From an uncultured Alphaproteobacteria bacterium (GTDB taxonomy: Bacteria > Pseudomonadota > Alphaproteobacteria > Methylaequorales > Methylaequoraceae): 45,449 bases of DNA. Made by a program: the position numbers and the translations under genes. Each line of letters opens with the position of its first letter. Positions within the stretch are counted from its first letter, which is position 1. Positions 1 to 45,449 of this stretch are shown here, in pieces. A model generated the notes under the pieces. The model made no database searches. It was given only the letters and a program-made list of their open reading frames with translations, and was not told where the DNA came from. The stretch is from positions 1-45,449 of the forward strand of contig CACACI010000009.1 of assembly GCA_902530985.1 (NCBI GenBank). Reading direction: 5' to 3'.

Positions 1-636
1 GTCAATTATTCTTTTTTTATATAAATTTTGTTCAATTTTTGATAAGAGTTTTTCTTCCTTTTTTGTAGATTTGAAAATATATTCATTAAAAAAACATTGC
101 TCAGCAAAGCTTATTAAAAATTTGTAGAACTTTTTAATGACATTTTTTTTTTTGCTAGTGTAGATTTCTAATAAAATTTTTCTTATTTGAGTCAAGAATT
201 CTTCTAAATTAGAATCTACTACTAAACATCTTTTTAGAATAAGTTGAAGGATTTTATCATTTAGTATGGAAATTAATTTATCATTAAATTTATAACATTT
301 ATTAAACTTACTGGTTTCAATGTAGTCTCTATTTTCATTATAAATAGTAAATCTTAAGAAATTTTCAAAACCATACCTATGACAAATATTTTGTTGATCT
401 AAAAAAAATAAACAAATTTCCTTCATTACTTTTTTATTAGCATTTGAAATTTTTGCTGAAGAAAATTTGATGTATATATTTCGCAATATATTGTAATGTG
501 TCTTGTTAATTTTAAGAGCAGAGAAATAACTTTTTATTGCTGAGTCAATATCATTCCCTTGATAGTAAACGTCACCAATCTCTAGATATTCTTTAAATCT
601 TATAGTTTCTGTTTTTTTGATATCATTTGCATCCAT
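1..636 (-). CDS. TPR-repeat protein, N-terminal part (cut by window edge)
   Basis: The frame is open from an ATG at 636 to the left edge (212 codons). Residues about 13-55 look like a tetratricopeptide repeat (EYLEIGDVYYQGNDIDSAIK, then SALKINKTHYNIL). Around residues 165-185 is a conserved-looking stretch containing SFAEQCFFNEYIF. I associate that arrangement, TPR first and then an EQCFxNEY element, with large TPR proteins of marine alphaproteobacteria that end in a SAM-dependent methyltransferase domain. The methyltransferase part would lie outside the window, so this remains an inference. The substrate is unknown. No clear ribosome binding site precedes the start. Confidence 0.6.
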   Translation of the reverse strand, partial: MDANDIKKTETIRFKEYLEIGDVYYQGNDIDSAIKSYFSALKINKTHYNILRNIYIKFSSAKISNANKKVMKEICLFFLDQQNICHRYGFENFLRFTIYNENRDYIETSKFNKCYKFNDKLISILNDKILQLILKRCLVVDSNLEEFLTQIRKILLEIYTSKKKNVIKKFYKFLISFAEQCFFNEYIFKSTKKEEKLLSKIEQNLYKKRIID

Positions 637-734
637 AGTTAAATGTTAGCAATTTAAATGCCACTTAATTAATAATATCAATTGCCTAAGAGGTTTTCTT
701 TCCTTTATTCATTTTGTCAGAACATTAGGCTAGC

Positions 735-775
735 TGTACCGTGTATCCGGGGTTCAAACCCTTTGGTAAAAACTC
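735..775 (+). other. tRNA 3'-half-like scrap
   Basis: In the gap between two minus-strand genes the plus strand reads like a decayed tRNA. TAGCTGT resembles the start of a D arm, and GGGGTTCAAACCC (about 749-762) has the form of a T-arm stem and TTCAA loop. No anticodon arm or acceptor stem can be drawn. It may be a pseudo-tRNA or chance. Confidence 0.3.
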
Positions 776-792
776 ATAAAACTATAAAATCG

Positions 793-1383
793 CTATACTT
801 CAGTTCCTTCTAGACATTTACCTTCAAAATATAATATTTCCCAGGGTTTTAAAGAGAATGATTTAATGGTTTTGAGAGACAATTTACCTTTTTTGTTAAA
901 TAAAGGTTTATCAATAGTCTTACTTTTTTTGAGTTTTTGAATGCTGTAAAAAAAATCGGGATTATCAAATCTGTAGAACGTTCTTTTTGTTTTTCCTGTA
1001 ACTCTATCTATTAAATAGGATTCTAAGAAATAAGCTTGCGATACGAATGTATTAATTGAAATCGTATTCTCAGTAAGTGTAAAATCATCAAGTAATATGC
1101 CTTGATGATTAAACCATGAGTTTCTTAACCTATATTCAATTTCACCGTTAGGTTTATTATCTTTGCGAATCTCAACATTATCTTTGCAACTAAAAGATTT
1201 ACAAATTTGTAAAGTATCCAGTTTTTTAACCTCTGAAGAATTGAGACTTTTTGATTCACTTTTAATTAAATCTGGATCATATTCACAAGATAACTTTAAT
1301 ACATTTGTGGTTTTTCCATGAACTTCAAAAGTAGTAAAAAAAATAGCCAAAAGCATAATTATTTTTTGAATAAATTTTGTCAT
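793..1383 (-). CDS. Secreted hypothetical protein, 196 aa
   Basis: I do not recognise the family. The first ~23 residues form a clear Sec signal peptide: a basic start, a hydrophobic stretch IIMLLAIFF, then VHG before the mature part. Four cysteines remain after cleavage (LSCEY, QICKSFSCKD, EGKCLEG), which fits disulfides in the periplasm. The rest is mixed and mostly beta-like, with many Lys, Ser and Asp. The gene stands alone between two AT-rich gaps with no visible operon partner. The initiating methionine is well placed for the signal peptide. Confidence 0.65.
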   Translation of the reverse strand: MTKFIQKIIMLLAIFFTTFEVHGKTTNVLKLSCEYDPDLIKSESKSLNSSEVKKLDTLQICKSFSCKDNVEIRKDNKPNGEIEYRLRNSWFNHQGILLDDFTLTENTISINTFVSQAYFLESYLIDRVTGKTKRTFYRFDNPDFFYSIQKLKKSKTIDKPLFNKKGKLSLKTIKSFSLKPWEILYFEGKCLEGTEV

Positions 1384-1741
1384 TTTTATTAATTAATCAT
1401 TTTGATTTAACAAAACAATATATAATTTAATATCATAGTTTAATTGTTAAAAAAAAATTTTAAAGATTACTATTATTAATAGTTTTTTCCAAATATTACT
1501 ATTTCATATATAAGTTTATTCATTTAATTTAGCAATCTTAAAAAGTTCAATTTTTTAGTTGGTTTGTGGTACAAAGTCGGGGGTCAATTCCCATAAACCA
1601 CCACATTATTGAGTAAGGTTGATGCTGAATCAATATAAACACAATTTTCACAATGCTCTGTTCTAGATGGTATAATATCAGAATCTAATTTTTTTTCATT
1701 TCTAAAATTGTAGGTTCAATCCAATTTATTTAACTTAATTT
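1384..1741. other. 358-base gap with tRNA-like and degenerate coding remnants
   Basis: No intact gene is seen. The first half is almost pure A/T. The second half holds a mini-tRNA-like sequence (1561-1603), a T-arm-like hairpin (AAATTG and CAATTT around a GGTTCAATCC core, about 1704-1726), and on the minus strand a 43-codon stretch without a start codon (1584-1715) that could be the tail of a lost gene. It looks like decaying accessory DNA. Confidence 0.4.
1561..1603 (+). other. Mini-tRNA-like element (acceptor plus T arm only)
   Basis: GGTTTGT (1561-1567) pairs over seven bases with ATAAACC (1593-1599), allowing one G-T pair. It is followed by ACCA (1600-1603), as at a mature tRNA 3' end. 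Between them lies a T-arm-like GGGGGTCAATTCCC, but no D or anticodon arm. At 43 bases it cannot be a normal tRNA. It may be a deleted tRNA gene, an integration scar, or a processing signal. Confidence 0.35.
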
Positions 1742-3040
1742 TTAACTGTATGGACCAAATTTTATTAAAGACCAAATACTGTATAGAGTTAATACAATAA
1801 AAAAATAACTTGAAGCAACCTTTGTATTCAAGCAATTCTGAATGTTATTTCTTAAAAAATTAGTCAGCATTATTGCAAAAGGAATGATTAAAATAGACAC
1901 TATATTTATAGGCCTATGACCTCCGAGCATTACAAAAAAAGATGAAAATAAAAAACAAAAAAATATTGCTGATTTATATATATTATCATTGAAGTTTCTA
2001 TTAAATCTTCGATGAAAAAAAATTAATGGTGTAAATAGAAATATAAATAAATGCTCTTTAAAAAAAATTTTGTAAAAATCAAAGAAATCAGATACCAGTT
2101 TGATAATAGTTCCAAAAAAGCCATTATCTTTAAAAAAAGGAAATATCCAAATAATAAATCTATATTCTGTAAAGTTTGAAACATGAAAATAATTGTTAAG
2201 GTTGTAAATGTAAAAATACCAGGCTAGATATGGTAGACAGAATAATGAAGAGAATAAAATGACTTTTGATAATAAGACTGAATACTCTTCTTTTTTAAAA
2301 GAATTGAAGAAGTATAAAGCAATCAAAATAACAAATGAAACAATAAAACTTGCATAAAAAAGCATTAAAATACCAAGAACCAAAAAAACTAGGATAAGCT
2401 CTTTAGCAAAAATTCTACTTTGTAGTAGTAAAGATGAAAAATATATTGTTGTGCTTGCGCAAAAAATATTTAAGAGTTTGGTTGAGGGAGAGTAAAGGAA
2501 TTGATTTACTGTATTATTAAAAATAATTAATAATGAAAGCCAGAGATACCATTTATGATAAGTTAAAGTTGAAAAAACCGAAAATCCAAATAATTTAAAG
2601 AAAAAATATATACTCAAACCTAAAATCATCAAGTTAACTAAAAAATAACTAGTGAAAATTATTTTTGGGTTGAATTCTTCATGGATTTTTAGATTTGACC
2701 CATCTTCTTTTTTCATAAATGAACTTTTTGGATAATTGGTGTCATTTACAAAATAATTGATGAATTTTGAAATCCAATATGTCGTAAAAATTAAACCTGG
2801 GCGTGGTTGTCTTATCGAATCCTTTTCATAGAGCCTTTTAGGGTTGCTAGTGTTTAGAATCCAGTCAGCTGAATCACAGTTCATGCTGTGACCAAGATAG
2901 ATATTAATAGAGAAGTTTCTAACACAAAAATCTTTTTGTTTATCATCTGGCACTCTTGGCCCTATCATAAGAAGAAAAATATAAAGAAAAATAACAAGCC
3001 AATAAACTGAAGGTAAAAAGAACTTTTTGATATGCATCAT
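1742..3040 (-). CDS. Polytopic membrane protein, possibly GT-C-like
   Basis: This 432-residue protein has roughly ten hydrophobic helices. The first is right at the N terminus (VYWLVIFLYIFLLMIG), followed by a soluble loop of about 100 residues with DWILNTSNPKRLYEKD, and then closely spaced helices to the C terminus. One early periplasmic-type loop plus many helices is the general plan of GT-C glycosyltransferases and other polysaccharide-related membrane enzymes, but I see no diagnostic motif and make no functional claim. ATG codons at 3040 and 3037 are equally possible starts. It is divergent from the transglutaminase-like gene at 3228. Confidence 0.7.
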   Translation of the reverse strand: MMHIKKFFLPSVYWLVIFLYIFLLMIGPRVPDDKQKDFCVRNFSINIYLGHSMNCDSADWILNTSNPKRLYEKDSIRQPRPGLIFTTYWISKFINYFVNDTNYPKSSFMKKEDGSNLKIHEEFNPKIIFTSYFLVNLMILGLSIYFFFKLFGFSVFSTLTYHKWYLWLSLLIIFNNTVNQFLYSPSTKLLNIFCASTTIYFSSLLLQSRIFAKELILVFLVLGILMLFYASFIVSFVILIALYFFNSFKKEEYSVLLSKVILFSSLFCLPYLAWYFYIYNLNNYFHVSNFTEYRFIIWIFPFFKDNGFFGTIIKLVSDFFDFYKIFFKEHLFIFLFTPLIFFHRRFNRNFNDNIYKSAIFFCFLFSSFFVMLGGHRPINIVSILIIPFAIMLTNFLRNNIQNCLNTKVASSYFFIVLTLYSIWSLIKFGPYS

Positions 3041-3100
3041 GATATAATAATTCTAACTATATTTTGATCAATTTTTAATATATTTTTGAGAATTTAAATA

Positions 3101-3156
3101 GGAGCCTAGCTCGTTGATACTTGAGGTCGTGGGTTTAAATCCCCACAGCCACTCCA
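3101..3156 (+). other. tRNA-like element lacking an anticodon arm
   Basis: The sequence starts GGAGCCTAGCTCGTTG, resembling an acceptor/D-arm start. It continues with TTGAGGTC like a variable loop, and has a well-formed T-arm: GTGGG (3129-3133) and CCCAC (3142-3146) around TTTAAATC. It ends CTCCA. At 56 bases it is about 20 short and has no anticodon loop. It lies in the divergent gap between the membrane protein and the transglutaminase-like gene. Confidence 0.4.
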
Positions 3157-3211
3157 TAAAAACTATTATAATAAAAGCATACTTACTTAATCATTTTATT
3201 ATTTTTTTCTC

Positions 3212-3217
3212 TATGAT
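3212..3217 (+). promoter_or_regulatory. -10 box close to the start codon
   Basis: TATGAT ends ten bases before the ATG at 3228, and no ribosome binding site lies between. The transcript would have a leader of only about four bases. No convincing -35 box was found. Confidence 0.35.
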
Positions 3218-3227
3218 ATTTTAACAT

Positions 3228-4013
3228 ATGAGATTCTTTTATTTCCTAATCCTAATTATTTTAGCTTTTACCACAGGATATTATTCTAAAAAATTTAATA
3301 TTCCTGCCAGTTTTCATTCCTGGCTAAAAAACTCTAATACTAAAATTGATCATACAAAAGTAAAACATATCTTTTCCAAAGATTACATAGATTTTGATTT
3401 ATTAACTGAGGAAGTAAGATTGTTTGTAAATACAAATAGTATTAGAAGAGATAAAAAAGATAATTTTAATGAAAATGATTCAAATAAAACATTAGAAATG
3501 ATGATTAATTTTTATAGTAAAAAAGGTCCACCACCTGCTTTATCTTGTTCTGCAAGAGCATTGGTGATGCAAAGAATTCTTCAAATTTTAGATTATAAGT
3601 CAAGAATCGTTAACCTTTTTTCAGAGAATAGTGGATCTCATACATTATTAGAAATACTTAACCCAAAAACAAAAAAATGGATTTTAGAGGATCCCGATTA
3701 CAACATTTCATATAAATTTCTTGGAAAAGAAGAAAAAATCTCACTTGCGGATGTAATAATTCATTCTGTTGATAAATATATTCCATGTAGGGAAAAAGAA
3801 TGTCAATGGAGTTTTGCTGACAATTTAAAAGTTTATTCAGGAGCAGCACTTTATTTTAATTTTGATCATTCACCAATTATCCTAATCAATCAAAAAAAAA
3901 TTAAAGCAAATGCAGTTCTAAAATGGGATAATAAAAAAAGAGATATTGCAACCTATGTAAATGATATTTGGGGCCAAAATATTACAAATGCAGTCTCAAT
4001 TATTTTTAATTAG
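3228..4013 (+). CDS. Membrane-anchored transglutaminase-like protein
   Basis: The 261-residue protein begins with one hydrophobic segment (FLILIILAFTTGYY), a signal anchor or uncleaved signal peptide, so the rest should lie in the periplasm. A papain-like transglutaminase core is visible: Cys107 in SCSARAL, His138 in SGSHTLLEI and Asp155 in LEDPDYN have the order, spacing and context of the catalytic triad. Such domains can be proteases, transpeptidases or cross-linkers; the substrate is unknown. It lies ahead of a MoxR/CoxE-like pair, a kind of neighbour often seen for transglutaminase-like proteins, but it has its own promoter-like box and a 150-base gap follows. Confidence 0.7.
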   Translation: MRFFYFLILIILAFTTGYYSKKFNIPASFHSWLKNSNTKIDHTKVKHIFSKDYIDFDLLTEEVRLFVNTNSIRRDKKDNFNENDSNKTLEMMINFYSKKGPPPALSCSARALVMQRILQILDYKSRIVNLFSENSGSHTLLEILNPKTKKWILEDPDYNISYKFLGKEEKISLADVIIHSVDKYIPCREKECQWSFADNLKVYSGAALYFNFDHSPIILINQKKIKANAVLKWDNKKRDIATYVNDIWGQNITNAVSIIFN

Positions 4014-4100
4014 TAAGAAATTTTCTGTTCCCAAGGCCTAAGAAGCAAATGTCATCAACCACCACCCCAGTTTATTTAATTTTTAAACTAAGATATAGTC

Positions 4101-4129
4101 TTGCTAGAATTCATTGTGAAAATTATATA
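4101..4129 (+). promoter_or_regulatory. Sigma70-type promoter for the moxR/coxE pair
   Basis: TTGCTA (4101-4106), a 17-base spacer and TATATA (4124-4129) give a good match to the housekeeping consensus. The ribosome binding site AGGAG (4149-4153) follows, and the ATG of the ATPase is at 4164. Confidence 0.5.
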
Positions 4130-4163
4130 TTATTTTGTTTTAACTATAGGAGACTAAAAGATT

Positions 4164-5000
4164 ATGGAATTTTCTGGAACCAAAGATTACGTTTCAACTA
4201 TAGATTTAACAGTAGCAGTTAACGCTGCTATAGCTTTGGAAAGGCCGCTTTTGGTCAAAGGCGAGCCAGGAACTGGAAAAACTGAATTAGCTAGACAAGT
4301 TGCTAATGCTTTAGATCTTGAGATCATTGAATGGAATATTAAGTCTACTACCAAAGCTCAGCAAGGCTTGTATGAGTATGATGCTGTAAGTAGATTAAGA
4401 GACAGTCAACTAGGAGAAAAAATAAAAGATATAGTGAAATACATCAAAAAAGGGAAAATATGGAATGCTTTTGAAACAAATAAAAAATCAGTTCTTTTAA
4501 TAGATGAAATTGATAAAGCAGATATTGAATTTCCAAATGATTTGTTACAAGAACTTGATAAAATGGAATTTTATGTATTCGAAACAGGTCAATTGATAAA
4601 AGCCAAAAAAAGACCAATTGTTATTATAACATCAAATAATGAAAAAGAATTACCTGAAGCTTTTCTTAGAAGATGCTTTTTTCATTATATACAATTTCCA
4701 GAAATAGAGACCTTAAAAAAAATTGTTGAGGTTCATTTTCCAAATATAAAAAAAAACCTATTAGATTCAGCTCTAAAAACATTTTTTGAGATTAGAGAAG
4801 TTCCAGGGTTGAAAAAAAAACCCTCAACTTCAGAAGCTCTTGATTGGATAAAGCTTCTTTTAATAGAAGATATAGACCCTTTAGATTTAAAAGTTGATGA
4901 AAAAAAACTCCTCCCTAAACTTTATGGTGCATTGTTAAAGAACGAGCAAGATATTGAACTTTTTGAGCAAATTGCATTTATGTCTAGAGGTAATAAGTAA
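4164..5000 (+). CDS. MoxR-type AAA+ ATPase
   Basis: This 278-residue ATPase has Walker A GEPGTGKT at residues 33-40, Walker B VLLIDEIDKAD near residue 110, a sensor-1 region IVIITSNNEKELPEAFLRRC with the arginine finger pair, and a helical lid to the end. MoxR ATPases act as chaperones that remodel or load metal cofactors into a partner enzyme, together with a von Willebrand domain protein. That partner is the next gene, two bases downstream. In carbon monoxide dehydrogenase clusters the equivalents are CoxD and CoxE, but no dehydrogenase subunits are present here, so the client is unknown. AGGAG ten bases before the ATG supports the start. Confidence 0.88.
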   Translation: MEFSGTKDYVSTIDLTVAVNAAIALERPLLVKGEPGTGKTELARQVANALDLEIIEWNIKSTTKAQQGLYEYDAVSRLRDSQLGEKIKDIVKYIKKGKIWNAFETNKKSVLLIDEIDKADIEFPNDLLQELDKMEFYVFETGQLIKAKKRPIVIITSNNEKELPEAFLRRCFFHYIQFPEIETLKKIVEVHFPNIKKNLLDSALKTFFEIREVPGLKKKPSTSEALDWIKLLLIEDIDPLDLKVDEKKLLPKLYGALLKNEQDIELFEQIAFMSRGNK

Positions 5001-5002
5001 TA

Positions 5003-6202
5003 ATGTTTCTAGATTTTTTTTTAAAATTAAAGAATTCTAAAATACCTGTTTCATTAAATGAGTTTCTTATATTTTTAAAAGCATTAGAATTTAATTTTGT
5101 TCAATATGATATAAATAAATTTTACTATTTAGCTCGTACATGTTTGATAAAAGATGAAAAATTAATTGACAAATTTGATGTTATTTTTGCAGAATATTTT
5201 AAATCTCTTGAAAGAGTGGAAATAGAGGATGTTTTAAAATTTTTGAATGTACCAAAAGAATGGTTGTTTAAACTTTTTGAAAAACAACTCTCAAGAGAAG
5301 AGATTAACAAAATAAAATCACTTGGTAATTTTGAGAAATTAATTGAGACATTAAAAAAGAGACTTAAGGAACAAAAAAATCGTCATCAAGGCGGTAATAA
5401 ATGGATAGGAACTAGTGGGACATCTGCTTTTGGTTCTTATGGTTATAATCCTGAGGGAATAAGAATAGGTCAACATGAAAGTAGATATAGGAAAGCCGTA
5501 AAAGTTTGGGATAAAAGAATTTTCAAAGATCTTGATGATAATCAAGCATTAGATAATAGAGGGTTTCAGGTTGCATTAAAAAGATTAAGACAATGGGCTA
5601 GAACTGGAATAGAAGAAGAATTCGATATTGAAGAAACAATTAAGGATACTGCAAAAAATGGTTATCTTGATATAAAAACTCGAAAAGAAAGGGAGAACAA
5701 TATAAAAATACTTTTATTTTTAGATATTGGCGGTTCAATGGATGATCATGTTCAAAAGGTTGAAAGGTTATTCAATGCTGCAAAAAATGTATTTAAAAAT
5801 TTAAATCACTTCTACTTTCACAATTGTTTATATGAGGGAGTATGGAAAAATAATATAAGGAGGTGGGAAGAGAGGATTTCAACTACAGAAATTATGAGGA
5901 CATACGGTAAAGAATATAAATGTATTTTTGTTGGTGACGCTGCGATGAGCCCTTATGAAATACTTACACCAGGAGGAGGGAATGAACATTTCAACAAGGA
6001 AACTGGGAGAGTTTGGCTTGAAAGAGCAATTAACAAGTGGCCATCAAATTTGTGGATAAACCCAAACTCCAAAAAGTATTGGGATTCTACTTATTCAACT
6101 TGTATTATCAAAGAAATCTTTAACCAAAGAATGGTAACCTTAAGTATTAAAGGTATAGAAGAAGGAACCAAAATTTTATCAAATAGTAATTTCGTAAGTT
6201 AA
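5003..6202 (+). CDS. CoxE-like von Willebrand factor A domain protein
   Basis: This 399-residue soluble protein has a helical N-terminal half, a glycine-rich linker (GTSGTSAFGSYGYN, about 136-150) and a C-terminal von Willebrand A domain. The metal-binding MIDAS motif is DIGGSM, with Asp241, Gly243 and Ser245. This departs from the usual DxSxS in having Gly for the first Ser, a variant familiar in CoxE-like proteins. It starts two bases after the MoxR stop codon, so the two are surely co-translated and probably form a cofactor-insertion or remodelling pair. The 3' end faces the siderophore-interacting protein gene on the other strand. Confidence 0.85.
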   Translation: MFLDFFLKLKNSKIPVSLNEFLIFLKALEFNFVQYDINKFYYLARTCLIKDEKLIDKFDVIFAEYFKSLERVEIEDVLKFLNVPKEWLFKLFEKQLSREEINKIKSLGNFEKLIETLKKRLKEQKNRHQGGNKWIGTSGTSAFGSYGYNPEGIRIGQHESRYRKAVKVWDKRIFKDLDDNQALDNRGFQVALKRLRQWARTGIEEEFDIEETIKDTAKNGYLDIKTRKERENNIKILLFLDIGGSMDDHVQKVERLFNAAKNVFKNLNHFYFHNCLYEGVWKNNIRRWEERISTTEIMRTYGKEYKCIFVGDAAMSPYEILTPGGGNEHFNKETGRVWLERAINKWPSNLWINPNSKKYWDSTYSTCIIKEIFNQRMVTLSIKGIEEGTKILSNSNFVS

Positions 6203-6234
6203 AGCCTTGAGAATCAAAGGTTTTATGTTAGGAA

Positions 6235-6249
6235 ACTATTAATAATAGT
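6235..6249. repeat. 15-base palindrome in a convergent gap
   Basis: ACTATT (6235-6240) and AATAGT (6244-6249) flank AAT, a perfect inverted repeat between the convergent coxE-like gene and the flavoprotein gene. There is no T-run directly after it, so terminator function is uncertain. Confidence 0.3.
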
Positions 6250-6266
6250 CAGGTGCTTCATCCCCC

Positions 6267-7019
6267 TTAACCAACCCATTCTAAAGCATCTATTTTCTTT
6301 ATGACTTTATGTTCTTCTTCATTAAGTCCTGATTTCCAATAGCTTGAAATATACATTTCTTTTTTATTAATTTTTTTTTCTTTTTGGAAAAAATCTCGCA
6401 GACTTTTCATCTTACTAAATTCACAAGCAACCCATATATATGGATTTCCATCTAACCATTTGAGTTCTCGAACAGTATCTAATAAATTAGAATCTTCATT
6501 TTGATTTGATTTGACAACCCATTTAATTTTTATATTTTTTGGTTTTTTTAAATTAATTTGATCATTTTTTGATAAAATTTCTATTACTGAAAATCCAATA
6601 GAACTTTTAGGGAGTTCTTCAAGATATGCACTTATTGCAGGTAATGCTGTCATATCACCCACAAAAAAAAACCATTCAGAATTTACATTAATCTTTTGTT
6701 TTAAACCTGGACCTGAAATTAAAATTTCATCACCAATTCTAGTCTGAGAAGCCCATTTTGTTGCATATCCTTGATTTCCAGAATGATGTGCAAAATCGAC
6801 ATCAAGTTCAAGGTTTTTTTTTCTAAACTTTCTAATTGTATATGGTCGAACTACAGAATCTTTATTATGAGATAAGTTTTTTGAAAATAGAAATTTAATA
6901 TATCCACCATTTTCATTTTCTGGAAAATCATTTAAGTCATTACTTGAAAAAGTAATTCTTTTCATATTTGGTGAAATTTGAGAAATATTTAATACTCTTA
7001 TTTTTCTAATTCTTTTCAT
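6267..7019 (-). CDS. Siderophore-interacting protein (FAD-binding oxidoreductase)
   Basis: The 250-residue protein matches the SIP/ViuB family. An N-terminal flavin-binding barrel contains RPYTIRKF, the FAD-binding RxYTxR motif (about residues 58-65), and VDFAHHSGNQGYATKWA; ISGPGL follows. A C-terminal NAD(P)-binding-like domain has VGDMTALPAISAYLEELP and ends with SYWKSGLNEEEH. Members reduce ferric siderophores or related iron chelates in the cytoplasm with NAD(P)H. It begins seven bases after the transglutaminase stop codon and appears to be the last gene of the ATP-grasp operon, an unusual partner. No siderophore transporter is nearby, so the true electron acceptor is open. Confidence 0.85.
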   Translation of the reverse strand: MKRIRKIRVLNISQISPNMKRITFSSNDLNDFPENENGGYIKFLFSKNLSHNKDSVVRPYTIRKFRKKNLELDVDFAHHSGNQGYATKWASQTRIGDEILISGPGLKQKINVNSEWFFFVGDMTALPAISAYLEELPKSSIGFSVIEILSKNDQINLKKPKNIKIKWVVKSNQNEDSNLLDTVRELKWLDGNPYIWVACEFSKMKSLRDFFQKEKKINKKEMYISSYWKSGLNEEEHKVIKKIDALEWVG

Positions 7020-7025
7020 AATTCC

Positions 7026-7835
7026 TTATTGACAGTGATTAATAGAAACTTTTGATTCTAAAATTTCATTTCCTTCATAATTAGTTTTTACACCTTTAAT
7101 TGTTGAGGCGTCTAAAAAATCAAATCCAGTACTAACCCTGATATATTTTTCATCTATACATTTTTTATGTGATGGATCAAATGCTACCCAACCTAAATCC
7201 TTTATAAATATTTCTACCCATGCATGAGTTGTATTTTCGCCAGAATTCGTCTCCTCTAATAAAAAACCATTTACATATCTCGCTGGAAGTTTATTAAGCC
7301 TTGCAGCAGTGATTAGTATGTGCGCAAAGTCTTGACAAACACCTTTTTTTTGTTTTAAAGCCTCTTCAGAACTCGTAGATATTGTTGTTGAACCACTTAC
7401 ATATTCGATAGAATTTGAAACTACTAAATTAAGTTTATGAGCTAAATCAATTTGGTCTGTATTTTTTTTTTCAACTTCTTTTGATATCCTTTTAATTCTT
7501 TTACATGGTTTTGTTAAATCAGTTCCTCTTAAAAAACAAATTGGATTAACTCTTTCTTTCAATCCTTTTACAACACCTGATAAATTTTTTGTTTTTAAAA
7601 TACCTTTTGAAGAAATTTTTAATTGTCCACTAAAATTATTGATAAAAATATTTTGTACTCTATGTCCTAATGAATCAATATGAGACTCAATTATTTTTCC
7701 ACTACTAGATGCTGTGTTCCATTCGATAATTTCTTGATTATAACATATTGATGGGTAAAGTTTAAGACTTTGTATTATCTTGGGAACGATTGAATTGTAT
7801 TTGTAAGTTGTGGCGTGAGAGATTTTGATTTTCAT
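7026..7835 (-). CDS. Transglutaminase-family protein of the ATP-grasp/Alpha-E cassette
   Basis: A 269-residue cytoplasmic protein (no signal peptide). It has an N-terminal beta domain (residues 1-~90, ISHATTYKYNS at the start) followed by the transglutaminase core: Cys167 in KGVCQDFAH, His204 in NTTHAWVE and Asp220 in VAFDPSHKK form the triad. This is the standard third member of the ATP-grasp / Alpha-E / transglutaminase cassette, proposed from comparative genomics to make or trim a peptide or peptide tag. The start codon overlaps the end of the Alpha-E gene by four bases, so translation is coupled. Confidence 0.88.
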   Translation of the reverse strand: MKIKISHATTYKYNSIVPKIIQSLKLYPSICYNQEIIEWNTASSSGKIIESHIDSLGHRVQNIFINNFSGQLKISSKGILKTKNLSGVVKGLKERVNPICFLRGTDLTKPCKRIKRISKEVEKKNTDQIDLAHKLNLVVSNSIEYVSGSTTISTSSEEALKQKKGVCQDFAHILITAARLNKLPARYVNGFLLEETNSGENTTHAWVEIFIKDLGWVAFDPSHKKCIDEKYIRVSTGFDFLDASTIKGVKTNYEGNEILESKVSINHCQ

Positions 7836-8791
7836 GTTTCTAAACCAAAAAAATATTTCTGCTCAAACTTTTTATATACAAAGTTTATTTCCTCAATGAA
7901 GGACTTTAGAAATTCATGCAAACCAATATCAGAAATCCTATTGGCATTTAAATTTTTCAATTTTTTATATATCGATCTAATCTTTTTTTTTGAAGTAGAA
8001 GTTTGTTTGTAAAATTTAGTTAATCTATCTAAATGATGATGAATTTTTTCTACAGAAAAAATTAACGATCTTGGACATGTCATGTTGAGAATTAAAAAAT
8101 CTAGAATTTTTATGTATGTTATTTCCTGTCCTCCATATGCCCACTGAAATGCTCTAAATGATGAAATTGATCTAAGCATTAGACTCCATTGAAAATTATC
8201 TATGTCGCTACCAACATAATTTATACTTGGAAGTAAGATAAAATATTTGACATTAATTATTCTAGCAGTGAAATCCGCCCTCTCAAAATAAGTTCCTAAT
8301 ATCAGAAAATCATAACCGTCATTAATGAGTTGAGTATTAAGTATTGTGCCACGTATCAAATTTACTTGTTTTTTTATCCATTCAATAATTTCGGGTAATT
8401 CTTTTAAGATATTTTTAGTATCTTTCATATTTTTGTCTAATTCGTGAAAGGAAGTATTAATTGCATTCCAAACCTCAAGAGTAACTGCAGTTCTTACCAT
8501 TCTGATATTTTCTCTTGCAGATGTTATGCAGTTTTTAACTGAGGACGGATTTTCTAGGTCAAAAAGTAAATAAAAAATAATTTGTTCTTTAGATATATTT
8601 TTATATTTTTTTAAATACTCATTTTTCATTCCTGATGTTTCTAAAATTGATTCCCATTCATTGTTGTAACCTGCTTCAGTGTTGGGAATCAAAGAAATCC
8701 TATAACCAACCTCTAATAGTCTAGCTAATGAGTCAGCTCGTTCGATATATCTAGCTGACCAAAATAAATTTTCTGCAGTTCTACTTAACAT
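7832..8791 (-). CDS. Alpha-E domain protein (formerly DUF403)
   Basis: This 319-residue, all-helical protein opens with LSRTAENLFWSARYIERADS, a hallmark N terminus of the Alpha-E family, and later carries ERADFTARIINVKY, a second characteristic helix. Biochemical function is not established for the family; it always travels with circularly permuted ATP-grasp and transglutaminase proteins and is thought to work with them in peptide ligation. It lies six bases after the ATP-grasp gene and overlaps the transglutaminase gene, the expected order. Confidence 0.88.
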   Translation of the reverse strand: MLSRTAENLFWSARYIERADSLARLLEVGYRISLIPNTEAGYNNEWESILETSGMKNEYLKKYKNISKEQIIFYLLFDLENPSSVKNCITSARENIRMVRTAVTLEVWNAINTSFHELDKNMKDTKNILKELPEIIEWIKKQVNLIRGTILNTQLINDGYDFLILGTYFERADFTARIINVKYFILLPSINYVGSDIDNFQWSLMLRSISSFRAFQWAYGGQEITYIKILDFLILNMTCPRSLIFSVEKIHHHLDRLTKFYKQTSTSKKKIRSIYKKLKNLNANRISDIGLHEFLKSFIEEINFVYKKFEQKYFFGLET

Positions 8792-8797
8792 AATTAA

Positions 8798-10219
8798 TTA
8801 TTCATTCAGTACCCAAGTATCTTTAACTCCACCTCCCTGAGATGAGTTAACTATCAATGAACCTTCTTTTAGTGCCACTCTTGTTAATCCGCCATTAACT
8901 AACTTTGTTTTATTAGCCCCAACCAAGCAAAATGGTCTTAGGTCAACATGTCTGGGTGATAATCTATTTTTATCAAAGATCGGAACCGATGATAATTCAA
9001 GAATAGGTTGTGCAATATAGTTTTCAGGATTTAATAGAATTTTTTTTCTAAAGTTTTCAATTTGTTTTTTTGACGATTTGCTACCAATCATTAAACCATA
9101 GCCACCTGAGCCGTGTACTTCTTTTACAACTAATTTGTTCAGATTGTTTAGAACATATTTCCTTTCATCATCTTTATAACATCTCCAAGTTTTTACGTTT
9201 TCTAATATGGGTTCTTCGCCTAAGTAGAATTTTATTATTTCAGGTAAATAAGAATAAATTGCTTTGTCATCAGCAATACCTGATCCAGGTGCAGAGCAAA
9301 TATTCACATTATCAGATTTGTAGGAATCAAATAGACCAGGGATTCCAATAAGTGAAGAGCTGTCAAAAGATATTGGGTCAATAAATCTGTCGTCAATTCT
9401 TCTATAGATAATATCTACTTTTTCTGGACCTCTAGTTGTTTTCATATATGTTATTGATTCATCAACAAAAAGATCAGTTCCTTGAACTAGTTCAACTCCC
9501 ATAAGGTCTGCAAGAAAACTATGTTCATAGTATGCACTATTTAATGAGCCAGGAGTAAGAATCACAACTTTTGGTTCTTTATTACACTTTTTTGGAGCTA
9601 AACTTTTTAAGACATCTAATAAGTAATGAGGATAGTTTTCTACTGTTTCAATTTTTAATTTTTCAAATAACTCTGGAAACATTCTCATCATTATTTCTCT
9701 ATTTTCAATCATATATGAAACGCCTGAAGGTGTTCGGCAATTATCTTCAAGAACTTTAAATATTTTTTCATCAACCCTTATAATATCTGACCCAATTATT
9801 GGACTATAAATCCTCTTTGGAACTTTAAATCCAACCATTTTGATCTCATATGCTGGATTTTTATAGATTAAGTTTTCAGGTATTATTTTTGCTTTTACAA
9901 TTTCACCAGAATTATAAATGTCATTTAAAAAGGCGTTAATAGCTAAAGCTCTTTGAACCACTCCATTTTTAATTTTTTTCCACTCAGTTCCAGAAATTAT
10001 TCTAGGAAACATGTCAAAAGGAATTAATCTTTCAGTTGAATCAAAATTATTATATACAGAAAATGTGATGCCAATCTTTTTAAAAAGATTTTCAGCTTCA
10101 TTTTTTTTTTTAACAATTATATTTTCTGGTAAAGATTTTGCCCAATCATATATTTTGTCATAAAATTTTCTAACTTTTAAGTTTTTATATACTTCATTAT
10201 ACATTTTCTTTTTACTCAT
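8798..10219 (-). CDS. Circularly permuted ATP-grasp protein
   Basis: A 473-residue member of the circularly permuted ATP-grasp type 2 family (former DUF404/DUF407). Visible signatures are IPFDMFPRIISGTEWKKIK near residue 67, a central VEDNCRTPSGVSYMIENR-like segment (VLEDNCRTPSGV), LTPGSLNSAYYEHSFLA, the ATP-binding loop VKEVHGSGGYGLMIG, and the C-terminal block RHVDLRPF with GGLTRVAL and NSSQGGGVKDTWVL. Members are predicted to ligate amino acids or peptides using ATP. It is the first gene of a four-gene minus-strand operon. The ATG at 10219 has no ribosome binding site; a stem-loop ends three bases before it. Confidence 0.9.
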   Translation of the reverse strand: MSKKKMYNEVYKNLKVRKFYDKIYDWAKSLPENIIVKKKNEAENLFKKIGITFSVYNNFDSTERLIPFDMFPRIISGTEWKKIKNGVVQRALAINAFLNDIYNSGEIVKAKIIPENLIYKNPAYEIKMVGFKVPKRIYSPIIGSDIIRVDEKIFKVLEDNCRTPSGVSYMIENREIMMRMFPELFEKLKIETVENYPHYLLDVLKSLAPKKCNKEPKVVILTPGSLNSAYYEHSFLADLMGVELVQGTDLFVDESITYMKTTRGPEKVDIIYRRIDDRFIDPISFDSSSLIGIPGLFDSYKSDNVNICSAPGSGIADDKAIYSYLPEIIKFYLGEEPILENVKTWRCYKDDERKYVLNNLNKLVVKEVHGSGGYGLMIGSKSSKKQIENFRKKILLNPENYIAQPILELSSVPIFDKNRLSPRHVDLRPFCLVGANKTKLVNGGLTRVALKEGSLIVNSSQGGGVKDTWVLNE

Positions 10220-10221
10220 TA

Positions 10222-10274
10222 TCGGAGTAGAAAGACAGCTGAATGCGTTCCTTCGGTGTCAAACCTACTTCCGA
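10222..10274 (-). promoter_or_regulatory. Structured leader hairpin before the ATP-grasp operon
   Basis: Read on the minus strand, TCGGAAGTAG (10274-10265) pairs with CTACTCCGA (10230-10222): nine pairs and one bulged A. The loop of about 34 bases has an inner GACA/TGTC stem. The 3' arm ends two bases before the start codon, so folding would hide it from the ribosome. Read on the plus strand the same DNA resembles an acceptor stem ending in CCA (to 10277). No known riboswitch class fits. Confidence 0.4.
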
Positions 10275-10431
10275 CCATAAAGGTTGAACGTTTAAATAGG
10301 TTATAACTTATATTTTTATAAATCAAGATGTTTATTTGCTTTGTGCGACTATATGTTTAAAATTTAAACTAGGCCCCCTTATATTTTCTCATTGATTGAT
10401 TTTTTCTCATAAAATATATTTATATATAAAA

Positions 10432-11256
10432 ATGAAATTTTTAATTTTTTCAGATCTCGATGGTACTTTTTTAAATAATGATACTTATTCTTTTGGTACA
10501 TTAAAAAATTATATAAATGAATTAGATCTTCAATTTGAAATCATATTTGTTTCAAGTAAAACATATGAGGAAATCGTTAAGGTTAAAAATAAAATAAATT
10601 TAAATTATCCATTTATAGTTGAGAATGGAGCATGTATTTTTTTTCCATTGAATTATTTTAAAGACAAATTAATAAATAAAAAATTTATTAAATATAAAAA
10701 ACATTTTGGTTTTAAATTATCGAAACTTGATCCTAAACTGTTAGTAAAATCACTAGACCATTTAAAAGAAAAATATAATTTTAGGTTTTATAATGATTTA
10801 TCAGAAAAAAAAATCAAAGAAATTACAAATTTAACAATTAATGATGTAAAGCTGAGTAAACTTAGAAAATTTACAAACCCAATTTATTGGGAAGATTCAT
10901 TAAAAAAAAAAAAGGATTTTAAGAATGAGATAAACTTGATTAATTCAAATTTTTCAGTTTTAGAAGGTGGAAGGTTTTTTCATGTTTCAGATAATTATGA
11001 TAAGGGATTGGCATTAAAAAAATTCTTAGAAATTAGAAATTCTTTAGAATCTTCATTTACAACAATTTCAATGGGAGATAGCGAAAATGATATACCAATG
11101 CTTGAACTAACAGATTTCGGCTGTATCATTAAATCAAAAACAAATATGAAATTTGTTTTAAAAAATAAAAAAATTTTTAAAAGCAAAATGATTGCTCCAG
11201 AAGGTTGGAAGGAATCATTAGAATATATTTTTAATAAGGAGATGAAAAATTTCTGA
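10432..11256 (+). CDS. Glucosyl/mannosyl-3-phosphoglycerate phosphatase
   Basis: A HAD-superfamily phosphatase of the mannosyl-3-phosphoglycerate phosphatase group, 274 residues. Motif I is FSDLDGTFL with nucleophile Asp8 and Asp10, and motif IV is MGDSENDIPML near residue 220; VSSKTYEEI is motif II-like. With the synthase next door the expected substrate is glucosyl-3-phosphoglycerate, giving glucosylglycerate. An upstream in-frame TTG at 10396 exists, but the family begins at MKFLIFSDLDG, so I place the start at 10432. That ATG has no ribosome binding site and sits in A/T-rich, -10-like sequence. The stop codon overlaps the start of the synthase. Confidence 0.85.
   Translation: MKFLIFSDLDGTFLNNDTYSFGTLKNYINELDLQFEIIFVSSKTYEEIVKVKNKINLNYPFIVENGACIFFPLNYFKDKLINKKFIKYKKHFGFKLSKLDPKLLVKSLDHLKEKYNFRFYNDLSEKKIKEITNLTINDVKLSKLRKFTNPIYWEDSLKKKKDFKNEINLINSNFSVLEGGRFFHVSDNYDKGLALKKFLEIRNSLESSFTTISMGDSENDIPMLELTDFGCIIKSKTNMKFVLKNKKIFKSKMIAPEGWKESLEYIFNKEMKNF
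11236..11241 (+). promoter_or_regulatory. Ribosome binding site that fixes an ATT start
   Basis: AAGGAG lies seven bases upstream of the ATT codon at 11249 and within the end of the phosphatase gene. The nearby ATG at 11242 belongs to the phosphatase frame and reaches its stop four codons later, and the ATG at 11268 is out of frame with the synthase. The site therefore supports initiation at ATT. Confidence 0.6.
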
Positions 11257-12463
11257 TTTCTATCAAAATGGAATTGTCGCTACCCTTCATAATTTTTCCA
11301 AACGAACAAGCGAGGATCTTGAAAATGAGATTTTAGAGTTTTCCAAATTTAGACCAATAACTTTAATCCTCCCATCACTATATTCCGAGCTAAAAGGAGT
11401 TGCACTTCCTAAGATAATAGATGAAATCAGCAAGGTAAAATATTTGCAAAACATAGTAATAGGTTTAGATAAAGCTAACGAAAAGGAGTTTATAGACGCC
11501 AAAAAATTTTTTTCAAAACTTCCACAAAAACATGAAATATTGTGGAATGATGGGCCTAATCTTAAGAAATTGGATAAAAAGTTATTAGATAACAATTTAG
11601 CTCCCCAAGAAATGGGTAAGGGAAGGAATGTTTGGTACTGTATGGGTTATATTTTGTCTTTAGGAAATACTGAGGCAGTTGCATTGCATGACTGTGATAT
11701 TATTACTTATGAAAAAGATTTGCTGTCAAGATTAGTTTATCCTGTTGCAAACCCAAAATTTAATTTTGACTTTTGCAAAGGTTATTATCCCAGGATTTCT
11801 AAAAACAAAGTCAAAGGAAGAGTTTCAAGATTATTGGTTACACCTTTATTAAGAGCCTTAGAAAAAACAATTGGTAACAATGAGTTTATTTCTTTCATTG
11901 ATTCATTTCGTTATCCACTTGCAGGAGAATTTTCATTTAGAAGAAGAGTTCTAAAAGATATAAGAATTCCATATGATTGGGGCCTGGAAATTGGAGTTTT
12001 ATCAGAGATGTTTAGAAATTATGCTGGAAATAGATTGTGTCAGGTAGACATTGCAGATAATTATGATCACAAACATCAAGAAATATCTATTGATGACAAA
12101 ACAAAGGGATTGTCCAAAATGTCTATTGACATAATCAAAGTTTTAATAAGAAAGCTTGCTTCTCAAGGTGAAATATTTTCTATGTCAATTTTTAGATCAT
12201 TAAAAGCGACATATTTCCGTGAAGCACTAGATTTTGTGCAAATTTATAAAAAAGATGCAATGATGAATTCTTTTGAGATTGACGTTCATGAGGAAGAGTC
12301 TGCTGTTGAGTTGTTCGCACGAAATATAATGGAAGCGGGCGAAGTTTTTTTAGATTCTCCTATGGAATCTCCCAATATACCTACATGGAACAGAGTTGAT
12401 ACAGCATTTCCAAATTTCTTAGCTGAATTAAAGTTAGCTGTAGAATTAGATAATAAAGACTAA
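11249..12463 (+). CDS. gpgS: Glucosyl-3-phosphoglycerate synthase, ATT start
   Basis: The enzyme joins glucose from an NDP-glucose donor to 3-phosphoglycerate, the first step to glucosylglycerate, a compatible solute. From the ATT at 11249 the frame encodes (I/M)SDFYQNGIVATLHNF and then ITLILPSLYSELKGVALPKI, the typical N terminus of GpgS. The first in-frame ATG, at 11444, would remove 65 conserved residues. The GT-A metal-binding motif is HDCDI (Asp148, Asp150), with later blocks SFRYPLAGEFSFRR and WGLEIGVLSE. Full length is 404 residues, normal for the family. No ATG, GTG or TTG is available in frame between the upstream stop (11243) and 11444. It overlaps the phosphatase by eight bases. 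Confidence 0.88.
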   Translation: MSDFYQNGIVATLHNFSKRTSEDLENEILEFSKFRPITLILPSLYSELKGVALPKIIDEISKVKYLQNIVIGLDKANEKEFIDAKKFFSKLPQKHEILWNDGPNLKKLDKKLLDNNLAPQEMGKGRNVWYCMGYILSLGNTEAVALHDCDIITYEKDLLSRLVYPVANPKFNFDFCKGYYPRISKNKVKGRVSRLLVTPLLRALEKTIGNNEFISFIDSFRYPLAGEFSFRRRVLKDIRIPYDWGLEIGVLSEMFRNYAGNRLCQVDIADNYDHKHQEISIDDKTKGLSKMSIDIIKVLIRKLASQGEIFSMSIFRSLKATYFREALDFVQIYKKDAMMNSFEIDVHEEESAVELFARNIMEAGEVFLDSPMESPNIPTWNRVDTAFPNFLAELKLAVELDNKD

Positions 12464-12473
12464 TCTTTTTTTT

Positions 12474-14201
12474 ATGAAAAAATTAGGATCTGAAATTATT
12501 GAAAATTACCTTAGTGGGATATATAAAAATCTTTCATTGAAAGAAATTAGTAAATTATCGAGAGAAATAGGAAAAATTTTTTCAAATGATTTTAAAAAAA
12601 AGTCTCAAAACATTTTGTGGAGTGAAAAAGATTTCTTTTTGATCACTTATGTAGATTCAATAATAAAAAAAAAACAGAAAAATTTCACTACTCTTAATTC
12701 TTTTTTAAATAAATATTGCAAGGATTTTAATTTTCTTCATTTACTACCATTTTTCCCATCTTCATCTGATGATGGTTTTGCTATTATTGATTATGAAAAA
12801 ATAGACAATCAACATGGTGAATGGAAAGATTTTAAGAAAATATCGTCAAATTTTAAGATTATGATTGATTTAGTCATTAATCATTGTTCATCTACCAATT
12901 ATTTATTTAAAAATTTTCTTAAAAATCATGAACCAGGGTCAGATTATTTTATTTTTAGTAAAAAGGAATTTAAAGGTTTATCGAAAGTTGTAAGACCAAG
13001 AACATCAAAGTTATCAAGAGAAATAACAATGGATGGAAGAAAAGGTTTTGTTTGGTGTACATTTAGTCATGATCAAGTAGATTTTAATTTTAAAAATCCA
13101 AAAGTTTTAATTCTTTTTTTTAAAATTATTAAATTTTATATAGATAATGGCGCTGCAGTATTGAGATTAGATGCTGTAGCCTTTCTCTGGAAAGAAATTG
13201 GAACTAAGTGTATCAATCTTCCGGAAACACATGGTATAGTGAGGTTGATTAGGCTTTTGGTTGAAAAGTATTCACCAAATTCAATGATCATTACCGAAAC
13301 AAATATTCCAAGTGACGAAAATTTAAGTTATTTTGGTAATAATAATGAAGCCCACTGTATTTATAATTTTTCTTTAGCCCCTTTATTAATACATGCAATT
13401 ATTTCAGGAAGTAGTTTTTATCTGAAAAAGTGGTCACGAAGCATGCCTCCTGCTCAGATCGGAAATGCTTATCTAAATTTCCTATCAACTCATGATGGTA
13501 TTGGGATGCGTCCCTTAGAGGGTATTGTGCCTGAAATAAAACTAAATAAATTTTTTAAGACCCTTCAAAAATCAGGTGCTTATCTTTCTTATAGATCATC
13601 TAATAAAGAAGAGAATGTTTATGAAGTTAACACCACATTATTGGATGCGTTTTCTCAAACTTATGATGGAAAAGATAGTTACAAATTAAAAAGGTTTATT
13701 TTATCGCATGAAATTTTATTTTCTATGGAAGGCATACCAGCTGTTTATATTCAAAACCTTGTTGGTTCGAAGAATGACATTAAAAAATTCAAAAAAACAA
13801 AATCCTATAGATCTATTAATAGAAAGAATTGGGAATTTAATAATCTTATTAAAAAACTTAAAACTTCATCTTCTATTAATAGTAAAATCTATAAAGCTCT
13901 GCTAAGACTTATTTTGTTGAGAAAAAAACAACCTGCTTTTCATCCAAATGCAACCCAGTTTACATTACAATTAGAAGATCATTTTTTTGGTATCTGGAGG
14001 CAAAGTATTGATAGAAGTCAGAGTATTTTTTGTGTAAGTAACTTAACTAAATATAAAAAAAAATTCTTTTTACATGATATTAATCTAATTTCTACAGATA
14101 AATGGTTTGATATATTAAGAAAAAAAAGAATATCTAAAATAGATAGTGAAATTAATTTACTTCCATATCAAAGTATTTGGATAACCAATAAAATAATATG
14201 A
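12474..14201 (+). CDS. GH13 phosphorylase, probably glucosylglycerate phosphorylase
   Basis: A 575-residue member of the sucrose-phosphorylase-like glycoside hydrolase family 13 (subfamily 18 type). The N-terminal LPFFPSSSDDGFAIIDY, the nucleophile Asp233 in LRLDAVAF, acid/base Glu275 in ITETNI and Asp341 in STHDGIGM are all present, so it should be active. Family members split sucrose, glucosylglycerate or related glucosides with phosphate to yield glucose 1-phosphate. Placement ten bases after gpgS makes glucosylglycerate the most likely substrate, giving the cell a way to recover the solute. Sucrose phosphorylase remains possible because I cannot read specificity from the loops. Confidence 0.82.
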   Translation: MKKLGSEIIENYLSGIYKNLSLKEISKLSREIGKIFSNDFKKKSQNILWSEKDFFLITYVDSIIKKKQKNFTTLNSFLNKYCKDFNFLHLLPFFPSSSDDGFAIIDYEKIDNQHGEWKDFKKISSNFKIMIDLVINHCSSTNYLFKNFLKNHEPGSDYFIFSKKEFKGLSKVVRPRTSKLSREITMDGRKGFVWCTFSHDQVDFNFKNPKVLILFFKIIKFYIDNGAAVLRLDAVAFLWKEIGTKCINLPETHGIVRLIRLLVEKYSPNSMIITETNIPSDENLSYFGNNNEAHCIYNFSLAPLLIHAIISGSSFYLKKWSRSMPPAQIGNAYLNFLSTHDGIGMRPLEGIVPEIKLNKFFKTLQKSGAYLSYRSSNKEENVYEVNTTLLDAFSQTYDGKDSYKLKRFILSHEILFSMEGIPAVYIQNLVGSKNDIKKFKKTKSYRSINRKNWEFNNLIKKLKTSSSINSKIYKALLRLILLRKKQPAFHPNATQFTLQLEDHFFGIWRQSIDRSQSIFCVSNLTKYKKKFFLHDINLISTDKWFDILRKKRISKIDSEINLLPYQSIWITNKII

Positions 14202-14338
14202 GATTTTATTTTTAGAATATAATGTCAGGAGTTTAAATTTTTTTAGCCAGTGGTTTATTAATATTCATAATTCAATAGAATTTAAATTTTTAATTATTTA
14301 ACATTATAAACTTTATTGTTGTGTTAGGATGAAAAAAA

Positions 14339-15127
14339 ATGGGTGAAATAAACGACGAAAGAATTAATAAACTAAGGTCTTCAATTCATGAATTAAGGGT
14401 TTTCTTGAATTATTCAAATTCAATGAAAAGAAGAAATGATATAAAGACTGAAGAGAAAGTTGAAAATAAGGAGTTCAATAAAGATAAGATTTTAAAGATA
14501 GATTTAAAAAATAAATCCAATAGGAATGATAGTTCTTCAAAAAGTTCTAAATTAAAAAAAGAAAAGAATAATAAAAAAGTTAAACATGAAAAATTAAATA
14601 AGAATAACAATTCCTCCAATAAAACTGATGACAAAGTTACAGTTTTACCAGGAGAGTGTGTTGTAAACCAAGGTGAACAAGGTAAGTCAGCTTTTTTAAT
14701 TATTTCTGGATCATTTAATGTGGAAATAGACAAGAAAGTAGTTGGTTCAATGTCTACAGGTGATATTTTTGGAGAACTTAGTTTAATTTTAGGGGAAAAA
14801 AGAAAAGCCACTGTTAGAGCTATTTCAGGGTCTGAAGTTGTAGAGATAAATCCATCTTTTTTAAAAGAATACCTTTTATCTTCAAATACAAATACAGAAA
14901 AGGTAAACAATTCTAGATTAGAAACACAAAAAGTAATTAAAGAACTATCTGTAGAACTTGGAAAAAAGAAAAATCAAAAACTATCAATGAAAATTGATAA
15001 ATTAAGTGAAATAATAAAAGATGAAACTAATATTATAAAATCTTTGGCTATTCAACTTCACAAAAGATTATCTAAAATGATTTCTGATGCAGAAAAAAAA
15101 CAAAAAATTTTAGAAATGAATAATTAG
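14339..15127 (+). CDS. Cyclic-nucleotide-binding domain protein without DNA-binding domain
   Basis: A 262-residue protein in three parts: a lysine-, asparagine- and serine-rich, probably disordered N terminus (to about 98); a cyclic-nucleotide-binding domain (about 99-180) with PGECVVNQGEQGKSAFLIISG and the phosphate-binding cassette GELSLILGEKRKATVRA, retaining the key Glu and Arg; and a C-terminal helical segment, probably coiled coil. There is no helix-turn-helix, so it is not a Crp-type regulator. It could be a sensor or scaffold. AGGA about eight bases before the ATG supports the start. It is convergent with the exporter gene. Confidence 0.78.
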   Translation: MGEINDERINKLRSSIHELRVFLNYSNSMKRRNDIKTEEKVENKEFNKDKILKIDLKNKSNRNDSSSKSSKLKKEKNNKKVKHEKLNKNNNSSNKTDDKVTVLPGECVVNQGEQGKSAFLIISGSFNVEIDKKVVGSMSTGDIFGELSLILGEKRKATVRAISGSEVVEINPSFLKEYLLSSNTNTEKVNNSRLETQKVIKELSVELGKKKNQKLSMKIDKLSEIIKDETNIIKSLAIQLHKRLSKMISDAEKKQKILEMNN

Positions 15128-15146
15128 CTAAAAAAAATAATTATTC
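15118..15146. terminator. Bidirectional hairpin across two stop codons
   Basis: GAATAATTA (15118-15126) and TAATTATTC (15138-15146) form a perfect nine-base inverted repeat around GCT and eight A residues. It spans the stop codons of both convergent genes. The A-run in the loop leaves no T-run after either arm, so it may block convergent transcription or protect mRNA ends rather than act as a classical terminator. Confidence 0.4.
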
Positions 15147-16301
15147 GAAAAAGTACATGTAACTATAAGCAATTAGAATCGCTGGCAGACCACTGTAAAA
15201 GGTAGCATAAATGGCAGCTTTAGGTGCTAGCGCAATAGCAGGAAAAAGAGCATCACCATCGTTTGATATCGCATTTCCAATTTCAGCAGAAAATGGGATA
15301 TAACCATTTAAATAAAATGTTGTAATGACAATCTGAGGACCACATCCAGGAATAAATCCAAACAAAATGGCAATTAGTGGAATAAAAATGTTCCAAACTT
15401 GGAATAAAGATTTTAAGTCAATATCACTAAAATAAAGAAGCAACTCATAAAATAAAAATCCACATACAACCCAAGTTGTTACAAAATTTGTGACATCAAT
15501 TACTCTTGATAGAAAATTTCTTGATTTTTCTGTTGAACATTGAAAATCACTTAATGGATTTAAAGTCCACATAAAAATCGAGATAATAGCACCAATTGAA
15601 CCAATCAATTCTGCACTATTAAAGTTTTTTAAAATTGTAAATTTATGGATATCAAATTGAAAAGCTGACATTACTCCAAAAACAAAACCAGGAAAAAAAA
15701 TAATAAGCCAAATATAATTTAATCTAGATATGAATGTGCGCTCTATTTTTTCGAATTCTACTTTGAAATTCTTTTTAACTTTCAAATAATTGCTATGATG
15801 ACAAAAGTCAACTAAGTAACCAGTAATAATACCTGTTGTACATGCAATCATAAATATATGCATTCCATCAATTGGACTCTGTGATAATAGAAGAAAAGCA
15901 GCATCTCCCATTGTTGAGGTTAGTACAGCTACTAATGAACCAAAGCTTATTCTTCCTTGAATAAATTGAGTAACTACAATTATTGCACCACCACAACCTG
16001 GAAGAGCACCTAATAGGGTTGAGATGGGTACATGAAACTTCTTTGTTTTTTTTAAAAACCTTTCTACATTAAAACCTGTTAATACATCTAGTCCTATAAA
16101 AAGAAATAATGTAAAACCAACGAAAACTGACACTTGTAAGTAGGCATCGACTAGAACTTGACGGACAATTAATCCGATTTCTGAAGATTGAAATGAAAAA
16201 GACAAAATTAAGAAGCCCAGAAGACATTTTTTTATTAGTCTGGCATCATTGGCTATAAATATAGCTTTATTGTTTTTTATAACTGAAAAGAGTGCATTCA
16301 T
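15141..16301 (-). CDS. Putative 10-TM heavy-metal exporter (ArsP_2-like)
   Basis: A 386-residue membrane protein with about ten helices in two similar halves. Each half carries a Pro-Gly-Cys-Gly motif: PGCGG at 101-105 and PGCGP near 318-322, with DGDALFPAIALAPKAA in the second half and TMGDAAFLLL in the first. This fits the family called putative 10TM heavy-metal exporter or putative manganese transporter. The paired cysteines suggest a thiol-binding metal or metalloid, but the ion cannot be read from sequence. The gene is monocistronic, and its upstream gap of 145 bases holds no metal riboswitch I can recognise. Confidence 0.75.
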   Translation of the reverse strand: MNALFSVIKNNKAIFIANDARLIKKCLLGFLILSFSFQSSEIGLIVRQVLVDAYLQVSVFVGFTLFLFIGLDVLTGFNVERFLKKTKKFHVPISTLLGALPGCGGAIIVVTQFIQGRISFGSLVAVLTSTMGDAAFLLLSQSPIDGMHIFMIACTTGIITGYLVDFCHHSNYLKVKKNFKVEFEKIERTFISRLNYIWLIIFFPGFVFGVMSAFQFDIHKFTILKNFNSAELIGSIGAIISIFMWTLNPLSDFQCSTEKSRNFLSRVIDVTNFVTTWVVCGFLFYELLLYFSDIDLKSLFQVWNIFIPLIAILFGFIPGCGPQIVITTFYLNGYIPFSAEIGNAISNDGDALFPAIALAPKAAIYATFYSGLPAILIAYSYMYFFE

Positions 16302-16446
16302 GAAATTTTATTTTTATATATTAAAGGTATTAAAAAAAAATTCAATGATCTAATTAAGAACTATTCTAAATTAATTATTTTTTATGTTATTTCTTTTCTT
16401 CTTTTATTCCAATAATTTGATATAAAGTTTTTTTGTACTTAAATTT

Positions 16447-17208
16447 TTATGTTTTTATTCTATAACCAGTTTTAAATATAAAAGCGATTAAGAAAATGCA
16501 AAATCCTAAAAATAATAATGTCGCAAAAATTGAAATGAAGATACTTACATCAGAATTTCCGTAAAAACTCCATCTAAACGCACTAACAAGATACACAATT
16601 GGATTAAAGTAGGAAACTTTCTGCCAAAATTCTGGTAACATATTTATGGAGTAGAAACTTCCACCAAGAAAAGTTAAAGGGGTGATAATGAATGAGGGAA
16701 TTAGTTGAATTCTTTGAAAATCATCTGCCCAAATACCAATTATAAAACCAAATAAGCTAAATGTTACACTTATTAATATCAACAAAAATAACATCCATAA
16801 GGGATGTAGAATATTAATTTCCACAAAAAAAGATGATGTTATTAAAATTATTAGCCCAACTATTATTGACTTACTAGCAGCTGCAAAGACATATCCACAT
16901 GTAATTTCAAAGGGTGAAATCGGAGCTGATAAAATTTCATAAATTGTCCCACTAAATTTTGGAAAATAGATTCCAAAAGAGGAATTAGAAACACTTTGGT
17001 TTAAAATCGTTAACATAACTAAGCCAGGTACTAAAAAAGACGAGTAATTTACTCCATCGATATCATTAATTCTTGAGCCAATAGCTGATCCAAATACAAT
17101 AAAATACAGGATTGTTGATAATACTGGTGATGCAATGCTTTGAGCAATTGTCCTAAATGCTCTTGACATTTCGAATATATATATGGCCTGAATACCTCTA
17201 ATGTTCAT
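16447..17208 (-). CDS. ABC-2 type transporter permease
   Basis: A 253-residue permease with six predicted helices and the ABC-2 signature region [17 protein letters not shown] near residue 205. It starts inside the last four bases of the ATPase gene, forming a two-gene exporter of the DrrA/DrrB or NodI/NodJ type. Such pairs export drugs, lipids or polysaccharides; the substrate is unknown. The first soluble residues contain [19 protein letters not shown], the amphipathic coupling region usual for these permeases. Confidence 0.85.
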
Positions 17209-18113
17209 TTATCTAATAATTTTAAAAAAATTTCTTCTAAATTACTCTTTTCAATTTCAATATCTTCAAATTTAATAGAATTATTAGATAATTCAGATAA
17301 TAAATTTGATACATCATCATTTTGTTTTTTATAATCGTATGTAAAAATAATCTTTTTACCTATCTTTTTAAGGTCGTATTTTTTTTGAATTTTTGAAAGA
17401 TTTACCATTTTATTAAATTTAATTATTAACTTTTTTGTTCCTAGTTTTTCTAGAATATCTGTTTTTTTGGCAACAATAATTATTTTACCTTTATTAATAA
17501 TACCAATTCTATCTGCTAAATTCTCAGCCTCTTCAATATAATGAGTCGTAAGAAAAATCGTGACACCAGTTTGTTTTAACTTGTTTAAATACCTCCAGAG
17601 AGTTTTTCTTAAACTGACATCTACCCCAGCTGTTGGTTCATCTAAGAAAAGAATCTTGGGCTCATGAGATAATGCTTTGGCTATCATTACTCTTCTTTTC
17701 ATTCCTCCTGAAAGTGTTCGTATTTGACTGTTTTTTTTTGTATATAAATCTAAACTTTTTAAAACAAAATCTAGATAGTCTTGTGAAGGTTTTTTATTAA
17801 ATAAACCTCTGGAAAATTTTAGGGTATTTATTACTTTTTCAAAAGAATCTGTGGCAATTTCTTGAGGAACTAAACCTATTAATGACCTTGTCAATTTGTA
17901 TTGTAATATATTGTCATATTTAAAAATTTTTACTTCTCCATTACTTTTTTTTGTGATTCCACATATTATATTTATAAGTGTTGATTTTCCAGCTCCATTA
18001 GGCCCTAGCAGGGCAAATATTTCTCCTTTTTTAACAGTGAGATTTATATTCTTTAAAGCTTTAAAACCATTATCATATGATTTGTTTAGATTTTTTATGT
18101 CAATTGCATTCAT
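17205..18113 (-). CDS. ABC-2 type transporter ATP-binding protein
   Basis: A 302-residue ATPase with Walker A GPNGAGKS (37-44), the signature [15 protein letters not shown], Walker [13 protein letters not shown], and an H-loop [18 protein letters not shown]-terminal extension of about 80 residues is typical of drug and antibiotic ABC-2 ATPases (DrrA-like). It is translationally coupled to the permease that follows. The upstream gap of 100 bases is very A/T-rich and should contain the promoter. Confidence 0.9.
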
Positions 18114-18213
18114 AATTTAAAATAACTAATTTAAAAATTAATATTAACTTATTACTTTTTTTGAAATAGCTAGGCCAAATATTCTTTATTATTTAGTTAT
18201 TAAAAATAATAGT

Positions 18214-18492
18214 TTAAGAATTTTCGACTATAAATGATCGATCACCCTCAAAAATCTCTACTTTTATATTAGGATTTGATTTCATTTTGTTAATATATAT
18301 CTCTTTAGACTTTTCAGCTGAATCTTTACAATCAAACTTATTGATTACAATACTGTGAAGGTCATTTATCCTTACGACTTCAATTGACAATATACCTGGT
18401 AAATTATTTATCATTTCATGTTTTGCAAGAGCATTCATTGCATCAGCTTCAATTTTTGAAGAGAATTTTATATTTACAACTCTAACGAACAT
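18214..18492 (-). CDS. Small dimeric alpha/beta barrel (ABM-like) protein
   Basis: A 92-residue protein without signal peptide. The pattern of strand, helix, strand with MFVRVVNIKF, an Ala-rich helix containing ADAMNALAKHE, then GILSIEVVRI and a C-terminal IKVEIFEGDRSFIV resembles antibiotic-biosynthesis-monooxygenase-like dimeric barrels, a fold used for small oxygenases and sensors. The similarity is by fold pattern only, and no active site is evident. AAGGAG about eight bases before the ATG supports the start. It lies downstream of the lactate permease on the same strand, 86 bases away. Confidence 0.55.
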   Translation of the reverse strand: MFVRVVNIKFSSKIEADAMNALAKHEMINNLPGILSIEVVRINDLHSIVINKFDCKDSAEKSKEIYINKMKSNPNIKVEIFEGDRSFIVENS

Positions 18493-18578
18493 TTAAAAAC
18501 TCCTTAATTAATATCACCTTAGTATTATTATTTTTATATATAAACAAGCGGGTTGATTAAATATTTTCAACTATTCCT

Positions 18579-20276
18579 TTAATGTATATTTATTAATGGA
18601 TCTGTAATACTAAAAACATGAAAAAGAATCATGACAATTACGCCTGACAAAAAAAGGTAATATAACGTAGGAATTATAGTAATCCGTAATGTTATACCCT
18701 CTTTGCCGAGCAAACCAACAGTAGCAGAAGCAGCAACAACATTGTGAATTGCTACCATATTTCCAGCTGCGGCTCCAATACTTTGCGCAGCCACCATTAA
18801 AGCGCCAGATAAACCTAACAAATTTGCAGTTTCAAATTGAAATTGACTTAACATTAAATTGCTCACTGTATTAGATCCTGCTAGAAATGCCCCTAATGCA
18901 CCTATTAGTGGAGAAAACATGGGATATATTTGCCCCATTAAATCTGACATTCCTTTTGCCATTGCAATTGGCATACTGACAATATCATTTCCATTGATTC
19001 CAGAATTAATCATAATTCTTACCAGTGGGACGGTAAATAATAATACAAATCCAGCACCTAAAATAGTTTTTGTCGAATCTTTAAATGCTTTCATAATTTC
19101 TGAAAAACTCATCCGATGTATAAGAAATGTTAATAGGCTAACAATTAATAGGATGCCACCAGGTAAATATAAAATTTGGAAACCTGCACTTATCTTCTCT
19201 TCATTAAGAATATTAGGGAAATTAATATTAATTGATTTTAATAAATTTGTTAAAGGCTCAAAGGTTCTTGATACAATTAATAAAATAGCAAGAAGAATAT
19301 ATGGAGACCATGCCATTACATTGTTTATACTTTTGCCTTTAATGCTATCTAATGATATCTGAATATTTCCAATCCAAGATGATGGCCACTCCCTAGGGGG
19401 AGCAAAATCCCAAGTATCTTTAGGGACTAAGAAGCCATATTTTATTGCTAGTGTTACAATTGTTAAACCAACCAAACCTCCAATTATTGAAGGAAACTCT
19501 GGTCCTAAAAAAATTCCAGCAGCAGCATATGGAATTGTGAAACTTAAAGAAGCAAAAATTGCAAAAGGAAAACAAGTATAACCTTCAACCCAAGACTTAT
19601 TCTTTCCAAAAAACCTGGTCATTATCATTATTAATAAAATTGGCATAAAAGTTCCGCAAATAGCATGAATAAGAGCAACTTCAGATACAATTAGTTTAAA
19701 AAATGAATGCCATTCAAATCCTTTTTGTAAGAGTTGATCTGATAACAAAGCTTTGTTTAGACCACCTTGAACCCCAACAATCATTGGAGTACCTACAGCT
19801 CCGAATGACACTGGAGTGGATTGAATCATCATACCAAATACAACTGCACTTAATGCAGGAAATCCAACAGCAACCATCAGAGGAGCAGCGACTGCAGCAG
19901 GAGTTCCAAATCCTGAAACTCCTTCGATAAAAGATCCAAATAGCCATGCGATCAATATAACCTGAATGCGTCGATCAGGGCTTATATTTGAAAAACCTTT
20001 TCTTATCGTCATTATTGCTCCAGAATATCTAAGGGTATTAAGAAGCATGATAGCCCCAAAAATAATCCATAAAATACTGGCAGTTATTATCAATCCTTGA
20101 AATGTTGAAGCAAGGATCCTATAACTACTTACTCCCCAAAAAAAATAAGCTATAAAACAAGTTAGTAAAAAAACTTGAGGCATTGCATGTTTAGCTGCTA
20201 CTCTGAAACCAATTAATAGAATGCCAGCAAACAAAATTGGTGAAAAACCTAATAATGCTAAATTTCCATCTTGCAA
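18579..20276 (-). CDS. L-lactate/glycolate permease (LctP family)
   Basis: A 565-residue transporter with many membrane helices, of normal length for the lactate permease family. Family blocks include [27 protein letters not shown], here in residues about 110-140, followed by [13 protein letters not shown], and a C-terminal [20 protein letters not shown] with [21 protein letters not shown]. It would bring in L-lactate or glycolate with protons. No lactate dehydrogenase is adjacent. The start is a TTG at 20276, six bases after AAGGAG; no ATG lies earlier in frame. Confidence 0.9.
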
Positions 20277-20343
20277 ATAAATCTCCTTGTTTTTATTTTT
20301 TAATTATTAGTATAGTAAGTTAGATGAAATAATAAAAATAAAA

Positions 20344-20994
20344 CTATTTTTTGGTTTTAATTGGTTTTTTTCGAAGTGGAAAACAATTCTTACAAATTTT
20401 ACAAATAATTCCGTAACAACTTCGAGCAGTACAAAATTCCCTACCATAATATATGATCTGAAGATGAAGCTTATTCCATGATTTCTCTGGAAATAATCTT
20501 TTCATATCTTTTTCTGTTTGCTTAACATTTTTACCATTAGTTAATCCCCACCTTTGAGCTAATCTATGAATATGAGTATCAATAGGAAAGGCAGAATGAC
20601 CAAAACCTTGAGACATTACTACACTTGCAGTTTTATGACCTACTCCAGGTAGTTTTTCTAATTCAGTATAATTGTTTGGGACGGAACCATTAAATTTTTT
20701 TATTAAAATTTTTGACAAATCTAAAATTGCTTTTGATTTTTTTGGAGCCAGTCCACAAGGTCTTATTATATTATAAATATCTTCAAGAGGGAGTTTAGCT
20801 ATTTCAAAAACATTTTTACCTTTGCTAAATAATTTTGGTGTTACTTTGTTTACTCGTTCATCGGTACATTGAGCACTAAGTAATACAGCTATAAGTAATT
20901 CAAAAATATTTTTATGATTCAATGGAATAGTTGTGATAGGATATATTTCATTTAAAGTTTGAGAAATAAAATCTATTCGTTCTTGTTTTTTCAT
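20344..20994 (-). CDS. nth: Endonuclease III
   Basis: A base-excision-repair glycosylase/AP lyase of 216 residues that removes oxidised pyrimidines. The helix-hairpin-helix LPGVGHKTASVV carries the catalytic Lys, and FPIDTHIHRLAQRWGL carries the catalytic Asp. The C-terminal iron-sulfur loop is unusual: FCTARSCYGIICKICKNCF has five cysteines, and when aligned on the standard C-x6-C-x2-C-x5-C only the first, third and fourth positions coincide. It begins two bases after the stop of the glutamine amidotransferase gene, so they are co-transcribed. Confidence 0.9.
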   Translation of the reverse strand: MKKQERIDFISQTLNEIYPITTIPLNHKNIFELLIAVLLSAQCTDERVNKVTPKLFSKGKNVFEIAKLPLEDIYNIIRPCGLAPKKSKAILDLSKILIKKFNGSVPNNYTELEKLPGVGHKTASVVMSQGFGHSAFPIDTHIHRLAQRWGLTNGKNVKQTEKDMKRLFPEKSWNKLHLQIIYYGREFCTARSCYGIICKICKNCFPLRKKPIKTKK

Positions 20995-20996
20995 TT

Positions 20997-21752
20997 TTAA
21001 TTCTTTTTTAATATTTTTAAATTGTCTAAATAATTAAAGATAAATTTTTTACAGATCAAATTCATTGTATTTAATTGTTTTTTATATTCTTTTTTTATTT
21101 TTTTATTAGGGTCTTTGCCATATATTTTTTTAAGAGTTTTCATAAATGATTTATCACTAGACCATTTGTTAATTGTGTTTTCTTTTAATTCAATATGGAA
21201 CTGTATTCCGTATGCATTTGTTTTATAACGGAAAATTTGATTGATAGTACTTTTTGAATATGCAAGAACTTTTATATCTGAACTATTAATTTGTTTAACT
21301 TCGTAACTATGCCATTGAAAGACAGTAAACTTTTTAGGAAAAAAAAATAAATTTTTATCTTTATAAATATTTTTATTAGTATAAATGTCATAAAAACCAA
21401 TTTCAGGTTTTTTTGATTTTATAATTTTTCCTCCAATTATCTCCCCTAACAGCTGACACCCTAGACAAATTCCAATAAATGGTTTATTTAAGTCAATAAC
21501 AAACTTTTTAATTGCTATTTTCTCTTTTTTTAACCAAGGATATTCCTCCTCCATCCATGTATCCATTGGACCTCCGAGAACAATCATGAGAAAAAAATCT
21601 TCTAAATTATTTGGAATACTTTCATTTAAATAAAGTTTTATTATTTTTATTGTTAAATTATAAGTTAATAGATATTCTTCGATTCTTTCTAAATTTTCTG
21701 TCTCCACATGCTGAAAAACTATTACTTTTTTATTAGAAATATTTTTCTTCAT
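20997..21752 (-). CDS. Class I glutamine amidotransferase (GMP-synthase-like)
   Basis: A free-standing 251-residue glutaminase-type domain. The nucleophile is Cys96 in PFIGICLGCQLLGE, and the His-x-Glu pair is in YGIQFHIEL; VLGGPMDTW forms the oxyanion-side loop. Such single-domain proteins are usually annotated as GMP synthase-like; some act on gamma-glutamyl compounds, and the substrate here is unknown. AAAGG about eight bases before the ATG supports the start. It shares an operon with nth, a pairing without obvious functional logic. Confidence 0.82.
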   Translation of the reverse strand: MKKNISNKKVIVFQHVETENLERIEEYLLTYNLTIKIIKLYLNESIPNNLEDFFLMIVLGGPMDTWMEEEYPWLKKEKIAIKKFVIDLNKPFIGICLGCQLLGEIIGGKIIKSKKPEIGFYDIYTNKNIYKDKNLFFFPKKFTVFQWHSYEVKQINSSDIKVLAYSKSTINQIFRYKTNAYGIQFHIELKENTINKWSSDKSFMKTLKKIYGKDPNKKIKKEYKKQLNTMNLICKKFIFNYLDNLKILKKN

Positions 21753-21820
21753 TTTAAAATACCTTTATTCCTTAATTGGAAAATAATTGAATATTATTAG
21801 TTTTTTAATATTATTAAAAT

Positions 21821-22288
21821 ATGAATTCTTTTTTAAAGTATTTTATTTTTTCATTTTTTTTAACTTTTGGAGATGTCTATTCTACTTCCACAACATTTGA
21901 TCAAAAAATGATTTTTAATAATTTTGGAAATGATTTGCAGACTAATACTAGATCATCAATCCAAAACATACAATCTTTAGCTATTGGAAGTTCTATAGGT
22001 ATTTTAAGTAATAAATTATATGAATCAGGATTTTTCTCTCCTTTGGGCCTCATACCAGAGAAAATATCAAATCTAGCACCCTTAGCATATAATAAAAATA
22101 TAAGAATTTTTAATGAAATTAGATTAGCTAATTATTGCAAAATAAAAGAAATAAAATCTCAGGATTTAAATGATTTTAGATATGAAAATCAAATGTTTGT
22201 TCTAAATACCGCAGAAAACTGCTATTCAAAAAAAAAATCTAATAGATTTCTTATCAAAGAATTAGTAAACAGATATACAGAATATTAG
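21821..22288 (+). CDS. Hypothetical secreted protein, 155 aa
   Basis: I do not recognise it. A short hydrophobic N terminus (YFIFSFFLTFGDVYS) looks like a Sec signal peptide. The mature part contains SLAIGSSIGILSNKLYESGF, a glycine-rich segment that could be membrane-active, and two or three cysteines. It is divergent from the glutamine amidotransferase gene with 68 bases between them, and precedes the PEPCK-like gene by about 120 bases. No ribosome binding site is visible. Confidence 0.5.
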   Translation: MNSFLKYFIFSFFLTFGDVYSTSTTFDQKMIFNNFGNDLQTNTRSSIQNIQSLAIGSSIGILSNKLYESGFFSPLGLIPEKISNLAPLAYNKNIRIFNEIRLANYCKIKEIKSQDLNDFRYENQMFVLNTAENCYSKKKSNRFLIKELVNRYTEY

Positions 22289-22409
22289 AAAAAAAAATCT
22301 TAAAGTATTAATTATAACGTCTTTTGTAACTCTTTTCAAAGAAATTGAAATAATTATTCCTTGAGTTTTTTTTTATAATTTTTTATAAAATACATGAAAT
22401 TAATAGACT

Positions 22410-24350
22410 ATGAGTGAAATCCTTGAAATTAGAGATGGTTGTAAAACTCCATTAGATTTACTAAAAAGTAATGCTTTTGAACAGTATCTGAATATATACA
22501 AAAAACAGTTTGTTAAAGAACTTAAATCTCGTGAACAAAGTGATCAAAAGGAAGAGGTGTTGCATAAAAAAGAATTTGTGGAAGAGGTTTCACCAAAGAC
22601 TTTTATTAAAATACTTGAAAGTAAAGAGTCAACATCTAGTTTTAATATATCTAAAAATAAAGAATACATAAGATTTGCTGAAGGTTTATTTCATCACTAT
22701 AGAAAAAAATCTTATACAAGGTTAATCAAGCTACATGATGAAATACTCTCTTCTAAAGAAAGTGCTGAATCAATTAAAGATAGGATAAGTAAACGAGCTC
22801 ATAATCTCAATGATTTAATTTTAGAGACGAGACGCATTCTTTTATCTAAAGTTGATTTTAGTATTGGAGTTAGAAGGAGCCAAGGTCTTGAATGCCAACC
22901 TAATGTTACTTGTGGAGAGATCTCAGGGTCTAATATTGACCTGCCAAGAACTTATTCAAAATTAAATCAGGTTTCGCTAACAACTCATGCTGATATGAGA
23001 ACTGGCATTCATTATACAACTCATGCTAATAAGAGAGCTTTCCCTTTTTTTGCTTTAAAACAAAATCCTTTTAAAAATGAAAAATTTAATCCTAGCGACT
23101 ATGTTGCAATTCCATTTGAAGTAGGGCAGTGGAACATAATTGCATATATTCATAAATCACGTGGATGTATAGAATTGGAGCCAGGGCTTTTGAACCTATT
23201 TCCTTTTTCTAAGGTTAGAAAGTTATCAGGAAAAAGACCTGATGGAGTATTTATATTTGGTTGTCCTCACTCTTCAATGGACGATTTAGGTTATTATTAT
23301 GATGAAACTGAAAATCTATTAGTTGGTTTAATACCAAATATTGATGACTGTAAGTATTTTGGATACGGTAAAAAGCCTATATTAACTTTGCATAATGTAC
23401 TTTGTATTTTAAATAATCATCTACCTCTTCATTGTGGTTGTACAAGATACGTCGTTAAATTTGATTCAAAAACTAACGAACCCTATATCTCTGATTCCTT
23501 TATAAAAGCTGATGATATGGGTAGAGCATCGCTTTTTAATGGTAACGTTGAAGACTTCAATGATTTTAAGGTTGATGTGCCATACTTTTTTGGAACAGAA
23601 ACGGGCGCTTTTGCATGCTTAGATGGTTTTAGTGAGCATACAAAAATGCAAATGGAAGGCAGAGAAATAGGGTATAACAAACATGCTGGAACAAATGCTC
23701 GTCAAATTGTTCCTGTTACAGACTATACCGAAGTTTCAACAGGGTCAGAGTTGGATATTCTATTGTATTTAAATAATTATGATTTAATTGAACCTGGAAA
23801 ATCTTGTATGAATGTAAACATGGATGTTGATGAAGCCTTAGAACATTTTCGAAAAGGTGCAAGAGTAGCTGCAGGAAGCACACAAACTCATAGAGGGAAA
23901 GTCGAGATTAGTTATTGGGCTAATCCATTTCCATTACTTAAAGACGAAAATTGGAAAGACTTACCAGAACATGAAGACTTATCAAAAAAATTTATGGTTA
24001 TAGAAAAGAAATTTTTTAATATTATTAAAAAAAGAGTTGAATCTGGTAAAATGAAAATAGGCGTTGCGCATAGTATGTTAATGGCAGGTGTATATGCTGA
24101 AAATACAGATGATAAGTTAAAAAAGTGTGGTTTTAAGAATCGTGATTTAGTTGAGCATGAGGGTCCTGAAAGAGCAGCTAGAGATATGATAAATTTAATC
24201 AAACAAGCTGCCTTAGAAAAAAAAAAAGATTTACCAGAAGGAATTAGAGAAATCAATATCACTGTTGCAACAGTGGGAGACAGTAGAACAGGTAAATCTG
24301 AAATGTCTGAAAAAATGGAGGAAGTACTCAGTATGAAGGGTATATACTAA
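22410..24350 (+). CDS. Large unknown protein with PEPCK-like signatures
   Basis: No family was recognised for this 646-residue cytoplasmic protein. Residues 1-130 are charged and helical. From about 390 on, short matches follow the order of ATP-type PEP carboxykinase: FFGTETGAFACL (393-404) where PEPCK has FFGLSGTGKTTL; GTNARQIVP (427-435) for ENTRxxYP; a strand DILLYLNNYD; EHFRKGARVAAGST (about 478-491) for YHFLSGYTAKVAGTE; YWANPF for CFGAPF; and VGDSRTGKSE (622-631) for the C-terminal glycine-rich motif. The kinase loop lacks its lysine. This is my alignment by eye and needs a profile search. It could be a catalytically altered PEPCK relative with a new role. Confidence 0.5.
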   Translation: MSEILEIRDGCKTPLDLLKSNAFEQYLNIYKKQFVKELKSREQSDQKEEVLHKKEFVEEVSPKTFIKILESKESTSSFNISKNKEYIRFAEGLFHHYRKKSYTRLIKLHDEILSSKESAESIKDRISKRAHNLNDLILETRRILLSKVDFSIGVRRSQGLECQPNVTCGEISGSNIDLPRTYSKLNQVSLTTHADMRTGIHYTTHANKRAFPFFALKQNPFKNEKFNPSDYVAIPFEVGQWNIIAYIHKSRGCIELEPGLLNLFPFSKVRKLSGKRPDGVFIFGCPHSSMDDLGYYYDETENLLVGLIPNIDDCKYFGYGKKPILTLHNVLCILNNHLPLHCGCTRYVVKFDSKTNEPYISDSFIKADDMGRASLFNGNVEDFNDFKVDVPYFFGTETGAFACLDGFSEHTKMQMEGREIGYNKHAGTNARQIVPVTDYTEVSTGSELDILLYLNNYDLIEPGKSCMNVNMDVDEALEHFRKGARVAAGSTQTHRGKVEISYWANPFPLLKDENWKDLPEHEDLSKKFMVIEKKFFNIIKKRVESGKMKIGVAHSMLMAGVYAENTDDKLKKCGFKNRDLVEHEGPERAARDMINLIKQAALEKKKDLPEGIREINITVATVGDSRTGKSEMSEKMEEVLSMKGIY

Positions 24351-24480
24351 ATATATTTTTGATTAAAATACTCCCAAAGTATTTAGATTTTATTTATTTT
24401 TCTTGAATAGAGTAATTAAATAATAAACAATGACTAAAAAATCATTTTTTCCGATATACATCAAATTTGATTGTTATTAA

Positions 24481-25524
24481 ATGGTAAAGAAAGTTAAAAT
24501 TCAGGCTATAATTGAAACAATTGATGACTCATTTATAGATGAATCAATGCTAAAAAGGACAATAAGTCCATTAGGAGAGGTCAAGTCTTGTAAGGTTGAC
24601 TACAATTTTGAAAATACTCCAACTAAATCAAATATTGTTGATGACAAGCAAGTAAATAATTCTGTTTCAGAAATTTCTCATTTAATTAATGATGCTAATA
24701 AAATATATTTTGGTACATTGAAAATTGAGGAGAGAAAGTTTGTGGCTGCTTCTATACTCCATGCTGCGAGTATAGATAAAATAAATAAAAACTCTAAATA
24801 TGCAGATAGTTTAACTAAAACATTTGCAAATAAATTCGAAATTGATCCAAGTTACTCTAAAGAACTTTTAGATCAGGCTAAAGATAACTCTTCTCTAGAC
24901 ACTCTTAAAGAAAAGTTTTTAGAGGGAGATTTAATTCAAATGTTTGCCTATATATGGGAAAAGGTTTTATCAAAAGGTGAAGAAGACGATTTTGAAATTG
25001 ATTTGATAGAAGATAGTGGTGAAAAATTTGGACTAGAAAAACCAGATATAAATGATACGAAAAAAACTGGCAATGAAAGAGCAAAAATAATTAAAGCTAT
25101 AGCCTCAATTGAATCTGGAAAGGTTGCATATAACAAATTAAAAGCATTTGAGAAAACTGTACTACTATGTTTGATGTTGACAGAATGCTCAACTATTGAT
25201 GGAAAAATTTCTCAGGAAGATCTAAAACTTTTAAAAAGTGTTTTTAGTGAACAATTCGGTATTTCCTCAAATGCTATCACTGTAGTTGTGGAAAAGAAAT
25301 TAGGTTATTCAATTACGAAAAAAGTTGAACAAGTTGAGGTTTATAGAGAGAAGTATGAATTAGTAGAGTTTTTATGGGAAAAAGTTCTATCTACTGAAAC
25401 AGAGGTGACTGATCCAGAAATGACATTAATTAGAAAGTGGGTTAGAAGATTAGATATATCTGATGTTGAGTCGGAAGGTGCAAGGAAAGAAGTGGAAGAA
25501 AACTTAGGTCCAAAAGAAGAATAG
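24481..25524 (+). CDS. Protein with tandem TerB-like helical domains
   Basis: A 347-residue acidic cytoplasmic protein. Its C-terminal domain (about 213-335) has LLCLMLTECSTIDGKISQEDLKLLKS, resembling the DGxxSxeE helix pair of TerB/DjlA-type domains, and then YELVEFLWEKVL. An earlier region (about 72-190) repeats the plan: FVAASILHAASIDKINKN and MFAYIWEKVL. The shared IWEKVLS/LWEKVLS ends indicate a duplication. TerB domains occur in tellurite-resistance and membrane-stress proteins and next to J domains in DjlA. The convergent neighbour is a membrane-anchored J-domain protein, so the two may work together. No ribosome binding site is visible before the ATG. Confidence 0.6.
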   Translation: MVKKVKIQAIIETIDDSFIDESMLKRTISPLGEVKSCKVDYNFENTPTKSNIVDDKQVNNSVSEISHLINDANKIYFGTLKIEERKFVAASILHAASIDKINKNSKYADSLTKTFANKFEIDPSYSKELLDQAKDNSSLDTLKEKFLEGDLIQMFAYIWEKVLSKGEEDDFEIDLIEDSGEKFGLEKPDINDTKKTGNERAKIIKAIASIESGKVAYNKLKAFEKTVLLCLMLTECSTIDGKISQEDLKLLKSVFSEQFGISSNAITVVVEKKLGYSITKKVEQVEVYREKYELVEFLWEKVLSTETEVTDPEMTLIRKWVRRLDISDVESEGARKEVEENLGPKEE

Positions 25525-25543
25525 TTAAATAAAATCAACTATT
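25520..25543. terminator. Bidirectional hairpin across two stop codons
   Basis: AATAGTT (25520-25526) and AACTATT (25537-25543) form a perfect seven-base inverted repeat with a ten-base loop. It covers the stop codons of the convergent TerB-like and J-domain genes. A short T-run follows on the plus strand. It is weak as an intrinsic terminator. Confidence 0.35.
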
Positions 25544-26305
25544 TATCATAATTACTAAAAAGATCATTAAAAGAAGTGACAAAAGAATAACTATAAGATT
25601 TTGGTGTTTTTCAGTTTGAATTTTAAGAATTCTTTCTGGTTTGTAAAACCTCATCTCTTCTAAAATTGAATCTTGCAAATCAGGGTATTGGTTAAAAAAT
25701 GTTTTAATAATTCTTTTTTCGCTTTTTGAACCAATGACCTTTATCAATTTATTTAAATAAATTGCATTTTTTCTGTAGTTACCTTCTATAAGAATTTTTG
25801 AAAGAGTTTTTATTTCATAAGATGTTCCAAATTTCCTTTCTAGGAAAGCATTAATAAATTGATTTGAAATATCATTAAGTTTAAAGAATTCCTTAGTTTC
25901 TAATAGGTAAAATTGAAATTGAAAACCTAGTTTTTGGCTATATTTTGAGAGAATCTCTTTTTTTGTTTCCAACTCTGGATAAACCAGTAAAGCAATTTCC
26001 CAATCTTCGTCAATATATTTATTATTGAAAAGGTCTTTATCTTCAAATTCTTCATCTGAATATTCAAAAGATTTTTCAATTTGAAATTTTCTTAATTTGT
26101 TGTCGTAATCTTCTTTTTTTTTAATATCACTAAGAGTCTGATATGCTTCGTTAATTTCAGTAATTTTTCTATTAAGAGATTTTTTATCACCTTTATATAC
26201 ATCAGGATGATACAACTTTACTAGAGCCTTGTAAGCCGCATCAATAAGTTGTTTTTCAGGAACAGATTCAAATGAGAGACCTAATATATGATAATAATTT
26301 TTCAT
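25535..26305 (-). CDS. Membrane-anchored J-domain protein
   Basis: A 256-residue co-chaperone. The N-terminal J domain (residues 2-70) has NYYHILGL, the HPD motif at 33-35 that stimulates DnaK, and INEAYQTLSDIKKKEDYD. There is no Gly/Phe region or zinc finger, so it is a class C J protein. The middle (90-220) is helical. The last ~20 residues form one transmembrane helix (LIVILLSLLLMIFLVIMI), a tail anchor that would place the J domain in the cytoplasm. Its position facing a TerB-like protein recalls DjlA, where a TerB-like domain and a J domain are fused. Confidence 0.82.
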   Translation of the reverse strand: MKNYYHILGLSFESVPEKQLIDAAYKALVKLYHPDVYKGDKKSLNRKITEINEAYQTLSDIKKKEDYDNKLRKFQIEKSFEYSDEEFEDKDLFNNKYIDEDWEIALLVYPELETKKEILSKYSQKLGFQFQFYLLETKEFFKLNDISNQFINAFLERKFGTSYEIKTLSKILIEGNYRKNAIYLNKLIKVIGSKSEKRIIKTFFNQYPDLQDSILEEMRFYKPERILKIQTEKHQNLIVILLSLLLMIFLVIMINS

Positions 26306-26408
26306 ATTAATTAATACATAATATTAATAAGAGATGAATATTTCAATCAGTATAAATTAAGTAACTATATAGTATTCATATTATTTAACATATAAAAAGG
26401 ATTAGAAC

Positions 26409-26486
26409 ATGGCATGGTCAAAACCAATTATTTCTGAAATTTCAGTAGGTTTAGAAATTAATTCATACGCTTGCGCTGAGAAGTAG
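26409..26486 (+). CDS. pqqA: PqqA-like precursor peptide, 25 aa
   Basis: A 25-codon gene: MAWSKPIISEISVG, then LEINSY, then ACAEK. It matches the PqqA pattern, a WxKP start, I(S/A)EI in the middle and the G-x-E-x3-Y core in which the Glu (16) and Tyr (20) are cross-linked to become the PQQ backbone. Length is typical (22-30). A ribosome binding site AAAGGA lies about seven bases before the ATG. No pqqB, C, D or E is in the window. A 79-residue secreted protein starts 51 bases later. It would supply the substrate for PQQ made by genes elsewhere, or for another radical-SAM modified product. Confidence 0.75.
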   Translation: MAWSKPIISEISVGLEINSYACAEK

Positions 26487-26537
26487 TTTTAGAGTATATT
26501 TAATTTTTATATTAACTTAACAGAACAAACAAAACAT

Positions 26538-26777
26538 ATGAAAATATTAAGCACTATTTTGATTTCAATGAGTCTGATATCTTTCCAGGCTTTATCTTGT
26601 CCATATCAATCAATGGCAGAAATAGATAAAAAGTTATATTCTATCAAGCCTGATATGAATAGCGAGAGTTATGAGAAAGTCATAAGCTTACGAAAATTGG
26701 GCGAGGAAGCTCTTAATGCAGGCAATATTGATGAATCTGAAAAAATATTAAACAAAGCTTTAGCACTGATAAAATAA
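26538..26777 (+). CDS. Small secreted helical protein next to pqqA
   Basis: This 79-residue protein has a signal peptide (LSTILISMSLISFQALS) and a mature part of about 58 residues starting CPYQSMAEIDKKLY, then two helices with KLGEEALNAGNIDESEKILN, which reads like half a TPR pair. The Cys right after the signal peptide could be lipidated, though the preceding residues are ALS, so the lipobox is imperfect. It probably resides in the periplasm and may serve as a small partner or adaptor, perhaps of a PQQ enzyme given its neighbour; that link is inference from position only. Confidence 0.6.
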   Translation: MKILSTILISMSLISFQALSCPYQSMAEIDKKLYSIKPDMNSESYEKVISLRKLGEEALNAGNIDESEKILNKALALIK

Positions 26778-26784
26778 ATTGAAT

Positions 26785-27390
26785 TTAATCAAATAATTCT
26801 TCTTTTTGAAACTTTTTAAAATATTCATGTCCTAGAATACTTTTAATTTTATTCATAGTAATTTCTTTTATTTTAGCTTCATTCTTATCGAAAATTTCCT
26901 GGCATTTGCTTGACGTTTTTCTGGCTACAGCTAGATCTATAAACTCATTTTCTACGGCGTGTTTAGATCTTATTACCGGGTCCATTTTAGCTTTAGAACA
27001 TTTAGATAAAATTTTATTCTTTTTTGATTCAATTTCATCTACCAAAGTCATTAAATCATTATATGAAAATTCTGGTTGGTTTACTTCTATAAACTGCCCA
27101 TTCGTTTTAAATTCTAGGTTAAGATTTTCTAATTCTTCTTTTATTGGAACTGTATAATCTTCATTATAAATAAGAATTTTAATTTTTTTATTAGCAACTT
27201 CTTTGCTAATATTACAAACTTCACTTATCCACCTGGTCCTTTTATTGACTTCAACCCTTATTGTTTTAATCTGTTTTAGGACAACATCTATTTTGTGGAT
27301 ATCTTTGATTACATTTATATATTCATCCACTAGATTTTCTAACAAGTTCAGAGCTTGAATAGAGTAATTCTCCTCCACTTTATTTTTCAC
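26785..27390 (-). CDS. Hypothetical helical protein, 201 aa
   Basis: I do not recognise this cytoplasmic, highly charged protein. The first 60 residues are a long amphipathic helix, probably coiled coil (ENLVDEYINVIKDIHKIDVV). A short alpha/beta part follows (KIKILIYNEDYTVPIKEEL), then another helical region with SKHAVENEFIDLAVARKTS. No catalytic motif is evident. The 3' end is eight bases from the convergent small secreted gene. Confidence 0.55.
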   Translation of the reverse strand: MKNKVEENYSIQALNLLENLVDEYINVIKDIHKIDVVLKQIKTIRVEVNKRTRWISEVCNISKEVANKKIKILIYNEDYTVPIKEELENLNLEFKTNGQFIEVNQPEFSYNDLMTLVDEIESKKNKILSKCSKAKMDPVIRSKHAVENEFIDLAVARKTSSKCQEIFDKNEAKIKEITMNKIKSILGHEYFKKFQKEELFD

Positions 27391-27498
27391 CCCCCCATTT
27401 CATATATATTATAGTAATTTTTAGGAAAAATTTCCATAAATCTGTAATATTTCTTTATCAAATAAATTTCTAACAATTTCATGTTTAAGTATTTTCAA

Positions 27499-27520
27499 AT
27501 ATATATATATATATATATAT
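27499..27520. repeat. (AT)11 dinucleotide repeat
   Basis: Eleven uninterrupted AT units lie in the gap between the DUF2798-like gene and the 201-residue protein gene, about 110 bases before the start of the latter. Such a run can slip during replication and can form a cruciform. Confidence 0.9.
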
Positions 27521-27532
27521 CTTTTGAAGGCT

Positions 27533-27754
27533 TTATATTTTTTTAAAAAATTTATCTAGAAATTTGTTTATTAAAGGAACAAAAATAATTATACAGCAAA
27601 AAACAACAGGCCATGCAATAATAAACCTTTCCCACCATTTAATTAGAAAATTCATATCGAATCCAATTTTTAAAAAAACTATGAATGCAGATACAAATGT
27701 ACTTGTGCAAAAAGACATAATTGTTGCAAAGATTAACAAACGTTTATTTATCAT
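27533..27754 (-). CDS. DUF2798-like two-helix membrane protein
   Basis: A 73-residue protein with two membrane helices. The first contains FATIMSFCTSTFVSAFIVF, and the second WERFIIAWPVVFCCIIIFVPLINKFLDKF. The Ser/Thr-rich first helix, the central WxxxFxxxWPV and the terminal P-L-(x)-K pattern fit the DUF2798 family of small inner-membrane proteins. Function is unknown. It stands alone between A/T-rich gaps. Confidence 0.65.
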   Translation of the reverse strand: MINKRLLIFATIMSFCTSTFVSAFIVFLKIGFDMNFLIKWWERFIIAWPVVFCCIIIFVPLINKFLDKFFKKI

Positions 27755-27897
27755 TTTTTCAGAACCTAACTTATCTATTAATAATATCTATAATAAAAAA
27801 GATAAGTAATAATTTAAAAATAATAAAAAACTGTTATTAAATCTTCCTAATTTAAAATTAATGATTAAACGCAAGTTAGATATTTTGATTTAAAACA

Positions 27898-29103
27898 CTA
27901 AATCAAATCTTTTTTCATTTTAATATAATTAATAAATGAATCAATTTTGTTTTTAAATTTAAAAAAACCATTTTTTGCAAGTGGCCAACATTCTATGTCA
28001 AAAGAATCAAAAATATATTTTATTTCAATATTCATTTCTGATGATAATTTATCTAAACTATCTTTTTCATAACCTATGCATGGGTAGAATGTGTGCAAAT
28101 GGTTTGATCTTTGATTAAAATATTCATAAAAATCTTTTTCATTTAAAAATTTATTAATTTTAATATTATTTAGTTCAAGATATTTAAAATACTCTTCTAA
28201 GGCATCATTTTCGAATTTTTTTTTTGTTTTACTGGCTTTTGGATCATCAAAAAAATTAAAATAAACAACCTTATTTTTTTCTAATTTATTTATTAATTCT
28301 TTATCATAAATGAGATTGTTAGGATTAATAAGATAAAATTTAACATTATCTATACTTTCATTTAAAAAATTTGGTTTTTGGTATTTATAAAATTGATGAA
28401 TAGGGGTGGCTATTTTTTTTTTAAGTTGATTCTTTTTGTGGAAAGAAAAATTTGAAAATTTTTCAATATTACTTTGTTGTGCTAAATAATATTTTCCAGA
28501 AGTATGTAAACCTGCAACCCACCTCCATGATAATGTATTTGAAGCTGCATCTGCATCGATTAAATTTCTATAGAAAAAATCTGCTCCAAGCTCCCATGGT
28601 AAATTTAATGTGAAGATCCAGATACTTGCAAACCACATTCTAGCATGATTATGGAGATAACCATATTTTATAAGTTCAATTACCCATTGATCAAAGCAAT
28701 TTATACCTGTTTGTGCATTAGTTGCATTGATATAGTCTCTATAAAAACTTTTGTTAAATATATTTTTATTATACTTTTCGAGATGAGAAACATAATCATC
28801 CCAAACTTTAGGACGTCCTTCAAGCCACCCTTTCCAATATATTCTCCAAAATATTTCTTGAATATACTTATCAATTTGTAATTTCTCATATTTTTTTAGA
28901 CAAGATAAAATAATCTCTTTTTCATGTATTATTCTTTTTCTTATAAATGGAGACATTTTAGAAACATTATTTCTTTTTCCAGGTCCGTAATCGAAATTTC
29001 TCGATTTAGAATAGTTTTGCAAACCATTGTTAATAAATATACTTAACTTTTTTCTGGCAGTTGATAGATTTGGTTTTGCAAACATGATTTTAAAGGCAGT
29101 CAA
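27898..29103 (-). CDS. Photolyase/cryptochrome-like protein with rearranged domains
   Basis: A 401-residue flavoprotein. Residues 1-~225 match the FAD-binding helical domain of photolyases: GPGKRNNVSKMSPFIRKRIIH, then IQEIFWRIYWKGWLEGRP, NATNAQTGINCFDQWV, NHARMWFASIWIFTL and DADAASNTLSWRWVAGL. The usual N-terminal antenna domain is missing from the front. Instead residues ~260-390 look like that alpha/beta domain: VKFYLINPNN, VVYFNFFDDP, NDALEEYFKYLELNNIKIN, ending WPLAKNGFFKFKNKI. This suggests a circular permutation. It could repair UV damage with light, or sense light; the second chromophore is unknown. Confidence 0.75.
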   Translation of the reverse strand: MTAFKIMFAKPNLSTARKKLSIFINNGLQNYSKSRNFDYGPGKRNNVSKMSPFIRKRIIHEKEIILSCLKKYEKLQIDKYIQEIFWRIYWKGWLEGRPKVWDDYVSHLEKYNKNIFNKSFYRDYINATNAQTGINCFDQWVIELIKYGYLHNHARMWFASIWIFTLNLPWELGADFFYRNLIDADAASNTLSWRWVAGLHTSGKYYLAQQSNIEKFSNFSFHKKNQLKKKIATPIHQFYKYQKPNFLNESIDNVKFYLINPNNLIYDKELINKLEKNKVVYFNFFDDPKASKTKKKFENDALEEYFKYLELNNIKINKFLNEKDFYEYFNQRSNHLHTFYPCIGYEKDSLDKLSSEMNIEIKYIFDSFDIECWPLAKNGFFKFKNKIDSFINYIKMKKDLI

Positions 29104-29117
29104 AACTGCCTTTAATT

Positions 29118-29270
29118 TTAATTGGATTTAGCTTCTTTTGATTCCTCTGTTGATGTGTCTGAGGTGTCTTTTATTTCTTTATGCCCCCCACTACAATGAT
29201 TGGCATTAGAGAAATTAGTGAATAAAAACATTGAAAGAGTAAAAGTAAGCGTAAAAATAAGTTTATTCAT
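29118..29270 (-). CDS. Small secreted His/Cys protein, 50 aa
   Basis: Starting at the ATG at 29270, which has GGAG about six bases upstream, the product is 50 residues. It has a signal peptide (KLIFTLTFTLSMFLFTNF) and a short acidic mature part beginning ANHCSGGHKEIKD. The His-Cys...His cluster could bind a metal. An upstream in-frame ATG at 29324 would add 18 residues ahead of the signal peptide and has no ribosome binding site, so I reject it. Function is unknown. Confidence 0.6.
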   Translation of the reverse strand: MNKLIFTLTFTLSMFLFTNFSNANHCSGGHKEIKDTSDTSTEESKEAKSN

Positions 29271-29325
29271 ATTTAACTCCGTTATTAGATTTATATAGTT
29301 GGTGTACGCTAAAAAAAAAATCAAG

Positions 29326-29493
29326 TTATTTTGTGGAAGCGGATTTGTTTTTCTTAAATTGCATTTTTTTAAACTTGTTTATGACTTTTTCTTTATTTAC
29401 TAGTATTCCTATTGTAGCTCCAGTAATAAAAGCTCCAGCAGTAATAGCCCCTGTTAAGAATGCTGATTTTATCGCAAACCTTATAATTTTCAT
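29326..29493 (-). CDS. Small single-helix membrane protein, 55 aa
   Basis: An ATG at 29493, preceded by AAAGG, opens a 55-codon frame. The product has one glycine-rich hydrophobic segment (AFLTGAITAGAFITGATIGI), then a basic tail (FKKMQFKKNKSAST). It is probably an inner-membrane protein with a cytoplasmic tail. The small-xxx-small pattern of the helix suggests self-association. It lies upstream of the small secreted protein on the same strand. Confidence 0.55.
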   Translation of the reverse strand: MKIIRFAIKSAFLTGAITAGAFITGATIGILVNKEKVINKFKKMQFKKNKSASTK

Positions 29494-29567
29494 AATTACC
29501 TTTCAATAGGCTTTTAATTAATATTATTTTCTTTATCATTCAAGAAAAAATATTAATCTTTTCTTAG

Positions 29568-30200
29568 ATGACCAAAAAAATTATTTTCAAATATTATAAC
29601 ATTCTAATCCAAAGTATCTATAATAGAGCCCTAAAACGAAATGGCTATACTCCTTTGGGAGTTTGTTGGAATAGTAAAGTTTCACAGTACAAAAGATTTA
29701 AAATTTTAACAAGCTTACTGGAAAATTTTTCATCTAAAAAATTATTAAAGTTAGCTGATATTGGTTGTGGGTACGCAGAACTTTTGAGTTATCTTAAGCA
29801 AGAAAATAAAATATATTTGTATGAAGGTTATGATATTAACAAAAAAATGATTGAGTTTTGTAAAAAAAAATTTGTTTCTCAGAAATTTTTTGTAAAAAAT
29901 CATCCCATAAAGTCTTGTGATGTTTCAATAATGTCTGGTACTTACAATTATGCTGTTACTGATGATATAGTTCTATGGGAGGAATATATATTACACAATT
30001 TATCAAAATGTTTTGAAAAGTCTAATTTAGGGATTGTTTTTAATCTTCAATTTGAGAAAAAGAGAACAATTAGAAACAACATTTATTATACAGAAGTATG
30101 GTATATGTTAAAACTTCTTAAAAATAATTTTAAAAATGTTGTAAAATATTATTCTTTAAATTTAAAACATGACATATTTTTTATAATTTACAAAAATTGA
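29568..30200 (+). CDS. Class I SAM-dependent methyltransferase
   Basis: A 210-residue Rossmann-fold methyltransferase. Motif I is KLADIGCGYAELLSYL (Asp64, Gly66, Gly68), the acidic post-I residue lies in YEGYDINKKMIEFC, and SIMSGTYNYAVTDD would be motif IV-like. The N terminus contains NGYTPLGVCWNSKVSQYKRF. The substrate cannot be read. The last 13 bases overlap the end of trmL on the opposite strand. It probably starts from a near-leaderless transcript, since TATTAA lies about 14 bases ahead. Confidence 0.8.
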   Translation: MTKKIIFKYYNILIQSIYNRALKRNGYTPLGVCWNSKVSQYKRFKILTSLLENFSSKKLLKLADIGCGYAELLSYLKQENKIYLYEGYDINKKMIEFCKKKFVSQKFFVKNHPIKSCDVSIMSGTYNYAVTDDIVLWEEYILHNLSKCFEKSNLGIVFNLQFEKKRTIRNNIYYTEVWYMLKLLKNNFKNVVKYYSLNLKHDIFFIIYKN

Positions 30201-30655
30201 AATTTATTTTGTCTTAATGCCTCATAAATACAAACTGAAACAGCATTTGCAAGATTTAAACTTCTACTCTTTTTTGTCATCGGAATAAAAATTCTGGGTG
30301 AATTTTCAAACTTTTTTAAAATTTCGTTTGAAAGTCCTTTTGATTCAGATCCAAATATGAAACAGTCCCCAATCTTATATTTGTATTTTTCGTAACTTTT
30401 CTCACCATACTTAGACACAAGGAAGTATCTTGAAAAATTATTAGCAATTAAAAAATCATCTATGTTGTCATAAATTGATGTTTTGATTTCTTTTATATAA
30501 TCCATACCTGCTCGCCGAACAGCTTTCTCATTTATTTCAAATCCAATTGGTTTAATAATGTGTAAACTGCATCCGGTATTTACACATAAACGCATTATGT
30601 TCCCAGTATTTGGTGGAATTTCTGGGTTAAATAAAACTATTCCAAAGGTTGGCAT
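30188..30655 (-). CDS. trmL: tRNA (cytidine/uridine-34 2'-O)-methyltransferase
   Basis: A 155-residue SPOUT enzyme that methylates the wobble-base ribose in tRNA-Leu. Signatures are FNPEIPPNTGNIMRLCVNTG at the N terminus, PIGFEINEKAVRRAGMDY, FIFGSESKGLS and the knot-forming IPMTKKSRSLNLANAVSVCIYE. Length and motifs match TrmL exactly, and no N-terminal extension of the TrmH type is present. Confidence 0.92.
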   Translation of the reverse strand: MPTFGIVLFNPEIPPNTGNIMRLCVNTGCSLHIIKPIGFEINEKAVRRAGMDYIKEIKTSIYDNIDDFLIANNFSRYFLVSKYGEKSYEKYKYKIGDCFIFGSESKGLSNEILKKFENSPRIFIPMTKKSRSLNLANAVSVCIYEALRQNKFQFL

Positions 30656-30682
30656 TTGCCAGTAATTATAATATTTTAAATT

Positions 30683-30868
30683 TTAAACTAAAAATTTTTT
30701 TAATACTTTTTTATAATTTGTTTCAGAACGAAACCACTGAACAAGATTCCCTCCAGTAAAACCAGCCATCTTGATGTCAATAAACCATTGTTTAACATCA
30801 ACGTCCCAACCATGAAATACATCAAGTTGAATACTTTTTTTATTAACTGATACAAAATTTCTAGCCAT
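30683..30868 (-). CDS. Hypothetical 61-aa protein
   Basis: A short open frame whose product has a balanced, protein-like composition (SIQLDVFHGWDVDVKQWFID, then GGNLVQWFRSE). No ribosome binding site and no recognised family. It lies 27 bases upstream of trmL on the same strand, so it could be its operon partner. The rich Trp content in an A/T-rich genome argues for a real gene, but weakly. Confidence 0.4.
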   Translation of the reverse strand: MARNFVSVNKKSIQLDVFHGWDVDVKQWFIDIKMAGFTGGNLVQWFRSETNYKKVLKKFLV

Positions 30869-31038
30869 AATTAGTAAATAATTATATTTTAATTAACTGC
30901 AAGGATTGTTTTGCAAGTTTTGGACCATTTATTTTAGAAATCAATTTTAATATTAACCCAATTGATCATAGTTTTCTTAAAGTAATAAAAAGGATATTAA
31001 AAAATTATCTGAAGTAGTAATTCCCTTTAAGAATAGTT

Positions 31039-31995
31039 TTATAAGTGGATGTTGTTATTAATTTTTTCATCCACTTCTTTGAATGATGATATAAGTTTTT
31101 TATCATTTTCCATATCATTATTTGCGGTTGTTAGGAGTGAATCTCCATAAAAAATTGAGTTTGCTCCAGATAAAAGGCATAAAATTTGGGTTTCATTAGA
31201 TAAGTTTTTTCTTCCGGCAGATAGCCTTATTCTAGATTTTGGTAAGATAATTCTTGCAGTAGCAATCATTCTTACTAGTTCAATAGGTTCAATTGGTTTT
31301 TGATTTCCCAGTGGAGTCCCTGGTACTGGTACTAAAGAATTAATTGGCACACTTTCTGGTTGAGGGTTAAGATTAGCAATAACTTCAAGCATTCTTGCTC
31401 TGTCATGCCATGATTCACCCATACCAATTATTCCACCACAACAAACACTAATCCCTGCTTCTCTAACGTTTTTAATGGTATCAAGCCTTTCTTCAAAATT
31501 TCTTGTTGATATTATTTCACCATAATACTCTGGTGATGTATCTATATTATGATTGTAAGCATCTAGACCAGCTTTCTTAAGTGCTTTAGCTTGATTTTGC
31601 GTTATAGTGCCTAGAGTTACACATGCTTCTAAATTCAGAGATTTAATTTCTTTTATCATTTTAACGACTAAATTTAAGTCATTGCCATCTTTAAGTTTCT
31701 TCCATGCAGCGCCCATACAAAATCTATCTGCTCCATTTTTTTTTGCTCTAATCGCTGCTGCTTTTACTTTTTCAAGATCAATTAAATTTTCTTTTTTCAA
31801 TTCAACATTGTAGTGAGCTGATTGGGGGCAATACTTACAGTCCTCTGGACATGATCCTGTTTTTATAGAAATTAATGATGCTAACTGAACATCGCTTTTC
31901 TTAAAGTTTTTTTTATGAACTTTCTGAGCTTTAAAAACTAGATCATTGAGTGGTGAAGCAATTAGTTTTTTAATTTTCTTAAGAGATACTTTCAT
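31039..31995 (-). CDS. bioB: Biotin synthase
   Basis: The radical-SAM enzyme inserts sulfur into dethiobiotin in the last step of biotin synthesis. The [4Fe-4S] cluster motif is SCPEDCKYC (Cys49, 53, 56), and later blocks include CVTLGTITQNQAKALKKAG, YNHNIDTSPEYY, ICCGGIIGMGES-like CCGGIIGMGES, and RIRLSAGRKNL. I chose the ATG at 31995, one base after the upstream stop, because the family begins about there; ATGs at 32004 and 32025 are also in frame. No other bio genes are present in the window, so it may complete biotin from an imported precursor or with distant genes. Confidence 0.92.
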   Translation of the reverse strand: MKVSLKKIKKLIASPLNDLVFKAQKVHKKNFKKSDVQLASLISIKTGSCPEDCKYCPQSAHYNVELKKENLIDLEKVKAAAIRAKKNGADRFCMGAAWKKLKDGNDLNLVVKMIKEIKSLNLEACVTLGTITQNQAKALKKAGLDAYNHNIDTSPEYYGEIISTRNFEERLDTIKNVREAGISVCCGGIIGMGESWHDRARMLEVIANLNPQPESVPINSLVPVPGTPLGNQKPIEPIELVRMIATARIILPKSRIRLSAGRKNLSNETQILCLLSGANSIFYGDSLLTTANNDMENDKKLISSFKEVDEKINNNIHL

Positions 31996-31996
31996 T

Positions 31997-32497
31997 TCAA
32001 TCATAATTTGGTAAAAACATTTCACCTGTACAAAAAAGATACTCTAACCTGACTTTAGAATCAATAGGACCTTTAATTTGGTGTGATAATTCATTAATTA
32101 TTAACTGTCCTCCACCAATTAATAACTCTTGAAAAAAAAATGTCATTAAGTCTTGTTTTGTTTTACTGATTATTAGAAACTCTTTTTTTGACTTATTTTG
32201 TTTATTTATAATTTTTGTTATTGAAGATGTGGATGTTAAAATATCTGCACTTCTTATTTCTCCATCAGACTTAACCAAAAATTCTGTTAGTGTATTATTA
32301 TCATTATCATTATTTTTTTTAATTGATACAGATGTATTTATCAAATAATTTTCGTGATTTAAAACAAAATTTAACCCACATTGATCTGGAATATTATTTT
32401 TTAATGATATAATTGAATTAACTTTAATTTCAGCAAATGCTATTTGATAAGATAAAAGAAAAAGTAAAAGTAAAAGTAAAAAGATTTTTTTAATCAT
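31997..32497 (-). CDS. Secreted hypothetical protein upstream of bioB
   Basis: Not recognised. The 166-residue product starts with an extremely leucine-rich signal peptide (KKIFLLLLLLFLLSYQIAFA), encoded by an imperfect A/G-poor repeat. The mature domain is beta-rich with two cysteines (DQCGLNF and EYLFCTGEMF), suiting a periplasmic disulfide. It ends one base before the bioB start. Its own start codon overlaps that of the divergent nnr gene by two bases. Confidence 0.65.
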   Translation of the reverse strand: MIKKIFLLLLLLFLLSYQIAFAEIKVNSIISLKNNIPDQCGLNFVLNHENYLINTSVSIKKNNDNDNNTLTEFLVKSDGEIRSADILTSTSSITKIINKQNKSKKEFLIISKTKQDLMTFFFQELLIGGGQLIINELSHQIKGPIDSKVRLEYLFCTGEMFLPNYD

Positions 32498-33887
32498 GTC
32501 TAAATTAAAAATATTAAATGTTAAACAAACTTTGGAATTAGAAAATAAATATATTCAAAAATATTCATTTAACAAGTTAATAAATAAAGCCGCAAAAAAA
32601 ATTTCTAAGTTTATTGAAAAGCAATATTTGGATAAAAAAATTTTGTTTGTATGTGGTCCAGGTAATAATGGAGAAGATGGTAAACTCACCTATAAACTTT
32701 TAAAAAGTAAAATTAAAACGAAAACTTTCTGTATAAATAAAAAACAAAAAATAGATATTTCTAAACTTGAAAGATTAATAAATGAAACGGAAATAATTTT
32801 TGATTGTATTTTTGGAACTGGTCTTAATAAAAACATATCTGGAAAATTCTGTAAAGTTTTTGAACTTATCAATCATTCTAAAAAACATATTGTTTCTGTA
32901 GATATTCCAAGCGGAATTAATAGTGATTCGGGTTGTGTAATGAATCTTTGCATAAATGCAAATACTACTCTTGCAATGGGTTCTTTAAAACCTGGTTATT
33001 TTCTTATACCTGGAAAATGTTTCTTGGGAAAAATTATAGAAATGGATTTAGATTTGGGCTCCCCATCAAAAATAGAACCTAAAATTAGTTTAATTAAGAA
33101 ATCATCTTTTAAAAATAAACTTCCTGAACACAAATTGATGATTCATAAATATGATAAGGGGCATGTTATGGTTTTAGGTGGCAAAATGGCTGGTGCTTCT
33201 CGACTTGTTGCATATTCTGCTAGAAAGGTTGGTTGCGGATTATCAACAATTACTGTTGATGAAGACAATATGAGTTTTTATTCTGGATCTGAACCTGGCA
33301 CGATAATAAAAAGATTGGTTGTTAGTGAAATTAATAATGCCCAAGTTTTAGTTATTGGCCCAGGGTTAGGAAAAGATTACAATAAAAAAAAAATTGTAGA
33401 TATAATAAAATTATTTGTCGGACCAATCATAATTGATGCTGATGCAATAAGCTTATTTAAAGGGTTTGAGAAAGAATTTTACAATTTACTTAAAACTAAA
33501 GAAAAAATTATTATCACTCCTCATTTTGGTGAATTTAAGAGAGTATTCAATTTTATCTCTATGTCCAAAATAGATATGTGTATTGAAGCATCAAAGCTTA
33601 TTAATAATTGTGTTTTATTGAAAGGAAATGATACTGTAATTGCGTTTCCAAATAACAAAATTTGGATTAATAACTTAGCTAATAATAACCTAGCAACTGC
33701 AGGAACTGGTGATTTGTTGTGTGGTATTTTAGCAGGTCTCTTAGCTCAAAATATGGATTTTAGTTATGCAATTCTTGCATCAGTCTGGATTCAGAGTAGA
33801 ATCTCCAAATCAAAAAATGATGTTGTGGTTGAAGATTTTTTAAAACAAATTCCTTTTGTTATAGACTCTTTAAAAAAAAATAATTGA
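32496..33887 (+). CDS. nnr: Bifunctional NAD(P)H-hydrate epimerase/dehydratase
   Basis: The enzyme repairs hydrated NAD(P)H. The N-terminal epimerase domain (1-~205) contains FVCGPGNNGEDGKLTYKLL near residue 55 and VDIPSGINSDSG. The C-terminal ADP/ATP-dependent dehydratase domain (~215-463) contains KGHVMVLGGKMAGASRLVA, VIGPGLGK, IIDADAI, ITPHFGEF and AGTGDLLCGILAGLLAQ near residue 404. At 463 residues it is slightly shorter than E. coli YjeF. In many genomes this gene neighbours core genes, as here with tRNA-Leu and tig. No ribosome binding site is seen, and its ATG overlaps the divergent gene's ATG. Confidence 0.9.
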   Translation: MSKLKILNVKQTLELENKYIQKYSFNKLINKAAKKISKFIEKQYLDKKILFVCGPGNNGEDGKLTYKLLKSKIKTKTFCINKKQKIDISKLERLINETEIIFDCIFGTGLNKNISGKFCKVFELINHSKKHIVSVDIPSGINSDSGCVMNLCINANTTLAMGSLKPGYFLIPGKCFLGKIIEMDLDLGSPSKIEPKISLIKKSSFKNKLPEHKLMIHKYDKGHVMVLGGKMAGASRLVAYSARKVGCGLSTITVDEDNMSFYSGSEPGTIIKRLVVSEINNAQVLVIGPGLGKDYNKKKIVDIIKLFVGPIIIDADAISLFKGFEKEFYNLLKTKEKIIITPHFGEFKRVFNFISMSKIDMCIEASKLINNCVLLKGNDTVIAFPNNKIWINNLANNNLATAGTGDLLCGILAGLLAQNMDFSYAILASVWIQSRISKSKNDVVVEDFLKQIPFVIDSLKKNN

Positions 33888-33925
33888 TTTAAATCTAATA
33901 ATGTTGTTGTTTATAATTTATTTAA

Positions 33926-34010
33926 GCGGGCGTGGCGGAATTGGTAGACGCGCTAGATTTAGGTTCTAGTGACTTATGTCGTGTGGGTTCAAGTCCCTCC
34001 GCCCGTACCA
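33926..34010 (+). tRNA. tRNA-Leu (TAG anticodon)
   Basis: Acceptor GCGGGCG (33926-33932) pairs with CGCCCGT (34000-34006), followed by ACCA. The anticodon stem CTAGA/TCTAG encloses TTTAGGT, giving TAG. A long variable arm fits a class II leucine tRNA. The CCA is encoded. The trigger factor start codon is only five bases downstream. Confidence 0.97.
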
Positions 34011-34015
34011 AAGTT

Positions 34016-35347
34016 ATGAAAATTATAGAAAAAAAAAATAAAGACGACTTAACAATTGAATGGGATATAACAATACCATCAAAATCAATTAATATTGAGT
34101 TAGAAAAGAAATATAACGAATTGATTAAGAAATTGAATCTTCCAGGGTTTAGGCCTGGTAAAGTCCCTTTAGATATAATAAAAAAAAGATATGGTCAAAA
34201 TGTTGTATCCGAAACTTTGGACAAAATTATAAATGAGTCTTTAACAAAAGCTGTTAAAGAAAAAAAACTTAAACCTTCGGTTCAACCAAAAGTAGATATT
34301 AAAAAATATGAGGAAGGGAAAGATCTTGAGTTTACTTCAAACTTCCAAATAATGCCGGAAATTCCTGACATTGATCTTAAGGATTTAACATTGGAAAAAT
34401 CTAAACTAAACATAACCAATAGTGATATTGATAATTCACTAAAGCAAATTGCAGAAAAACATGAAAGATTTATTCCATTAAAATCAAAAAGGAAATCAAA
34501 ATCTGGTGATTTAATTTTATTTGATTATGAAGGTATGATAAATAATAAATCATTTGAGGGGAGTTCTGGTAAGGATGAGACTGTAGTTTTGGGTTCTAAT
34601 AAATATATTCCCGGCTATGAGGATCAGATGACAGACTTAAGTATAGGAGAAAATAAGAAAATTGACGTAGTTTTTCCTGATGATTACAGGTTAAAAAAAG
34701 TTGCAAGTAAAAAAGCTGTTTTTAAACTTGAGATTAAAGATATACAAGAAAGAGTAAAAAACATTCCAATTGATGATAAGTTAGCTGAAGAAGTTGGAGA
34801 AAAAAACTTATCTCAATTAAGGCAGAAAATAGAGGAAAGAATGAAAAAAGATTTTGAAAGTCTTTCAGGATTAAAAATGAGAAGAGAGGCCACAGAGTTA
34901 ATGTTGAAAAAGATTCAGTTTTCTATTCCATCGAAGATGATTGAAGAAGAGCTAGATTTTTTAAAAAAACAAAACTCTAAAGATAAGAAAAAAGAATCAG
35001 AAATAAAAGAATTAGCTAATAAACGAGTTAAATTGGGTCTTATAATTAATTCTATATCTGAAAAAAATAACATTCTTGTCGAAGATTCTGATTTAACACA
35101 AGCGGTAGTTAGTGAGGCTAGTAAATATCCAGGTCAAGAAAAACAGGTTGTTGAATTTTATAAAAATAATCCAAACCTAATGAATAATCTAAGAGGAGTT
35201 GCTTTGGAGGAAAAAGTCATGAAATTTGTTGTAAATAGTTGTAACAAGAAAGATAATACTTGTACTATTGATGAGCTTTTTAAATCCGACTTTTTGCAAA
35301 GTGAAAAGCAATTAGTTGAAAATAAAAAAAAGGAGAGTAAAAAATGA
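34016..35347 (+). CDS. tig: Trigger factor
   Basis: A ribosome-bound chaperone and peptidyl-prolyl isomerase, 443 residues from the ATG at 34016. The ribosome-docking signature is PGFRPGKVP (43-51). The FKBP-like domain contains [19 protein letters not shown] and [16 protein letters not shown], and the C-terminal helical arms follow with a lysine-rich tail. A longer in-frame start exists inside the tRNA gene and is rejected. Only five bases separate it from the tRNA CCA, so tRNA processing would release an almost leaderless tig mRNA. The stop overlaps the clpP start by four bases. Confidence 0.95.
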
Positions 35348-35946
35348 GTTCTTTAATTCCAATGGTTGTCGAACAAACAAATAGAGGTGAAAGATCTTAT
35401 GATATCTTTTCACGGTTACTAAAAGAAAGAATTATTTTCCTCACTGGTGAGGTTAATGATGCTGTTTCTAGTGTTATTTGTGCACAATTCTTATTTTTAG
35501 AGTCAGAGGATCCAAAAAAAGATATTTTTTTGTATGTTAATTCACCTGGTGGAGCTGTTTCTTCTGGTTTAGCAATTTATGATACAATGCAGTACATAAG
35601 ACCAGATGTTTCAACAGTTTGCATAGGACAAGCTGCAAGTATGGGATCACTTCTATTGACTGCAGGAAAAAAGGGTAAAAGGTATTGTTTGCCGCATTCA
35701 AGAGTAATGACTCATCAACCTTCTGGAGGTGTTCAGGGTCAAGCTTCTGATATTGAGATACATGCAAAAGAAATAATAAATTTGAAAAAGAGCTTAAATA
35801 AAATTTATGAAATCCACACAGGACAATCATTAAACGTTATAGAGAAGATGATGGATAGAGATCACTTTATGAATGCAGATGAAGCAAAAAAGTTTGGCAT
35901 TGTTGATAAAGTAGTATCAGAAAGACCAGACATAAAAAAACAATAA
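35344..35946 (+). CDS. clpP: ATP-dependent Clp protease proteolytic subunit
   Basis: A 200-residue serine protease subunit. The catalytic triad is Ser99 in GQAASMGS, His124 in MTHQPSGG and Asp near 173 in [12 protein letters not shown]. The N-terminal propeptide-like start [20 protein letters not shown] is typical of alphaproteobacterial ClpP. It forms tetradecamers that degrade proteins fed by ClpX, whose gene follows after 62 bases. It is translationally coupled to tig. Confidence 0.97.
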
Positions 35947-35989
35947 ATTTTTAAAATTTGGAATAAAGGTTGCAGTATTACAAATATTT

Positions 35990-36003
35990 TATAATTATAT
36001 AAT
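35990..36003 (+). promoter_or_regulatory. Tandem TATAAT boxes directly before clpX
   Basis: Two perfect TATAAT sequences (35990-35995 and 35998-36003) end 13 and 5 bases before the clpX ATG. Initiation about seven bases after either would give a leader of zero to seven bases. TTGCAG at 35970-35975 may be a poor -35 element with non-standard spacing. No ribosome binding site is present. Confidence 0.45.
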
Positions 36004-36008
36004 AGTTA

Positions 36009-37268
36009 ATGGTTGATTCAAAAAATAATAAAAATACACTTTTCTGCAGTTTTTGTGGAAAAAGTCAACATGAAGTTAGGAAATTAATAGCAGGTCCAAC
36101 AGTGTTCATATGTGATGAATGTGTAGAGCTGTGTATGGATATCATCAGGGAGGAAAATAAAGTTGTTGCTTCTCCTAAATCTGGTCATGTTGAAACACCT
36201 AAAGAATTATATAATCTTCTTAATGATTATGTCGTTGGACAAGATGATGCAAAGAAGATTTTATCGGTAGCTGTACATAATCACTACAAAAGAATTGATA
36301 ATGCTTCAATTAACGCGGATGTTGAGCTTTCAAAATCAAATATTTTATTAGTTGGCCCAACCGGTTCTGGAAAAACTTTAGTTGCTCAAACACTTGCAAA
36401 AATAATTGATGTTCCATTTACAATGGCTGACGCAACTACCCTTACGGAGGCAGGTTATGTTGGTGAAGATGTAGAAAATATAATATTAAAATTATTACAA
36501 GCAGCAGACTATAATGTTGAAAGAGCCCAACGAGGAATAGTTTATATTGATGAAGTGGATAAGATAAGTAGAAAATCAGATAATCCATCAATAACTAGAG
36601 ATGTGTCCGGAGAAGGGGTTCAGCAAGCATTGTTGAAAATTATGGAGGGAACAGTTGCTTCTGTTCCTCCACAAGGAGGTAGAAAACATCCTCAACAAGA
36701 TTTTTTGCAGGTTGATACAACAAACATATTATTTATATGTGGGGGGGCATTTGCGGGAATTGATAAAATTATTTCTAGTAGAGGTGATAAATCAAGTATA
36801 GGTTTTGAGGCAGAGGTTAAAGATAAAACTGAAAAAGAAATAGGCCATATTTTAAAGCAACTAGAAACAGAGGATCTTTTAAAATTTGGTTTAATTCCGG
36901 AGTTTGTTGGTAGGCTCCCTGTAATTGCTACTTTAGATGATTTAGATGAAGATAGTCTGATTGAAATACTTACAAAACCAAAAAATGCTTTAATTAAGCA
37001 ATACCAAAAACTTTTTGCTTTTGAGAATGTTAAATTAGAATTTACAGATGATGCATTAAGTCTAATAGCAAAAAAAGCGATTGAAAGAACTACTGGAGCT
37101 AGAGGGCTGAGATCTATCCTTGAAAATATTTTATTAGATACCATGTATAGTTTACCAGGGATTGAGGGAGTAAATGAGGTTGTTGTTAATTCAGAAGTTA
37201 TTGAAAATAATTCCAAACCACTATACATATATGATAAATCTAACAAGGTAATGAATAAAAAAGCTTGA
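36009..37268 (+). CDS. clpX: ATP-dependent Clp protease ATP-binding subunit ClpX
   Basis: A AAA+ unfoldase of 419 residues. The zinc-binding domain has CSFC (Cys13, 16) and CDEC (Cys35, 38). Walker A is GPTGSGKT near 117-124, Walker [11 protein letters not shown], and the pore and RKH-type loops lie in the usual places ([20 protein letters not shown]). Sensor-2 [10 protein letters not shown] is intact. It recognises tagged substrates and passes them to ClpP. The start ATG lacks a ribosome binding site and is preceded by TATAAT boxes. Its stop overlaps the lon start. Confidence 0.97.
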
Positions 37269-39670
37269 TGACTAATTTTAAAGATCCATTCTGTGTTTTA
37301 CCACTAAGAGACATTGTGGTTTTTCCTAATATGATAGTCCCACTTTTCGTTGGAAGATCAAAATCTATAAAAGCCTTAGATATTGCTGAAAAATACGAGA
37401 AAGAGATTTTTTTAGTAGCCCAAAAGGATGCAAATATAGATGAACCTCAACCTAAAGATATGTACAATTTTGGAACTATTGCATCAATTCTTCAGTTACT
37501 TAGATTACCTGATGGAACTGTAAAAGTATTAGTTGAAGGAATAGAAAGGGCAAAAATATCTCACTTCGCAGATAATAATGAGTTTTTTGAGGCATACATT
37601 GATTCAATTCCAATAGAGGATTATTCCAAAGATAAAGAAATTAGTGCCTTGTCAAGAACAGCAATAAGTCAATTTGAAAATTATGTTAAGTTAAATAGAA
37701 AAGTTCCACCTGAAATATTGGTCAGCCTAAATCAAATAACTGACCTTAGCAAGTTATCGGACACAATTGGTGCTCACTTGGGCAATAAGTTGTCTGAAAA
37801 ACAAAATTTATTAGAGACAGTATCTATAAAAGAAAGATTTACCAAAATAATTGAATTTATGGATGATGAAATTGGAGTTCTTCAAGTTGAAAAAAAAATA
37901 AGAGGCAGAGTAAAAAGACAAATGGATAAGACTCAGAAAGAATATTACTTAAACGAACAAATGAAAGCTATCCAAAAAGAATTAGGAGAGTCCTCAGATG
38001 TCAAAGATGAAATAAGTGAAATTGAAGAGAAAGTAAAAAAAATAAATTTGTCAGATGAAGCTAAAGAAAAAGTCAAATCTGAAATTAAAAAATTAAAACA
38101 AATGGGTCCAATGTCTGCTGAAGCAACAGTGGTAAGAAATTATTTGGACTGGATTATATCATTACCATGGAATGATAATGTTGAAGTTGATATAAACTTA
38201 TCTAAAGCCCAAAAAATACTCGATAAAGATCATTTTGGTCTCAAAAAGGTAAAAGATAGGATAACCGAATATTTAGCTGTTCAATCAAGAGTAAAAAAAC
38301 CAAAAGGTCCTATACTTTGCCTTGTAGGTCCTCCTGGTGTTGGTAAAACTTCACTTGGAAAGTCAATGGCTAAGGCTTTAGGAAGACCTTTTATAAAAGT
38401 ATCACTAGGTGGAATAAGAGATGAGTCTGAAATTAGAGGACACAGAAGAACTTATATTGGTTCTATGCCTGGAAAGATTATACAAAGCTTAAAAAAATCT
38501 AAACACTCCAACCCACTTTTTCTTTTAGACGAGGTAGATAAATTAGGTGCTGACTGGAGAGGTGACCCAGCATCAGCTCTACTTGAAGTATTAGATCCCG
38601 AACAAAATAAGAACTTTAATGATCATTACCTGGAAGTTGATTTTGATCTATCTAATGTAATGTTTGTTACCACAGCTAATACGCTTAATATACCTCAACC
38701 TCTAGCTGATAGAATGGAGATCATCAGAATCTCTGGATATACAGAAAATGAAAAAATGAATATAGCATCTAAATACTTGCTTCCTAAACAATTATCAGAT
38801 AATGGTATTAGAGGAAAAGAAATTAAGATTGCAGACACTGCAATTAAAAGTATTATTCGTTATTACACTCGAGAATCTGGTGTAAGATCTTTAGAAAGAG
38901 AAATTTCAAAAATCATCAGAAAAGCACTGAAGACAATAATAATCAAAAGTAAAAGATCATTGTCAGTTTCCAAAAACAATATAGAAAACTATCTAGGAGT
39001 AAAAAAATTTAAGTATGGTGAGATTGAAAGTAAACCTTTGGTAGGTGTTTCAACTGGTTTGGCTTGGACAGAAGTAGGTGGTGAACTTCTCCAAGTAGAG
39101 GCAGTTATAATGCCTGGTAAAGGAAAAGCAATTTACACGGGAAAACTTGGTGATGTTATGAAGGAATCCGTCCAAGCTGCACAAAGCTTTGTTCATTCTA
39201 ATTCTGCAAAGTTTGGAATATCTCCTAACCTATTTGAAAAACATGATATTCATGTCCATGTGCCAGAAGGGGCAACTCCTAAAGATGGTCCTTCTGCGGG
39301 TATAGCGATGTTTACTGCAATAGTATCAGCTTTTACTGGTGTTTCTGTTAAGAATGATATTGCAATGACTGGAGAAATTACTTTAAGGGGTAGAGTTCTT
39401 CAAATAGGAGGTTTGAAAGAAAAATTATTAGCTGCGGTTAGAGGTGGGATAAAAGAAGTCTTAATACCTAGAGAAAATAAAAAAGATTTAGCTGAAATTG
39501 ATGAAAAAGATATTATTAATTCCATAGAGATACATTTTGTAGAAAATGCAAATGAGATCATAAAAAAAGCATTTACATCAAAAATAATCCCCTACAAACC
39601 TACTAAAGATAAAAAATTAGGTTTACCTGATAAAACTTTGAATCAAAAAGAAAATACTATAAGACATTAA
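37268..39670 (+). CDS. lon: Lon protease (ATP-dependent serine protease La)
   Basis: An 800-residue Lon. The N-terminal substrate domain begins FCVLPLRDIVVFPNMIVPLFVGR. Walker A GPPGVGKTS starts near residue 354, Walker B LFLLDEVDKL follows, and the protease domain has Ser676 in KDGPSAGIAM and a Lys near 719 in GGLKEKLLAA. It degrades misfolded and regulatory proteins in the cytoplasm. The ATG at 37268 shares its A with the clpX stop (TGATG); a TTG three bases earlier is less likely. It completes the tig-clpP-clpX-lon quality-control block. Confidence 0.97.
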   Translation: MTNFKDPFCVLPLRDIVVFPNMIVPLFVGRSKSIKALDIAEKYEKEIFLVAQKDANIDEPQPKDMYNFGTIASILQLLRLPDGTVKVLVEGIERAKISHFADNNEFFEAYIDSIPIEDYSKDKEISALSRTAISQFENYVKLNRKVPPEILVSLNQITDLSKLSDTIGAHLGNKLSEKQNLLETVSIKERFTKIIEFMDDEIGVLQVEKKIRGRVKRQMDKTQKEYYLNEQMKAIQKELGESSDVKDEISEIEEKVKKINLSDEAKEKVKSEIKKLKQMGPMSAEATVVRNYLDWIISLPWNDNVEVDINLSKAQKILDKDHFGLKKVKDRITEYLAVQSRVKKPKGPILCLVGPPGVGKTSLGKSMAKALGRPFIKVSLGGIRDESEIRGHRRTYIGSMPGKIIQSLKKSKHSNPLFLLDEVDKLGADWRGDPASALLEVLDPEQNKNFNDHYLEVDFDLSNVMFVTTANTLNIPQPLADRMEIIRISGYTENEKMNIASKYLLPKQLSDNGIRGKEIKIADTAIKSIIRYYTRESGVRSLEREISKIIRKALKTIIIKSKRSLSVSKNNIENYLGVKKFKYGEIESKPLVGVSTGLAWTEVGGELLQVEAVIMPGKGKAIYTGKLGDVMKESVQAAQSFVHSNSAKFGISPNLFEKHDIHVHVPEGATPKDGPSAGIAMFTAIVSAFTGVSVKNDIAMTGEITLRGRVLQIGGLKEKLLAAVRGGIKEVLIPRENKKDLAEIDEKDIINSIEIHFVENANEIIKKAFTSKIIPYKPTKDKKLGLPDKTLNQKENTIRH

Positions 39671-39678
39671 AAATGTGT

Positions 39679-39706
39679 TTGACTAGCCTGTATGTTAGGG
39701 TAGTAT
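39679..39706 (+). promoter_or_regulatory. Sigma70-type promoter for the HU gene
   Basis: TTGACT (39679-39684), 16 bases, TAGTAT (39701-39706). It lies just after the lon stop codon, so hup can be transcribed apart from the protease block. Confidence 0.5.
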
Positions 39707-39759
39707 TGATACAGCATTTAATTTTATGCTTTTTATAAATTTTCAAAAGGGGGTCTAGA

Positions 39760-40032
39760 GTGAATAAAAATGATCTAGTAAACAAAGTTTCAGACCATAC
39801 TGGTTTAAGCAAAACTGATAGTGCTAAAGCAGTGGATGCTGTTTTTGATACTATAACTTCAGAACTTAAGAGTGGCGGTGATATTAGGTTAGTTGGATTT
39901 GGAACTTTTCTAGTTTCAAAAAGGAAAGCAACTACTGGGAGAAATCCTCAAACCGGTGCTCAGATTCAAATCCCAGCTGCCAATGTGCCTAAGTTCCGAG
40001 CAGGTAAAAGTTTGAAAGAATCGCTCAATTAA
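39760..40032 (+). CDS. hup: HU-family DNA-binding protein
   Basis: A 90-residue nucleoid protein. The N-terminal helices NKNDLVNKVSDHTGLSK, the GDIRLVGFGTF saddle and the DNA-binding arm GRNPQTGAQIQIPA followed by VPKFRAGKSLKE are all canonical. It bends DNA and organises the chromosome. The start is GTG, seven bases after the G-rich ribosome binding site AAAAGGGGG. HU next to lon is the common alphaproteobacterial order. Confidence 0.96.
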   Translation: MNKNDLVNKVSDHTGLSKTDSAKAVDAVFDTITSELKSGGDIRLVGFGTFLVSKRKATTGRNPQTGAQIQIPAANVPKFRAGKSLKESLN

Positions 40033-40039
40033 GAATAAA

Positions 40040-40070
40040 AAATCACATCTTTTTTAAAGAGATGTGATTT
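40040..40070. terminator. Bidirectional terminator between hup and the UDG gene
   Basis: AAATCACATCT (40040-40050) and AGATGTGATTT (40060-40070) form a perfect 11-base stem with a T-rich loop, preceded by a run of A and ended by T. It serves the convergent genes in both directions and covers two bases of the UDG stop codon. Confidence 0.8.
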
Positions 40071-40731
40071 ACACCTTCTTTAATTCATTTAAAACCTTAA
40101 GCATCATACCTTCGTTAATTCTTCCAGTGTTAACATTTCGAGGGCTGGGATGGTAACATGCATAAAGTCTCAATTTTTTGTTTAGTTGGTATGAATCGCC
40201 ATGTATAAATTTATTTTCTGATCTTTTCAATTGAAATAGATCTAGACAGGCATCAAAGGCAATTCTTCCTAATGCCAACAAAATCTTTGCATTAGTTAAG
40301 CTTTTGAATTCTTCTGTTAAGAAAGAAAAGCAATTTTTTAATTCTGCGGCCTTAGGTTTATCATTTGGTGGAACACACTTTAATACTGGTGTCATATAAA
40401 CATTTCTTAGAACTAATCCATCCTCTAAATGATCTGAGTTTGGTTGATTAGCTAATTTTGCTTTGTACATGCATTTAATTAGAAATTCAGCAGATTTGTC
40501 TCCTGTAAAAACTCTTCCAGTTCTATTTCCTCCATGAGCAGCAGGAGCCAGTCCCAGAATAATAATACTAGCTCTTTTATCTCCATAACCTACAACTGGT
40601 TTACCCCAGTATTCTTCATTAATAAATCTTTTAGTTTTTTGGTATGCGATTTTTTCTCGAAATGCCACCAGCCGCTTACACTGGAAGCAGTTTGTTATTT
40701 TTTTATTAAGTATTTTAATTCTATTAGTCAT
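40069..40731 (-). CDS. Family 5 uracil-DNA glycosylase (UdgB type)
   Basis: A 220-residue DNA-repair enzyme removing uracil and some deaminated purines. The catalytic-loop motif GLAPAAHGGNRTGRVFTGD (UDGb has GLAPAAHG without an acidic residue) and the second motif CYHPSPRNVNTGR are diagnostic of family 5. Cysteines in NCFQCKRL, LKCVPP and LKNCFS supply a [4Fe-4S] cluster. The gene is monocistronic and convergent with hup. Confidence 0.9.
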   Translation of the reverse strand: MTNRIKILNKKITNCFQCKRLVAFREKIAYQKTKRFINEEYWGKPVVGYGDKRASIIILGLAPAAHGGNRTGRVFTGDKSAEFLIKCMYKAKLANQPNSDHLEDGLVLRNVYMTPVLKCVPPNDKPKAAELKNCFSFLTEEFKSLTNAKILLALGRIAFDACLDLFQLKRSENKFIHGDSYQLNKKLRLYACYHPSPRNVNTGRINEGMMLKVLNELKKV

Positions 40732-40830
40732 TCATAATTGGAATTAATTTATTTTGATTATTAATATTCACAGATTAAAAATTAATTGTTTTAAAATAAA
40801 CTAAAATAAATTATAAACAAGTTTGATTAT

Positions 40831-40906
40831 GGGCGGTTAGCTCAGCTGGGAGAGCGCCACGTTTACACCGTGGATGTCGGGAGTTCGATCCTCTCACCGC
40901 CCACCA
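40831..40906 (+). tRNA. tRNA-Val (TAC anticodon)
   Basis: Acceptor GGGCGGT pairs with ACCGCCC, followed by ACCA. D arm, T arm (GGGAGTTCGATCCTC) and anticodon stem CCACG/CGTGG around TTTACAC are complete. The CCA is encoded. Confidence 0.98.
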
Positions 40907-40910
40907 GTCT

Positions 40911-40987
40911 GGGGGTGTAGTTCAGTTGGTTAGAACGCCTGCCTGTCACGCAGGAGGCCGCGGGTTCGAGTCCCGTCACTCCCGCCA
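40911..40987 (+). tRNA. tRNA-Asp (GTC anticodon)
   Basis: Acceptor GGGGGTG pairs with CACTCCC (one G-T pair), discriminator G, then CCA. The anticodon arm CCTGC/GCAGG holds CTGTCAC, giving GTC. It lies four bases after tRNA-Val, surely in one transcript. Confidence 0.98.
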
Positions 40988-41036
40988 CCCATTTTCTTTA
41001 TCTTTAAAATTTTATTTATTCATTAAATATAAAATG

Positions 41037-41042
41037 TATAAT
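41037..41042 (+). promoter_or_regulatory. TATAAT box eight bases before a start codon
   Basis: A perfect -10 element followed by eight bases and the ATG at 41051, with no ribosome binding site between. It predicts a nearly leaderless transcript for the secreted protein gene. Confidence 0.4.
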
Positions 41043-41050
41043 CAGCCTTA

Positions 41051-42199
41051 ATGAATAAATTTAGTGTTTTAATACTTTTTGTTTTTCTTTTTTTTCTGAA
41101 TAAATCATTTGCTCAGGAAACTGAAGAGAAATCTGATGATGACAAAATTGATTTTGCAATTCCTGGATCACCCGAAGAAACAGAAGGTTCAGATGATTTT
41201 TGTGAAGTTTCTCAACATTCAGAATTGCTCAATCTTCTTAATTTTAAGCTTAAAAAGTTTAACCCAGTTCCCGAAGATCGAAGAGGTGGTGAGGTAAGGG
41301 GCGGTGGAAATTCGCTTACTGCAGATGAAGTGACAACAAATTCTATCAGGTTTTATGCTGAACAGTTAAAAGATGTAAAACCAGTTAAAATAAGAATAGA
41401 AACATTTACTTCTTTGGGAAAAGGACCTATTACTTCATTGATTGATAGATCTTCAAAGGTTTTTTTAAAACATCCAACTGAATGCAAGTTTTTTCAACTA
41501 TATGGTGATCAAATAATTGGTTCTTATGCAATGTCATTTGATAATATTTTGAGACTTTATGCAAACGCAGTAAATAAGAATAATCAAATTGCTCAAGATT
41601 TTATAAGGACTCAATTGGTTCCCGCCCCAATGTCATTAGATGAGGCTATTAGGTCATTATATGATGATTATGGATATCAACAAAATATAATTGAATCTTT
41701 ATTACCTGAGGATGTTAAAAATCTTTTTTTTGGCGAAAATTCATTAGTTAGTATTGCAGATGTAGCTGAATCAAAACTTCTAGCTTTTTCACTTCTTGGA
41801 GGGAAAGTTGATCAATTTCAAACCTATGAAATATTTATAGTTGCACCAAAATCTAAAAAAGGCCTATTAGGTAGTAATGAAACTATAGTGATATCAGGAA
41901 GTGGAAAGATTTATGAAGTTCCATTATTAAATATTCCTCTAGCTCTCAATGTTATGAGATCTTTAGGCTTTAATGCCAAAATAATCCTAATTACTCATCT
42001 TTATATAGGAGATGATGCCTTTTGTCGTGTAGGTGATGGAGGGTCTTGGTATCATTACAAAGGAAAGGTAAAGAAAGCTGGATGTGACTTTCTATCTAAT
42101 GCCATTATGGCAATAAAAAATAATACTCTTAACTTAAGTGATGATTATGGCACATACAAGCATAGTATTGATAAAGTAAATAACATTTTAAATAATTAA
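41051..42199 (+). CDS. Secreted protein of unknown function, 382 aa
   Basis: I do not recognise the family. A signal peptide (SVLILFVFLFFLNKSFAQ) is followed by a Glu/Asp-rich linker and a mixed alpha/beta domain. GGEVRGGGNSLTADEVTTNS (residues ~78-97) reads as a flexible glycine loop. The C-terminal half has IFIVAPKSKKGLLGSNETIVISG, LLNIPLALNVMRSLGFNAKI and GDGGSWYHYKGKVKKAGCDF, and three cysteines are spread through the mature part. It should be periplasmic. It sits between the tRNA pair and nuoA, apparently with its own promoter. Confidence 0.6.
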   Translation: MNKFSVLILFVFLFFLNKSFAQETEEKSDDDKIDFAIPGSPEETEGSDDFCEVSQHSELLNLLNFKLKKFNPVPEDRRGGEVRGGGNSLTADEVTTNSIRFYAEQLKDVKPVKIRIETFTSLGKGPITSLIDRSSKVFLKHPTECKFFQLYGDQIIGSYAMSFDNILRLYANAVNKNNQIAQDFIRTQLVPAPMSLDEAIRSLYDDYGYQQNIIESLLPEDVKNLFFGENSLVSIADVAESKLLAFSLLGGKVDQFQTYEIFIVAPKSKKGLLGSNETIVISGSGKIYEVPLLNIPLALNVMRSLGFNAKIILITHLYIGDDAFCRVGDGGSWYHYKGKVKKAGCDFLSNAIMAIKNNTLNLSDDYGTYKHSIDKVNNILNN

Positions 42200-42224
42200 C
42201 TGTAAAAAACTTTTATTATTATTA

Positions 42225-42230
42225 TATAAT
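42225..42230 (+). promoter_or_regulatory. TATAAT box directly before nuoA
   Basis: The box ends eight bases before the ATG at 42239 and 14 before the ATG at 42245. Transcription from it would give a leader of about two or eight bases for the whole nuo operon. The -35 region is weak. Confidence 0.45.
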
Positions 42231-42238
42231 AGAAAAGT

Positions 42239-42598
42239 ATGATTATGATAGAATATGTGCCAATACTAATTTTTCTATTACTGGCTTTTGGTATTTCAAT
42301 TGGAGCAATATTTTTCTCTCTTATTGTTGGCCAAAGAAACGCGTATCCTGAAAAAAACTCAACTTATGAGTGCGGTTTTGAGCCTTTCGACGACTCGAGA
42401 ACTCGTTTTCAAGTGAAGTTCTACCTTGTTGCAATATTATTCATAATTTTTGATTTGGAAATAATTTTTTTATTTCCTTGGGCGCTAGCCTTTAATGAGA
42501 TTGGTTTGTTAGGTTATATATCCATGATGATTTTTCTTCTTGTTTTAACAATTGGATTTATTTATGAATGGATGAAAGGAGCATTAGATTGGAATTAA
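42239..42598 (+). CDS. nuoA: NADH-quinone oxidoreductase subunit A
   Basis: A 119-residue membrane subunit of respiratory complex I, with three helices. The conserved loop [31 protein letters not shown]-type segment is intact ([12 protein letters not shown]), including the Cys that moves with catalysis. First gene of the nuo operon. ATG at 42239 or 42245 are both possible; neither has a ribosome binding site. The 3' end overlaps nuoB by ten bases or more. Confidence 0.95.
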
Positions 42599-43101
42599 AA
42601 AAGATTGATGCTAAAAATTTTGACGATTTAAATAACCAAGTTAGTTCAAATGGTTTTTTAATAACGAAAGTTAAAGATCTAATTAATTGGGCACGTTCAG
42701 GTTCTTTATGGCCCATGAGTTTTGGTCTTGCTTGTTGTGCTGTTGAAATGATGCAATCTGCTGCAAGTAGATACGATTTTGATAGATTTGGTATAGTGTT
42801 TAGACCAAGCCCCAGACAGTCAGATGTAATGATTGTTGCAGGAACTTTGACAAATAAGATGGCTCCAGCACTAAGAAAAGTTTATGATCAAATGCCTGAA
42901 CCAAGGTGGGTTATTTCTATGGGAAGTTGTGCAAATGGAGGTGGTTATTACCATTATTCATATTCTGTTGTAAGAGGTTGTGATAAAATCGTTCCTGTAG
43001 ATATTTATGTACCTGGTTGTCCTCCAACAGCTGAGGCTTTGTTATATGGAATACTTCAACTCCAGAAAAAGATAATGAGAGATAATAAGATTTTCAGATA
43101 A
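42589..43101 (+). CDS. nuoB: NADH-quinone oxidoreductase subunit B
   Basis: A 170-residue subunit carrying cluster N2, the last iron-sulfur centre before quinone. Ligands appear as LACCAVEMM (tandem Cys), [10 protein letters not shown] and YVPGCPP. A TTG at 42589 lies seven bases after AAAGGAG (42575-42581) and is my preferred start; an upstream ATG at 42568 would add seven residues but has no ribosome binding site. It overlaps nuoA and ends one base into nuoC. Confidence 0.95.
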
Positions 43102-43724
43102 TGAGTAAAGCAGATAATATATATGTAAAAGAGATATTTGATCTCATTAAAACCTTACTCAATTTTTGTAAGTTTGAATTGTTTATTGAAAAAAATGAAA
43201 TAAGTCTTAATTGCTCAAGTAAAGATTTATCAAAAATTCTGTTATTTTTTAAAGATAACCCTTCCTTAAGTATGGAATGTCTTATTGATATAACTGCTGT
43301 TGATTATCCTGAAAAGGTAGATAGATTTCTTGTGGTCTATAATCTTTTGAGTATTTCAAAAAATTTTCGTTTGAAGATTAAAGTAAAATTGCCAGAGAAT
43401 GAGGCTATTCCAACGGTGAATGAGATATTTTCATGTGCTAGCTGGTATGAAAGAGAGATATGGGATCTATTTGGGATAAGGTTTACGGGGCATCAAGATC
43501 TGAGAAGAATTCTTACTGATTATGATTTTCAAGGGCATCCCCTCAGGAAAGATTATCCCCTCACTGGCTTTACTCAAGTTAGGTATGATAATGAATTAAG
43601 TAGAATCGTGGTAGAACCTGTTAAATTAGATCAAGAATATAGAAATTTTGATAATTTGAGTCCTTGGGAAGGAATGGGTGAATATCTCCCAGGAGATGAA
43701 AAATCAAACCTTAAGAATGACTAA
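43101..43724 (+). CDS. nuoC: NADH-quinone oxidoreductase subunit C
   Basis: A 207-residue hydrophilic subunit (30 kDa type), separate from NuoD as in Alphaproteobacteria. Signature: [19 protein letters not shown], then [20 protein letters not shown] and [12 protein letters not shown]. It sits near the quinone module. The start codon overlaps the nuoB stop (TAATG). Confidence 0.95.
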
Positions 43725-44889
43725 AAGAGAAAACTATTCACTTAACTTTGGGCCTCAGCATCCAGCTGCTCACGGTGTTCTTCGTCTTGTATTAGAACTT
43801 GATGGAGAAGTGGTTGAAAGAGCTGATCCACATATAGGTTTACTTCATAGAGGAACTGAAAAATTAATAGAAAATAAAACATATCTTCAAGCCTTACCAT
43901 ACTTTGACAGACTAGATTATGTTTCTCCAATGTGTCAAGAACACGCATTTGCCCTTGCAGTTGAGAAACTTCTTAATATTAAAGTTCCAATTAGAGGTCA
44001 ATTTATTAGAGTTATTTTCTCTGAAATAACAAGAATTCTAAATCATATATTAAATCTAACAACTTTTGCATTAGATGTTGGGGCAATGACACCTTTCTTG
44101 TGGTTATTTGAAGAAAGAGAAGTTTTGATGGAGTTTTATGAAAGAGTCTCAGGCTCAAGGTTGCATTCGGCATACTTTCGTCCTGGAGGTGTCCATAGAG
44201 ATCTGCCGGATGGATTAATAGAGGATATTGTGCTTTTTTGTAAAAGATTTCCAAAACAAATTGATGATTTAGAGAGACTACTAGAAACTAATAGAATTTT
44301 TAGACAAAGAAGTGTTGATATAGGAAAGATTAGTAAAGAGGATGCTATCAATAAGGGTTTTTCTGGGCCATGTTTAAGAGCCTCAGGTGTTGAATGGGAC
44401 TTGAGAAGGAATCAACCCTATGATTGTTATTCAAGCTTAGAATTTAAAATTCCAATTGGAACAAATGGAGACTGTTTTGAGAGGTTTCTTGTAAGAGTAG
44501 AAGAAATGAGACAATCAATTCTAATTATCGAGCAATGTTTGAAGAAATTCCCTAAAGGAAAATGTATTGCTGATGACCCAAGAATCGTTCCACCAAAAAG
44601 AAAAGAAATGAAATCCTCCATGGAATCACTAATTAATCATTTTAAACTTTTTACAGAAGGTTTTCATGTTCCTGTTGGTGAAACATATACTTGCGTAGAA
44701 GCTCCTAAAGGTGAATTTGGAGTATATTTAGTATCTGATGGAACAAATAGACCTTATCGATGCAAAATTAGAGCTCCTGGATTTCCACTTCTTCAAGCAA
44801 CTGAATTTCTTTCAAAAGGTCATATGCTATCAGATTTAGTTGCAATTATTGGTAGCCTTGACATAGTTTTTGGTGAGATAGATAGATGA
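43717..44889 (+). CDS. nuoD: NADH-quinone oxidoreductase subunit D
   Basis: A 390-residue subunit (49 kDa type) forming the quinone pocket. [14 protein letters not shown] with the conserved His, [32 protein letters not shown] and the C-terminal DIVFGEIDR are all present. The ATG at 43717 fits the family N terminus and overlaps nuoC by eight bases; a GTG at 43678 with AAGGA ahead of it, or an ATG at 43696, would lengthen the protein by 13 or 7 residues. Confidence 0.95.
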
Positions 44890-45449
44890 GTAATAGTAAT
44901 TTTAAACTTGTTGCTGGTGATTCAATTCAACCAAAGGAATTTCGTTTTAATTCAGTTAATCTTCAAAAAGCAAAAAAAATATTAAAAACTTATCCATCGA
45001 CATATAAAGAAAGTTCTATAATGCCTTTATTATCTTTGGCTCAAAATCAAAATAAAGGTTGGATTCCAAAAAAAGCAATAGAATACATATCACAATTCAT
45101 TAAAGTACCTGAAATAAAAGTACTTGAATTAGCTACATTTTATTCTATGTATAACTTGTCTCCCGTAGGCAAATTTCATATTGAAGTTTGTACGACCACT
45201 CCCTGTATGCTCAGAGGTTCAGACAGAATGCTTGACTTATGTAAAAAAAAACTAGGAATTGATATTGGAGAAACTTCTAAAGATAAATTTTTTTCAATAT
45301 CTAAAGTTGAATGTCTAGGAGCTTGTGTAAATGCTCCGGTAGTAAAAATCAATGAAAATTATTATGAAGACCTGAATTCAAATTCGCTTGAAATTTTAAT
45401 TAATAACCTCCGAATCGATAGAAAAGTTAAAATCGGCCCTCAATCAAAA
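44886..45449 (+). CDS. nuoE: NADH-quinone oxidoreductase subunit E (cut by window edge)
   Basis: The first 188 codons of the 24 kDa subunit, which carries [2Fe-2S] cluster N1a. The four ligands are in VCTTTPCML and [10 protein letters not shown], and [17 protein letters not shown] is the typical preceding block. The ATG overlaps the nuoD stop by four bases. The gene continues beyond the right edge. Confidence 0.93.

Follow-up and report, generated by a model that had tools for sequence, protein, structure and literature searches.

PqqA is the substrate, and not an enzyme, of PQQ synthesis, and one peptide is consumed per PQQ molecule: PqqE, acting with PqqD, cross-links Glu16 to Tyr20, and excision and finishing are carried out by PqqB and PqqC. 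In several methylotrophs, extra pqqA genes lie away from a single pqqBCDE set. Such orphan copies number 3–12 per genome in Methylophilaceae (PMC4109929), five pqqA copies are present in Methylovorus (Ge 2015, as cited in PMC9851590 and PMC11317620), M. extorquens carries the orphans pqqA2 and pqqA3 (PMC11317620), and Beijerinckiaceae RH AL1 has three pqqA genes (PMC10848612). For phages, PqqA has been reported from the Lake Baikal population VP_266, whose predicted host belongs to the Methylophilaceae, and was proposed there as an auxiliary metabolic gene (PMC7678222); viral pqqA, pqqD and pqqE have also been listed from reservoir sediment (PMC13188868).

Here we analyzed an orphan pqqA on a 45,449-nt stretch of DNA (the window) from an uncultured alphaproteobacterium. 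As in the methylotrophs above, extra pqqA copies are found away from one pqqBCDE set; unlike in those organisms, they occur in a streamlined uncultured marine family and come with a pqqA-only dyad element, autonomous terminators and close phage counterparts. The host family (f1) matches the order TMED127/'Methylaequorales', uncultured ocean methylotrophs, the genome itself being placed by family and genus kinship. Among the public records with an identical peptide core are AG-892-F10, MED657 and MED715, all three placed in TMED127, the proposed Methylaequorales, by PMC12542740. In its passages on this clade, that paper describes genomes of ∼1.5 Mb, apparently of obligate methylotrophs, with the most highly transcribed xoxF5 of oligotrophic surface seawater. 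The methylotrophy island reported there, with the main pqq operon and xoxF, corresponds to 41–60 kb of contig C1 in our genome, and the passages on the island make no mention of orphan or phage pqqA copies. In the open-access literature we found no prior report of orphan pqqA genes in TMED127, of the element before them or of pqqA in this set of marine phages. Orphan pqqA genes of methylotrophs are already known; the novelty lies chiefly on the phage side.

The window gene and its surroundings

The following features were recorded around the gene.

26324–26360, no strand assigned: 37-bp pqqA element TTAATAAGAGATGAATATTTCAATCAGTATAAATTAA with four half-sites, dyad symmetric as TTAA-N7-TGA-N9-TCA-N7-TTAA (pattern search and alignment)
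26368–26373, plus strand: weak candidate for a −10 box, TATAGT, proposed from where it lies relative to the 37-bp element
26397–26401, plus strand: Shine–Dalgarno sequence AAGGA, 7 nt 5′ of the ATG (by reading of the sequence)
26409–26486, plus strand: orphan pqqA for a 25-aa PqqA precursor peptide with Glu16-x3-Tyr20 (TIGR02107, PF08042 and near-identical family copies)
26538–26777, plus strand: predicted secreted protein of 79 aa with a CPYQ motif, starting 51 nt past the pqqA stop codon

The open reading frame (25 codons plus stop) encodes MAWSKPIISEISVGLEINSYACAEK and is a genuine PqqA, far beyond chance. Profile searches scored it at 37.5 bits against TIGR02107 (cut-off 20) and, genome-wide, at 29.3 bits against PF08042 (cut-off 21.1), for which PqqA scores of 29.3–31.2 bits were recorded. 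The earlier note on this DNA had the coordinates and the Glu16-x3-Tyr20 core right, and the good ribosome binding site that it described is the AAGGA sequence. In its neighbourhood, pqqA has DnaJ-like, TerB-like, weakly RRF-like and photolyase-like genes; the contig yielded no radical-SAM gene resembling PqqE. Because no terminator follows the window pqqA, the 79-aa reading frame, which has no Pfam match, is possibly co-transcribed with it. Homologues of the 79-aa protein lie 0.2–3.5 kb from orphan pqqA genes in about a dozen relatives. Elsewhere in the window, a glutamine riboswitch (RF01739, 56.1 bits; 10242–10292, minus strand) is located upstream of the reading frame at 8798–10219.

Operon and orphan copies in the genome and the family

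The genome to which the window belongs (G000; 1.12 Mb, 78% complete; the window is contig C9) contains three pqqA copies by PF08042, namely an operon copy at C1:50686 and two orphans, at C11:24668 and C9:26412 (the window gene). The C1 copy heads a complete pqqABCDE operon, in which pqqB (383 bits), pqqC (346), pqqD (83) and pqqE (572) all exceed the NCBIfam cut-offs. Nearby are genes for a XoxF-type PQQ alcohol dehydrogenase (TIGR03075, 662 bits), a MoxJ/XoxJ-like protein above cut-off (TIGR03871), a cytochrome c that matches the methanol-metabolism cytochrome family below threshold, ABC transporter components and a PQQ-associated beta-propeller protein. The earlier statement that PqqB–E are absent therefore holds for the window but fails for the genome, where the search it proposed for pqqBCDE and PQQ-dependent dehydrogenases returns pqqBCDE, xoxF and xoxGJ-like genes. 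At the C11 orphan (L008, 8650–10918), a tRNA 3′-end-like fragment and a tyrosine-integrase-like reading frame adjoin pqqA, with an intact tRNA-Thr at 10843–10918; this arrangement suggests an integration site next to that copy.

A search of relatives for the same short frame, also proposed earlier, found pqqA in 31 of 32 family genomes (79 copies in total; 2–5 copies in 25 of the 32), the sole genome lacking it being 54% complete. Outside the family, PqqA was present in 10 of 64 genomes of the class. Across an alignment of 73 copies (22 operon, 51 orphan), residues 10–25 read EISVGLEINSYACAEK in nearly all cases while the codons vary, and Glu16 and Tyr20 are present in every aligned family copy. 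Comparison of these sequences shows purifying selection on the PqqA core. Neither a lack of pqqE and pqqD nor a lack of Glu16 and Tyr20 conservation, which the earlier note had set against its own reading, was encountered. The genes flanking orphan copies vary from genus to genus. At one contig end (L097, G031:C19, 306–530), a pair of pqqA copies in inverted orientation is probably an assembly artefact.

It is improbable that the window copy is a non-functional duplicate in decay. Of the PqqA peptides encoded in this genome, its own departs furthest from the operon peptide, and its −10 box is weak and its terminator missing; against decay, the 16 core codons (10–25) differ from those of the operon copy by five synonymous and no non-synonymous changes, the upstream element is intact, a Shine–Dalgarno sequence is present, and orphan copies persist throughout the family. 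With high confidence, the window gene is an orphan pqqA that looks functional.

Two uses had been offered for it: a stand-alone copy raising PQQ output in a methylotroph-like organism, or a peptide for a different modifying enzyme. The first is well supported as regards the copy and its setting, because the genome has pqqBCDE, xoxF and xoxGJ-like genes and because Glu16 and Tyr20 are conserved family-wide; raised PQQ output is putative. The second gained no support, and we regard it as extremely unlikely that another radical-SAM or other modifying enzyme turns the peptide into another product. The window pqqA does stand alone, far from pqqE and by DnaJ-like and TerB-like genes, and the genome has two further radical-SAM genes weakly similar to PqqE. 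However, the window and operon peptides agree at all 16 core residues, the upstream element is common to both copies, and neither radical-SAM gene is on this contig; both adjoin unrelated genes, one a methyltransferase-like and a glycan-type gene, the other ispH. The radical-SAM protein beside ispH is presumably HpnH.

An element common to operon and orphan copies

The 37-bp element is found upstream of all but about three of the 73 aligned pqqA copies, starting ∼83–117 nt 5′ of the ATG, and that of the window copy is intact (0 mismatches). Across copies it reads TTAA(C/T)-N6-TGAA(T/C)-N6-(A)TCAG-N6-TTAA; the operon form starts TGAAT, and the elements of orphan copies are dyads of the spacing listed above. 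With at most one mismatch, almost all matches of the pattern in family genomes were at pqqA, compared with one match for a reversed-pattern control. In the window's own genome, the element was found solely before the three pqqA genes with at most two mismatches, and at three mismatches extra matches were no commoner than in the control. It is absent from xoxF in this genome, and any link to methanol oxidation would therefore run via demand and not via a shared operator. A reading of the element as 11-bp direct repeats of the OmpR/PhoB type was dropped; the element is equally a dyad, so we claim no regulator class. The genome encodes four OmpR-type regulators.

A TATA box often lies 3′ of the element, most commonly 15 nt after the start of the last TTAA, a spacing that the window copy fits less well. 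Terminator-like hairpins within 110 nt downstream accompany 48 of 50 orphan versus 7 of 22 operon copies, the window copy being one of the two orphan exceptions. A pqqA-only element common to operon and orphan copies appears to be new.

Why orphan copies are kept

Our best explanation, which we hold to be highly probable, is that the orphan pqqA is a second-site PQQ-precursor gene in a streamlined marine methylotroph and provides an extra, co-regulated precursor supply for XoxF. Orphan copies would act as short transcription units with the operon's upstream element and usually a terminator of their own, and would raise precursor supply together with the operon. The peptide would be made and then processed by the operon's enzymes, dosage being the benefit, and the extra PQQ would charge the very abundant XoxF methanol dehydrogenase. 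Demand for PQQ should be high, because 16–57% of transcripts mapping to AG-892-F10, a TMED127 genome, come from xoxF5, according to the passages of PMC12542740 on this clade. Work on Methylovorus with its five copies, as cited in PMC11317620, found PqqA supply to be rate-determining. On the contrary side, the same paper cites Toyama and Lidstrom 1998 for pqqA being dispensable for PQQ in M. extorquens, although orphans were not considered there. The weaker −10 box of the window copy and its missing terminator also count against this explanation. With moderate confidence, dosage of a consumed precursor best accounts for why the window gene is kept.

PqqA has also been proposed as a possible part of lanthanide uptake, and pqqA2 and pqqA3 are differentially expressed in M. 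extorquens (PMC11317620). A role of the peptide, or of PQQ derived from it, in binding or taking up lanthanides instead of supplying cofactor is nevertheless very improbable here: PQQ synthesis agrees directly with both the conserved Glu16 and Tyr20 and the pairing with the operon.

Phage copies of pqqA

Searches of IMG/VR with a peptide-core pattern (scan 1) and a looser pattern (scan 2) each returned at least 120 contigs, together at least 183 distinct viral contigs (L212–L331, L333–L395), nearly all with a PqqA reading frame of 24–27 aa. The scan 1 pattern fixed core residues, which makes conservation among its viral copies circular; scan 2 fixed fewer. These contigs span several phage lineages, T4-like and podovirus-like groups included. 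They encode, for example, a terminase, portal and major head protein (L250), another terminase (L352), a baseplate wedge (L367), an internal virion protein (L375), DNA polymerase, primase-helicase and ribonucleotide reductase (L229, L230), T4-type ssDNA-binding protein, exonuclease and PhoH (L226, L275, L297), or a helicase loader, endolysin and NifU-like protein (L213). Homologues of representative proteins were found on 146 of the 183 contigs, a generous count, as PhoH and ribonucleotide reductase also occur outside viruses. In the L213 group, a solo pqqA lies just 5′ of the NifU/IscU-like gene.

Many of the viral peptides match the TMED127 host signature. The host-type element was not recognisable on the scan 1 phage copies, whose scores (9–15 of 20) were in the range seen for random stretches of host sequence, and tblastn of PqqA against named phage genomes gave no credible match. 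No relatives of the host PqqB were found in the IMG/VR collection by a search that reaches close relatives only. Whereas Baikal phages carry methanol dehydrogenase, a search of the same reach found a single XoxF relative among all the viral contigs of the collection; encoded on the 78.7-kb contig L332, it shares 58% identity with the host protein. A second viral PqqA type (L333–L394; ..GLEINCYACAEI, ending EINCYACAEI) occurred in one of 240 alphaproteobacterial genomes (G220, L426), as a solo gene beside LysR-like and MFS-like genes; its sequence points to another marine host group. One contig, L392 (55% GC, 266 kb), is probably bacterial or prophage sequence. The contigs L130 and L151, labelled Maricaulis and Flavobacteriaceae in public MAGs, have a pqqA of the phage type and appear to be phage sequence that was mis-binned.

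The coding sequence of the window pqqA resembles T4-like phage copies more than it does the operon copy of the same genome, which suggests phage–host exchange. Over the exact reading frame it is 91–93% identical to T4-like phage copies such as L227, L242, L257 and L261; identity to host paralogues is ∼75–86%, in matches that take in the promoter as well. Ala2 (GCA) and Ser4 (TCA) are found in phage copies and in no other host copy. Over codons 3–25, the nearest phage copies show four differences and the nearest host copies six, and in a maximum-likelihood tree the nearest tips are phage copies, with 69 nt giving no usable clade support. The signal is, however, carried by 69–83 nt only; over the last 17 codons two host copies (two differences) are as close as the phage copies (three to four), the promoter element of the window copy is host-type, and no phage genes were recognised beside it, whereas the phage copies do lie on contigs with viral genes. 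Exchange with phages, in either direction, is a possible origin of the window coding sequence that we propose tentatively. It concerns where the gene came from and is compatible with extra precursor supply as the reason for keeping it.

Implications for ocean methylotrophy

A broader form of this idea, which we put forward with some doubt, is that PqqA is traded between dominant ocean methylotrophs and their phages: several phage lineages may each carry the precursor only and none of the enzymes, keeping XoxF charged during infection, and host orphans like that of the window may have exchanged coding sequence with them. The 25-codon pqqA genes are too short for most gene finders, and they are also phage-borne. 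If the cofactor supply of this clade's XoxF5 were shown to draw on several dispersed genes of this kind, the PQQ supply of ocean methylotrophy would become directly testable, and what phages bring to their hosts would extend from enzymes to a peptide that is consumed as a substrate.
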